From Bryum argenteum (lineage: Eukaryota > Streptophyta > Bryopsida > Bryales > Bryaceae), in contig CM073322.1 in assembly GCA_037043015.1 (NCBI GenBank), positions 33,439,364 through 33,503,363 of the forward strand: a DNA stretch of 64,000 bases. The letters are read 5' to 3'. Made by a program: the position numbers and the translations under genes. Below the pieces are notes generated by a model. It was not told the origin of the DNA, searched no databases, and saw nothing but the letters and a program-made list of their open reading frames with translations. Of the stretch, positions 1 through 64,000 are shown one piece after another. The stretch's first letter is position 1. Each line of letters opens with the position of its first letter.

Positions 1-783
1 ATATGAGCTTGTAGCCGATGGGCTTTGAAGGAAGATCAAGTACCACGGGACCAAACACTTGGCGCTTGCGCAATGAAGCATACTCGGCTTGCAATGCGGC
101 TTGCCACTGTGGCCATTCGGGGCTGGCTTTGGCTTGTTCTAAGGTAACCGGATCTGGATCTAAGGTGGTGATGGAGGTGACAAAGGCTTCTACCTCAGGT
201 AGAAAGGGTGGTTCAGAAGAAACAAGGGGTGCGGGTTCTATATGAAGAACTTCAGGATTCTGTGCTACCGGGGGTGTAGCAACTAGCTCTTTGGCTCTGG
301 AATTCTTCGAGGCTTTGGGTCCCTTAGGTACCGAATGTGCCTTAGGAGCCTTCGGAGGTTTTGGGGTCTTAGGGTCTTTCTGCTTGGGTGCTATGGGAGG
401 ATTGCCTGAACCAGGAATTGGGTTTCGAAGAATTCGGGAAGTAGAGGCAAAACCATCAGGAATGCGGGTTGCTAACTCGTGAAGATGCAAGAGTTTCCGG
501 ACCTCAGTTTCAGCTATGGCAGTTCGTGGATCAGGGTTCTTGGTGAAAGATTGGGTGGCTCTGAACCTTAAGGCTGGTGAAGGTGTGGGTCTATAGAGTG
601 CTGGGAAGACTGTCTCTATGAAGCGGCAGTTTGCAAAACGAGCGCGGTGTAGAGCACCAGTTTGGGGTACTAGATAGCGGATAATGCTTTGGGAGTCAAA
701 GCCCACGTAAATGCCTTCAAGGCGATGGGCAGCAATAGTGCGAAGTTGAGGTTCCGGGGCTGGAACCCAAACTTGACAACCGA
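1..783 (-). pseudogene. pol: copia pol, linker and start of reverse transcriptase (partial)
   Basis: Downstream of the in-frame TGA the frame reads on. It starts VFGCQVWVPAP, continues with a copia-type linker (HRLEGIYVGFDSQSIIRY) and a Pro/Lys-rich stretch, and reaches a W-x-A-x-x-E-like segment before PIGYKLI at the window edge. W..A...E...L followed by P-I-G-Y-K is the usual start of the RVT_2 reverse transcriptase domain. The catalytic YVDD region would be outside the window. Confidence 0.7.
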
Positions 784-787
784 ACAC

Positions 788-2001
788 TCAAAGATAACTA
801 ATGTTGGGAGTTCTACCGGAAACCATCTCTAAGGGAGTCTGGGCATTGAACAGTGTGGGGCGAAGTCTGAGAAGGGTTGCGGCGTGAAGAACTGCATGCC
901 CCCACATAGAGGTAGGCATATTGGCATGAATAAGGAGGGGGCGGGTGATAAGCTGAATCTTCTTGATAAAAGCTTCAGCTAGACCGTTTTGGGAATGCTC
1001 GTATGGGACAGCATACGTGAGCTCTATTCCTGTGGCTGTGCAGTAGTCCTCAAAAGTTTGGGATCTAAACTCCTTTGCATTGTCCATTCGTAAACTTTGG
1101 ATTTTTCTATCGGGAAAGTGGGTTCTAAAACGAATAAGCATGGCTAAGATTTTGGGAAAGGCCATGTTCCTAGTGGTGAGTAAGGAAACTTCAGCGTGTG
1201 CCCCCGAGGCATCAACAAGTACCAAGAAGTAAGAAAACGGACCTGAATGCGGCTCAATAGGCCCGCAAATGTCGCCATGCAGGCGCTGGAGTGGCTGAGG
1301 GAGTTCTGTAGGCAACTGTGACCGCGAAGCAGCCTTCTGAAACTTGCCTTGAATACAAGCAAGGCACTCCGCCATTTTGTCCGTATCAGCAGGACTCAAG
1401 TTGTGTCCGGTGAGTATCGGGACCATCCGACGAAACAAAGTCGTGCCAGGATGTCCAAGTCGCTTATGCCACAGCTGGGCCTTCGGAAGCACCGCCAAAT
1501 TACATTCCCTTGGCGCGTCCGCCATGATGGGTAATGCGTAAAGGCGATCGGTCCCGTATCACTCTCTAGTCGAACTCGCTTATCTTTGCGCAGTTCAATG
1601 GCATCATCATAATCATCGCCTTCCCGTCCACAAAATGGAAGCGTGAATGCCATTTGCACGTAGATCCCGGTAGGCGATCGAGGCTCGGGATGCATCGAGA
1701 GCATACATAGCTCTCTCAATACGAGGAGAATCCCCGGCGAACCACTCTTGCCCGGCCCTCCCGAAACCGCAAGTTTCGGCTTCCGTGTCGTGACAAGGTC
1801 ACAATTCAACCAGGTATCTCGCATGACTGAAGACTCAAAGAAAATGGGGTCACGTAGGATAGTATGTGTCGAGGCGGAGTCAAGTAAGGCAGTATCTGTA
1901 TAAGACTCCTCCCGAGAACGGACGACCATATGGTTCTCGATATCGAAGCTAGTGAAGAAAGGGGCATCAAGGGTGTGAGTTTCCCGTTTTGTCTCCTTCA
2001 T
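788..2001 (-). pseudogene. pol: copia protease-integrase region, frameshifted
   Basis: The upper frame (about 1560-2001) shows an aspartic protease motif, ALLDSASTHTIL, with the Asp of the D-S/T-G-like site. The lower frame (788-1525) shows the GAG-pre-integrase region with AQLWHKRLGHPG, a zinc-binding C-x2-C (CLACIQG), and the integrase core. Its three acidic residues lie in RLHGDICGP, LRMDNAKEF and QNGLAEAF, giving the D-D-E triad of rve integrases. The join between the two frames near 1500-1560 needs at least one frame change. At about 784-786 the lower frame ends in TGA just before VFGC, where copia proteins usually have Arg before VFGC. This is what a CGA-to-TGA (CpG) mutation gives. Confidence 0.8.
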
Positions 2002-2010
2002 TCGCTGAAA

Positions 2011-3048
2011 CTATCTAAACATTGCGCGAACATACGGTGACGCTCTACACGACCTAGCGTAATGACTAGGATCACCACATTCATAACAAGCTCCTGTGAC
2101 GGGTCCGGACCCCTCAGACTCTCTAGACGGACTATGGCGATGAGAGTTAGAGGGCCTGTCATAAGGGCGTTGGTTGTTGTAATACCTGTGGTCGTTATCA
2201 TAATCACGATCACGAGAATCAAAGTATCTGCCCGAACGGCCACCGTGTTGAGAGTATCCACCTCGTTGAGAGTTGCCACCGCGCCCCCTGCCACGGCCAC
2301 GGCACCGGCCGCTCGTGGGATTCCGCTTTGCAGCCTCTGTACTGTTAACCTTCGGGGTGATTGCTGGGGCTGGAGGTGTCGGCGTCAGGGTAGGTACCGA
2401 AACAGATTTGGGTGGAACGGACGGGGAGGACTTCGTGATATGGACTTCACGAGCTGGCCGTAATTCGGCGTTCTTCAATAACATCTGTTGTTGCCGTTTT
2501 GCTACAAATAAGTAAGACATCAGTTCCGCGTGGCGTGGAAAATGCATATTTCGATATTGCTGAGAAAGAATGGCAGTAGCAGGAGGAAAGGTGGATAAAG
2601 TCTTATCGATGAGTTCGGCGTCCGTGATAATCTCGCCGCAGAGTCGGAGTTGAGAGGTAATTCGGTGAAGCTCCGTGTTGAAGGATTGGAGATTCGGGAA
2701 GTCGAGAACTCGCAAGTTGGACCACTCCATGCGAGCTTGGGGAAGAAAAAGTTGTTGATCATAGTTAAATCGCTCCTGGAGTTGCGCCCATAATATCCAA
2801 GGGGTGTCGACATGGAGGTACTGCTTCCGAAGTGTTGGATGCAGATGGCGCCGGATGATGACCAGTGCTTGATAACGATGTGAGACGGGCATCGCAAGAC
2901 CGGACGCAGCGTACAAAGTATCGGCGAGCTCCTCCGCCATCAGGTAAGTCGTCATGTCGTTGTCCCATTCAAGAAAATTGTTGCCATCCGGTGCCAATGC
3001 GGTAAACACCAGCGCCTGGGTACGAGATTCGGAGATTGCCTCTGCCAT
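2011..3048 (-). CDS. gag: copia Gag polyprotein with CCHC zinc knuckle
   Basis: An open frame of 345 codons starting at an ATG 49 bp inside the LTR end. It begins MAEAISESRTQA and contains a UBN2/retrotran_gag-like region (W-D-N-D-M near the start, then a helix-rich body). A basic Arg/Gly-rich stretch (RGRGRGRGG) is followed by one zinc knuckle, C-x2-C-x4-H-x4-C (CYECGDPSHYARSC), near residues 323-336. Gag packages element RNA into virus-like particles, and the basic stretch and knuckle bind nucleic acid. The frame stops about 9 bp before the protease frame, so Gag and Pol are not fused in this copy. That is either a natural frame change or decay. A longer in-frame extension upstream of the ATG lies in the LTR and is unlikely to be coding. 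Confidence 0.85.
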   Translation of the reverse strand: MAEAISESRTQALVFTALAPDGNNFLEWDNDMTTYLMAEELADTLYAASGLAMPVSHRYQALVIIRRHLHPTLRKQYLHVDTPWILWAQLQERFNYDQQLFLPQARMEWSNLRVLDFPNLQSFNTELHRITSQLRLCGEIITDAELIDKTLSTFPPATAILSQQYRNMHFPRHAELMSYLFVAKRQQQMLLKNAELRPAREVHITKSSPSVPPKSVSVPTLTPTPPAPAITPKVNSTEAAKRNPTSGRCRGRGRGRGGNSQRGGYSQHGGRSGRYFDSRDRDYDNDHRYYNNQRPYDRPSNSHRHSPSRESEGSGPVTGACYECGDPSHYARSCRASPYVRAMFR

Positions 3049-3096
3049 GGTAAAAATAACGAAAAAGAAGGCTATAGAGATTTCGTGCTGATAACG

Positions 3097-3276
3097 TGTT
3101 GAGGAGAAAGAGAGAGAGAGACAGAGACAGAGAGCAATGAGTATATCAAGATAATGAGAAATATATATAAGAGTGTTCCCTGACCACATATTTATATTGA
3201 AGGATTCAAAACCTTTTACGTTATTGAACTGGCAGTGGAACTAATCCTTTTACGTTATTGAACTAGCAGTTGAACT
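3097..3276 (-). repeat. probable 5' LTR of the copia element
   Basis: The inner boundary on the minus strand is CTCAACA directly before the primer-binding-like sequence, so the LTR would end in CA. The minus strand has a TATA-like run (CTCTTATATATATT) near 3160-3175, then a CT-rich tract, as expected of an LTR promoter. The outer boundary is a guess at TGCAGTTCAACTGC near 3276. The partner LTR is outside the window, so neither identity nor TSD can be checked. Confidence 0.45.
3206..3275. repeat. two tandem copies of a ~34-bp unit in the LTR
   Basis: CCTTTTACGTTATTGAACT occurs twice, about 34 bp apart, followed by similar GGCAGTGGAACT and AGCAGTTGAACTG segments. The duplication lies in the presumed U3 part of the LTR, where duplicated promoter boxes are common. 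Confidence 0.7.
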
Positions 3277-3299
3277 GCAGTCTAAATGGAAGCTTCTAA

Positions 3300-4140
3300 T
3301 TTTCTCTAAGTTCCGAAGGGCGCCTTATCCTTATCTCAACACAGACCATGCAATTTCCCTGAACCCTTATTAACCCCTCAAGTAGAAAGCTCATGGATGT
3401 CAATAAAACCCCTTAAAGACAAAAAACTCTTTAAGTGCAAGATGATAATTCCAAACTTTTTACAACCATACTACCAAGGGGGGTTGGCTCCTCAACGAAC
3501 GAATGTTTATTTTTTGAAAAAATAAGGTTCGTCTGCCAAAAAAGAATTTTTCAAAATTCGTTCTTTTGTTTTTTTTTTATATATAATATCCCAACTTTTA
3601 GATACCCTTTCGTCACATCAAAGAGATTTTTGGATAATATTTTCCTAAAATTTTCAATACCCTTTTCATAATATATAATTTTCCAACTTTTTGTATCTCT
3701 TGGCATGTAATTTCTAATTTTTCATTAAAAAAGAAAAAAAATAGAATTATTTATGAACAAACCTGCTATGGTGGTATGGTAAGTCACACGTATGAAACCT
3801 TAAGATCTTACACATAACTCGTCCACGTATGTGTGTTTACCAAAATGTAGTTTCAAATAAATTTCTTATTGTAAGATTCTAACATTCAAAATATGAAAAA
3901 AATAAAAAATAAAAAATCAAAAATCAAAATAAATGGTTCCCTTATTGCAAAATGGGTTCCAAGTTTTTTGTGACCCAAAGGACCAATTTTAAGAGTGAAT
4001 GTGAATTGTGGCATTTCAAATTCTCGTAATAGAACCAAATAGAACCAAATATTAATATTCTCGTAGTAGAACCCTTTTTAATAACACCCTTTTTAATAAT
4101 ATTAACGTAATAGAACCAAATATTTCTCTTTGGTTGTTAA
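3300..4140. other. AT-rich intergenic stretch, no gene seen
   Basis: Low-complexity A/T-rich sequence with T-runs and short repeated phrases such as AATAGAACCAAAT. I see no coding frame, RNA gene or clear element ends. Confidence 0.5.
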
Positions 4141-4340
4141 TATGAGAAAATATTATATGCACGAATATTAGACTTACAATGGTGAAAACAACCCCAAATT
4201 TTTATGAAGGATAAATTGTCCAAAACTAGGTCCCTTGCACAAAAATGAAAGCCATAATCGCTCTTACACCTTGGATTACATTTAAGACTTCTACCACAGA
4301 AATGAGATTCAAATTGGAAATTAATTCTACAAACAAAGTA
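4141..4340 (+). repeat. degenerate fragment of the ~1-kb TTAA element family
   Basis: The phrases ACAATGGTGAAAACAACC, TGTCCAAAACTAGGTCCC and ACTTCTACCACAGAAATGAG correspond to internal parts of the element at 12316-13293 (TAGTCCAAAACTAGACCCCT, GTTTCTACCACTAAAAATTG). The ends are not preserved. Confidence 0.5.
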
Positions 4341-4487
4341 GAAATCCAAAAGATATTAAAGAATAACAACCCCTTAGAATGTATTCTTTTATTTTTTTAT
4401 TTTTTTGGTATGAGTATAAAACTTTCTTGTGAATTCAAGCTTCTATATTGCCACATACATCATTTGATGCAAGAAAAGCCAAGGCAC

Positions 4488-4665
4488 CACAAGCCTTGGC
4501 TTGGTGGTTAGGGCTCATGGTCCACAAAAAGGAGTTCGTGGGTTTTATTCCCCATGCCGGCATGTGCTCACCACTATAGTCCACCCAACTATTGTGCGGG
4601 GTCCTTGGACCTTGTTGTATGGGTACCTCAAAGCCCATGTGGGGGGATATTATGTCAAGTATCTT
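4488..4665 (+). mobile_element. SINE-like element with tRNA-type promoter boxes
   Basis: The 178-bp segment starts near an A-box-like TGGCTTGGTGG (4497). About 36 bp later is a weak B-box-like GTTCGTGGG. It is flanked by CAAGGCAC at 4480-4487 and 4666-4673, a possible 8-bp target-site duplication. There is no clear poly-A tail. The left flank also forms a small hairpin with the element start (AAGCCAAGG/CCTTGGCTT), so part of the repeat could have another origin. Confidence 0.4.
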
Positions 4666-4714
4666 CAAGGCACTAGTAACTAGCTAGAAACTAGCGGAGG
4701 TATAGTGTCAGGAT

Positions 4715-5290
4715 TGCAGTTGTGCGAGCAATGAGCCCTGAGCAGTGAGCGATGAGCAGATTTTAAACCAGCGGTGAGCAAATTTTTTGAAATTTTTTGG
4801 ATGCTAGACCATGAATCCTAGACCATGCTACAGATTAGTTTGGATTAAATCTCCGCATCTACATACGCTATATGTTAGTCCTATGATTAGGTGCTCCACA
4901 TTGTATGTGATATTGTTTCACAACTTATTAAAATTAATTATATCAATACCTACACGTACAACAAACCTTGCCAATTTGTCTAACTTGGAGTACTATTCAC
5001 TTAGAAATATTACCTTGGGAACGTCTTGTCATTTTCAAAGTGTGATTTACTGTCAAGTTTTGTAGCTCAAGTCCAACCAAATTCAGAGAATGTAAGCCTT
5101 ATTTCCACGGGTTTGGGTCAATAAATCCACGGTAATAAGTCAAGAATATTCGAATATTCCCGAGAATATTCGAAAATGATTCTGTAATACCAAAAATTAT
5201 CTATTTTTAGATTTTTTTTGCTAAAAATACAAACTCGGTCCTAAAAATTTGAAAACTTACCGCTCACCGCTCAACGCTCACACGGTAGCA
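4715..5290. mobile_element. hAT-like MITE candidate with subterminal TGAGC repeats
   Basis: The left side (4715-4785) carries five TGAGC motifs on the plus strand. The right side (5257-5285) carries three in inverted orientation (GCTCACC, GCTCAAC, GCTCACAC). The outermost parts also resemble each other inverted (TTGTGCGAGC against CCGTGTGAGC). Clustered short subterminal repeats in opposite orientation at two ends are typical of hAT elements. The exact ends and TSD are not clear. Confidence 0.4.
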
Positions 5291-5440
5291 ACGTCCGTAG
5301 TATGTGCAATCGGATGAGCTATTGTTGGAACGACTTGGAGTTTTAACTCTAGGTCTCCAAAATTGGATCTCACTTACCTTTCCATATTCACTGTTCCCAT
5401 CTACAAACTTCACCACGGCTTCGGGTACACAAAATGTCCT

Positions 5441-6000
5441 CTATTGACCAAACAATAACATTCTGAGGATATCAATAGCAAACATAGGGTTATAGAATTC
5501 CTCTACAACTGTGCCCCAAAACACATCAAGGTATTCGGCCTCACTATCTAATAGAATCTGTAAATCCATCAATTCACACGTCGGGACAAACACACATTTT
5601 TCAAGGCATCTAAGATCATACATTGGCACATGTAAAGGGGTGGATTTGTCACTTCGTAATGTAATACTTTTGTAGGCAATGAAGAATTGGCCCATAATAA
5701 CTCAAAATTGTTTTGAGTTTCACAATCTAAGTTAGAAACATCTATGTCTTCCAAAGCCTCCAATAGCAAATCCAGGGATTCACGAGCTCCATGCTGAACC
5801 TACAAAAATCCATCCAAACCAGCATTAAGATTCGTTAGGAGAGAATCCAGTGCGGCACTTGTACTTTTACCAAGGGAGTGGAAAGACTTACATAAAGCGT
5901 CCGGGGTTGTCAGTGTGACCATTATCTTCCTCTTTGAGAAGTCTGGCTGGAAACTCCTAGTATCTTCGAAATCTTGTACTGCAGTCAGCACAGTTACTGA
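5441..6000 (-). pseudogene. unidentified exon-like coding fragments
   Basis: Two open stretches on the minus strand look like exons of one gene. The upper one includes TTPDALCKSFHSLGKSTSAA and the lower one ESLDLLLEALEDIDVSNLD followed by NNFELLWANSSLP. They are separated near 5805 by TTTTTGTAG|GTTCAG, an intron-end-like sequence. A second frame is open at 5441-5695. Composition and codon patterns look protein-like, but I do not recognise the family. It may be a captured or decayed host gene, possibly part of the same gene as 6890-7550. Confidence 0.35.
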
Positions 6001-6889
6001 TTGTTCTAGTACAATCTGACATGAATTGCCAACCTCTAGTTGCTAGAGCACATACCTCCCTAAGCTGGTCGGAATGACCATTTTTTGGTCAAAGCCAGCC
6101 GATGAGGTAGTACGTTGTTGGTCCTCCTCCTCTTGAAATTCACTACGGAGCCGACCTCCTCCGTCCATCTGTCACACAAACAACAGAAACAAGAACAAGA
6201 CGATCAGTGATTGACAACCGATCCCGAGCTTTATGATGGCAGCGGTACGCGAGTCTATATGACAACGATTTGACATTGCTGCGTGTTGTTGGGATTGGAA
6301 CAACGAGCAGACTTGCGCTCATTGTCCTTGCACTTGGAAGTTGGATGCGTCTTGCTCCCACACTTGGTGTATCTAGTCTAAGACGATCAATAGCAAATCA
6401 CAATTAAAAGCCATTATCAATGCAGAGATTCTCAACATGCACACCCCGGAATTCAAATGTGTTTTCAGTTCATATTTATGCTCGATGGTTCACAAGTATA
6501 ACGGTTGGTAAATCACGATAAGCTTAATCTGTGCAATGCAGTGAGTGGATACGAATTCTCCGACCTAGACCTCTAAAGAAAAAGCATCAAGCTTCGCCTT
6601 ATTATAGTAACTGCACTTGCAAAGAGGGGAATCAAAATCGAACCTTGGAATCAGGTTTGCGAAGGCGGAGAATGCTGTTGACGGAAGCACAGGCACTGAG
6701 CACGATTGGAGCTTTTTTCCTCCAAATTGCAGGTTTACCGATCCCAACAATCGCTCATGTTCAACTGACCCCAGAAATCGCTCATGTTCACCGATCTACC
6801 CTGGCGGTGCTGCCTCTAAACACGGCAGTTGCTCGATTGACCCGCCATAAATAACGAAATGAGGGTTGAAGAAAGAATCATACCAATTC

Positions 6890-7553
6890 GCAATTGGGCA
6901 GTGCCGACCTTGACCCCGCTAGCTCAACTCGAACTCCTCTGTTCGCTTTGTTCACTGCAGCAGTCGATGTGTCGCTTGCGGTGGTCGCCACTAAGACCTC
7001 CGGCCACCACGTCTCTCTAATGAACCGATTTAACGAGTCAGAGAAGCCTTGTGCGTCGCCTTCAACACGTCTCTCCTTCCACCGCAGTAACAATGCAACC
7101 TTTCTGCGGAAATGAAAACTCCTTGGTCCAGGAGTAGCAGGAAGAACCACACCTCGGTGCAAAGGTCGCAACAGAAGATACCCTTCATTCAACATTTTCA
7201 AACACTCTTGCACAATCGATGGAGGTTGAAATTGCTTCTCTGAAAGCCAAACACGCAGCTCTTCGCGAAAAGCAGGGCCTTCTCGCTCACGACGCTCTTG
7301 AACAGCCTTGGACACCATATTGTCGTTGTGCACATGGGCGTTGTAATTTTCCTCCGGTGAGGAGAAGCTAAATATAACTCCCGCTTTTCGGACAGGGGAT
7401 CTACATGAAGGCCCGGCTTCCACAACGCCAGGCAGGAGATTGAGTTCAAAACCAGGCTTAGCCAATCGGGCAGCTCCAAAACTTGAAAGAAGCTCATCGA
7501 GATCATGTGGAATCCCAATCTCTCCCTCACCGTGACAGAATTCTAGATGCTAG
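6890..7553 (-). pseudogene. unidentified exon-like open frame (~200 codons)
   Basis: A long minus-strand frame with protein-like composition: it passes through IGIPHDLDELLSSFGAARL, FELNLLPGVVEAGPS, VSKAVQERREREGPAFREEL and VQECLKMLNEGYLLLRP. It ends near a possible splice donor (GAATTG|GTATG at about 6888). A possible acceptor-like TTTCCGCAG lies inside the frame near 7108, so the stretch may be two exons. No domain is recognised. Its neighbourhood, between transposons and next to the 7.8-14.2 kb element, suggests a host gene remnant. Confidence 0.35.
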
Positions 7554-7825
7554 TAATTGGAATTAAATCGTCCAAGAACAGTTTGATACTGCTCGATCAA
7601 GAAACCGCTACATGACAAGCTAGCTAAATTAGCCGGAAGTTCTGGAAAGAGCCCGAGGGGCTCTCGTGGGAGTTTAAGGGTTAGGGGGTAGTGGATCACT
7701 TTTGGTTTTTCAGGGCAGGTTGGTGGAGAGTCGGGCAGGTGTAGCTCGACTTGGCTGAGACTGACCCTGGCTGGTAGCTCGTTTTGCCAGCCTCGGAGAG
7801 GGCTCACGGCATCTGAGGCTTGTCA

Positions 7826-7866
7826 GGTCCGGTTCAGACTGGGACGTCCCGTTGTAGTGGACAAAA
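7826..7866 (+). repeat. left terminal inverted repeat of the 6.4-kb element
   Basis: 41 bp, pairs with 14206-14246 with two mismatches. The core CAGACTGGGACGTCCCGTTG is identical in both copies and contains the palindrome GGGACGTCCC. Confidence 0.85.
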
Positions 7867-7984
7867 TTCTCTGGCTCGTCATTGGCTGCATTGTACGTTT
7901 TGTCCAGAGTTCCTTTCAGACTGAAGGGATGTCCATAGGATGAATATGCCATGTTGGCATCTTCTCCCGCAAAATTCTACGCAA

Positions 7985-8055
7985 TGAACTTGTCCACTGG
8001 ACAAGTTTGAGGCCACCACCGAAGGTGACTCCAAACTTGTCCAGTGGACAAGCTC
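7985..8055. repeat. subterminal inverted TTGTCCA/TGGACAA motifs
   Basis: ACTTGTCCACTGGACAAGT (about 7988-8006) and its mirror ACTTGTCCAGTGGACAAG (about 8034-8051) lie 46 bp apart. The same TTGTCC/GGACAA core recurs in the TIR (GTGGACAAAA), near 7898 (TTTTGTCCAG) and near the right end (ATGGACAAG, TTTTGTCCACG at 14183-14215). Clustered subterminal motifs are common transposase or accessory-protein binding sites. Confidence 0.6.
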
Positions 8056-8408
8056 GTCGTTTCCGACCTTATTTCCGTCGCTGCTCCCCTCGCTGCGCCT
8101 CCACTAGTACCATAGACAGCATCGCCACTAACACTGCGATCGATATCCCCTTCATCTCCCCCCGTACTATTTCCACCATCATACTCTAGCGCCTGTCTGC
8201 CTGCACTACTCCATAATGCGTTACTCCCGCACACGCAACATCCGAGCACTCACGACTATAAACACCTGCTGATGAGTAGTCCGCCATATCCTACACCATG
8301 CTGGCATATCGACGCAACTGGAGTGCCGATGATACCAGATTTCAACCAGTCATCATTGACACAGTAGCAACCGCACCGCTCAAAGAAAGTGAAGAGAGAG
8401 GAGTGTAC

Positions 8409-9223
<815 letters not shown>

Positions 9224-9389
9224 TCAAACTGGCCAAGAACTGGATTAGTATCATTACATGCAAAGGGACTCGATCGCCAATGAATCACTTCCATATCAGC
9301 TTTCCAAGAATCATCAAAACATGGTAACAGTAAGAAATGTAAACCTCGTGAGCGTCTCTGCTCGCCTCATGAGCGTCGCTCCTCGCTTT

Positions 9390-9562
9390 GTAACTGTCGA
9401 TGACTACAAGTGCATGTGCCTTTGTAACTGTCGATGACTACAAGAGCTCACATTGTTACTGTTGATGACTACAAGAGCTCCATCGTCTCGGTGACTACAA
9501 GAGCTCACATTGTTACTGTTGATGACTACAAGAGCTCCATCGTCTCGGTGACTACAAGAACT
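9390..9562. repeat. tandem repeat, ~57-bp unit
   Basis: GAGCTCACATTGTTACTG recurs at 9444 and 9501 (57 bp apart). Shorter related phrases (GTAACTGTCGATGACTACAAG) precede it from 9390. Confidence 0.8.
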
Positions 9563-9719
9563 CCGTCATTCTTCAGACTTCGTCTCATATGAGGCTTTTC
9601 CTTTTGCGCCTCCATCGTCAACACAGCAACCTTGTGAAGCTGCATTTGATGTGTAAGTTCTGAATCTGCTATTGCTATCTTACAGTCATGTTGTTCCAAC
9701 CGTGAGGGTAAACACTACC

Positions 9720-10040
9720 GAAGCACTGACTGAGTTTACAATGATTCGATAAACGATCAACGAGTCTGTTTGACCTTTTGTTGTAATTTACGTTTGAATG
9801 TCTTACACTCTTGCTCTCTTTTTCGATTGCTTGTCGTTGTATTTGTTCTTGCGCGAGCTCATTCTGCGATTCCTGCAACCGGTCCTCCAAACTGAAATCA
9901 ACCCCCAGCAATTTGATTCATTGGTTAGTGAGCCTCTGCCTTTCATGCTCAATTTGTGTTCTGTGATAGTTTGCATCATAGAGCACCTTCTCAGAATACA
10001 GAGTTATCACGTTGACGTTCTCGTAGGTAGACTTAAGTTG
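9720..10040 (-). pseudogene. coiled-coil protein fragment, unidentified
   Basis: The minus strand encodes a charged, heptad-like stretch: YDQLKSTYENVNVITLYSEK, then YHRTQIEHERQRLTNQ, a TGA stop, and LEDRLQESQNELAQEQIQRQ. Gln/Glu/Arg-rich helices suggest a coiled coil. The in-frame stop and the absence of flanking exons suggest a captured fragment like the V-ATPase B piece next to it. The gene family is not recognised. Confidence 0.4.
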
Positions 10041-10682
10041 GTCGTATTGATATATTCTTTTTTTCGGAAGCATTAGTTTGTGATTGATCTTTCACAACCG
10101 GGTGATCGGATGCATGCAATTATGCCTTCTCTACCATTTTAATGGCAAGTTGTAATTGCTGCAAGGCTGGATGGGACCCAATTATTCCATTTCCACAGCT
10201 TGTGCAACAAGCAACTTTTGTATATTAAGTGCTACCAACCATATTATCAGGGGTGAAGCAGTGAGTTACCCGCTTGCCAACACTCTTTTGTGGAATAACT
10301 TACTTTGTGGATGGTGTTGGGCATGAGCAGGTCCTTTTTTGAAGCACTACAACCGAATTCAAGTGAGAAGCGCAACTTGGACTTTTTTGGCAACTTGATA
10401 GGATTGAATTTTACAAATGCTTTAGTTTATAATTATTTGGAACCTTCATGTTCTATGCCTTCTATTGTAAAATTTTCAGATTGAAGCCTTTTAGAATCTG
10501 CTGTGCTTCTTATTGCAATTAGCTTTTCTATTCGATTTCGGAAGTGAGTCTTCTAGTAAGGAGTCAGGAGTAGTATATATAGTAAAGAGATACATGGATG
10601 CTCCATATGCATGTGCCGGACGTTCTCTCAACACGGTTTGGTGACCTTTTGTAAGTTTGTTCTTTGTAGATACTTCATCAAC
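10041..10682. other. probable promoter and 5' region of trihelix gene 1
   Basis: AT-rich sequence without a coding frame. A TATA-like GTATATATAG lies near 10571-10582, about 105 bp upstream of the trihelix ATG, with TAAAGAGATAC following it. No other elements seen. Confidence 0.35.
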
Positions 10683-11832
10683 ATGTCGTCCCCACCCCGC
10701 GCATACAATTCACAACAACAAGCTACGGTGAGGCTGTTTGTAACACGAGAATTGCATTTTTATTCATATCTTTCCAAACTCCGGTTATGTTTTTTAGCAT
10801 AGTTGTATTTTTGAAAATCTAACAATCGCTTGTTTTAATTCTATTATTACAGGGGTCTATCTTGAACATTGGTTTAGATGATGAGGTTCACCCATACTAT
10901 ATGGGATTGAATGAGTCTGAACCGCCGGAGGAGCAGAATCTTGACCTCCCAACTCAAAACACTATTGAAGATAGTGAGTTGCAACCTGCAAGAAAGAAAC
11001 AGAAGAAAGGTGGGAAGAATGTTGAGAAGGCAAAAAGTAAGAGCAAACCAAGAGGAGGAAGAAAAACTCGGAACAATGATGGAGAAAGTTCAGACAAAGA
11101 TGTAGGGGCGAAGCGTGGCCCTAATTGGAAAGAGCATTGGATTGTGAACCTCATTCACTTGAGAGGGAAAATGCATGCTCAGTTCACCAACATGAAGAAA
11201 CAAGGTATGTGTTCATTACATTGTTTATTCAATACTCAAACGATTATCTATGAACTTTGATTATATTAATTCTGTTTTCTTGACATTGTGTTTTTTATAT
11301 TAACATAATGTTTGTATTGCTCCTGGTTTTTGCAGGTATAGACAATTGGGGTATACTACACACGCGCCTTGTTGCTGCGTGTCCTGACTTTGACCGAAGC
11401 AGTGATGCTTGTCGAAAGAAATGGAAAAAGCTATACGACGAGTACAAGGGTGATTATAACGCCAATGACATATCAGGTAATGCAAGGGCGTCCAAGTCCA
11501 AGTATTATGATGTGATTGATGGATACATGCATGAGCGTGCTAATGTTATGAAGCATGTTCATGCTAGTGCTCATGATGAAAATCCCAACTTTGAAGAAGA
11601 TACTACACAGGATGATGTGGCGGGAACTTCAAATGTCCCTGAACCTTCTTCAGACACCTCAAACTTACAAGGTAAGAAGAAGAAAGAAAAGGTAGCTACT
11701 CAAGATGCCGTTGCAGTGATGGCAGAACAGTCCAAGGAATTGACGAAAGTGGTGAAGGAATCTGAGGCAGCAAAGTTAGCACTATTGCAAGGAATGCTTG
11801 CAACTATGGGTGAAATAGTCAAAAAATTGTAA
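10683..11832 (+). CDS. trihelix (Myb/SANT-like) DNA-binding protein, transposon-borne, intact
   Basis: Three exons, 10683-10727, 10853-11204 and 11336-11832, all with GT-AG borders and consistent phases, give 297 residues without a stop. The N-terminal half is acidic, then basic (ARKKQKKGGKNVEKAKSKSK, a likely nuclear localisation signal). A trihelix/Myb_DNA-bind_4-like domain spans exons 2 and 3 (about residues 95-180): NWKEHWIVNLIHLRGKMHAQ, then WGILHTRLVAACPDFDRSSD and CRKKWKKLYDEYKGDYNAND. The C-terminus is a helical, possibly coiled-coil tail (MAEQSKELTKVVKESEAAKL). In PIF/Harbinger elements a Myb/SANT-like protein binds element ends and helps the transposase, and that is the likely role here. 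It is the only long open gene in its element, and it remains intact while its relative at 18.8-20.6 kb is frameshifted. A domesticated trihelix factor is the alternative. Confidence 0.8.
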
Positions 11833-12055
11833 GCTTAGTTCTTACAGATAATGGTCTACTGTAGTGTTTATTAGTGGTATCATATTATCTGTGATTAGAG
11901 TTTTTGTGAGTTTTCTGTACTTGAGAGGAGTTTTATTTATGTTCTTTGATTTGATTTGATATTTGAGTTCCTAGATTGCTGCTTTGGTCATGTATATGAA
12001 CCTACATATAAGTGTCATTGAATAAAATTGTAATCATGTGTCAACCCCTATACTA
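11833..12055. other. 3' flank of trihelix gene 1
   Basis: T-rich sequence with AATAAAATTG (about 12020), a possible poly(A) signal. No other feature. Confidence 0.3.
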
Positions 12056-12300
12056 CTATGGTGTTTTGTGAGCTCGAAACCCCAAAATTGCAATTTCATA
12101 CCACCTTGTAAACCTTGGAGTATGAGAATATTTTTTAGACTTTTTTGAAACTTTCAACCGTACGACCTTCAAGAGAACTACCATTAGAGGTAGTGGTTAA
12201 AATTTCAACCGTTGGATCCTTACCATTTTCAAGATCGTAATATCAATGTTGATGCAATCTTTTTTTCAGCAAACGTAGTCCTCTTCGTGCAAAAGAAAAC
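12056..12300 (+). repeat. degenerate copy related to the short TTAA element
   Basis: Shares GAGCTCGAAACCCCAA, TTTCAACCGTACGACCTTCAA and TTTCAACCGTTGGATCC in order with the element at 25061-25329. The TTAA ends are missing or eroded. Confidence 0.5.
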
Positions 12301-12315
12301 GTGATGCTTATTACC

Positions 12316-13293
12316 TTAACCCCTAAACGTCCTTGGGGTATTTTTAGCCCAAAACTCATTTTCAAAAAAAGTGATATGGATGAAAATAAAGATAAGCTAT
12401 TCAGATCTCAACCATAAAAACTTGTAATAGACTTGTAGTAGATCATGTGGACCAAAACTTGACTCATGGGACCTCATAGATTGCAAGATCATAACATATT
12501 AGTGCGGAAAACAGACTACAAAATACCATCATTTCCACTTTGAAGTGAAAATACTACCAACATGAAATTTGCAATCAAAAAATCAGCAACTAGAAAGTTG
12601 TTCATCTTTATCTCAAATACACTCTTGTACCAAAACAATTCATCAAGAAAAAATCTTGGCTCAAATAGTAGCCTTGTAGTCGTGAGAACTGCCAAAAATT
12701 TTACAAAGGAAAAATAGTCCAAAACTAGACCCCTCGCACTCAAATCCATGCCTTTTCTTCAATATATCCTCGATTGGGTCAAGGTTTCTACCACTAAAAA
12801 TTGTCTATAATTGGAATCCATCCCAAACATTAAGTCAAAATCTAACGGTGGATGAAGGAGATCTAGCTCTTCAAAAATCATCCATTTTTTCACTTTTTTC
12901 ATTGTAGAAACATTATTGCAAAGCCAATACCAAAGTTATCTAAATCAAAAAACTTCCAACTACAAAGTTGTTGGGATGCATCTAAATATCAAGCTAAGAG
13001 GAAAAATTCATGAAAAACTATTTTAAATTTCACATAATGGGCTTGCAATGGTAAAACATGCCAAATGTTTGAAAACCCAAAAACAGAAGCTGCCTTCACT
13101 AAAATCCATGCCATTTATTCATACTTTATTTTATGAGTCTGCAATTTTTACCACATAAACTAGACTTGATTTGTGACCTATTCCAAGTGATTTCGTCAAA
13201 AACGGAGTTTGAATGAAGAAGTTATGGCTCTTCAGAGTTTCTGCCCTTCATCCAAAATTTCGTTTTTCGACACTAGGGACGTTTAGGGGTTAA
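12316..13293 (+). mobile_element. ~1-kb TTAA-flanked MITE, copy 1
   Basis: Begins TTAACCCCTAAACGTCC and ends GGACGTTTAGGGGTTAA: 17-bp perfect inverted termini including TTAA on each side. There is no coding frame. An inverted near-copy of almost the same length is at 20874-21852. See the piggyBac-like finding. Confidence 0.85.
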
Positions 13294-13445
13294 GGTTCTT
13301 CTTAACATTTTTCTACTTGGATGTTTTTGATCCAAATACATTTGCTACTAGATTTGCAATAAATCAAAAATCATCCATTTTTTAACTTTTTTCATCGTAG
13401 AAACATCATTGCAAAGCCAATACCAAAGTTATCTAGATCAAATAA
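13294..13445. repeat. rearranged flank shared with the 20.8-kb locus
   Basis: Bases 13294-13370 are the reverse complement of about 20800-20873, the DNA just outside TTAA copy 2 and downstream of trihelix gene 2. Bases 13365-13445 repeat an internal part of copy 1 (12877-12955) in the same orientation, joined at AAATCAAAAATCATCC. Confidence 0.7.
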
Positions 13446-14205
13446 TGTTTCTAATGAATTACACCTTAATAAATAAGTAATAGCTTGCATCTTGTTAATT
13501 TCCGAGAACTATAGTCTTCTACGGTTTCCCAAAGAAGAAAATTAAAATTATATTCCAAAGTGGCCTTATAATAATATCAGGGGACATTATAAAAGTAAAA
13601 TCTATTTAATGATATATTCCATTATAAGTGATAGTATATATTTACAATAATTACCCCAAATTTTGCTTATAATTCACATAAGAGAAAGCAACAAGTGTTT
13701 GTTAATTGATTGATGTAAACCAACATTGTAATAAACCCCTACCGTTCTTTGCGTTGTTGGCAAAATACAACATCATGACAATATTACTGAGAGAATAAAA
13801 TGGAAGATACAAAATGTTCGGAGTAAACATCTTCATCTTAACTTTCATGGCTACCATTTAAAGCAAGAATGCATAGAAATGCAATTTGGGTGAAGTTGTA
13901 TAGAACCCTCTCAAGTAAAAATCTAATAATTTTGACCCTGCTACTTTGACAAGATCACCCTATTGGCGTAGAAATATGAATTGTTATTCATTGCACAACA
14001 ATTGAGTTGTCATGGAACACTCATATGATTTTTACTCTATAGTAAAATAATAATATGTATATTACTCCTTGTAATTGAAGGGTACAAGAAGGAAAGTCTT
14101 GGGACGTCCAGTAGAGCAGTCTGAAACCATTCACCGGACGAACAAAAAGGTGATGACATGGCAAGTTCCCTCCACAATGTAATGGACAAGATGGTGGACA
14201 TCCCG
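13446..14205. other. AT-rich non-coding part of the 6.4-kb element
   Basis: No coding frame or repeat boundary recognised, apart from GGACAA motifs near 14183. Confidence 0.4.
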
Positions 14206-14246
14206 TTTTGTCCACGACAACGGGACGTCCCAGTCTGAACCGGGCC
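14206..14246 (-). repeat. right terminal inverted repeat of the 6.4-kb element
   Basis: Reverse complement of the left TIR with two mismatches, followed directly by the TCA target duplication. Confidence 0.85.
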
Positions 14247-14425
14247 TCAGCCTCGGAGAGGGCTCACGGCACGGCAAGCTGAGGCTGGCGGAAGAGCCCT
14301 CGCTCAGCCCCATGTGCGCGGGTCATCAGCCGCGCGGTCCATCAGCCGTCATCAGCCGTTTTTAAGCCCCATGTGCGCGGCTCACTAATTCATCTCATTC
14401 TCCGCATCCACAGTGATCCACAGAC

Positions 14426-14877
14426 ATGGCCAGATTGATCGTTCCGCACTCGCCTTGTCGCATTCGATCTCCACCTCCGTTCCTGGTAAGCCTCGTGTAT
14501 TCTACAATTATTGAGACCAATCTTCGGTCTCAGACTTTCTGATTCGTTTCATGCGATAGCAGGCGGAGAATGCCGCGCTCTACAAAACGAGGATCCAGGT
14601 CGGAAACAGATCCAGTAGTGATGTAGGAGATACAGGATGGTGTGGCCTGTGCGGCGATGGCGGGGGTTGGTGTTCGTGCGGCAGGTGCAATGGCGAGGGA
14701 GGTTTTGCTACCAAACCTGGACTAGCCGGCGTGAAAGGCAAAGTGGGATGGGCCAGATGCAAGACTTGCTTCGGAAAATCGGTGGTCCCGTGCCTGTTGT
14801 GTGGGATCTCGCAAGTCTCCGAGTGGAAGCTTCGGCTGAAGCAACAAGCCAGGCGACATCCCCATTCTAAACCCTAA
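14426..14877 (+). CDS. small DnaJ-type cysteine-rich zinc-finger protein
   Basis: Two exons, 14426-14485 and 14563-14877, with GT-AG borders and phase 0, encode 124 residues. The N-terminus (MARLIVPHSPCRIRSPPPFL) is basic and Ser/Pro-rich without acidic residues, compatible with a plastid or mitochondrial transit peptide. The rest holds paired CxxC-type motifs like the DnaJ central zinc domain: WCGLCGDGGGWCSCGRCNGEG (about residues 45-65), then CKTCFGKSVVPCLLC (about 86-100), and a basic tail. Plant proteins of this class (DnaJ zinc-finger domain without a J domain) usually act in plastid protein folding or redox assembly. The exact ortholog is not identified. The start is the first ATG after a region with CATCC/CACAG-rich leader sequence. 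The 6.4-kb transposon ends 180 bp upstream. The stop codon lies in an AAACCCTAA telo-box. Confidence 0.75.
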
Positions 14878-16180
14878 TCCCTGAAACCCTAAATTTCTTC
14901 GTGCTCATCCTCACCATAGCCAACATGCACTCAGGTACATAAGCCTGCTCTTCAAGTATACCTTCAGATTGTTCATTGCACTAGAGGTTGTGTAGGGACC
15001 TCTCTGAGCCCGGCCCTAAGTTTGGAAGGGTGAAATCCTCCAGATATATTTCCAGGGTTGATTTGTGCCAACAGTGTGGAGTTTTCCCCTCCTTTTTGTT
15101 GTATAAGACATGGATTTGCAAGAACATGTGCACCTCAAGTGAAAATATGGCTGTACGTCTTATATTCAAATTCAAATGTACCCCCGTTAGAGACCTCATT
15201 CGCCCAATCTTCGGTACTTGAGCCTCTTCAGATTGCTTCTTGTTATGGATTGTAGGCAGACATGATACTCCGTATCTTGTTGATTGACTTTGCGTTCAAT
15301 TGTGTACAGGGGCAAGAATGAGGGCATGCACTCAGACAGGGCTATTCAGTCCCTTTCGAAGCGTTGGGATGTGGCAATGCTAAGGTAGGTTTCAATCATA
15401 TGCTTCAATGTATGTGGGTGTTTCAAACATTGGAGTGAATATGGTGGTGTCTTTCTGAGTAAAGCTTACCCCTGATAAAGCTCCATAGAGGAATCTGTTG
15501 GCTTCTGGTGACTGCACTGCACGAGCTCTGCTTTGCAGACAGATACGGGTCACACATTTACATTTACATGATATTAAGAATGTCCATACTCACCTCTCTT
15601 ACTGATACATTCATTCGACTAAGCTCTTGTGTTCCTTGTCTGCAGGACCTCATATGTTCAGTTGTCCTCATGAACAAGACGGTTGTGCCAGTGATGCAGC
15701 ATCTAATATGTGGCTTTTCTGATATATCATTCACATCGTTGAAAGTTTTTAATCTCCTTGACTATATGCTTGGAGTAGGCACTTGGATTCAGAAGGTGGG
15801 ATCGTGCTGGAATTTTAATCGTGCCACCACTTTCTAGGGCTAGGATCTGCTAAGAATATTGCATTCATATTATGGAAGGGCGGGTACAATCGAACCTGTT
15901 TAAAGCAATCATCTTTCGTAGAGGGAATGGGAGACCAGGTTTCTGGGACAGTGATCAACTCGTTCCGGAGGGATTAGCTACCTTAACAATGTAGCCTTCA
16001 AAATACAGTGTCTAGTCTAGCTATCAATGTAGGAAAATCAGTGATAGATTTGCACAAATCCCAAATTGTACAAGAGGATTACAGTTTGATGCAATAGAAG
16101 AACCTTCTTATAGTAAAACAGACAAGAAAATTACATCCGAAGGAAACTGCATCCTATGACTCGGTTTTGCATCCTCAATG
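14878..16180. other. downstream region, possible 3' UTR or unrecognised exons
   Basis: A second telo-box-like AAACCCTAAA follows at about 14885. Several exon-like stretches exist (for example around 15640-15840 after TCTGCAG|GACC) but none could be tied to a protein family or to the zinc-finger gene. No repeat ends seen. Confidence 0.3.
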
Positions 16181-16309
16181 AAAGTTAAAAGAGCTTGGAT
16201 TTGCAGTGGCATACTTTTATACAATCTCTTACACTCTTCTAATCTTGTAAAAGTCCAGTACTTCAATATGTTCCCAGAATTCTAAAATTCCCTTTGGATC
16301 ACTTTCACA

Positions 16310-16535
16310 TTGGTGACTTTCACATTGGTGAAGCTGACATTCAAGCCCTGCCCACAGATGCTCAAATGGGTTTAGGTCAGGAGATTGTGCTGGTCACTTT
16401 AAAACATTAAACTTTTATAATTTTAGCCATCCACGAACACTGTTTGTTCTGGTCACTTTAAAACATTAAACTTTTATAATTCTAGCCATCCACCAACACT
16501 TTTTGCTGTATGTTTGGGATTATTATCCTGCAGAA
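16310..16535 (-). pseudogene. Tc1-type (DD34E) transposase remnant
   Basis: The minus strand encodes LQDNNPKHTAKSV and, further on, PAQSPDLNPFEHLWAGL, the diagnostic second Asp and the SPDLNPxEHLW block of Tc1/DDE_3 transposases. The Asp codon is at 16525-16527 and the Glu codon at 16361-16363. After discounting an internal 59-bp tandem duplication there are exactly 34 residues between them, the DD34E spacing. In-frame stops, one replacing the usual Trp before PAQSPDLNP, show it is dead. The first Asp and the TIRs were not found. Confidence 0.8.
16392..16510. repeat. 59-bp tandem duplication inside the Tc1 remnant
   Basis: GGTCACTTTAAAACATTAAA begins at 16392 and again at 16451, and both units run on to a TAGCCATCCAC-AACACT stretch with few differences. 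Confidence 0.9.
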
Positions 16536-16705
16536 AAATCAAATTTTAACAATCTAGATCACATATCATCATGAAACGGGGGAGGACACTCGGATTTGAG
16601 TGACTTTTAGCTTGCAAGCATGATTGACTTGGCATTGTGACTTGACTCCCATGGCTTTTTTACATTCTTCATTACCTGCAGCAGCAGCACCCCTCAGACA
16701 TTTTA

Positions 16706-16973
16706 TTAACCCCTAAAGGTCCAAGAAAGCGGAAATCGCTTTTTGGAATTTCTGCAGGGAGAAAATTCAGCCAACTTTGACCATTATAATTCCAAAATTG
16801 GAGTAAAATTAATAGTTCAAATTTGACATTCGAGTAAAGGGTCAAGTTAACTTCAAGATCCTACGATTGGATCTTCTAATCAATGCTTAGATTGAGTTTC
16901 TTTGCACCTGAAGTAGAAGAAGGTTCTTTTTGATAATTTAAACAATTTTGTATCAAGGACCTTTAGGGGTTAA
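16706..16973 (+). mobile_element. short (268-bp) TTAA-flanked MITE
   Basis: Begins TTAACCCCTAAAGGTCC and ends GGACCTTTAGGGGTTAA. It shares internal phrases (CAGCCAACTTTGACCATTAT, AATGCTTAGATTGAG) with the element at 51199-51466. Confidence 0.85.
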
Positions 16974-17440
16974 AGATTCACGTAGCTACCCACTTTTCCA
17001 AAATATGCCATTATCTTGTCATGTCATAACTCCTCTTCATATAAGAATAATTTCCCCGCAAAGCTCTTCGACTCTCTACATTCGATAATTAGAAAGTGAA
17101 ACTTGGTACTTCACCTACCATTGGAATTCTAAATCATTAATTGGTTATTGAGGATATCTGGGGGTTAATCATTATCATGTATTAGTTGAGAATTTATAAG
17201 CACAGATTCGAATTCAAATATACATCTGTTAGAAGTGTATGAGCTAGTATAGAAATGTAGTCACCTCCTTGTAAGAATTGCCCTTGCAAAGGCGATTTTT
17301 CCCCTTCAGAAGATCTCATAGGGGATTCCATGTGAGTCATACAGATCATTCTCAAAACTGCAGTCGCCTTGAACCGCCCGCATGACCTTCACTATGTCCC
17401 AAAATCTCGTTAGTGATCCTTGAATGCGGGCCGCAAAGGA
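16974..17440. other. non-coding, nothing recognised
   Basis: Mixed-composition sequence with no open frame of note, no repeat ends and no RNA gene. Confidence 0.4.
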
Positions 17441-17454
17441 CGGCGGAAAATCCG

Positions 17455-17545
17455 GAAATAGGGGGTATGGGAGGGTCTAGCTTGGGGGGTCTTTGGGGAG
17501 GGGGTCTTGAGAGCAGGGGGTCTTGGGGTGGGGGCCTTGAGGAGC
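17455..17545 (+). repeat. G-run tract with GGGGGTCTTG units
   Basis: At least six runs of four or more G within 90 bp (GGGGGG, GGGG, GGGGG, GGGGG, GGGG, GGGGG), partly organised as repeated GGGGGTCTTG. The plus strand could form G-quadruplexes. Confidence 0.7.
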
Positions 17546-17660
17546 AAATTTATCCCATACCGATTGTAGCTAAATTCTCCCCTGAGCAAGCACAAAAGGG
17601 CCAGGGTCTCTCACTATCCGTTGAAATTAAAATTTTGTAAGATAAAGTACTCCCGTGGGT

Positions 17661-17694
17661 CCACATGGCACCCCCTCAAGGGGGTCCATGTGGC
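17661..17694. repeat. imperfect hairpin
   Basis: CCACATGGCACCCC, a 6-nt spacer, then GGGGTCCATGTGG: inverted arms with one unpaired base. Confidence 0.7.
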
Positions 17695-17724
17695 ACAAGA
17701 GGACCTAAATTAATTAACTAATGC

Positions 17725-17753
17725 TGCTGCATAGTGAGGGTCACTATGCAGCA
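17725..17753. repeat. perfect 13-bp-arm hairpin
   Basis: TGCTGCATAGTGA-GGG-TCACTATGCAGCA: perfect arms with a 3-nt loop. No T-run follows that would suggest a Pol III stop. Confidence 0.85.
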
Positions 17754-17859
17754 ACATCTCAACTAAGGGGTGGTTATGCCGATGATATCTCCACCCGGCA
17801 TGCCCCTCCCTCGTCCGGCTCCTCCCCTTCAATGGGGGCCTTCCCCTTTACTTGAAGAT

Positions 17860-18800
17860 TTATAAGTTACTCACTATGAGCATGAATTTTCCTAGTACGC
17901 ATATCTTTTTTAAAATCAACCATGACTATGAAAGTAACGGCATTTTCAAGACAAGAAATGATAATATAATCAGCTCATGTTGAGGACTTGGGGCAGCAAT
18001 AGAAATGAGGCATTGATGAGGAGTAAGTGGGGTGGATCAAATTCATGTTCAGTAAAGGTAGACTTTGATATTATTAATGTGGTCAATCAACTCCCATTGT
18101 CATGGCTGTAGCTCGAAGGCGATCAGTCAACAACTTTCGATGTGCATGTGCATTTATGGCCTAGTATCATATCATGTATGATTTTCAATTCTATTTTGCT
18201 GAACCTTAAATTCATATGAACATGGCATGTCCAAAAACTGTAGACATTATCAGGGTGGTGTCTGGAAATTAAGATAAATTTAAAATAGAAAGTTACCTAG
18301 ATTTTAAAAATGATATCGTCATTGGATAATACTTGAAAAAAGCTAAATAATAAATAATGAAAGAACTGACAACACTTTGCCCTTCAAAAATTTAGATACA
18401 GTTGTACGTTTGGTTCATGAATCCTTTTAAATGCATGAGACAAGATGTAAATTTAGGCCTACTTCATACTTGGGTCCCAATTGAGGGCCGGCCCAAACTA
18501 TTGAAATTTCAACCAATGGGATCACTGAAATTTTCAACCTGGGCCCGGGGGCTTTATACTAAGGTTGGACCCGAACTCCCTTTTATTCTACGTGGCGTCC
18601 TACGTGGCGGTTTTTTGGCGCCAAAACTTTGGGCCCATGCAAGGCAATTGGGACAAGGTTTTGCCAAGCCCAAACTTGGATCTTGGGCGTGTATATCCAT
18701 CGGATCTTGTGAACCTCCACCGTTGATTGGAGGATGGTGAAATCGACTCCAATTTTTTTCTTCCCCCGCTTCTCTTCCGTTCTCTCTCGCTCCGTCTCTG
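17860..18800. other. upstream region of trihelix gene 2
   Basis: AT-rich to 18440, then a GC-richer block (GGGCCCGGGGGC near 18540, TACGTGGCG repeated near 18590-18606) and a CT-rich leader (CGTTCTCTCTCGCTCCG) before the gene. It could be its promoter. No TATA box is evident. Confidence 0.35.
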
Positions 18801-20623
18801 TTGCTCCATTTTTGTCTCTCTTGTTTCTGTAACCATGGGTTTGCAAATATTGAAAACTCTATCATCTTTGGAGTACAATGTAGCAAAGGTGTAGTTGCCA
18901 CGGTGAAGTCGCCTTTGGTTGGTGAAGATGACAATGTGGAAGTAGTACCTCCTCCTGCAAAGAAGGTTCAAAGACAGAATAAGCTCAAAGAAGGAAGTGC
19001 AATAAAACAGAAGACAGAGGATGAAGACAACAAACGAAATTGGTCTGATCAAGAAGTGGAAACGTTGATCCAACTCAGAGGCGAGATGCAACTAGAGTTT
19101 CTAAAGAACGCCAAAAAGCAAGGTATGTAAAAACTGATCTCAGGGTTTTATAAAATTTTCTCGCATTGAGGTTATCGATAATCCTTGACGAGGTTCAATC
19201 GATACTTGCATTGAGGTCATACTCGCATTGAGGTCATCGATAATCCCTGAGGCTTGAATCGGTACTGGCATCAAAATTCGCGAAAAAAGCACTTCGTGTA
19301 ATTATTTAAGTTATTTTCTTGCTTCACGTTCGAAAATTGCCAATGCAGTTCGTTTTTTGCATTTTGTCCCTGCAGTTTCCGCACCTTGTCCTGTCAGCAT
19401 GTTTAATTGTGAGAGCCGACCTTCCTCGTAACATGACAAAATCACTAATTGAAAATGAAATTACTAATTCATGAGGAGTGGTGATTGTGAGAGCTTATCT
19501 GCCTCGAAGATTATGAAATTACTAACTGATGAACAGCGTGTAGGTTGCATTGTTAGCATGCTGTAATTTAATGTATCATAGTGATTGTTGTCAAACCAAA
19601 GGTAGTTGCCATGGATAGATTCTGACAAACCGGTTATTTGTTAAGTTAAGAATTACCGAACATGCCACTACCACATGGTCGTCTTTCAGTATTGCGACCA
19701 TGCAAAATGCATGTACGTCGTCAACATTTGATCAATCTCGGGGTTGACGAACTTGCATTTTCAGCTTGTGACAACATGCTTTATCATTTATATCATTCAA
19801 AGCAGCTGCTTCTTTCAAAACGAGTGCTGAAAGTTTCAAGACACCAAGAGCTCATGATCTCCATTCAAGCTGATGCAAGTCGTAGCTACTGAACGCACTA
19901 TATTGTTCCGCAATGCTCGACTCATGTTTGAATGCCTCGTGTTGTAGCTGCAATACTCTTAGCGGAGACTCAAGATATTGTTTTGAACGTGCTACATGTT
20001 ACCAAAGGCTCGTGTTAATTGTATTTTTTGTTTTTGTCTAGCTAAGGCTTGGGTTTACGATGTCATGTGTACTTACTTATTTACATATGTATTCTAAGTT
20101 TGCACTCCATTGTATACTTGTTACTAACTTTAGTATGATACTATGTTTCTTGTGCTTTAGGTGTAAACATGTGGCTCAAGCTTCACTCAAGGCTTTCATG
20201 CCTCCTTCCAAACTTCAAGAAAACTTCCAAGGCTTGCAAAAATAAATTTGGTGATGTTTTAAAGGCCTACAAGGAAGATAAGCAAGCAAACGACAGTTCT
20301 GGAGAGGCACGTCACACGTGCAAATATTATGACTCCATGGATACTTGGTATCATTCAAATGAAGCGGTGGTAAAAAAGATTTCTGCTTCTACTAGTGATA
20401 TGGAAGTGCACAAGAAGTGAAGACAGAAGATGAAGAGGAAGTGCCTTCATCATCAAAGAAGGTATTCAAGGTAACTCCAAAAATGAAGTTCCAGGACAAA
20501 GCTTTGGAGCTTATTTCTCAGCTGGTAGACAATAGTGAAAACATGGCTCATAGTATGGAGGTGGCTAATGGGTCTATGAGAAATTTTGACAAGCACATGG
20601 AGAAGCTTATTGAGAAGCTTTAG
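18801..20623 (+). pseudogene. second trihelix (Myb/SANT-like) gene, frameshifted
   Basis: A related but diverged counterpart of the gene at 10683-11832. The exon ending at 19122 encodes VVPPPAKKVQRQNKLKEG and NWSDQEVETLIQLRGEMQLE. After a ~1.0-kb intron the exon from 20161 reads NMWLKLHSRLSCLLPNFKKT, CKNKFGDVLKAYKEDKQAND and CKYYDSMDTWYH. Splicing joins them in the same phase (CAAG|GT) as in the first gene. The frame then meets TGA at 20418 just where the next frame continues (KTEDEEEVPSSSKKVF to IEKL, stop at 20623). One lost base near 20413 explains it. The first exon and start codon were not located with confidence. Its likely role was accessory DNA binding for the Harbinger-type transposase at 23.8-25.4 kb. 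Confidence 0.7.
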
Positions 20624-20873
20624 TCAATTTTAGTTTTAGTGTGTGACATTTTTTGTTAGATTGAGTTTGAATGTGACATTAGGTTTGACTGTGACACTTT
20701 GAGTTTGTGGATTTTGGAGTTGATGGACCCGCTATTTTGGATTTTGTGAATATTAGTGTTTGTGGAATTTGGATTTGTGGATTTGTGGATTGTGGATTTT
20801 TGATTTATTGCAAATCTAGTAGCAAACGTATTTGGATCAAAAACATCCAAGTAGAAAAATGTTAAGAAGAACC

Positions 20874-21852
20874 TTAACCCCTAAACGTCCCTAGTGTCGA
20901 AAAACGACATTTTGGATGAAGGGCAGAAACTTTGAAGAGCCATAACGTCTTCATCCAAACTCCGTTTTTGACGAAATCACTTAGGTTAAGTCACAAATCA
21001 AGTCTAGTTTATGTAATAAAAATTGCAGACCCATAAAATAAAGTATGAATAAATGGCATGGATTTTAGTGAAGGCAGCTTCTGTTTTTGGGTTTTCAAAC
21101 ATTTGGCATGTTTTACCATTGCAAGCCCATTATGTGAAATTTAAAATAGTTTTTCATGAATTTTTTTGCATAGGTTTGATATTTAGATGCATCCCAACAA
21201 CTTTGTAGTTGGAAGTTTTTTGATTTAGATAACTTTGGTATTGGCTTTGCAATAATGTTTCTACAATGAAAAAAGTGAAAAAATGGATGATTTTTGAAGA
21301 GCTAGATCTCCTTCATCCACCGTTAGATTTTGACTTTAATGTTTGGGATGGATTCCAATTATAGTCTATTTTTAGTGGTAGAAACCTTGGCCCAATCGAG
21401 GATATATTGAAGAAAAGGCATGGATTTGAGTGGGAGGGGTCTAGTTTTGGACTATTTTTCCTTTGTAAAATTTTTGGCAGTTTTCACGATTACAAGGCTA
21501 CTATTTGAGCCAAGATTTTTTTTGATGATTTTTTTTGGTACAAGAGTGTCTTTGAGATGAAAATGAAGAACTTTCTAGTTGCTGATTTTTTGATTGCAAA
21601 TTTCATGTTGGTAGTATTTTCACTTCAAAGTAGAAATGATGGTATTTTGTAGCATGTTTTGTGCACTAATATGTTATGATCTCGCAATCTATGAGGTCCC
21701 ATAAGTCAAGTTTTGGTCCACATGATCTACTACAAGTCTATTACAAGTTTTTATGGTTGAGATCTGAATAGCTTATCTTTATTTTCATCTATATCACTTT
21801 TTTTGAAAATGAGTTTTTGGCTAAAAATACCCCAAGGACGTTTAGGGGTTAA
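20874..21852 (-). mobile_element. ~1-kb TTAA-flanked MITE, copy 2 (inverted)
   Basis: Begins TTAACCCCTAAACGTCC and ends GGACGTTTAGGGGTTAA. Internally it is the reverse complement of 12316-13293 with few differences and a length within 1 bp. Confidence 0.85.
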
Positions 21853-21859
21853 TATCATG

Positions 21860-22520
21860 ATCGTGAAAAATTCATGAAAATATACTTTTTATTTCACATA
21901 ATTGGCTTGCAATGGTAAAACATGCTCCATGCTTGGACTCTAAAAGCAAGAGTTGTTTTCACTAAAATGCATGCCCTTAATTCATACTTTTGTGTATGTG
22001 TCTGAAATTTTTACCACACAAACCAACCCTAAATGATTTTACTCATTTGTTCAAAACAAACAATTTCCCGGTAACAGTGTCATAAATGGAAACAAATGTA
22101 CGATATTCAAATCTCACTGATACTACAATCTTGTAATGAACATATTGTACATTATGTGAGTCAAATTTTGGGTCATGAGGCCATATAGATTGCAAGATCA
22201 CAACGTATTAATACTCAAAAAACATCACAAAATCTCAAGATATCCACTTTGAAGTAAAAATGCTACCAATAGAGTCATTGCAATTAAAAAACCCGTATCA
22301 CAAGGATTTTCAATTTGATCTCAATGACACCCTTGAACAAAACATATCAATGAGAAATATTTATTTGCACAAATAATGGCCTTGCAATGGTGATAATTGC
22401 CAAAAACTTTACAAAAAAATAAAATAGAAAACCCAACACTTTGCACTAAAATCTTTGCCTTATCTTCAAATTACCTTACTCAGATTCGGTTTCTACATCC
22501 ATAGCCTCATCAAATCTAAT
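21860..22520 (+). repeat. diverged partial relative of the ~1-kb TTAA element
   Basis: Directly adjoins copy 2 but in the opposite orientation. It shares TTCATGAAAA, GGCTTGCAATGGTAAAACAT, TTTTACCACACAAACC and GATTGCAAGATCACAACGTA with copy 1, in rearranged order. Ends not found. Confidence 0.55.
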
Positions 22521-22639
22521 GTTGCTTTCTATAGCTAGGTGCAGCTTCCAAAAATTTTCTGCCATCTGCTAACCGGGTAATTCCATAGCCAGTAATCCTT
22601 TAGTTAGTGGGGCAGTAATAGGGACATTTTGGATTACCC

Positions 22640-22885
22640 TAAGTCAAGTTGCTGGATGAAATCCTATGGTTGGATGAAATCTGGTAAATGGATGAACTCC
22701 TAATGGATGGATGAAGGCCATGAGGGTTGGATGACCAGGGTGGCGGCTAGGTCGGCGGCTAGGGTTTGGAGGGGGTTTAGGAGTGAGGGCTCTCTCTCTC
22801 TCGGAGGAAGTTGGAGCTGGAGCTAGGAGGTGTGTACGTGAGTGTGTTTGTGAGTGTCTGTGTGTGTGTGTTGGACGGAGAAGAT
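22640..22885. repeat. simple and short-period repeats
   Basis: A run of GGATGAA/TGGATGA words (22655-22740), GGCGGCTAGG twice, a CT run (22787) and a TG-rich run (22845-22872). No gene. Confidence 0.6.
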
Positions 22886-23119
22886 AACTACTGCTTTAGA
22901 CATATATCTGGAGGGACTAGAGAGTAGACTGCCACGGGCAGAAGTTATCTATACTATCATGAGTTTTCAATGAAGTATGTCTGGATTTGTGTGTAAATGT
23001 GTTGAAACGTGATTATAATTTTTCCACTCTGGAGTATTGGAGGAATAGAGTTAGAAGGTGGGGTTGATAAGTAGTATTGTTGGAATTGTAGTACCATTGT
23101 GAAACTGTCTAGGGCTTGT

Positions 23120-23760
23120 ACGGGTAGTGTCCAAGCCAGTTTCAATATTGGTTCAGGGCCAGTTCTAAGGTCAGTTCAAGACCAGTTTGAAGTCCAGGGT
23201 AGGATCAGTCAAGGTCCAGGCCAGTTTCTAGTCCAGTTCAAGATAAGTCTAGAATCTAGGGCAAGACTAGTTTTGAATCTAAGACAGTTTTAGGAATAAG
23301 TCAGGACGAGTTTGTGATTCAAGACAGGACCAACTTTGAGTCTAATCCAGTTCCAAGTCTAGACCAGGACCAGTTTAGGGTCCAGGCTAGGACCATTGTT
23401 GGGTCCAGGCCAGGACCAGTGTGGGGTCCAGACCATGACCAGTTTGGAGTCCAGACTAGGACCAGTTTGTGATCTAAGACAAGACGAGCTTGAGTCTAGT
23501 CCACTTCCAAGTCTAGACCAGAACTAGTTTGGAGACCAGGCCAGGATCAATTTTGGGACCATACCAAGATCAGTTTGGGACCAAGCCAAGACCAGTTTGG
23601 GGTCCAAACCAGGACTAGTTTTGGGACCAAGCCAGGACCGGTTTGGGGTCCAGGACTCTAGGCCAGGACCAGTTTGGGGTCTAGGCCAGAACCAGTTTGG
23701 GGCCAGTTCGGGGACCGGTTTGGGGACCTGTTTGGGGACCACTTTGGGGATGTGTTGGAG
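23120..23760. repeat. degenerate minisatellite (GGACCAGTTTGGGGTCCAGG-type)
   Basis: Some twenty variants of ACCAGTTTGGGGTCCAGGCC in tandem with a period of roughly 20-35 bp, most regular at 23540-23740. Open frames inside it are by-products of the repeat. Confidence 0.85.
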
Positions 23761-23803
23761 GTCAATAGATAAGGTAATTGAAGTGGTAGGAAGAATACCA
23801 CTT

Positions 23804-25060
23804 TCACACCATTATCTCATGTTGTGTGGTAGCTTGGTGTAACATTTGTTTAATAATCTCTTCTTTTTCCCTTTTAGAAGTGGTTGGGTCTTGTTGAGCG
23901 ATGTCTTGTAAACTTTCTGGATCTTCTTCATCGTATTGTACTAATTGAAGAGCCGTTTGTGGAGGCAGCAACATTAATTGCATTTGTTTTATGGATTCTT
24001 TTGCAATATTAAGCTCTATGGCCTTCTGTCCAACATTGTTCAAGTTGCTTAATTGCCTGTTAGACTCATCTTTTTTCTCTCTTTGTGCCTCCCTTGCCCA
24101 ACGCATATTGAAACCATCTCCATGTATAATACATAGGTTATGTAAACAAATGCATGCTATAACAAGATGTGGTAGGTTTTCTAAAGGCACATCAATTCGC
24201 TTTAGAAGAATCCTCCACCTTCCTTTTAAGCATCCAAAAGCTCTTTCAACCGCCATCCTTGTACTAGATTGGATGTAATTCCAATGTGCCTTTTCTCTCA
24301 ACAATCCTTCTTTTTGTCCTTTGAATGGGCTATAAAACCAAGGTCTCATTGGATAGGCAGTGTCTCCTATCAATTTGTAAGGTAAATAATTATTTTTCAT
24401 AATTTCTTGACCTAAGGTACTTCTTTGAAATAGGGACCAATCATGACAACTTCTTGCCCACCCGATATCGAAACCCCAAAACTTACATTGTGCATCTACT
24501 ACTCCTTGTAAGAGAACCGAGTAATATCCTTTTCGACAATAATATTCAGGTGCATCCTTACTTGGAGCAATAATTGGTATGTGAGAGCCATCTAGGCACC
24601 CATGATGTATGGTATACCTTTTAAGGCTTCAAACTCGTCATCATTGTACTTGGAGTCATCTTCTCTATTACTAAAGGTAATAAATGAATTTTGATCGCTT
24701 TGCAACACTCTCTTACAATTACAGAGGTGGTGCTCTCCGCTATACCGTATAAGTCTCCAATCATCGCCAAAGAATTGCCGATTGCAAGTCTAGCAAGTAT
24801 AACGGCAACCCTAGTTTCAACGTCCACACTTGTCGTCATAGGGGTATCAATCTTTTTAATACTTGGTCCCAAAATATTGCACAAAAAGGAAAAAGTCTTT
24901 TTATTTACTCTCTATGAGTAACATGTTACTCGTAAATAGTTCGGTCTCTAACATTTTACTCGTATAGCTTCCAAACAATTGGTTTCGTAAAAATCCTTGT
25001 TGTCTATTGTGTTTCCAAATTGATTTTGTTCGTCGCCTTGACTCACCCTCTAAGAACAAA
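23804..25060 (-). pseudogene. PIF/Harbinger DDE_Tnp_4 transposase, multiply frameshifted
   Basis: Reading down the minus strand: RRRTKSIWKHNRQQGFLRN, a frame change near 24915, LCNILGPSIKKIDTP and the HTH region (RLAIGNSLAMIGDLYGIAES), a frame change near 24650, EFEALKGIPYIMGA, a frame change at about 24594, and LDGSHIPIIAPSKDAPEYY, WSLFQRSTLG, LIGDTAYPMRPWFYSP and MAVERAFGCLKGRWRILLKR. The DDE residues are the Asp at 24590-24592, the Asp at 24362-24364 and the Glu at 24245-24247, all preserved. The C-terminal 200 codons are open to 23804. Harbinger transposases cut and paste elements with 3-bp TSDs, together with a Myb/trihelix protein such as the one at 18.8-20.6 kb. This copy is dead. Confidence 0.85.
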
Positions 25061-25329
25061 TTAACCCCTAAAGATCCACGATGTTTTGGGAGCTTGAAAT
25101 CCCAACACTGACCACTATGTACTAATGCGGGTACGTCCAATATTTTTGGAAATTTTTGATAACTTCAACCGTAGGATCTTAAAGTAGACTACCATAGGTA
25201 GTAGTGTGAAAATTTTCAACCGTTGGATCATCACTCGATGTGAGATCATAACATTTGAAGTTGACTGTAAATTTTTTTTGGCCTTGACCGTAAAAGCCGA
25301 ATTGGTGGCCGTGGTCGTTTAGGGGTTAA
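25061..25329 (-). mobile_element. short (269-bp) TTAA-flanked MITE inserted in the transposase gene
   Basis: Begins TTAACCCCTAAAGATCC and ends CGTTTAGGGGTTAA. It interrupts the N-terminal part of the Harbinger transposase. The paralogous sequence at about 26120-26140 lacks it, which defines the target as TTAA. Confidence 0.9.
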
Positions 25330-25450
25330 CCATCACAAGGATAGACAAGTCATTTAAATACATGGCTGAATGCATAAGCGTCAATAGGGAATTTAATACA
25401 AATTTGAGAGCAAGGAGAAGCACAAACATCACTAACACGTTCTCTCTATG
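25330..25450 (-). pseudogene. 5' part of the Harbinger transposase, beyond the inserted MITE
   Basis: Minus-strand sequence reading FVLLLALKFVLNSLLTLMHS and MYLNDLSILVM continues into the transposase once the 269-bp insertion is ignored. It is paralogous to 26120-26250. Confidence 0.6.
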
Positions 25451-25565
25451 TGGTCTCACCATGATGTATAGTGTAAACAATAAGCAATTTTTTGTGAAAG
25501 ATATTGTTGAGACTTGAGAGTAATGGCGAGAATGTGAAGATATTGCTTGAAATTGATAAATGTCA

Positions 25566-25676
<111 letters not shown>

Positions 25677-26044
25677 AAAACTTGATAAGTTCATAAGATA
25701 TAAAAAAAGAAATTGTAAAAGTAAAGTAATTGTAGACACCTTCATATGATGCATTGTAAAAGTGAAGGTCTACAACATTTTATGACACCACACATTTTAT
25801 GACGCCGAATGACCTTTCATATTCTCATTATTATGATATAAGAAAATTGCAATAATGAGTGAAAATAGAGGTTGTATAAATATAGTATGTTACTATTGAG
25901 TTGCCAGATGACCCTTCATATTCTCATAATTATGATATGTGAAAATCACAATAATCACTGATAATGGAGTAATAACGGAGGTCATGTAAACATCACCATA
26001 GTTTATTATTGGGATGCCAAACAACCCTTCATATTCTTATATCA

Positions 26045-26345
26045 TGATATTTGAAAATCACATTAATGAGTAAAAATATAAGTCGTATCAATATCACGAT
26101 ATTTTTTTCTTGTAGCCTTAAATTGCCCTCTATAAACAAATTGATCATCATAAGGATTGATAAGTCATTCGAATGCATTGTTGGCTCCATAAGCGTTGGT
26201 ACAAAAATTAAAACCAACTTGAGAGCAAAGAAAAGCACAAAAGGACTTTGTACAACAATTATTGGACAACACCAAATATATAACACCAAAAATATGTCTC
26301 CCACGATACAACACCAAAGATATGGTAGGTGGCTTAAAACCCACA
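26045..26345 (-). pseudogene. second Harbinger transposase 5' fragment (unoccupied paralog)
   Basis: The minus strand reads FALKLVLIFVPTLMEPTMHS, NDLSILMMINLFIEGN in the same order as 25330-25450 plus 25020-25060, without the TTAA element. It is a partial duplicate about 0.8 kb from its relative. Confidence 0.65.
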
Positions 26346-27020
26346 CAACACCCCAAACTTCTCATAGGCCAACTCAAGCCAAGGGGTACAATATAGCCTC
26401 CACTTGTAAATTTTTATGTACTTATCATGTACGTTTAGATACAAAACTACTCAAAATTGGAGGAGTACCAATAATAAAGCAACAGGCTTCTTGACCCAAA
26501 GGTACTTAATAGCTTCTTCACTCAACAATAGCATGACTCACACCAAACATTACAGGATGCAAATTTAGGGCTCCAGTTTAGAAAAACCTATGAGACGTAT
26601 CGCCTTCAATAATTCATAACAAATTGTAGAAGGGTCCAAAAATCATGAATCCACTATGACTGTCATTACACTTACTTTCCCCATGCATGAAAATTACTTC
26701 CATTATTAATACATTGATTATTTCAAAAAATAAAATACAAATAAAAATAAAAATAAATTCACTTCCATTATTATCTTCGTTACGAATTGGGAAATTTAAA
26801 ATTTGACCCATTTCTGAGCACTTTCCCTTAAGATACCCCATGCTCCTGGGTCCCAAACCTTTGTTTGAAAATTCTTGAATAACATATCTGATAAAGAATG
26901 AATAGCTTTTCCATCCATAAATGAGTACGTTCATCCGGAATTAGAATACAAGAGCTGGAATTCATGTAACGGTAACTCATGAATTTACATGAGAGTATGG
27001 GACCTCTGAATGGGCCCTAA
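26346..27020. other. AT-rich non-coding stretch
   Basis: Nothing recognised besides short A-rich tracts (AAAATAAAAATAAA near 26740). Confidence 0.4.
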
Positions 27021-27040
27021 CCCCTTTACAGCCAAAGAGG

Positions 27041-27196
27041 TGGATCCGGTTGGGGAGGCCCGATTGGGGGCTGGAGCCTGGCCAAATGCGGCCCACCTTC
27101 CGGCCAGCCCAAGAGGCTGGATCCGGTTGGGGAGGCCCGATTGGGGGCTGGAGCCTGGCCAAATGCGGCCCACCTTCCGGCCATCCCCACAGCATG
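27041..27196. repeat. two 77-bp GC-rich tandem units at the MULE target
   Basis: TGGATCCGGTTGGGGAGGCC begins at 27041 and again at 27118 (period 77). Both units continue through TGGCCAAATGCGGCCCACC. A further partial unit (GGCCAAATGCGGCCCACC) lies just beyond the other end of the MULE at 42237-42254, so the MULE sits inside this array. Confidence 0.9.
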
Positions 27197-27205
27197 TGTA
27201 AAGTG

Positions 27206-27508
27206 GGAGAAGGCTAAATCCCAGAGCGGGGCACCCCATGATCTCCCGCGCGCCAGCCAAGCGATTCTGCGGTTTAGTTACCGCCGCCACTTTCGATTAC
27301 CCCTCGGTAGAATCGGACTCGCCCGCCCGAGACATCTGCGCCCGCGAAAAACGCTCGCCCCGCATGCCACGATGCGCCACCACGCCCCCATGCCATCCAC
27401 ATCCCCCATGCCATCCACGCGCTTATGTCACAGATTGGAGGGGCTAGGTTTAGATTCTGTGTCACAATAATTCCTAAACCAATAAGATATTGGCGGTTTT
27501 AGGTTTAA
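27206..27508 (+). repeat. left TIR of the MULE (~303 bp)
   Basis: Pairs with 41921-42222. Conserved landmarks include CGCATGCCACGATGCGCCAC, CCATGCCATCCAC repeats and TAAACCAATAAGATATTGGC. Homology stops just after GGCGGTTTTAGGTTTA. GC-rich in its outer 250 bp. Confidence 0.9.
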
Positions 27509-28050
27509 ATTCTGTGTCACAACTTTCGAGCCGGCTTTAGATCTAAATCCAATGTCACAGAAGTACACAGTCTCGTAGTGTTTTTGGGTATTGCCAACGA
27601 TTTCGGGCGACTAGAGGGCACAATTATATTCAATTCCACCGCTACATCTCGGTTTAAGGTTTTGCTCTAAAGCTATTGCACCAAACCGGAGACTGCTCCA
27701 TCCTTCCAGAGTATCTCCAACGATATCGGCCGTGGACTATGTACTCTTGCATCGAACCGGAAACCGCTTTCAATTGCATTCAAAACCAATAACTATTCCC
27801 ATTGTTTGTGGAGATCCTCTCCTACGCACTTACAGACCAAATCAGTGGTCGTCGAATCTACTCTCTTCGAATACGACGCCCGATTCTCGATATACTCCCC
27901 CGCTGCGGCCTGGTGAGCTGAAATTCTTACTCGATGCACTCACTTCAGAGTCATGATGAGCTGAAATTCTTACTCGTTGCATTCACGTGAGTGACACATG
28001 TTTCAATAGATTGAGGATCTGTGTTGGGTGATGCAGTCGTTTTTTCCGTC

Positions 28051-31000
28051 ATGTTCGACGTAGTCGATGCAATGGTTTCTCAAACCCCCCATTCTGCTCC
28101 AGTGGTGCACTCACTTGAGAGTCCTGTCCGAGGCAAGCTCAGTAGTGCTGAGGCTAAGATTCTGGCTCACATCCAATCGATGGTCCAACATCCCAAAGAG
28201 GGTCCATTTGGGGTGACTAATCTCCAATGGAACAAGGAGCATCGGGCACGTCGTGGGAAACATGGTAAGGATCACGAAGTTCGATATTGTTATGTGCCTG
28301 CAAAGAGGATAGAAGATTTCATCGTTGGAGTTCAAAACGGTAGCGAGGGGACACAATGCGTTTACCGCGAGACCAAGGAGAACCACAAGCGCCCTGAGGA
28401 TGCAAGGGAGGGCGCTCGCACATCGTTGTATTTTTCAAGGTCAGGAAACTTCGGTTCATGGATCACTTTGATATTTTATAAGTAGAGTCGTTGTATCAGA
28501 AAAATGGGTCTATGTCTTACAACACAACAGTATTTCACTGTGATCAATAATGCGTGACAATTATAAGGTAAGGATGACACAAGTCACCCTCTTTAGGATT
28601 ACCTCTGATTTGGCCGGACAGTATTAGTTTTTCGAAGTAATTTCAGGAATTCCTTACACTGTCCTTGTTCATGCGTTGTTTACTGATGAAAATGATAAGA
28701 ACTAAAATGCTTTGAACATTGTTCATCGTCATGGTTTACTAATACCTGAAATGTTATTATGTCTCGCAGGTGGCATTGCGAATATGGTCCACAAGACTAC
28801 TCCGGTACTGTTAAAACCATCACACCGGATCTCCTCCCCAGGGCTAGAAAGAAATTGATCATTGCGAAGGTGAGTTCTGTGTCACAGGGGACACCTCACG
28901 AGACGTCTCCCCGCCAAGCGAAGCGGGTTGGACGAAAAGCCCCGCGGAAATTCTTGCCTAAACCACGCCCACCACCGAACAACATCGATTGCAACACAGT
29001 CCCTGCGTGTGTGACTCATGTACATCCTCCGAAACCATCGCGTAGGAGAGTTTTGAAAAATCTTTGCAAATGGGAGTGTTGTTGATGGACCTCTTGTGAC
29101 CAAAAAAATTAATTCGCAAGAAACCCTGGTGGGTTCTTAATGATTCCCCGTATCACGCATACCTCACTTGTCTGCGTTATTCTCCTTCTTGGGTGAAGCC
29201 CGATGTGGATCATTGTCAAAGAGGATCGGTAGAGAATGGGGAATGTGTCATTCATCTTGATGAGATGGGTTTAGACATCATCGAGCCTATTCCCGATCTT
29301 AACGAGGAGCTGCGTTCTCTAATTCCGCGGAGTTTGGTAATGGTAAGAATGCCTACAATTTTTCTCATCTTCACATACAAATACTGAGTTGGTTCTCGTG
29401 GTATTACATCATAACCAAGACATTTCGGATTCTCGATAATACAATGTGTCACCGTAACATTGTCACTCTCACATTATGAGTGCCCCGGTTATATGTAGGT
29501 GCCACATTCGGCGTTCCTCAAATGCTCGGTGTCACTTCGCTCCCCACACCGCCACCTCGTCTAACAATGAGTCAAACGCAGTATTTTCATCTCACCGAAT
29601 GTCACAACCTCTCGTTATATCGTTCTATGGAGTGTTGCATCGCGCGTGTGTTGGTGTTACAAAGTGGATACAGTACGCTGATTGGTTCCTAAATCGATTC
29701 CGGATACTACATCCGAATCTCCCACTGTCACACGCTGCGAAGGTACTGTACCTATGGGCTCTGTGGGTCAAGACAAGGGACTCGAGGAAGAAGTGGGGCA
29801 TGTCTATAAAGCGGGGATGTCGAGGCTCGGTTCACGGTTAAGATCCTTTTACATGCACCGCATTCTCTTGAGTTGTGTGTCCTTCAAGATCGGCATGTGA
29901 ACAATCATGGTTTGGTGGTTCACGGTGGAATGAAGGTTGGTGACCGTGGAGCGTTATCGGCTCACTTATCGCCGATGATAATCGATTTCATAGATCATTG
30001 CTTGCGTGAGAACTACACTGTTCACCAGATAATGAAGAAACATCTTAAGTTCTTAAGCTCTTGGGAAGCAGATGGGAAGGTTATCACTCGTGACATTCTT
30101 ATTAGCCCGAAGGACATTCGAAACATTGCACGGAAGCATGCCAAGGAGACGTGGATGTTGCATTCAAATGACGCTCGAGTGTGTACGCATGTGGGTCCAA
30201 AAAAACATGGACAAGGTCTTCCATTACAGTGAGACGGATTTGTCTAATCCAGAGGCTGTGTAGGGCAGCTTGACGGGAGTCAACATTCCGTTTACCATTG
30301 GTATACAAACTCCGTGGCAGAAAGAGATGATGGTTAAGTATGGTCACGGAGGTGGTGTGTCCATAGACGCCACATTCGGGACAAATGAGAAAAAGGTACG
30401 TAGTCATCGTGCCTTGGATGCTATCATTCCTCAGTGTCATCTGTTGTGACTAGGATGTGGTTGCATTCTGCTTTTGACTTGATAACTCGATCTTGCGTCC
30501 ATTTGTAGGTAGCTTTACTCCAAAGTTATCGTTATAGAAATACGTTTATCTTACTTACCTTTCATGTATCGGTCTTAGATTGTGTGAGTGTTACACTTTG
30601 CTAATGCATATCCTTGTTTCCTCGTAGTTCCCCTTGTACACAATCATGGTTTTTGACGAGTGGCAGCAAGGGATTCCGGTGGCTTGGATACTCACGTCTA
30701 GGTGTGCTAAGACGGACCTTACTCCATGGATGCGTGCCGTGAATGTCCGGATGAGGACTGCTAATCCCACTTGGGAGCCTTCTGCATTCATCGTAGATTG
30801 CGCTCAGGGCGAGATCAACGCTTTAAAGTTAGTTGACCACATGAGGTGGTTCTGAATTTGTCATCTTTTTATTGCTGATTAGAGTCACATATCGTATTTG
30901 CCACTGACACCGAGTGATATGTGTTGTGTACAGTATGATCTGGCCCATGGTCCCAATATTCCTATGCCTTTGGCATGTCCGGCGTGCTTGGCAAAAACAT

Positions 31001-32075
31001 TCGTGTTACAAAATCAAGGATGCGCACACACGTGCTGCAGTTTTACGTGACATTGGTCAAATGATGTATGACCCTACCTCGCCATCAGGACCCGACTCCC
31101 AAACCTGGGCAGCTACAAGGATTGACGACCTTAGTCGCAAGTATCCCATGGAGGTCGATTTCTGGGAGTACAAGAAGGTCCAGTGGTTGAAGAAGGTCCA
31201 CATGTGGGTGGTAGGGTACAGAAACTTACCTTATGCCGGCCAAGACACTAATGCGGCTATAGAAGGGTATCACGGATTTCTGAAATCTGTGCTTAAGTCC
31301 GAAAGAACTCGGATGGTTGGTCGCCGCGTCGATTGGAGTATCACCACTCTCACGGAGGATGTCCACGACCATTTCTGGTATAAGCGATTGCGAAAAGAGA
31401 TGGGTTTCGTGGACAACAAGAAAATGCAGGATGTTGTCGTATCTGCGCTTCTGAGGGCACGCAACATTCCCGACTCCGATGTCTCTCTGGATCAATTCCA
31501 GGAACTATGCACTTGTAACATCACAGAGCAATCGTGACACTCGGTATGTGGTTCATAATCCCGGAGAAGAGTGGGCTGGTTGCAATTGCATGTGGGCTCA
31601 GCGAGGTAACATTTGCAAGCATGTGGTAAAGGTTTTGTTGATGATACGCCCCGATGTTGCGGAAGGAACAATTGCCAGATTTTGCGGTCGCCGCCAGCGG
31701 GTAATGCCCAAGGAGGTATGGGTCGTGTGTTACTCACCGTGACGGATGACGATCAAAGATGCCCTGTTCCATCCCCGGTTTCCACTCCGAAGCAGACTCG
31801 AGTGAGGAGGAATCATGCTGTCCCGATGTAGCCGAATCACTCCGCAGCTGATTGTTTCATTGCACGATGAGGTCACTGGGAACCCCGTGTTGATGGAGCA
31901 TCTGGTGGCCGACCTAAACCAGGTTGTTGGTCGCATACGCGCACTCAAGGTGGAGATTCGGCATGGCACAGTACATCCTATGGTTGCCTCTCCAGTACTA
32001 CGCGTTGTGGAAGACGGCCGTAACTTCTTCTTCTTCAAGGCAAGGATTTCCTGGAACGGAGACGAAAGTCTGTAG
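28051..32075 (+). pseudogene. mudrA-like: MuDR/MULE transposase with SWIM zinc finger, decayed
   Basis: Exon 28051-28439 splices in phase to 28770 (SRWHCEYGPQDY). After a stretch with frame changes (about 28870-29860) come SPMIIDFIDHCLRENYTVHQ and ITRDILISPKDIRNIARKHA. The DDE core has the Asp at 30366-30368 (SIDATFGTNEKK), an intron 30396-30627 (phase 0), FPLYTIMVFDEWQQGIPVAW, the Asp at 30796-30798 (FIVDCAQGEINAL), an intron from 30838, FLCLWHVRRAWQK, and the Glu at 31262-31264 (NAAIEGYHGFLKS). A SWIM motif CNCMWAQRGNICKHVVK (31581-31631) follows, then a C-terminal tail to 32075. Defects include a one-base frame change near 30175, TAG at 30261 after NPEAV, and a frame change at the second intron. 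The TIR-binding region would lie N-terminal. DDE and SWIM residues survive, so decay is recent or moderate. Confidence 0.85.
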
Positions 32076-33250
32076 TTAGGAGTTTGTGATTGCCGGTTTT
32101 TTGACCGTAACTGTGACATTGTTGTTCTCCGTAATACCAAGACGGTCCAATTTTTGATTGGTGCAATTATACAAAGTGAGATGTAATGATGATATTAAAA
32201 AAAAATTATCATGCACACTACTGAAACTGTACAATATTTGCTAAGTCAGCGTGTTTGAGTGAACGTCCAATAGTAAGTCTATGATCGGCAATACTGTTGA
32301 ACCATATGTTGGTTCGATTTTCGGTGTCCATTATTTGAAAAGTCATCAGATTATAATCAAAGATGGGTTTGAATTCAAGGAGAGATGAACGTTACCTCGA
32401 GAGATGGAATGCATGACGCTTGGTAGGTAGAATGGGATTACAGAAAGATGCATTCTTCGTGAAAGGGTTGATCGGAGGAATGGTTTCAAGGTATAACTCA
32501 GTAAAAAATCATGATCACTACAAAAAATAGAAGTTCTCGAATAAACGTTACATATGCATTTGGGGTGCTTAAAATCAAAAAAATAACGTTGGTTTCTGTA
32601 CCGCTTTGTACGTGACACAATGTTTTTTAACGGCTGTTTAGAAATATTTACCTCTTACAGATATATTTTTGAACCGTAGCTCAAAAAAAATGATACTTAA
32701 TTGTGGGGACAAACGGCCTGCGTGCTTAACAGCTTCAAACATAGCATGATGTGTTAGGTTATATACAACAAAAGTTTAGATTCAAAAAGTGTGTCACGTA
32801 AGACAACCTTATACAATCCATGTTAATATACAATTATTTCTAGGGCGAAAGCATACTAGGGTGAGTGCACTTTCGGCTAAGAAAAAGTACTAAAATATTA
32901 CATAACACCAAAGTTTTAGACAATTAATTGACAATTAACACGTAATTCGTTGTAATGGGAATATTCAGATTGTCAAATTGAGATTTAGTTTAGCCAAATG
33001 TACTGTGTGGGTACATTTAGCTCCACTCCACCTAAACCCACATTTCTCAAAATTAGTAGATAATACCGTTATAATGAATTACGTGGTAATTAATCAATCC
33101 AATGTGAACTTTTTATGCAATTTGACCATTTGCACTCAAAAACTCTAGTTTTGAGGGACTTCACAAATTTAATGTAGGATTTTTATTTTATTTTTTATTT
33201 TATTTTTTTGGGGTAAGGTTTTTAATTAGGACTTTTTTTCATACGTAGAT
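32076..33250. other. intergenic part of the MULE between the convergent genes
   Basis: AT-rich with no gene. It carries GTGTCAC-type words at 32612-32619 and 32790-32797. Probable 3' flank of the transposase gene. Confidence 0.4.
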
Positions 33251-33600
33251 ATTTGATGTGATTCACCATTGCAAGGCTATTATTTGAGTAAAGAAATTGT
33301 TTTGATGAGGTTTCTGGATTTTAGAGCCATACTGAGATTAAGGTGATTAACTTTCTAGTTGGGGGTATTTTCATTGTAGTAGCTTTGTTGGTAATATTTC
33401 CACTCTAAAGTAAAAATGTTGTTATTTTGTAGTTTGTTGAGTACTAATATGTTCCATTCTCGAAACCATGAGGCCTCATGATCCAAATTTTGGTCCACAT
33501 GACCTATAATAAGTTAACTACAAGATTGTATGGCTGAGATTTAAGTAGCTTGCCTTCATTTTCATTTATGAATTTTCTTTTAAACATTTTGTTTCTACTT
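33251..33600 (-). repeat. degenerate TTAA-family fragment inside the MULE
   Basis: CAAGGCTATTATTTGAG, AACTTTCTAGTTG, TTTGGTCCACATGACCTA and GGCTGAGATTTAAGTAGCTT correspond in order to 21490-21780 of copy 2. No TTAA ends. Confidence 0.6.
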
Positions 33601-33999
33601 TCTATGCTTGGGACCCCGTTGGGCATTCAAGGGTGAATGTTATTAATGCAAGTTATTAGGTAAAGTTCATAGTTGCCATTCTTGATGAAAGTACCACCTA
33701 AACATTTAAAAAATTGGATGAATCCCTAACTTATGATTTAGTCATAATTCAAACCTATCCTACTTTGAGATAATATTCATGGTTGATCCTCAGAAACGAC
33801 AATGGTGCTCGTCACAACCTTGTCCACCATCGAAGTTGACAAACCCTATAAGGTCATCTTTGATGTAAATTCTCTGTTTGAGAGACAAGAGAACTGCATA
33901 AAGTGTATATTCCGATTTTTCCAGACGGCCTCCCTCACTCTCCGGCTCCGAACCGTCTTTATTAATTTCCGTAGCGGCTTTACTGTGTCTCGCTAGTTT

Positions 34000-34482
34000 T
34001 TGAACGAGCCGCCACTTGAACCTCGCACCGCCTGGGATGCTAATACCCCACCTCCTTTGTCGATTCCTAAAACAATGAAGTTTCTTCCTTCAAAGAACTG
34101 CCGTTGACCATTTAATGCGATCGGAATTGCATTTAGATCATTTAGGTGGTTTCCATCGCTGAAAACAGGACAATGTAAAGAGTACATGTGGTCGGAGACT
34201 ATAGACGCCACACCCTTCCGTTGTGAATCGCTCCCGCCAACTAAGAAGCAATCGATTTTAAGGATGTCACCAAAGAAGTAATATAGCTTTGCCTTCAGGC
34301 AATGATGAAGGCGCCCACGCAATATGATGGTAAGACGAAGGCGTGGAGTTCTCGACACCGAGATTTTACTACCAATTTCCAACCCAAAGTTTGTGAGCTC
34401 ATAACTTTGACCTGGGAACTAGACCACGCAGACACATCCCACAAAAGGATAACTCCTTGATTATCCACAGAAGCGGCAATAT
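34000..34482 (-). pseudogene. possible captured host fragment with a WD40-like repeat
   Basis: The minus strand at 34425-34482 reads NIAASVDNQGVILLWDVSAW, matching the end of a WD40 repeat (..D..G.I.LWD). Below it, an open frame (33993-34382) contains GGSDSQRKGVASIVSDHM and VLGIDKGGGVLAS. The frames do not join cleanly. Transduplication of host exons is common in MULEs. The family is uncertain. Confidence 0.35.
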
Positions 34483-34533
34483 TCATATTCATATTCATAT
34501 TCATATTCATATTCATTAGTATTCATATTCATT
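34480..34533. repeat. (ATTCAT)n microsatellite
   Basis: About eight copies of ATATTC/ATTCAT with one interruption (TTAGTA). Confidence 0.95.
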
Positions 34534-34741
34534 CACACCACAGCCGTCTTAAGTGTTAATTATGTGAAGTTTTCAAATCTCAGCATGTAATCAAGGAGGA
34601 ATATCTCATTAACTGAGTGCCACACACACCTTGAGTTTGTTTCAAGAAGAAGCAAAGATGTAAAATGAATATATAAGTTGTCACAGTTGTGACACAACAT
34701 CTAAAGCTACATCGCCGGACCATCTGTACTAGTATATTGGT

Positions 34742-37700
34742 TCACGAATCGAATCCATCCAATTCTTCTTCTTCGGCAGGAGCAGACTCTAGAATCACGC
34801 AGTGGTCTTCCTCGTCGAGATCGCTTCCTTTGTTTTCGACGAGCGCATTATGCAAAACGGTGCCTTGAACCGTCTGTCTCTCTTCACCGAGTCCAATTCA
34901 TTGCGAATCAGCAGGAGGATCTGTTTGTTCATCATCGACGGATCAAAGGAGCGCAGATACTGCGGGACAAGCTGCACCCCGGGTTCTGAAGCTATTCCCA
35001 CTCCAAACTGTCCAAGGCACACGGTGGTACATGTTAAACTCCCGGACAGAGTATAGACAACACGTGACAGTACGTGACACAATGTTAAACTCTGGGACAG
35101 CACGTGACACAACACCACGTCAAATTTGGGCGACATTGATTTACATATTCAGCATACATAAACATACCACCATAAATCATTGAGTACTTATGAACTTACC
35201 TTAAGGTACAGAACAATGTTACGGATAGCGAGATGGCCACATTCGTAACCACCGTCTCGCTTGCCAGGCGCCAACACCGATCACCTCGGTGCGGCATGAC
35301 GGCATTCCTCCGAGACGCCGCCAAGCCATGTACACCGCAAGAAGCGAACTGACAGCCGATCTGCAGGGGCGGTGGAACGTTCCGTTGCGAGAGTCCATAT
35401 GCAATACCTGCCGCTCTCGAAATACAAGCACCGACCAATGATCTTCAAATATCCACGGAAGTATTAATTCCTTAACCTCCTCGATTCCCACTCCAGTCGG
35501 AGGAGTGAGCCAGGTTTGTCCCAATCGTTCCTCATTCTTGCCATTTTGGAAGGACTCACAAGCCCACGAGCTAACCAAAAGAACACTCCGCCGACGTTCC
35601 TCCTCCGCTTGCATGTACAAGCGTGACAGTACGAAGTCGACAATGTCGATTCCGAGTCGCCCCCGTTCATCCTTCAACTTACGAATCATCTTGTTGGTGA
35701 TGATTAATTCCTTCCCGAAGTGGTTGAAAATAATCGTCTGCAAGGCTGATGCGGTGGTTTCCACTGTCCCCTTGAATGACCTTCAAGACTTCATCAATTC
35801 CCAGCTCCTTGTAAACCCCAGGAATGTCGTAGTCCACGAAATATGATGCATCGGCAATATAACAATCTTCAGTGGCAGTGGGAACTACGACCGGGACTAA
35901 CGAGTCGTTTCGGGCGACCTGAGGAGGAAGTGCATCAGACTCTTGCTCGTCTTGAAATTGCTCCTCTAACTTCTTCCGGCAGGAATCGAAGTCTTCATCC
36001 AACCGTAGCACATGTTCCACCGTACTTGGCGTGTTCTTAATGGGAGTCTCCTGTGTGGGATCCAACCACTGAGATAAGCTGACGTCACCCAACTTTGTAG
36101 ACACGACCGGCACATCCTGCACCCCTCTGAAGACCTGTGTCACGGTGACGACTGGTTCTCCCTCTTGCGTCGGAAACTTATCCTGCAGTGCCTGGCGTAC
36201 ATCAGTGCAAATAATGCCCCCCCCTCCCTGATTCGGAGGAGGACCCACATCTTCGTGAGGATCACCCCCAGAAACGGCACAGCCCACGACATCCCCTGTT
36301 TTGGGCGCTCCAGAAGACTCCAGTCCTGAGTCACATAGAAAGCACCGCAAAACAATTACAATATGTCATACCTATGAAACTCAACGTATTTCTTCAGATT
36401 TAGTCGCGCATGGGGCATCAGACTTAAAAGGTACCTGATTCCTCGGCTCTAGGTGACTTGGTCACGATGGTAACCGTTGCCGCGTCCGATTCTAAGACTG
36501 ATCGTGACACAGGCGGACTGCCCTCACCCCCTGCCGATGTAAGAGCAAGGGGGTGCGAAACTGCATCTCCAAGGATGTTGTCGACACTACCGATGTCGTT
36601 TCGAACTACCGTTGTCCACCAATTCTCATCATCAGCCTTGATGGCAGCTGGGAGCCCTCGATACAATTTCGAGACGTCGGTAAAGAGGTTCACCACCCGA
36701 GTGCTCCACGCCGGAGTCTGGCCGGTCGCTGTGAACATGAGGTCCCGATCTTCGCGAACCCGCATAACATCTGACCAGATATGATGATGTTTTCGCCAAT
36801 CATCAATGCATGTGGTGGTCCAAGCCTCTTGGAAACGGTGTTGGTATCTAGCCGCAAAATCTTGGAGTCCCCGGAACTGCACCCGATGAACCAAGTCCAT
36901 CAGTGACCGTATGATGTCGGAGCCGTTCCCCTCCTTGATTCTATCAATTTGGGCTTGCACACTTTCTGCCAGGGTGTCACGGTCGTCACAGGAGAAGTCA
37001 GCGAACAAGCTGTCTCCTCGTTGCAGAAGATCGTGGAGGGCCTTCCACAGGGACCAGGAACGCCTTTCTACCTCATAACTAATAACTTTGGCTGTCAACC
37101 CATAATCCGGGCACGTGACACGTCGGTGCGCCCCGTAACTATTATACCAATCAATTTTGAACACCAATAGAAGAGGTGGTGGGGTCAATCGTTTCGCTCT
37201 CGTGTGTATGATCCGCAACCGAACTGTCTCAGAATCTGAATCTGCACACACGCCATTGCACAAAATATTAATGAATCCCCCTATCACAGTACAACAAAAG
37301 GCCACGTATAAATGAGACTACATCCCAAAGCCACAATGCAAACTGGATTGGTGTCACTCACTATTATGTACCCAAGGCATGGGTGGCAAGGCGTTGAGGA
37401 TACACGCTGCGACCAACACCTGTCTGAGGGACACCACTCCCACACGATCCGCTCGAGGAGGCGGCCATTCTTCTGCCGAAACTGCAGCCTTGCGAGTGCC
37501 AAGGCGGAGTCTTTCTCTGCTTGTATTGTGTCACGATCCCTAGTCTTATCTTCTTCGAAGCGTGAGTAGTCCATGTTCCACTTCAGATATGCGCAGACGG
37601 CATCAAGCTCAGGATACGATTCTCCGGAACACCTGCTGTAGACGAGGGATTCCAATGCGTTGGTAATGGAATCTCGCTGTGACTTAAGCTCCTCTCTCAG

Positions 37701-40178
37701 ATTCTTGTCATTCTGTGACACCACATACAAAAAATCCGGTATGTTAGGACAAGAACCCATTTGGAACCAATTATGTAATCAGATTATGTAAGACATGAAG
37801 TAAGTGAGGATCACCCACCTTCTTGAATGTCCACCAGAACACGCACTCCTGGAGCTGCTGTCGGAACACATCCGTGTTGTATGACTCCTCCCAAGCGCGT
37901 CGAAACTCTTCGACAGATGGGTAATCCCACTTCCACGGCAGTGCCACGTCTGCTTCGATGCTTCGCAAGCACCACAAGTCTGGCATGGGAGGTTGTCGTG
38001 GCGGAACACGAGAAGGCAATTTGTTTACTTTTGCCTCAAATTTACACTTACAAGCTGCGACCCACTGTTCTTCAGCCTGTTCCATATGCCGGCGCCTCTT
38101 CTCGCAGTATGTCACGCAGTGTGGGTTGAAATCGAATGGGAGGGTGGCTTCACCCTTCCCCGTAATCCAAAACTTCACCATGTCGGGGGTAGAAGCCGTC
38201 GCTAAGCTCCACATTAGCACTTTCGCTTTAAGCTTAGTTGTACCTACTACAGGCGGTTCCGAGTGATTCATCATCTTCGCGACACCGGCAGCGAATTCAT
38301 CAACCACTGGAGCCGATGCTGGTACTTGAATGGGAAGGACTCCCGCTGGCGCCGACTCCTCCACAGCCGTATTCCCATGAACCTCCAAATCACGACCATC
38401 CTGTGTCACGGCATCCTCCACAGACGCCCCTACTGCATTATCCAAAACTGCACATTGTCCTTTCTCTTGTGCCGCAGATTTCAATTTCTCCTCCACCACT
38501 TCACCTGCAGATGCTGAAATGTCGACGGCTAACGGTGGTGCCTCTTGCATGGAGGGTAGTTCCGCCTCTTGTGCCACCGACGATGCATGCTCTTGGGGCA
38601 GTGATGACTGCGGGCATCCCGTGAAATCCAGCTGACGTCCTCTTGAGCTCAAGGATTTAGGCTGTAAGAAACAGGTGAGCCGGATTAGTTGTCTGATATG
38701 GCACTGAGAGGCGGCAGAGTAAGGAGTGTATCTTACCACGTTGGATTTCCTGGAACGCCAAGGTGAGAAGAGAAAGCGCGTGCCTCTAGGTGGGAGATCT
38801 TCCTCATGTGACAATCCTCGTGGCTCGGCTGACGGGACTTCTTCACGAACATGAGTCTCTTCATTCACCTCACTCGCGTTGGCTAGCTCATCTGGATCGC
38901 CGACTGAGGGTGCCTGCTGCGCGGGTGGATGGGATTGATCGAAGGCTGGAGGTTCGTGCTGCAAAGAGGGAGGGGAGTGTTGAGAGGGTGGAGGATCGTG
39001 CCGGGAGGGTGGAGGAGAGTGGTGGGAGGGTGGATGGGACTGCTGGGCAGCAGGAGGGAGTGCGGAGAGGGCCCTGCCGAGTGGAGTTCCTCTCTGAGTG
39101 TCACAGCACCTGCAGGAACAAGTAACTTAGAGGGTGGTGTAGACATGGGATTCAAAAACATACATAATATTCGGAGCTTACCAGCGATGGGCGGTATGCT
39201 CTGCGAAGGTGCACCCAAGTCTTCTACGAGTACTGCGTCTACAGCAAATTTAATGCGTTTTCTCTTCGTTTTTTTGCTCGGACGCGGAGAGGAAGGATCC
39301 TCCTTACTGCGTCATCGCGCTTGATGTACGAAGGGAATCGGACGTTGATGCACGCTTCACGTTCGATGAAATCTGCGCCCGATAACACCCGGTTGTTTAC
39401 GATTCACCAAGGGTCTCCTCCACGCGATGCCTCTTCCCGCTCGGCTTCTTTAAAGACCTCCTCATCGAAGTCCTAGTCTTCGCCCCCCCCCCCAGCTCGT
39501 GAAATCACCTCCTCCTTCCGGGACCGCCGCAGTCTGTCTCTTCTTCTTAGATTTTGGCTCCTCCATCTCCTCGGATTCAGTGACGACTTCATCCATATCT
39601 GCAAATTTTTCCTTCCCTTTATTTTTCTTTGTCTTCTTCGTCGGTGCAGGCCCAATAATCAAAGCCGGGGTGATAGGCAAACCCTCACCGTGCTGCCCCC
39701 GAAAACCCTGTACCACGGCTTTCTTGCTCTTCTTCGTACGTACTGCAGGGAGAACCTCCTCCTTTTCTTGCACAATCGCCCCAATCGTGTCACGCTTAGA
39801 CTTGCCATGCTTGGCAAATCCCTCCACAATTTTCTCATGCCCTTGCTCGAAGTCAGGATATGGGTAGAGCGTGGCGAGCTCTCCATCCGCGGACTTCACA
39901 ACCGGGCATCCGCTCTCAAACCTGTGCGCGTTCAACATCATCTTGTTGGAGAAGTTGTTCCTACCGCAGTATACGCAGTAGAAACATCGACGTCTACTCC
40001 CGGGCTTGAGGTCCGCCTTTGAGTACTGTGCGAACTCCACGCACAAATCCTCATACAATTCCTTCGGGTATGTCACAGTATACGCTCTGTCATATATTTT
40101 GACAGGAGCGTCGACCATTTCTTGCTTCCCATCCATGGGGGCGGTTCGCTGGGATTCCTGTGCAGACCGCCAGGGCAT
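34742..40178 (-). pseudogene. MULE accessory gene: C2HC zinc finger, coiled coil and Ulp1/C48 protease
   Basis: A long multi-exon gene convergent with the transposase. The start ATG is at 40178. Residues 68-91 form C-x2-C-x13-H-x5-C (YCVYCGRNNFSNKMM..H..C), followed by Lys/Glu-rich linkers. Later exons run 38737-~39120 (Pro/His-rich), 37819-38661 (FWITGKGEATLPFDFNPHC, WDYPSVEEFRRAWEESYN), ~37420-37712 (NDKNLREELKSQRDS, coiled coil), 36435-37241 and ~35770-36325, all with GT-AG borders in phase. The last part is a Ulp1-like cysteine protease: His at 35438-35440 (DHWSVLVF), Asp at 35393-35395 (LHMDSRNG), Cys at 35239-35241 (GGYECGHLAIRNI), and an acidic tail ending at 34742. Ulp1-family enzymes cleave SUMO-like modifiers. 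Defects are a poly-C run at 39482-39493, TAG near 39475, and frame changes near 35775, 35265 and 34875. Confidence 0.75.
39906..39986 (-). other. C2HC zinc-finger coding segment of the accessory gene
   Basis: Cys68, Cys71, His85 and Cys91 of the 238-codon first exon, with Cys65 just before, embedded in a basic context (GSRRRCFYC before, HRFESGC after). It is the only nucleic-acid-binding-type motif I see in this protein and so a candidate for recognising element DNA. Confidence 0.6.
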
Positions 40179-41920
40179 TTTTCACAAATCAGTAGCTAAG
40201 CATGAAATACGGACTAAGAAGGGGATGAAACAACATTGTGATGGTATTAGTGGTACTGAAACAAAATCATACAAGTGGCACAAACGATAATTGTCACCCA
40301 CTACCTAAGTGATCCAGTAGCAGGTTGGAGAGTTCGGTCCGCAAGTTTCGCAAATGTCTTCACATCCACCTTCCGAAGCCTACAACAACAGAGCATACCA
40401 ACTCTAGTAATGGGTGAAAAGGGTTGAATGCAAATTCAACTTAATCTCAGAAACGTTAGAATATCATCAGAAATGATGAACACAAAGAATGGTTGCCAGG
40501 ATTGTGCAATAAGGTGTGCAGTACCAAAATTCAAGACCAGCAGGCAAGGCACCTTGCTTGTCAATTGTTGAGTCGTCACCACCATGCACAGCTGCTGTTG
40601 CATCAACGCCTAGCGCATCTGGAAGAGGAATCAAACCAAGAACTCAGCACTTTCTGTATGCTCTTCGTGGACAGAAATTCGAAGGCAAACTACGAACCGC
40701 AACAATGATTGCATGAAGCTTGGAATTTTTATTTACTGCCCTTACTGAGAAGGCAAAGATTAATGAAGTATCATACATTTGATCACTTCTCTAACAGGTG
40801 ATGAACTCACTAACAACTCCGCCATGACGCTCAGCTCAATCATATATACAAACCATGTACCTAAGAATATCGTGACACAGTCACTTATTCCTTACAAGAT
40901 ATGTACAAAACTACCGAGCACTGTGACATTCTAATCTTGATAGCGATGACGTAATGATGAAAAATACGGTAAGAACAACGCTCATCAACTATTTGAGAGG
41001 CTAAATGGCAGATGTACGAACCTCACGAGAGTTTAAACCCTAAACGAGAGATTTCTGCAACCCTATGGAGAGCCAGCACCTTAAACCGCCCCTCCGACGT
41101 TGTGGACGAATGCACGAGCAATCACACTGCGAAATTAATGGCGGGAAAAATTGATACTCGTGGGTCTATCGCCCCATGCGCGCCTCCTTGACCCGTCCGC
41201 ATTCGAAAGAGAATATCGGAATGTTGAAACGCCATTAATTTCGTCATTTTGTCTATCACCCCGCCTCACCACCGCTTCCGGTCAGCTTACAATCCTACAC
41301 TCTTGCTAACGGCCAAAAACAAGTTGAAGATACATTTTGAAAGACGAAATGAACATTGTGTAATCCTGCTATTGAGAACCACTACAAAAACGTGGAGGAG
41401 AGAAGGTGAGGAGGTTACCTCGGCGACAAGGTCGTTCCAAGCAAGTTCGAACATGCGGCTGATGGGTGAGCTGGTACCTGAGGAAACTACTGAACTGAAC
41501 CTCCTTCCGTTCGAATCACTCTCGCGAGTCTAACCGCGCGGGGGTGCGTCTCTCGTCTAAGCATTTAAAATGCACCTCCAATGCCATTAAGGTACAAAAT
41601 AAGGCCGTTTGTGACATCCTTACTCCCACCACGTCAAATTAGAGTACTGCAATCAAGTTGTCAAATCACATCATTTCAATGGGCAGAAAATATAATCAAA
41701 ATCTTGGATTCACACAAAACCACTCAAAACTCAGATTCAATTACGTGTGATTTAGATTTCGCATAATCGAGGTCACGTCATTAGTTATGGCTTCTTTAGT
41801 AACCGGCGATGGGGAGAAGCAAATTTGAATCTCTGTCTCAATTCCTGATTTCCGAAATAGTCGATTGAGCCCAAAACCGGATTCTGCACAATTGTGTCAC
41901 AAACATCGTACCGTGATATA
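40179..41920. other. 5' region of the accessory gene, inside the MULE
   Basis: Probably promoter and leader. On the minus strand 40323-40380 encodes LRKVDVKTFAKLADRTLQPA between AG and GT and could be an upstream exon, though its phase does not fit the ATG-containing exon simply. A telo-box-like AAACCCTAAACG is at about 41034-41045. GTGTCAC-type words occur at 40872 and 41893. Confidence 0.35.
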
Positions 41921-42222
41921 TCTAAACCTAAAACCGCCAATATCTTATTGGTTTAGGAATTATTGTGACACAGAATCTAAACCTAGCCCCTCCAATCTAT
42001 GACATAAGCGCGTGGATGGCATGGGGGATGTGGATGGCATGGGGGCGTGGTGGCGCATCGTGGCATGCGGGGCGAGCGTTTTTCGCGGGCGCAGTGTCTC
42101 GGGCGGGCAGGTCCAGTTATCGAGGGGTAACTGGAAAGTGGCGGCGGTAACTAAACCGCGCAACCGCGCTGGCGCGGGAGACCGCGTGGGGCTGCCCCAC
42201 TACAGGGGATTTAGCCTTCTCC
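41921..42222 (-). repeat. right TIR of the MULE (~302 bp)
   Basis: Inverted copy of the left TIR with moderate divergence near the outer end and higher identity over the inner 200 bp. Confidence 0.9.
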
Positions 42223-42299
42223 TGTAAAGTGAGCCCGGCCAAATGCGGCCCACCTTCCGGCCAGCCCCACAGCATGTGTAAAGTGGCTAAACTTCAACT

Positions 42300-43600
42300 A
42301 GACACACTCGCTACACCTGATGATGCTCAATGCATATGCAACTCAACTTATGAAGTTTAGTGCTTGAAAGGTTGAAAATATTGAAGTCACGTAGAAATGA
42401 GTTACCATGCATTGCATGAAGTCACTCAATTCCAAGTATGGATCCAGGAATTGAGAAATAGCAACATTTATTAGCGCAAGATAAAGGTATCTTGCGCTAA
42501 TCCTTCGCCAACCAGAATAACCGTGGACCTCCACGGCAAAATGCATGTACCGAACTCGAGCTTGGCCGAATAGAATTCGAGCGACTTTGCCGAGCGGCCT
42601 CAACCTTTTTGGCAGTTGAATGCCGAATGCCGAATCAGAGGTGCCGTTACGGTAATCGATCCGCACGAGAAATGAATGGGAATTCCAGCTGCGGTAGTTT
42701 ACATAGCGCCAGACGTGATGTGCGCACAATATGGCAAGCATGTCCGTGTATCTGCCTTAAAAGTTCATCAAATTGCCTGCTTACCGACCGATTCTAATAT
42801 ATTCAACGATTTTCATTCTGGACTCCTCCCTGTCTCCATCAGGACGCGGATCATGCCTCGTACTCTCGCCATCATCTGACGACCAAGATCCTCACAGTCT
42901 TAAACGAGAAGACAACAGAAGATGCAATTTCTGCGAGTAAGTTTCTTATTGCATCCTGAATTCCTGATCATGAGGCAGGGAGCTTTTACAAAATTTCCAA
43001 GGAAGAAGACCTCAACGGCCTACCAGCGGTGGAATCAATCTCTGTATTCGGGAATGGGGAACGCCTAGACTGAATGAGGATTGCACCCAAGCTCCACCTC
43101 TCCTCCAGCACCTATTATAACCGTGGTACGTTTAATTTTACACAGGAATATCAAGCGAGAGACCACATTCGGCCTCTCTGCTGCATCTACCATGACCTAC
43201 TCGTCCCTACACCATCTTCTCCACGCCCCACTATTCACCTCTAGGAGCCGGCGAGTCCACAGCCTCCCCCCGGCCCCCGCCCCCCTGACCCCCCTCCCTT
43301 ACATGGCTCCCTCTCTTTCTCTCTGTCCTTTTGGCGTGTATCCTTGTTCCCCGAAATTGGACAAGGAACACCGTAATCTTGTCGCTAATCTGGAGGATCC
43401 ATCCTCTTCAGCCTGTACCTGCACACTATTCTTCAAAAGAAATCTGCTATACACTCAGCTGACTGGCACAGTTCTCCACTCCGCGCGGTATCGCACTGAC
43501 GAAGTGGCTCCGTGCCAACGCCTTCCAGTGACGCCATGCATCCGTTCATGCCTTACAGTCCCGGTACACCACTCCACTGTCGCCAACTAACAACTGCTCC
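42300..43600. other. region downstream of the YTH gene
   Basis: No convincing gene. It contains a perfect hairpin at 42471-42500 and CT/C-rich sequence at 43200-43330 (CCCCCGGCCCCCGCCCCCC). On the minus strand this is the 3' flank of the YTH gene. An open frame at 42343-42741 (minus) has no recognisable domain. Confidence 0.35.
42471..42500. repeat. perfect 13-bp-arm hairpin
   Basis: TTAGCGCAAGATA-AAGG-TATCTTGCGCTAA: perfect arms with a 4-nt loop. Confidence 0.9.
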
Positions 43601-43648
43601 TATCATCCCTCCCTCCCAATCCCCCACATGCCCCTCCCCGCACCACGC

Positions 43649-46600
43649 CTAGGACTGTTCCGCAACCACCGCCAAGCTCTCCTTCTCTCCAGTGCTTAAA
43701 GCGGCGATTCGTTCCTCTGGTACAGCTGCTCCTGCCTCGCTCTGCTCTTTCAGCTCGGCAGAAATCTCCTTCTTCTCGTCGTTGATGTTCAATCCTGACA
43801 TACCTGAGGGTAACTCATCCGACAAGGATCTCACAGATGGACTCCCATCGCCACGTTCATCGTCTCCACTGCGATGCAGTCTCGAATTGTGTGACCCATC
43901 AACTGCCTCCGATACTTTACTCTCTGCAGGAGTTCCAGCTCCTACCCCCTCTAAAACCTCATCATGCTTCGATCGAGTCAGAACTCCCTCCATAGAACCA
44001 GATTCCAACTCGCTCTCCCCGGTCCGCCCACAGCCCTGCAATACACAATCCACCTCCGTCGCTAAGAAGACAATATACAGAATTTCATTTACTTGCAAAC
44101 AACAGCATGCCCCCAATGGTCAAGAGATGAGAAACCAACATATTGCTTGCACGAAAATATGCGTGCACTAAGCACCATGATTCTATCCACGAGCGTTTAG
44201 TATCCCTCAACAGCTCCGCTCACAATTCCAAAATTCCTTGGATTACATACTTGAGACACATTCATATTTTCCATTCCCGCAACAATAGCACGTCGCACGC
44301 ATTACCTGGCGATGCTGCTCTCGCTGCTGCTGACTTTGCTGCCTCGCTCGTTTCTCGGTCAGGGCTCGTTGCCGGTTCTCATAGAACTGGAAATCGTCCA
44401 ATATCGACGTTTTCGACGCGAAGCTCTTGAATATGTTCAGCATCCCAATACCCTGCTCGAACTTCACCTGCATGCACCACGCCAACCATGTCGTCAACTC
44501 CACGTCGCTCAGACGTCCTCACCAACCAGTCACCACAACAACACGTCTCTGTTGCATATTATTGCATGCTCGGAGCCGCCAATATCCTCCTAGTACGATG
44601 TCAACATCCACATTCACTGATGCACATGGAAGTCTCCAACTACATTCCGCTGGGCAGCATTTCGTGACGAGCAGCTCTAACCTACTCAAAATTCCTGGAT
44701 ACTGAGACCGGCTCCAAAGCTATACCGGTTCATGATCTACACAGTACACGCGGGCTGAAGCGGTCACTACCTCCTGGGTGTCCCTGCTGTTCGTCACGGG
44801 CTTGTTCTCGTTATTCTCCAATATTATGTGCCGGAATTGGCAGTTCGGAATGTCCTTTATTATGTGCCATGTCACAGGGAATCGACCATTCCACTTGTCC
44901 TGCTGCCAGTAGTCCACGCTCTTCGTGAAGTCCACGGGACCTGTCATCTCCGCCACGCCGCAAAACTGTCCACTCGCGTTCACCTGGAAGAACATCCCAC
45001 CGCCACACCACAATCACATTCACATTCCACCCAACTCCCACTTCTCATCTGCTATCCGCCTCACGTGCCACTCCGACGACTCCTGCTCACCTCCCCTCTC
45101 GCACAATCAGATGCTCAACATCAACATCTCATACATTCACCATTGGCAACATGACCACAAACAGCCCAACCATGACGAACATCACCACCACCAACCTAGC
45201 CGCACAGACCCTCCAACCCAGCTGAACCTGGAACACCCAGGTCACTCCACCACATACCGAGAAGAAAAGGAACACTGGGCAGCTCTTCCCATCCCCGCTA
45301 CACTTCGTCGAAGCCTCCTGGTATGCGGCATCCAGCCGTTTATTTCCTACTGGAGTACTGGCCCACACATTGTACTTGATGCTCTTGTGCACATCATCCT
45401 CGCTGTAAGACTTGATCACGAAAAACTTGGCGTGCTCGTAGCTCGTCACGAACTCTGCCTTATTGTACTGCTCCTTGTTCGCGAACGGACTTGCCACATC
45501 GCCGTTTCCCGACGAGCTTGCACCTTGTCCACGAGTGTGTCTCATAACACCTGGAATAGCCCGCTGGCTCCTGCTCCTTATCGTGCGGGGTCCTCTGTTC
45601 TGCTCGTTCATGGGATCAAGACTGCCATTGCTGCTACTGACAAGTCCGCCACCACGACCCCTCTGCTTGCTCTTGTCCAGACCAACCCATGCTCCACGGC
45701 CATTGGACCTCGAGTCAAAAGCTACGTTCCCCATGCCGCGACCTCTCACGGGCCCATTTACTACTCCGGAAAGCGGGGGGTAACCCCGGGCAAGATTGGG
45801 TGACGTCAATCCCGTTGGATTCCTCGATTGCTGGGAAGCTTGTAAATGAATCTGAAACCAACAATCTACAGACATAAATACATCATTGAATCAAGACAAG
45901 CATCCGACTTGCTCGTACAGTCCAGCACAACGAGTATAGGCACGAGCTTGCCTGTCCATTACAGCCAATAAACAACTGCCTTCTGAACAAATTCAACCTT
46001 CAAATTTGATAAAATATCGCACCTGATAGAGAATGGATGAGGCCTACCTGCAATGGACTCATTCCTCTCAATGGTTGTGCGGGAACTCCCGACGCTGGAT
46101 ACTGTTGCGAAGCCATCGGGTGTATCCCAGCTGGGATCCGGGGTGTCTGCAGACCTTCTGTTACTTTTTTAGCATCCAACCATGAAGGAGCGCCTGCCCT
46201 CAGCCCCTCATACCGGACGTCCTGAGAACTTGTGCTATGAGTTGTCAGCGGTAACCCACTTCTGGAATAAGGTCCATGTGGGGGTATGATTGTCATGGCT
46301 GGGTAGCCCGGTCTGGGAACGCCGTTCTTCCCATCTACTCCAGGAGGGCCGGGCTCGCCAACTCCTTTCGCTGCTCCGTCGCCAGCACTTAGCGCAGCAG
46401 GACGAGATCCCAGGTACTGCACACCTGAGGACATTGGCTGTTGGTAAAGATGACTAGGGTACTGAAAGGCGTGAGGCCCGTACAGCTGCCCATCAGCTCC
46501 CATAGTCGGCAGAGGCGTTCCTGGAGTGTATGGACTGTAAGACGGCTGAGAAGCGAAACTGAAGCTGGTGGAATGCATGTACGCAGAGCCACCATTGTCG

Positions 46601-47953
46601 CTGTAGACACCCTGCAAAACAATTTGTAACTGAATCAGATGCTGAATCGAAATACCAATTGCAAGAGACTAGCCGCAGCGGCAGAATTACAAAAGCGAGT
46701 TGTGTTGACAACAATGCTCACTGTAGCTGCACTCTAATGCTTCAGCAGTCTTGCATTATGTGCAGAATGTCATTCACTCACTGACCCTTTCTCGCAACTA
46801 GGATCCAAGTGCTTGCAACGACTTACTGGAGATGGAAGCTCTACTCCATCGACAGCGTATCTGGAATAGTCGTCCCATTCACCTCCGACAGGGGGTTCAT
46901 ATCCTGCAGGCAAGTCCCGAGAACGATAGATCATCAACTGGAAGTTTCGATGTAACGATTGGATGTCATCGTCACATGGCTTACGTCCCCCGAATTTAAC
47001 TGGTCAACTATTTGAGGCCGAGGTCAACTATAGCTGCCTTAGACCACACAAATTCGTTGGGACATACGAAACAAGCATATTTGTATCAAACCATCAAACC
47101 TTGGTTTTTAGTCATGTTTAAAACTCTGTTCGACCAGTCTTCATCGTGACATCACAATCAACACAAATTACTGTTAACTATTCTTACTATCTTTAGGTTG
47201 CTTAAAACTGGCGGTTTATACTTTGTATAGTTCTTAGCGATCTGATCGATTGGCACTTTGTTTAAACAAAGTGTGCAATTTAAACCTGTCACTGCAACTA
47301 TAGAAACAAGAGAATGAAGTCAACACTAACCTCCATGAGGATAATCGTAAACGTAGCCATGAGCCGTATAGCCGTTCATGCCGCCAACGCAATAGATTCC
47401 TCCTTCGAGCATTCCGTTCATACTCGCTGCATCGCCAGTTCCAACAGATGCAGAGGCATCTCCACTCGTGTCGGAGGACTCTGCGTCATTTGTTGGAGAT
47501 ACCTGCATACACATGACACTGGTGAAAAGTCTCAAAGTAATGTGTAGTAACAAGGGTCCAAAGGTCCATAGGTCCGTTGAATTTAGATACATAAATAATA
47601 TAGCTGGAGTACCATATGCAAATCATTCATTCCGAAAAGACTTTTCCAATCCACAGTATTTTTTTTTAGATCACTTTCTTGAACCGATAAACATCCTCAG
47701 AATACTGACTTAGCGGCCACTAGACCTTGATACATGATTATCGAAGAAATTACACTAACTCGTTACAAATCCAAGTGGAAAAGTTACAATGTGATCTTTA
47801 CTAAGTTTTAATAAAAATATTCCACCCTTCATGTAAAACCTGACTTGTAAAGATAGAAATTGTTAAGAATTGTCACATATCGTACCTCTGCAACGACTTG
47901 CTGCGCATGATTCGGTTTGTCAGCTTTTAGGTTTTGCAGGTTTTGCAGGACTT
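43649..47953 (-). CDS. ECT: YTH-domain m6A reader (ECT/YTHDF type), first exon not located
   Basis: Eight exons join in phase: 47886-47953, 47331-47502, 46827-46903, 46048-46611, 45258-45851, 44771-44983, 44306-44467 and 43649-44035, with GT-AG introns. They give 744 residues plus an unplaced N-terminal exon (the first exon here begins with the last two bases of a codon). The N-terminal half is Tyr/Gly/Pro/Ser-rich and disordered. The YTH domain spans the last part of exon 5 to exon 7: [54 protein letters not shown] and [20 protein letters not shown]. The Trp of NVW, DYW and KW form the aromatic cage that binds N6-methyladenosine. [20 protein letters not shown] follows, as in plant ECT proteins. 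These cytosolic readers control fate of m6A-marked mRNA. The C-terminal exon is acidic and unrelated to known domains. Confidence 0.92.
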
Positions 47954-50060
47954 CTGATGATTAAGCAAAGTTAAGCAAAACACCCGTGACAAGGATTGTG
48001 TTATAAAGACAATTTCTCACCAACACACAGAACCGGTACCGCGTTAGTATTTACACGTCGTCAGTTTACAGAGAAATTGATCAAACACGATGTAAATCGC
48101 GGATAGAACAAACAGAGGAAAACCAGAATTCAGATCATAAAGTGATATTAATGTATCCTGTTCTCCTATTCCGCAAGAGACACCACTTTGAGGAAACTCA
48201 AGAATCTGTCATTTGATCGATAACAAGAGTGGCAGCGATATTTCAAGCTCCCGCTTTAGGGTGAAAATTGACTTTCAGGCCTCTTAAAGTGCTATCGCTG
48301 TACCAAAGCACAACTTGTAAATGAGGAGTTGGAAAGACACCTTTGAAGTACGCGCCACGGCAGTGGACTTAGTCTGAGCCTCAACCAGTAGAAATGGCTA
48401 CAGTTTCTTCTCAGTGACATCTCCCTTGGGAATTTTATAAAAATAGCGAACGAGAATCAAGGGTCTGAACGAAATTCCTACGCATCAAGGCGGGGCAGGA
48501 AATTCTGTTTGGATGCTCAAACAATGTTTTCTGACTGTGACATAATTTCACGCCCTCATACAATCGCACAGGACTATAGACTAATGAAGACTGCCCTCCA
48601 AAATTTCCCATCGCTCTTGTCACAAGAATGTCAACCACAAAAAATCCTTTCGTCGCACTGCAGCGTAGTTTCAACTTTCGACGAAGGGAAGAAGGACCAC
48701 AAATGGACTTCATCTACTCCGAAAAGTCCAAGCGACACAGAAAATATGGTGAACGATTGCACATTGAACGACTCCTACACAAAAAATATTTCGGGACATC
48801 TACGCACTTCGTCTGCGTCCTAACTCGCAGCTGATCACTCTCGAGTTTCTTGGAGCACGCCGCAAATTCCTAAACCGTAATAAAATCTGCTATGCCGGGA
48901 CAGCCATAGAATAATCGAGATATTAATAAAGTGCATCGCGTCATTACTACATCAACGCGAGGAATTCAGTTGAGCAATAGGATTCGCGCAAGCCGGGAAT
49001 GTAAAGTGATCCCTCATGAAAACAGTACCAGGACTCCTGCCAGGTCACCACCAACGGTTTCCTAGCATACAGAGCCTTCGTTCTTTAAACCATCCGTTTC
49101 TCTTCTAATGAAATGCTACAACAGCATTCTTGGAGCAACAAGTGCAGCGTTCTTTCCTCACTGCGGGAACTACACTCAACGCCGCATTACCGTACACACA
49201 CCACAGCCCCGGCATGCTAACAATACCTTCTCCGACTTTTCAAGAAATACACGTACACTTCCCGGACATGACAAAGGTAACTTCCCTCCCAAGCTCTTTC
49301 ACTGCACGTTAATCAAAAGTCAAAGAAAAGGAAGGATACGATCAGCGGGCGGAGCGACTACCGCCATTTCTTACAACTCGCGCCACACCAGGCGCGCTAC
49401 CACCTCAACCGACTCACTCTCCACCAATTAGCCGATTCTTGAACTCACTACCGCCGCCAGCTTACTGAATCATTAATGCTGTTAACCAATCATCTGATTG
49501 AGAATCACAATTCACTGCTCGATCATCAACTCGAGCGTCCCTCTCCTCTTTCACTAAATTCTCAATCAAATGCGTCCCGATCGATCTTCCACCCGAAGGT
49601 CTCTCGTGAGCAATCAAACCCTGCGTTACTGGACCGGGCTCAGTCCGAAACCAGAACTGCTTTCGGAAAGAGGCGAAATGAGGCGAGGCAAGTGTGATCA
49701 GCGCCGGCTCCGTGTTTTCAGACACAAAAGCAACGAGACTGGCACCACAATTTAATGTTTAAATATGAAAAGAAAATATGAGACCAATCAATCTTCCCCA
49801 TTTTCCTCTCTCTCTTTCGAGTCGCTCCAGACGGAGACTGGCGGGCCCGGTCACCACTAACCTAATGGACCCCACCGTATACATGCTCCGTATTCCATTC
49901 GGTCGTCGCCTCCCCTTCCGCACTCGCACAGAGTATGAGGGATTGGGGCTAGGGGCAGCACGCTCGGCCATATGAGAACCGGAGATACCCGGATGCAGAG
50001 AAGGGCCCCGGTACCAAGGACCAAGTTCCGGCCATTGTCTACCTTTCATTCCCACATACG
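47954..50060. other. 5' region of the YTH gene
   Basis: Should hold the missing first exon, the leader and the promoter. I could not place an ATG exon with a suitable donor. Candidate ATGs near 48905 and 48420 run into stops within 5-8 codons. A CT-rich segment (TTTTCCTCTCTCTCTTTCG, 49799-49817) and GC-richer sequence at 49840-50050 look promoter-proximal. Confidence 0.4.
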
Positions 50061-51198
50061 GTAAGTTATTACACGGTGGGGATTGAAGAAATCAATTCGG
50101 CAAATTTTGTAGTTGCAAATCTAGAGTTCATTTTAAATTTTGGAATCGAGTTTATTTTCGTGTGAAAGATATTGACTAATTGCTTCTTTTACCCTCGTCT
50201 CACTAAGTGTATGTAGGCGTACAATGTATTTGATAGTTTTGAAATTTGAAACTACAAATTTTTAGTATTACTGAAACTATGATGAGAGCGGCCTATTTAT
50301 GATCATATATTAAGCTCTCATCTCACTTTGCATGAGAAGACATGCAAAAGTACCACTTAATTGATATCTGACTTGGCGTCAAACAAAACCCATAAGTACT
50401 ACTTAATTGATATCTAACTTGACGTCAGAGGACACGCATAAGTACCACTTGTTTGATAATTTTAAATTATGATGACATGATTTTCTTAGGAAATCTAATC
50501 AGCTACCAATTCTTTAAAGTTTTGAAAGTTTGAAATTACGAATTCTTGACACCTTAGAAAATTCAACTGGTAGTGGTGCATTAACAACCGTCCCTTCTAC
50601 GTGGTACAAGTTTGAGAGTTTTGATATTTAATAATTGAAGTATTTTGGCACCTTCAAGAACTTGCCTAGTCATAGTGCGGTGCATTTATGACCGTCCCTT
50701 TTAGCCTTCATTCATTGAATCTCAAAAAACGTAAGTCACACATATTTCAATGATAGCAATACATAAATGCACCGCCTTTTTACCTTAGGTCTCACTCAGT
50801 GTCAAAAAACTCGAGTGAGACATGTTTCAGTAAGAATATATTTTATTACAGCCCATTTCAGTCCTCATTTGTCTTTATTACACAAGGCAAAATATACAAG
50901 AGGTACATTTTTAAGAATTCTAATACACCACATTTTTATCTCTCATTCCCTTTGTATCATACAACATGAGAAACAAGTGTTTTAGTAAGAATGTATTTTT
51001 ACAAATCACCCACCTTAGCCCTTATTGTCTTCATTACATAAGGCACAATTTACAAGTGATATCATTTAAGGATTCTAATGCACTGCCAATTGTATCTCTT
51101 ACCTCACTTGGTAGCAAGTAGTAGTTATGAGTTTATAACCACCTACTTTAGCACTTATTGCCTTCGTTACACAAGGCACAATGCACAACGTATACATT

Positions 51199-51466
51199 TT
51201 AACCCCTAACTTTCCTTAAAACCCGAAACGGGTTTTGGAGGTTCTTGCAGGAGAAAAGCTCAGCCAACTTTGACCATTATAATCTCACAAATAAAGAAGA
51301 ATAAACGGTTCAAATTTTCTATGTGAGAAGCATGTGAAGTGAACTTTGAGATCTTACGGTTGAATCTTTTGAATAATGCTTAGATTGAGATATTTTGGGC
51401 TTAATCTAAAGGAAGGTCAAATTTTGTGACTTATACGGTTTTGCAACAAGGAAATTTAGGGGTTAA
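51199..51466 (+). mobile_element. short (268-bp) TTAA-flanked MITE
   Basis: Begins TTAACCCCTAACTTTCC and ends GGAAATTTAGGGGTTAA. Same length and internal phrases as 16706-16973. Confidence 0.85.
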
Positions 51467-51604
51467 AGGATTTTCATGGACTGCCTTTTCTATTTTTGCT
51501 TTCACTTCGTAATGTAAAACATGAATGACGCGTGTTTCACTCATGATATATCCATATCCACCCATTTAGCCTATGTTTGCCTTAATTATACAAGGCAAGA
51601 TTGT

Positions 51605-52616
51605 CAGACCTAAGGAGCAACAAACAAACATGGAAGTATAAGAACAATATGAGATTTTTTGACAAAGAATGTTCAGTGAAGGAGCCCCCTCCTTCAATGG
51701 CACGTATACATGCTTGAATCCTAATTGTTGCTAACTGCTAATGAGTTCAACAATGTCCACTTTGCAATGCACATGCACTTGACCAAACAATCAACGAGTT
51801 CACGTTGTGTCTAAACTCTTTGTTTCCCCTATAGCGCGAAAATTCACACTTCGATTCTTGCATAAATTATTCTCGTTACCTTCGCAAGTCCACTCTCACT
51901 CCACCATAGCACTTCTCGCTCGCCCACCACGTTACTTCTCAACATCCTTTCACAACTGCATATAGTCTCGCCTGAGCAATTCGCTCCCCTACTCGGTCGG
52001 TCATCGTCTTCAGGAAGTGGTCGAAAGGTGAAGTCTTATATTTGTAATCCGATCCGAACATGTCGAAGAACTTAAAGTCGGCAAACTTCTCTCTTCTATG
52101 ATGCGCTCAAGCTGCTCAGGAACATCCGCACATCCTCGATGGAATAACTTCCCCATTTATGAATCGCAACAGACCAACATTGAAGCGGTCAAACAAATAC
52201 TTCGACATCTTTCCCTCTAAATTCCGGATCGTCGCGCAAAACTCTAGTTGTAGATGGTAGGTGCTTAAACGTCAGCCCAACATCACTGTGTGCCGATTAC
52301 GACTTTCATGGTTCCACTTTGTTAGTTCTACGACTTTGCTTATCGCATGCTGATCATCGACACCATGCTGACTCTCGTACACATTTGAAATCAACTCTCC
52401 TACACATTTGAAATCAACTCTCCTACAGGTTTGAAATCAACTCTCTTTCACATCCAGAAAGAATGAGTGGATATAATCTCAGCCTAAGGACCAGCATACA
52501 AACATGGAAGCATAAGAACAATTTGAGATTCCTTGGCAAAAAGTATCTAGTAAAGAAGCCCGCTCCTTCACTAGGATTTATACATGCTTTGAATCCTAAT
52601 TGTTGCTAACTACTGC
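51605..52616. mobile_element. LTR-like pair flanking ~740 bp (TRIM-like or deleted element)
   Basis: Direct repeats of about 135 bp at 51605-51739 and 52481-52616 share CCTAAGGA, ACAAACATGGAAG, ATAAGAACAAT, CTCCTTCA and GAATCCTAATTGTTGCTAAC in order. The interior on the minus strand has protein-like pieces in shifting frames (LPSTTRVLRDDPEFRGKDVE, FADFKFFDMFGSDYKYKTSP), unidentified. TG..CA ends are not clear. Confidence 0.5.
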
Positions 52617-53344
52617 ACAGTCCCAAGCCCGGTGCGCGCCCGCCCAGTCCTAAAAAGATGCACAAGTCATACCGCTTTCAAAGTAGCAATCCACCGCCTT
52701 TTTCTCTCATGCACTAAGTATGATACAATGTAAGTGACCTGTATTTCAGTAAGGATGCATTCCCACTTTAACTCTTATTGTCTTTACTATAAGAAGCACA
52801 TTCTATGAGTGATTCCTTTTTTAAAGTTTCAAAACTTACGTTATTTCGACTCTTTAGTAAATTTGATGAATCGTTGTAGTCCACTTATAACCGATTTTTT
52901 TGAGTATTTTTTTTAGAGTCACTAATTCTAGGTGACACGTGTTTAACTAATAGCACTACACTTATGACCACCTTTATAGCCCTCATCTCATTAGATGTCA
53001 CAATGCATAAGTTACAACTGTGTGTTAATTTCAAATCTTAACATTATTCAGGAAATGTGAGTAGTTGTTGTGAATTCAAAATGGCCCCCTTTAGTTGTAG
53101 TATCACTAGGCATAAGTGACACAATATGCCTAAAACTCAAAATTAAAATAAGATGTCTTTTATGATTCCTTGAAAAATTCAAAAAATATTTCTTGAAGGC
53201 AATTTCTTATGCTTACTTGTAGAAACATTAAGAAACTTCTACCACTAAAGTAAATTAAAACCAACACTTTTCATCAAAAACACCAAGAAAGTTCCATTTA
53301 ACGGGTGAAGAAGAGATTCGAAACAACTCCTAGTAAGTAAAATA

Positions 53345-53589
53345 TTAACCCTTAAAGGAGAGAGAGAGGCCCGACTCAAGTCAATATGTTCAAAAAAGAT
53401 ATGTTGTTTTTCCAATAATTGAAACTTTTACTCAATGTATCCCAAGATCCGCTTGGTGAAATTCAATAAAACTTGGTAGGTAGACTAATAATTTAGTTTT
53501 AAACAAGTTCCTATGGTAGGATTTGCCAAAATAAAATTCAAACTAACTTTTCTCAGGGATTTCAGAAATTGAGCTTCTAGAGGTCACTG
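53345..53589. repeat. remnant with one TTAA-type end
   Basis: Starts TTAACCCTTAAAGGAGAG. A right end may be AAGGGGTTAA near 53650, which would overlap the next element. The structure is unresolved. Confidence 0.35.
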
Positions 53590-54531
53590 TTAACCCCTAA
53601 AGATCCACGGCCACCAAAGTGGAGGTTTCCAACTTCGGGCAGCCTAGATGAAGGGGTTAAAAGTAATATTTTTTCCTAAAATTTTTACTGGGTGCTCCTT
53701 ACACCGCAAAGTGCATGTGGTAAAATTTGCAGATCCAAATTTCAATTTTAGAACCTTCATCTAGAAATTCTAGGTTTGAGGTCCAAAAAGGGCAGTTTAA
53801 ATTTAGTCTTTTTTGATTTTTTTTTTTTTTTTGTAAATATGTTCATGAAAAAATCACTACATGAGTTCCAAAGTGAACCAAGTCAAAAAGTTTGTCAATT
53901 TCACAAGGGCAGCCCTCAAAAATTACAAAAACAATCTTCACAATTTCTAGTAATTTCTGAATTAACTCTTACAAAATTTGTCAAAATTTAAGTTTTTGGA
54001 ATTTTCCCAATTTTTTTTTTCTCAAATTTCACAAACTCATAAAGGCACCTACTCGCCGTTGGGATCTTTAATTAAGCCAAATATATCGAATGAAATGCAT
54101 GTTTTACTATATCGTTGTTTTTAGACCTTCTTTTATGAAATAATTTGCATGAAGGTCACAAAAATGGAATGAGTTTCCAAAATTTTGCATGAGCGTACTC
54201 AACTTGATTACCCATATGAAAAAAAAAATGGGAATTATGTTTGGCGTAACAATCTTCAATTTTCTCTTTGCTCTATGGAAACAATGTCTCACAAGCAATG
54301 CCCGAAAAAACTTTTGCACCAACTTTGAATGTTATGATCTCACAAATGATAAAGATCCAACAATTGAAATTTCACATGGTAGTAGTGATAGTAGGTAGGT
54401 TTGAGATCTTACGGTTGAAAGTATAGATAAACAATAAAAATTTTGACCATGTCTCGATTCGAACAAGCGGGTAGAAAATCGCAGTTTTTGGCTTTGGAAG
54501 TCCAAAAAACGCTTGGATTTTTAGGGGTTAA
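53590..54531 (+). mobile_element. ~0.94-kb TTAA-flanked MITE
   Basis: Begins TTAACCCCTAAAGATCCACG and ends GGATTTTTAGGGGTTAA. The interior is AT-rich and contains the family phrases TTTGAATGTTATGATCTCAC and GATCTTACGGTTGAAA. No coding frame. Confidence 0.75.
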
Positions 54532-54989
54532 GGTTCTCCTTCAGGGGTTAGTTCGAAATATTAATAATGGTCCCTTCACACTATGGACCATGAAGATTAA
54601 TCATGGCCTTCTAAAATCCGTGATTGAATGTAAAGTGCCCTTCGTCCCATTTGGCTTAACACTACCTTGAAAAAAGGAGAATGTCCACTAACTTTGAGGT
54701 CCCCAAAGTATGTATAATATTCCATAACGGATAATGTTTTCATGGTCTCTTGATTATAGTTGAGTAAAAGCAATTGCCTCGACTCACCTACAATCAAGGG
54801 GACCATGAGGCTCAAAAATCATTGATTGGCTAGAGTTCGAACATATAAAAACAAAGAAAGAAAAAGGGGAGGGTAAAAAAGAGAATGATAAGGATTTATA
54901 TCAGAATAGTGAGCTTAAAATTGGCCCAGTTCAAATTCACTTTACACTACAAGAGTGACCAAGCAACTCAAAAATTGATTTTTGATTTA

Positions 54990-55020
54990 TAATAGTCACG
55001 GCTCTTGGCCAAGAGCGATG
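54990..55020. repeat. 16-bp perfect palindrome within a larger inverted motif
   Basis: GCTCTTGGCCAAGAGC at 55001-55016. TGACCAAGCAA (54957) and TTGCTTGGTCA (55031) flank it as an inverted pair. Confidence 0.8.
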
Positions 55021-55066
55021 ACCTTTTAAATTGCTTGGTCATGGCTCTTGGTCCAGACCCTAAGCT

Positions 55067-55073
55067 TATAAAA
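55067..55073 (+). promoter_or_regulatory. TATA-box-like sequence
   Basis: TATAAAA in AGCTTATAAAACGACAC, 343 bp upstream of the ATG of the open frame at 55416. It could drive that frame or be the promoter of an LTR element. Confidence 0.35.
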
Positions 55074-55415
55074 CGACACATGAGATCGGTCAGGAAGGAA
55101 AAGAAGCAGAATCAGGTTACAGATTAGTGCAAATCAAAGGCATTGCAAGCAAAGGGTCGACATCAAGCTCTTCTCATAAGTTGCCACATGCAAGATCAAG
55201 TCTGCAAGTCACATGTACAATGAATGTGCTCATTCACAATCATCACACATTGCTACATGGACATTGCTCACCCACACATTTGGGTGCTGGATGAAAGTGT
55301 GCCATCTGATGTACATTTTTATTAATTGGAAGTCAACACATCTCCAATTTCATCCAACTCTGGCACTTGTGCTTGAGGAGCAAGGAGGGTGGGCGGTCCT
55401 GAAATAGTCTGTGAA

Positions 55416-55688
55416 ATGGCTGCAACAAGGATCAATCGAGCAACTAACAAGGGCGATACTGGAGTACAATCCCCGGCACACCACTCCGACACAGAATCAA
55501 ACTCTGATGCATTGCAAGTCATCCCACCAAGGATTGGTTTTGTTATGGCCTCTCCAGAAGTTCAAAGCCCACCAAGGATAATTATACTTCTAGCTAGGAG
55601 AGATGAGGCAGAGACCCTACTCGAACAAATATTCAGCAACTTGTTCCAAGAAGTAGGAGATAACATCAACCTGCCGCAAGACCTCTAG
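55416..55688 (+). CDS. hypothetical protein (90 aa)
   Basis: ATG in a good plant context (GAAATGGCT). The frame MAATRINRATNKGDTG to LFQEVGDNINLPQDL is open, polar and acidic toward the end, with no domain I know. It follows a TATA-like box and may be the start of a retroelement Gag or a chance frame. No partner LTR was found. Confidence 0.3.
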   Translation: MAATRINRATNKGDTGVQSPAHHSDTESNSDALQVIPPRIGFVMASPEVQSPPRIIILLARRDEAETLLEQIFSNLFQEVGDNINLPQDL

Positions 55689-55689
55689 A

Positions 55690-56218
55690 CCTAGTCCTGG
55701 CTTGTTCACACCAGCTTCAAAACGTGATTGTGGTGGGCTTGCAGTGCGGCAACTCATCCACCACCGCGTTTCCATTCACAGCCAACTGAGGCATACCTGC
55801 ACATATATTTTCTTCACAAAATTTCAAAATTAAACACATTTTTTTCTATGATGTTGCACCTTTCTAGGCTGCCCTTTTTTGTGCTTGTTTTTTGATTGGT
55901 CGAAAGTTGCGTTGGATTTACAAGTTTGCGGCAACGCGTCTCTGTAGGCACGAAAAGAAGCATTGGAAGGATGTGAGTTCGGGCCATGCGGTGAAAGGAG
56001 CGGATGCTAAGCAACAAAGAAACGCACTTTGAGTAGACGTTCAAACCCTTGGTGTGAACAAGTCTCAAGACTTGTGAAAAGAAGCAAACTTTTGGGTTAA
56101 CAAATTGTCATAAAGAGTTGACTAATATTCATAGATCTCCCTCTGGGAATTTGATTCGCCATGTTCAGAACCTTACTTATTTATCAATCTCCTCAAAAAC
56201 GAAATCAACAAACTCCAT
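55690..56218. other. non-coding, nothing recognised
   Basis: Mixed-composition DNA without coding frame or repeat ends. Confidence 0.4.
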
Positions 56219-56650
56219 AACCTCAATTCCGTTAAAATGGCACAATTCCTTGTGCCATATTGCCAAAGCCATGTTGTGCCAATTTGGTCGCATTTCTGAA
56301 ACGTGCCATTTTATCGGCATATTTTTGAACTCAAAATCTCAAAGATTTATGCTTGCAAAATGGCACATTTTTTTATATCACCCACGTCTTCCATTATATC
56401 AACATTTCTGTAATATCATCAAAAATTCCATAATATCACACTATTTGATGAATTTTGACCTTCAAATTCTGTCAAAGGGCAGTTTTTTCTCAACGGCCGC
56501 TCAGAAATATCTCTGGTTTTGAGCGGCCGCTCAGAAAAATTTGCTCTATTATGTCAAAAAATGACAAAAACGAGTGTTGTTTTTTTCATTTTTTCCACCT
56601 TAAATTGTGCCATTTTACCAGAATATTGTCAAATTAACGGAATTGAGGTT
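56219..56650. mobile_element. 432-bp MITE with 17-bp perfect TIRs
   Basis: AACCTCAATTCCGTTAA at 56219-56235 and its exact inverse at 56634-56650. CCAT lies directly outside both ends (possible 4-bp TSD). GTGCCAT/ATGGCAC words are repeated inside, and CGGCCGCTCAGAAA occurs twice (56491, 56525). Confidence 0.75.
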
Positions 56651-57005
56651 CCATTCTTTGAAAGGGCACCCATGTACACGAGATCTAAAATGTATATCAC
56701 AAGTACATGAGCGCCGTTTTAAAAATGGTGTTCATTTTGAAACCGTCTTTCATATAGTAATTCCTTGTAGATGAAGTCTAAGTCTTACAGCAAAAAAGCT
56801 TCACACACAACCAAGAGAACAATACTCCCTGGCTTTGTCCCATTGAGTTTGTCCCATATGTTTTTCGTTCATGCAACTACACCAAGAGAAAGATTTGAGA
56901 GAACCTAGGGGACAAATTCAGTGAGACAAAGGGAGTATGATATTCTTAATGTGAAGTTAAAACCATGTGCAACGCAATGTCCCAAACTCAACCCCAATAT
57001 CTATA

Positions 57006-57100
57006 AACCCTTTACCGCCGGTAAGGCTATGATAGGGTCTGAAATGTCCAAGGCCTGAACATTCAACACCTATCAATGACCCGACCGGCGTAGAAGGGTT
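57006..57100. repeat. 95-bp inverted-repeat element
   Basis: AACCCTTTACCGCCGGT and ACCGGCGTAGAAGGGTT are inverted with three mismatches. Interior 60 bp. Possibly a very short MITE. Confidence 0.4.
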
Positions 57101-58780
57101 AAATGCTCTAATCTACCTTTACTATGGGTACAATGCAGTTGCTTAGGAATTAATATATTCATTTACAATAAAGCAAAGCATCGCAAAGTGACATTCTTCA
57201 CTAGAATCATTTGGATGTCTCTGAAACTCAGAATTTAAGTTCGAATGATACAATGTAAGTTAGATAATAGCCTGTTATTGAATTTTGATGAGTATTAATG
57301 TTTGAAAGAGAGAGGTTTGTTCCGTGACTTCAGCAAGACCATTGGATATCCTAGATTGCTATCAGACAAGGGATTGAAAATCGATTTGCCTTTGTACCTT
57401 GACACTGCCTGCTCCCACAAGTTTCAAAATTTCAGAGGTGCTTGGCTCTGAAAACTTAATAGACAATAGCCGGGGGATGTGATGCCTTGTTAGATTTCGC
57501 ATGTGCGGTCCTTGTGTGTGTACTGCCACTTTCATCATGCAGTTTATTTCAAAGACTATCTTCTGGGCTTTCATTTCAGGGGAGTTTTTGTACATGATGT
57601 ACACAGGACTCTCACTAAGGACCACTTTCTCTTATGTTACACTTTGTTCAGTACAGATGAGAGGGGAGGGTGAAGAAGGTTACCGCACATGATGGTGAAG
57701 AATTTTACCGCACACTGTGGACTTTTCGTGAATTTCCGTCATGAGAAACTTTTTGTTGATCTGGCATCAACTCCAGGATTTGCACAAACTTCAGTTATAG
57801 TTCCAGTACTATAATGTACGGGTGTCCCCGGAGATCTTTGATTTGTACAAAATCAATTCTCCGACCTTTGCGCCTTCAACCGGAGGACGGTGGTATCGCA
57901 GAGGGAGGAGTGTGAGAGATTTGAAGTTTGGAGGGTGTGATATTCACAGGGGAGATAGGAGGCTCTCCCACTTCCGGCAAGGGAAAATTCTTAAAGACCT
58001 TCCCTCATGACACATAGAAAATGACTCTGCCACATGATAAATTGCATTTTCTTATTTCGTGTTCCTACTTCTCAAAGTGATAATGGTCCAATTTCTGCCA
58101 TGTCATCAATTAGATGAAGTGGGAGAAAGAGGGGTAATATTTTTAATTACTTATTTCAAGGAGGAAAAGGCTCCTATGATCCTTGTGATTACAGAGAACG
58201 GATGGTTACATTAGGAAGATCAGAGGGTGAACAAATGTTATAAAAGTCATAGGAATGATGTTACAAAAGATCAAATCTGTTTTTGCCATTATATCAAAAT
58301 TTGTATAACTTATAATATTATCATTCAGCATTCTTAAGTACAACCTCTCTCTCAAAAATTTAATCTTGAAATTTGTACCCTCACCCAGTTTTGGTCCCAA
58401 GTTCATAAACTTTTTATAAATCTAAACTAGTACCCTTATCCCACCACTTTTGCGAACTTACAGAATTGCCGATTGGCGCATCGATCCTTGTCAAGTGCTC
58501 ACTGTACTGTACATGCTGAATTAGTTTGACTGCTGTCTCCCTGATTCAAATTTTACATATAGTTTAATCATGTGTTGTTGAATTAGAATCCAGATTGACG
58601 TTTCTCCTGCAGATCGAGACACTCCTAGGGTCCTAGCTGCATGCAAAGGTTCAATCTGCATAGATGTATTACATGTGAGTTTACCACTCTCGTTGATGAG
58701 TTACAATGCCTTGCATTCCGCAGACAAGTCTAATTGGTTTCTTCATGGACACTACCAGGAACTAAAGCTTGCGAGCACTT
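57101..58780. other. non-coding, nothing certain
   Basis: One minus-strand open frame (57362-57625) contains KFSEPSTSEILKLVGAGSVK, which looks protein-like but has no recognised family, start or neighbours. Otherwise AT-rich sequence. Confidence 0.35.
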
Positions 58781-58787
58781 CTGTTCC

Positions 58788-58845
58788 GGCAGAATTGTGA
58801 AATCAGAGTACAAACCTTTTACTACTCTGATTTCACAATTCTGCC
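58788..58845. repeat. perfect 23-bp-arm hairpin
   Basis: The arm at 58788-58810 (starting GGCAGAATTGTG) is exactly inverted at 58823-58845, with a 12-nt loop. It is too short to be an element on its own. Confidence 0.95.
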
Positions 58846-59642
58846 ATGAATAGTGGGCCCACAGAAAGAGGCTAGGGTAAATCTTGATTGAGTTTGTGGA
58901 ATCTGAGAATGTGATCATTCATGAGCATACATTTTTATCCGATGAAAGGCTTAAAGTTCCCTTTCCGGATCCACTGGGTGGGGGAAGTACTTAGTTAGTT
59001 TTATTACCGGTATCCACCCATGCAAGCGGCTTGATCCAGATTAACCCTTCAATTTGACGTCCCAACCCATGGCTGGTTTCAAAGATGTGTTATAAAATGT
59101 TTGATGATACACAAAAATGGAGTGGATGTACAAACAATATTTGTGAAACCTCAATGGGGATCACACCCGTACGGTTGGATTCATTTAATAAAATTTTAAA
59201 AAATTGTATTTGTAAATTATCTTTGCAAGGTTTTCTTTTGAAATTATGATACAAATCTCAAACTAACTATTATTTATATAACAAAAATTGTTAAGAATTT
59301 TAAATAGCATGCACTATGTGAGTACTAGATGTTTTTATAGGAGGTTGAATTCAATCGGCGTCCAATAGAAAAAGAGATACAATATGGAAGACGGAATGGG
59401 TGGATTGGACTGAAAACAATGATAAATGAAAAGTGAAGAGAACTTGATGACTCCGGTAAGGTCTCTAAATTTTATAGTATAAGGAAATCTTATAAAATGT
59501 GATTTAAGAAAGCATAATGTTCAACTTATTTTGATGTCCATCTTGTCACTAGTTTTGCTTTTAGTGAGTAGACTTTCAACTTTATTGATGATGACAAGGT
59601 TTATTTAATACACTAACACCACACCACTTATGTTGCTTATAT

Positions 59643-59980
59643 CTGATATTTAACTAATTATGGACAAATTCATAGTCCAGAAATAATGTCGGCTGTCCGC
59701 CGATATAACCTTGAGACTCCATCCGTAATCTTTGAAAGGTCATAACTCAGTCAGTTTTTGTCCAAATGAAACATATGAGGTGTTTTTTGATATCTACAGA
59801 AAATGTAGATGTCAAAAAACACCTCATATGTTTCATTTGGACAAAAATTGAGTGAGTTGTGACCTTTTGAAAGTCGCAGATATGGGGATGTGTCGGCTGG
59901 CCGCCGATAAAACCAAGGTTCTTCAGTAGTTGCAAAAAGTCCATAAGTTCAAAATAAGTCCATAATTAGTTAAATATCAG
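59643..59980. mobile_element. 338-bp foldback MITE
   Basis: Perfect 23-bp TIRs start CTGATATTTAACTAATTATG at 59643 and end at 59980. Most of the interior also pairs: CAAATGAAACATATGAGGTG and its inverse surround a GAAAA loop at about 59811, with ~65-bp near-perfect arms. TCGGCTG-CCGCCGATA occurs on both sides as a direct repeat. No coding capacity. Confidence 0.85.
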
Positions 59981-60419
59981 TTTTATACATTGTGTGGTGA
60001 AAACAACGAGCGTTAGAGTTGACTACTCCTCCTGTGAAGATGGAGATTTCTCCGTCTACTGTCGTATGATGATTCAAGGTATATTTTAGAATATATTATT
60101 TAGCATCGGTACTCGAGCATACTTTAACATTGGCAGTGACTTCTGCTGATTAGATTGAAGTTTTACTAGAACAATTTCTGCAAGGTGAAGAAGATATGAT
60201 TCTTTTTATTTGTATACACAAGTTTGATTTTCATGATTTTATGCTTGGACTGTTGTAATATTGTAGGATTAACTTGTTGTATGGAGTGGGTCACAACTAC
60301 CTCTGTCTACTTTTGTGGACTTTCCTTAGATACACAGATTTCATATTCTTTGCAATTGCAGGATTTATCAACTTCTAATTTCAGTTGCACACCTCCTATG
60401 AATATGTTTCTTATCAATT

Positions 60420-60930
60420 AAATAGGAATATCAATTGAGTAAGGGTATCCACGTTTTTTTTAATAACAAAGAGAAAAGTGTTGGTTTTTCTTCTCAGGTC
60501 TATAAAAGGAGTTGTGACATGTGCTTCTTGATGTACAAGAAAATCAGGGTCAACCAGAATTTGAAGAGCCTTAGATGAGATTTACTTTTCAGGATTATTC
60601 TCTTTGGCTCCAAAACATTACTTTCCCTTTTTAAGACAAAGAAAATAAATTTGTGACCACCTTTAAACATTAAGATATCACAAGTGGTGACGAATTTCAG
60701 GTTACGACTTGGTGTACATGATTGTATATGAGTTTGGAATTTGATTAGATGGTTACACTCCTTATATATCTCTAATGGTATTTTTGGTATCGAATTAGAT
60801 TAGATGGTAACTTTGGTATTGGATTTGAGTTACCATTTAATCTAAAGATACCAAAGATTCACATTAGATTAGATGGTTACAATCCTAATTTTTAATGGTT
60901 ACAATTTGATTGCAAATATCTTGTTCGTAG
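60420..60930. other. AT-rich, nothing recognised
   Basis: Contains short inverted phrases around GGTAACTTTGGTATTGGATT (60808) and TTAGATTAGATGGTTAC repeats, but no gene. Confidence 0.4.
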
Positions 60931-60934
60931 TATT

Positions 60935-61325
60935 TTCACATCATAGCAATTTATCCAATACCAAAGTTATTTAGATAAAAAAACTTCCTACTAAAAAGTT
61001 GTTGGGATTTGTCTAAAGATCACACTTATGTAAAAAAATTCATGAAAATATATTTTAAATTTCACATAAATAACTTGCACAGGTAAAACATGCCAACTAT
61101 TTGAAAACTAAAAACCAAATGCTCCCTTCACCAAAATGCATGCCATTTATTCATACTTTATTGTATGGATTTGCAATTCTTACCACACAAATAAGACTTG
61201 ATTTGTGACCCAACCCAAGTGTTTTTGTCAAAAAATGGAGTCTAGATGAAGAAATTATGACTCTTCAAAGTTTCTCCCTTCATCCAGAATGTCGTTTTTT
61301 GACACTAGGGACGTTTAAGGGTTAA
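60935..61325 (+). repeat. 5'-truncated ~1-kb TTAA element
   Basis: Shares CTAAAAAGTTGTTGGGAT, GCATGCCATTTATTCATACT and GACACTAGGGACGTTTA with copy 1 and ends in GGGTTAA at 61325. The left half is missing or unrecognisable. Confidence 0.7.
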
Positions 61326-62022
61326 ATGAGGGTCACATTGTAAGTTTGTAACTGGTAGAATGGATCAAAATAATCTAAAGGTTATTTTAAATTCTAAGAA
61401 CGTACCATTGTTTAATTGAAATTTATATTGGATCATCATCTTAACGTTAAAGTTTGTACTTCCATTTTCAAATAATACCCTTTCATGTCACCACTAACTA
61501 CGTATTTTGACGTTTGTTTTATGAGCCTTGTGCCCCAATGACTAGGTAGTAATTATTTTAGCATGATAGAAGAACTTTGTATAAAACAAAAAATATTGGT
61601 ACAAAATTATATCAAATGTTATGAAACCAAGCAGGGAATCTTAAATTTATGCTTTTTACTCTTATAGTCAGGAGAATGAATTATTGTCTCATGCTCAGAA
61701 AAGAGATATTCATAAAGAAATTCAAATTTAATTGTTTGGCTACTCTTCAAAAATGATGAGATATAGGACTTATTATGTACAATGTAATTTATTGCAAGAT
61801 TGTTGTAATACATGTACAATGTATAAAAATGTTCCATACTATACTTAATAATGAATTACTTTTTTTTTTTTAAAATAAAAAAAATAAAAATAAAAGCTCA
61901 ACTCCAAACCAAATAATGTTTTATGCTATAGTACGAAAATCCTCTGAAACGATGGTTTATGTAGTGAGTGACATTTTTTATCCAAGCTTTTATTTCATGT
62001 CATCGTTTGCATATTCTTCTTC

Positions 62023-62843
62023 TCAATCAACCTCAATATCTAGTTCGTCAAGGGAAAGATTATTTTCCAAAGCTATCAACTTTCTCAAATTCTCTTCTTT
62101 AATTGACAAGGCCATTTCTTCTGGTTCCTCGTCCTCCTCAAATATATCTCCACTAATTTCTTCAACTCTAAGTTCTTCCTCATCTATTTCCACCAATGAT
62201 TCCACATCTGCCATGTTCTCTTCATCTGTACTTTTGCTTGGTGTTGTACTTTCTATTTCACTTGAATAGTTATATACCACCGGACGTGCACGAGGATGGG
62301 CCTCCAATACCAATCTCCATGTCCTTTTAATTCTTTTAAGAATCTTTCTACAAAATACATTCAACGGGAATATACTGGTCGTGCATACTCAATATCATCT
62401 ACTATGTGCACTATTAAATGTACTTGGATGTCAAATATACTCGGTGGAAAAAACATCTCTAAGTGGCATGCTAGCTCGGTTGCTTGAATTCTCATGTCCT
62501 CCAAATCCGATAACTTGATCTCCTTAGAACATACCCATTCAAAGAACTGTCCAAGTCTGTAAATAGTTTCTCCAACGTTTTTTGTTAGGGTTTTCCGTAC
62601 TGCAACAAGTAAAAAGTCATGAAGTAGATCATGCCAATCATCGGTTTTCAAACCAACTACCTTCTTGTCACTCAATTTAGAATTGAAGCTTGCTCAATAG
62701 CCTGTTGGAGTTTTTATATTGCGAATTATCAACGCCACTTTCTCAAACTCCGCATAGCTCCACCTCCACGGCGCTTTCCGTGCCATAAATATTTGTTTCT
62801 CGTTTTGATCTTCTTCATCAGAAAATGGATGAAGGTGTTTCAT
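62023..62843 (-). pseudogene. CACTA (En/Spm) TNP2-like transposase remnant
   Basis: The minus strand reads WRWSYAEFEKVALIIRNIKT with PTGY, then GLKTDDWHDLLHDFLLVAVR, RLGQFFEWVCSKEIKLSDLE and ELACHLEMFFPPSIFDIQVH, the DUF4218-like C-terminal region of plant TNP2 transposases. After PVYSR a TGA stands where these proteins have Trp (RWMY), followed in frame by MYFVERFLKELKG. An acidic frame ends at 62023. The stop and later frame changes show decay. The DDE core would lie upstream, toward or beyond 63.5 kb, where only scattered similarity (PPRLSMEFWEQQWKKVSTGN near 63230-63290) is visible. Confidence 0.75.
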
Positions 62844-64000
62844 CCAATTTAGAACTTTAGCTCATGGCGTTGTTCAATAGAATCTGACTTTGTACCCTTT
62901 GCATTGGACATGGTTTAAATAAATGACATACATATGTTTTTTTCCATATGCATAATATCCTATAAATGAGGGTTCTCCAAGACCTGCTACCATACATGAA
63001 GTTAGTTGATTATCATTAGAAAATAAAAAAAAACTATTAGCTAATACCTAGAATTATACAAATTTCATATAAAATAAGAACAAAAAAGTCTTTTATTTCT
63101 TTTAATTGAATTAGTTTTAGAAGTTTTTTTCATATGTCCACCTACTGTGATTGTTTGTGATGAAACTTGCCTTGAAATATGAAAATTGGAAAAACACAAA
63201 TAATTGTTTCATTCCAGATTTATCCAAAGGTATATTTCCTGTACTCACTTTTTTCCACTGTTGTTCCCAAAATTCCATACTTAATCTAGGAGGGGTAGCC
63301 TTTTTCCTCGCTCTCCATTGAAAAAATGGGCTAATCTTGAGCTAAGCAACTCATGATTGGCAGACAAAAATCTTTGATATCCAGTATATAGCATCTTGTT
63401 CAAAAAGGATGACCTGTCAAAATCTAATTCTTCTCGCCTACACCTCGGACATGCATATTATCATTGAGTTTGTAAACCAGAACATACCATGTATCCTATA
63501 CATATAAAATCATAGTTAATGTTGGGTATGTATAAAAATCCTTAATGTTAAAAGAATATAATATATCTAATATACAATCTTCAATCACACTTCATATATA
63601 TTGTGTTGCACCTATGATAGTATATTACACTACCAAATATTAAGCTACAATAGCACTTCTTAGGAAGTCTATGTATTTTGAAAATGCATTTGAAAATATT
63701 TTATTCCATTAAATATTTTGAGTTTAAAATATATTTCTTCTTTTATTCTAAAATTTAGAAATAAATTTCGTGTATAATAAATGTAACTCTTATGCACCTA
63801 GATTTACAATTGTATATAATATATGTAGAATAGTTATGTTATTATAAGTTGTGATGTACATGTAAGAAAAATTTTAATATACATAAAACAACTAGAAATT
63901 TGACCTAGCTCTTCACATTAAAATCGTAGATTGGTTTAATTGTACCATGATAAATGTACACATCCTCTATACAATTAAAATGCATTGATATAATGCAGAG
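62844..64000. other. AT-rich end of the window, probable further CACTA remnants
   Basis: Apart from the short TNP2-like phrase near 63230-63290 (minus) I see no gene. Above 63.5 kb the sequence is A/T-rich without structure. Confidence 0.4.

Follow-up and report, generated by a model that had tools for sequence, protein, structure and literature searches.

A dispersed GTGACAC word under constraint in a moss MULE that encodes a transposase and an Ulp1/SENP-fold protein

The seven-base word GTGACAC (GTGTCAC on the opposite strand) was found 25 times across a 15,017 bp MULE of the moss Bryum argenteum, where it is under constraint over 7 bp and, among the loci examined, is specific to the MULE clade to which this element belongs. 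The window, that is the whole stretch of DNA analysed, is 64,000 nucleotides long. The reading that we tentatively prefer is that the word may serve as a dispersed recognition site for a DNA-binding protein encoded by the element, following a VANC-like logic, and we do not file it as VANC.

The element and the distribution of the word

The MULE has TIRs of about 300 bp, the window's own pair being 91% alike (L038), and the TIR arms are 99% complementary over 175 nt. These TIRs occur together with a 9-bp target-site duplication, TGTAAAGTG, within the 9-11 bp range that characterises MULEs. The transposase stretch is 95-98% identical in 11 other copies of the MULE. The features first needed are as follows.

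27206..42222, no strand assigned: MULE of 15,017 bp, recognised from its TIRs, 9-bp target-site duplication and other copies
27197..27205, no strand assigned: left target-site duplication TGTAAAGTG, read directly, adjoining a 77-bp minisatellite
42223..42231, no strand assigned: right target-site duplication TGTAAAGTG, read directly
27459..41971, no strand assigned: 25 dispersed sites, starting at 27459, 27514, 27991, 28879, 29446, 29529, 31534, 32612, 32791, 34689, 35074, 35104, 36137, 36504, 36974, 37115, 37351, 37528, 37715, 38403, 39098, 39787, 40872, 41894 and 41965

The original prediction had put the word at 25 occurrences in 27206-42222, with 17 of them extending to TGTGTCAC/GTGACACA, and our recount returned both figures (14 GTGTCAC and 11 GTGACAC). 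Its list of start positions was right to within about 10 bases but not always to the base, the site given as 29455, for example, being located at 29446. The roughly four occurrences it had placed outside the element are exactly four in the remaining 48,983 bases (at 8898, 20691, 52932 and 53116), and one extended site lies outside. Measured from the termini of the element, its first and last sites lie 253 bp and 251 bp inward respectively, and the nearest sites beyond it are at distances of 6.5 and 10.7 kb. Independence does not hold for all of the 25: a longer context is common to 27459 and 27514, and 41965 is the counterpart of 27459 in the inverted repeat. A single one of the tandem arrays (34676-34694) overlaps a site (34689), and a two-copy repeat of 43 bp adjoins site 27991.

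The count is far above every expectation that we calculated. An order-2 Markov model gives 2.6 sites for the element, dinucleotide shuffles give a mean of 2.45 (maximum 9 in 300), and the genome-wide rate gives 1.27 against the 25 seen, which is about 20 times the density in the host. GTGACAC is the top-ranked 7-mer of the element (P 2e-16), and the highest count reached by any 7-mer in 40 shuffles was 13. Equal enrichment of many other words, which had been named as a finding that would refute the idea, was not observed; once GTGACA was masked, the next 7-mer was GGTTTAG (11 vs 1.2 expected, P 7e-8), followed by simple repeats. The sites are spread over the whole element and not over its ends alone, as had been proposed, with 10 of them in 6.7 kb of ORFs and 15 in 8.3 kb of non-ORF sequence. 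Codon-preserving shuffles of the ORFs gave a mean of 1.49 sites, and none of 2000 reached 10. A repeated peptide was rejected as the cause of the enrichment because the sites are found in either orientation and in more than one reading frame (the ORFs were read by hand), and the low codon-preserving mean agrees with this. CpG decay was also rejected as the origin of the word, GCAACAC occurring twice and GTAACAC four times compared to 25.

This distribution bears on an alternative in which the word is a MURA-type transposase binding site for transposition that has spread into the interior, so that transposase is loaded or counted along the element. Such a role would fit the dense GTGACA cores just inside the left end (27426, 27460, 27515 and 27553), the right-end motifs at 41894 and 41965, the good conservation of near-end sites (27459 in 3/3, 27514 in 4/4 and 41965 in 2/2) and the presence of a transposase in the word-bearing relatives. 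However, most of the sites are kilobases away from either end, with an even spread between the ORFs and the rest of the element, and we know of no MULE transposase that needs internal sites. We consider this explanation unlikely.

Conservation in other copies and relatives

In six copies that are 84-90% identical, 8 of 231 positions were changed within the 7 bp, compared to 67 of 507 in the flanks (8 bases before and 9 after; P 1.9e-5), as would be expected if the motif is kept while its flanks diverge, a test that the original prediction had called for together with the shuffled and codon-preserving nulls. The base directly after the word changes freely (7/32). Out of 33 site-by-copy cells, which represent only 19 distinct sites, 28 were intact compared to 233 of 518 for composition-matched words (P 7e-6), and at the site level 14 of the 19 were intact in all covering 84-90% copies where 6.4 are expected (0/5000). 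The longest divergent copy, C1:38.9M, retains 15 of 18 sites against 7.5 expected (P 4e-4), and a second alignment of it gives 13 of 16 (P 0.006); in this copy GTGACAC ranks 4th in conservation among 21 frequent 7-mers and GTGACA ranks 21st among 88 frequent 6-mers. GTGACA without the following C was kept in 16/26 cells compared to 28/33 for the full word, and at P 0.07 the importance of the seventh base is therefore not proven. Close copies (81/95 sites intact, 80.6 expected) are uninformative on constraint, and the comparison at third codon positions (1/17 vs 177/1136, P 0.5) is underpowered.

The word is also shared with relatives that are 27-30% diverged in transposase DNA. Two relatives, 70-73% identical, contain 12 sites in 20 kb where 1.69 are expected, and these sites are mostly at positions other than those of the window element. 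In another MULE family, with transposases 45-51% identical, four stretches were found to have one site each per 3,080 bases, compared to five in the 3.9 kb of the window element that correspond to them (L009).

These observations can be read in terms of a host transcription or chromatin factor for which the word is a site, recruited for expression of the element. A site of 7 bp is short, the element depends on host transcription, and the word is old enough to be common to deep relatives. On the other hand, the sites are not concentrated at promoters and reach the same density in the late ORFs, the word is only 1.12 times as frequent genome-wide as its reversed control (21,865 and 19,463 occurrences respectively in 258.8 Mb), and the examined stretches of the other MULE family in the same host have no such density. 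A host factor is quite unlikely in our judgement.

Copies without the motif had been named as a second finding that would count against the idea. Such copies were absent from the close copies, the 84-90% group and the two deep relatives, whereas a sister lineage (C7:18.7M, C7:225k and partly C8:357k) has lost most of its sites and is hypermutated in sequence. C7:18.7M has lost GTGACA more than any other 6-mer (18 to 8) and has gained GCGACA most (0 to 8); in C7:225k the corresponding figures are 10 to 3 and 0 to 5, and in another stretch, L060, this change is found at 2 of 3 sites. At first sight this looked like strong evidence for VANDAL-like word-switching in a fast co-evolving code. However, T-to-C change at [C/G]TG is frequent outside the motif, with GTG at 28/107 and CTG at 24/62 on the plus strand in the sister lineage and CTG at 6/7 in L060, and all eight GCGACA in C7:18.7M are on the plus strand, the one favoured by hypermutation. 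Among the aligned cores on both strands, 4 of 17 changed T to C. The apparent switch is accounted for by [C/G]TG-to-[C/G]CG hypermutation, and this context analysis removes the need for a change of word, which we find hardly credible.

When [C/G]TG and CA[C/G] positions were removed, motif change in C7:18.7M was 8/42 vs 318/5533 in the background (P 0.0026), with four of the eight changes forming one cluster, while the residual change gave P 0.17 in C7:225k and was marginal in C8:357k (P 0.034). Because of this clustering and the weak P values of the other two copies, we draw nothing from faster motif change. A far greater divergence of the Ulp1 half of C7:18.7M relative to its transposase half was considered and rejected, the identities being 79% and 88% once gaps are counted alike, compared to 84% and 89% in C1:38.9M, and the difference is weak. 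C7:18.7M and C7:225k still left copies despite the loss of most sites, an observation that goes against our preferred model.

The hypermutation is relevant to one further alternative, in which the word is a mutational or compositional by-product without a reader. Strong context-dependent mutation touching GTG in some copies indicates that sequence bias does act in the family, but this mutation destroys the word, and neither the shuffles nor the codon-preserving nulls reproduce the count. In addition, the constraint is limited to 7 bp in the pooled copies, the three largest of which have strand-symmetric mutation spectra. A by-product is already disfavoured and appears very improbable.

Encoded proteins and the candidate reader

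Besides a MULE/SWIM transposase, the element codes for a SENP/Ulp1-fold protein that has a C2HC-like exon.

28015..32075, plus strand: transposase gene of several exons with a MULE domain (PF10551) and a SWIM zinc finger; exon borders approximate
39465..40181, minus strand: first large ORF of the minus-strand gene, with a C2HC-like zinc-finger pattern (CVYCGRNNFSNKMMLNAHRFESGC), read from the ORF
35682..38667, minus strand: middle ORFs of the same gene, with 7 of the 25 sites inside, from the ORF list and counts
35200..35782, minus strand: C-terminal Ulp1/SENP-like cysteine protease domain of the same gene

The transposase domain PF10551 was matched on the joined exons with an E-value of 1.3e-13 (score 51.6, cut-off 27.6), and the SWIM exon was matched at 3.5e-4. 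The best named transposase homologue is from Ceratodon purpureus (57%), and no relatives were found in viral contigs, prokaryote genome contigs or plasmids. The protease domain has the catalytic His-Asp-Gln-Cys in a SENP fold that defines Ulp1/SENP proteases (clan CE, C48), and is a putative SUMO protease. Stretches related to the zinc-finger-like exon are present in L043, L051, L052 and L048.

Other observations run against the model set out below. The zinc-finger-like exon has no Pfam family above cut-off and gave no match in a protein homologue search, the first two cysteines are not kept in L048, and the protease frame is broken in the window copy.

In the model of a dispersed recognition site, the near-palindrome GTGACAC (GTGWCAC) would be recognised by a sequence-specific DNA-binding protein that acts on its own MULE clade, and selection would keep the sites at about 1 to 1.7 per kb across the whole element. 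The reader would most likely be made by the element, the best candidate being the minus-strand protein with its zinc-finger-like N-terminal exon and SENP/Ulp1-fold protease. This protein might coat its own element by means of the dispersed sites and there strip the silencing proteins of SUMO (or of a similar modifier), as a result of which the element would stay expressible and the host would be left alone. It is conceivable, though in our view doubtful, that GTGACAC is an old and stable self-recognition code, read throughout the element, even within coding sequence, by a zinc-finger/deSUMOylase of the element that removes SUMO from silencing complexes there.

If true, this would add an anti-silencing system that stands apart from the VANC lineage, and it would explain the Ulp1 proteases of some MULEs. 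A clade-specific word with 7-bp constraint in a moss would point to a greater age or to repeated origins of such codes, and would indicate that they may be stable and may sit inside coding sequence. Keyword searches of the open-licence literature gave no such word in a moss MULE among the matches listed. The case provides a concrete test of why some MULEs have Ulp1-like proteases, for which we know of no settled explanation.

Comparison with known systems

Sequence-specific transposon anti-silencing is described from Arabidopsis in two papers, in which the VANDAL motifs for VANC21 (YAGTATTAY) and VANC6 (AGTTGTCC/AGTTGTAC) are tandem repeats in non-coding regions and change between related VANDAL families (Hosaka et al. 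2017, PMC5735166; Sasaki et al. 2023, PMC10398659). The likeness to VANC that had been suggested for the present element holds in part. As in the VANDAL elements described there, a short family-specific word has accumulated in many internal copies across a MULE (8-9 bp there, 7 here) and an extra gene stands beside the transposase. The original interpretation, a self-recognition code read by an element-encoded protein, is supported in so far as the sites are dispersed, clade-specific among the loci examined and constrained over 7 bp, and the element does have a zinc-finger-like exon and an Ulp1/SENP-fold domain. Unlike the VANDAL motifs, 10 of the 25 sites are in ORFs and only one overlaps a short tandem array, and the word is common to relatives of 70-73% identity instead of differing between related families. 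Neither DUF1985, a domain expected of a VANC protein, nor DUF287 was matched with an E-value of 1 or lower when the minus-strand ORFs of this degraded copy were scanned in separate pieces.

CACTA and hAT elements have subterminal transposase-binding repeats that are confined to the terminal regions. The present element is like them in having many short sites in both orientations near its ends, but here the sites fill 15 kb. Finally, Ulp1-carrying MULEs of the Kaonashi type combine a transposase with an Ulp1/C48-like protease gene in one element, an arrangement that is shared by the element studied here. We know of no report of a dispersed motif in such MULEs, and the moss element differs from them in its dispersed motif, the zinc-finger-like exon in its protease gene and its moss host.

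Abundance of the word within the element

A total of 25 occurrences of GTGACAC/GTGTCAC were found within the MULE as against four in the other 48,983 bases of the window, which bears out the 25 inside and about four outside of the original prediction. The genome as a whole holds 21,865 occurrences (1.27 per 15 kb), while the word read backwards, used as a control, occurs 19,463 times. Among the 7-mers of the element this word ranks first in excess (25 vs 2.6 expected under an order-2 Markov model, P 2e-16), and both the shuffled and the codon-preserving nulls proposed for it lie far below the observed counts. Dinucleotide shuffles of the MULE gave a mean of 2.45, no 7-mer rising above 13 in 40 such shuffles, while the 14 listed ORF stretches contain ten sites versus 1.49 in shuffles preserving protein and codon usage (ten or more in 0/2000). 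Once the GTGACA core is masked, the top remaining 7-mers are GGTTTAG and simple repeats. The base 5' of the core is C or T in 37 of the 44 cores of the MULE and the base 3' is C in 25.

The insertion point of the element is a 77-bp minisatellite, with a 56-nt piece of it on both sides (27029-27206 and 42231-42286). The element also contains a microsatellite:

34479-34533, (ATATTC)n microsatellite

Conservation among copies

The same genome contains eleven further MULE copies whose transposase stretch is 95-98% identical to that of the window; several others reach 84-92%, and two more only 70-73%. The close copies are uninformative on constraint (81/95 sites intact vs 80.6 expected). We therefore pooled six copies whose aligned parts match the window at 84-90% identity (contig:position C1:38.9M, C8:10.4M, C4:3.36M, C8:9.12M, C4:4.40M and C8:6.4M), leaving out C4:7.39M (1/1 site intact) and the two deep relatives (1/2 and 0/1 aligned sites). 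The motif is intact in 28/33 site-by-copy cells of this pool vs 233/518 for CpG-free control words matched in composition (P 7e-6). With each site counted once, 14/19 are intact in all covering copies vs 6.4 at matched random positions, a value of 14 or more occurring in 0/5000 resamplings. The changes by position form a seven-base trough (8/231 vs 67/507 in the flanks, P 2e-5), so that the motif is kept while its flanks diverge, as had been proposed for testing. GTGACA cores without the seventh base are kept in 16/26 cells, not clearly below the full motif (P 0.07). That the word is a by-product of mutation is disfavoured, as the data of this analysis speak against it.

Clade specificity and loss in a sister lineage

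The deep relatives C1:8.27M and C5:15.3M carry five and seven sites respectively in 10 kb each, vs 0.84 expected in either case (pooled P 2.4e-7). The contexts of these sites are mostly their own; a site at window position 31003 is common to both and missing from the window, and one C1:8.27M site is possibly the counterpart by descent of window site 36137, judging by position in the translated alignment. In four stretches of another MULE family (transposase 45-51% identical) a single homologous site was counted for every 3,080 bases, compared with five sites in 3.9 kb around the transposase of the window element. Within the set of loci analysed the word therefore characterises this MULE clade, in which individual sites have come and gone.

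Transposase-core matches number at least 156 across many contigs, a large share of them 40-50% identical and with an open frame, so the genome has further MULE families. In the first 1.8 Mb of contig C1, GTGTCAC pairs spaced 682-684 bp were seen several times within the first 100 genomic hits of the listing, which suggests a different repeat family with the word twice.

Copies without the motif had been named as evidence against the prediction. The sister lineage C7:18.7M and C7:225k has indeed lost most sites, retaining 1/9 (2/10 in a second count) and 0/5 respectively, whereas the close copies, the divergent pool and the deep relatives do carry the word. In the transposase tree C7:18.7M and C7:225k cluster with the close copies. 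Their identity to the window is 93% when gaps are ignored; if gaps are scored, the transposase stretch gives 88% and 87%. GCGACA is the most-gained word in C7:18.7M (0 to 8) and rises from 0 to 5 in C7:225k, with the same change at 2/3 further sites in L060, a stretch of C7:18.7M. A coordinated switch to GCGACA was considered, but a general T-to-C process at [C/G]TG, strong on one strand in this lineage, accounts better for the pattern; the motif, which contains GTG, is struck along with other sequence. Plus-strand T-to-C changes in C7:18.7M affect CTG (28/65) and GTG (32/111) vs ATG (2/145) and TTG (5/134), CAG-to-CGG reaches 11/49, and in L060 CTG is changed in 6/7. Where the outgroup copies agree on one state, the changes are derived in the lineage at 71/77 positions. 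In C8:357k the process recurs chiefly on the opposite strand (CAG 16/31, CTG 7/30). This strand-asymmetric hypermutation spans L023, L057, L058 and L060 (C7:18.7M), L025 (C7:225k) and L022 (C8:357k). No process known to us leaves such a signature, and a literature keyword search gave nothing fitting among the matches listed.

Possible reader and comparison with VANC

The word is a constrained, clade-specific 7-bp near-palindrome, found on both strands and frequent throughout the element, whether coding or not, but scarce in the flanking DNA. This is the pattern that would be expected if a protein acting on the whole element bound it at dispersed sites. Transposase loading along the element and a host factor are rival explanations of the word; the favoured candidate reader is the minus-strand zinc-finger/Ulp1 protein, which might act by local deSUMOylation of silencing complexes.

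The VANC protein motifs of Arabidopsis VANDAL elements, YAGTATTAY and AGTTGTCC/AGTTGTAC, are tandemly repeated in non-coding regions (PMC5735166, PMC10398659). The claimed resemblance holds only in part. In contrast to VANC, the moss sites also occur within ORFs and nearly all lie outside tandem repeats, and the word is common to distant relatives. No DUF1985 match was found in the minus-strand ORFs, scanned piecewise in a degraded copy. The moss word is not classed as a VANC system, although by analogy it would follow the same logic as that of the Arabidopsis VANC proteins.
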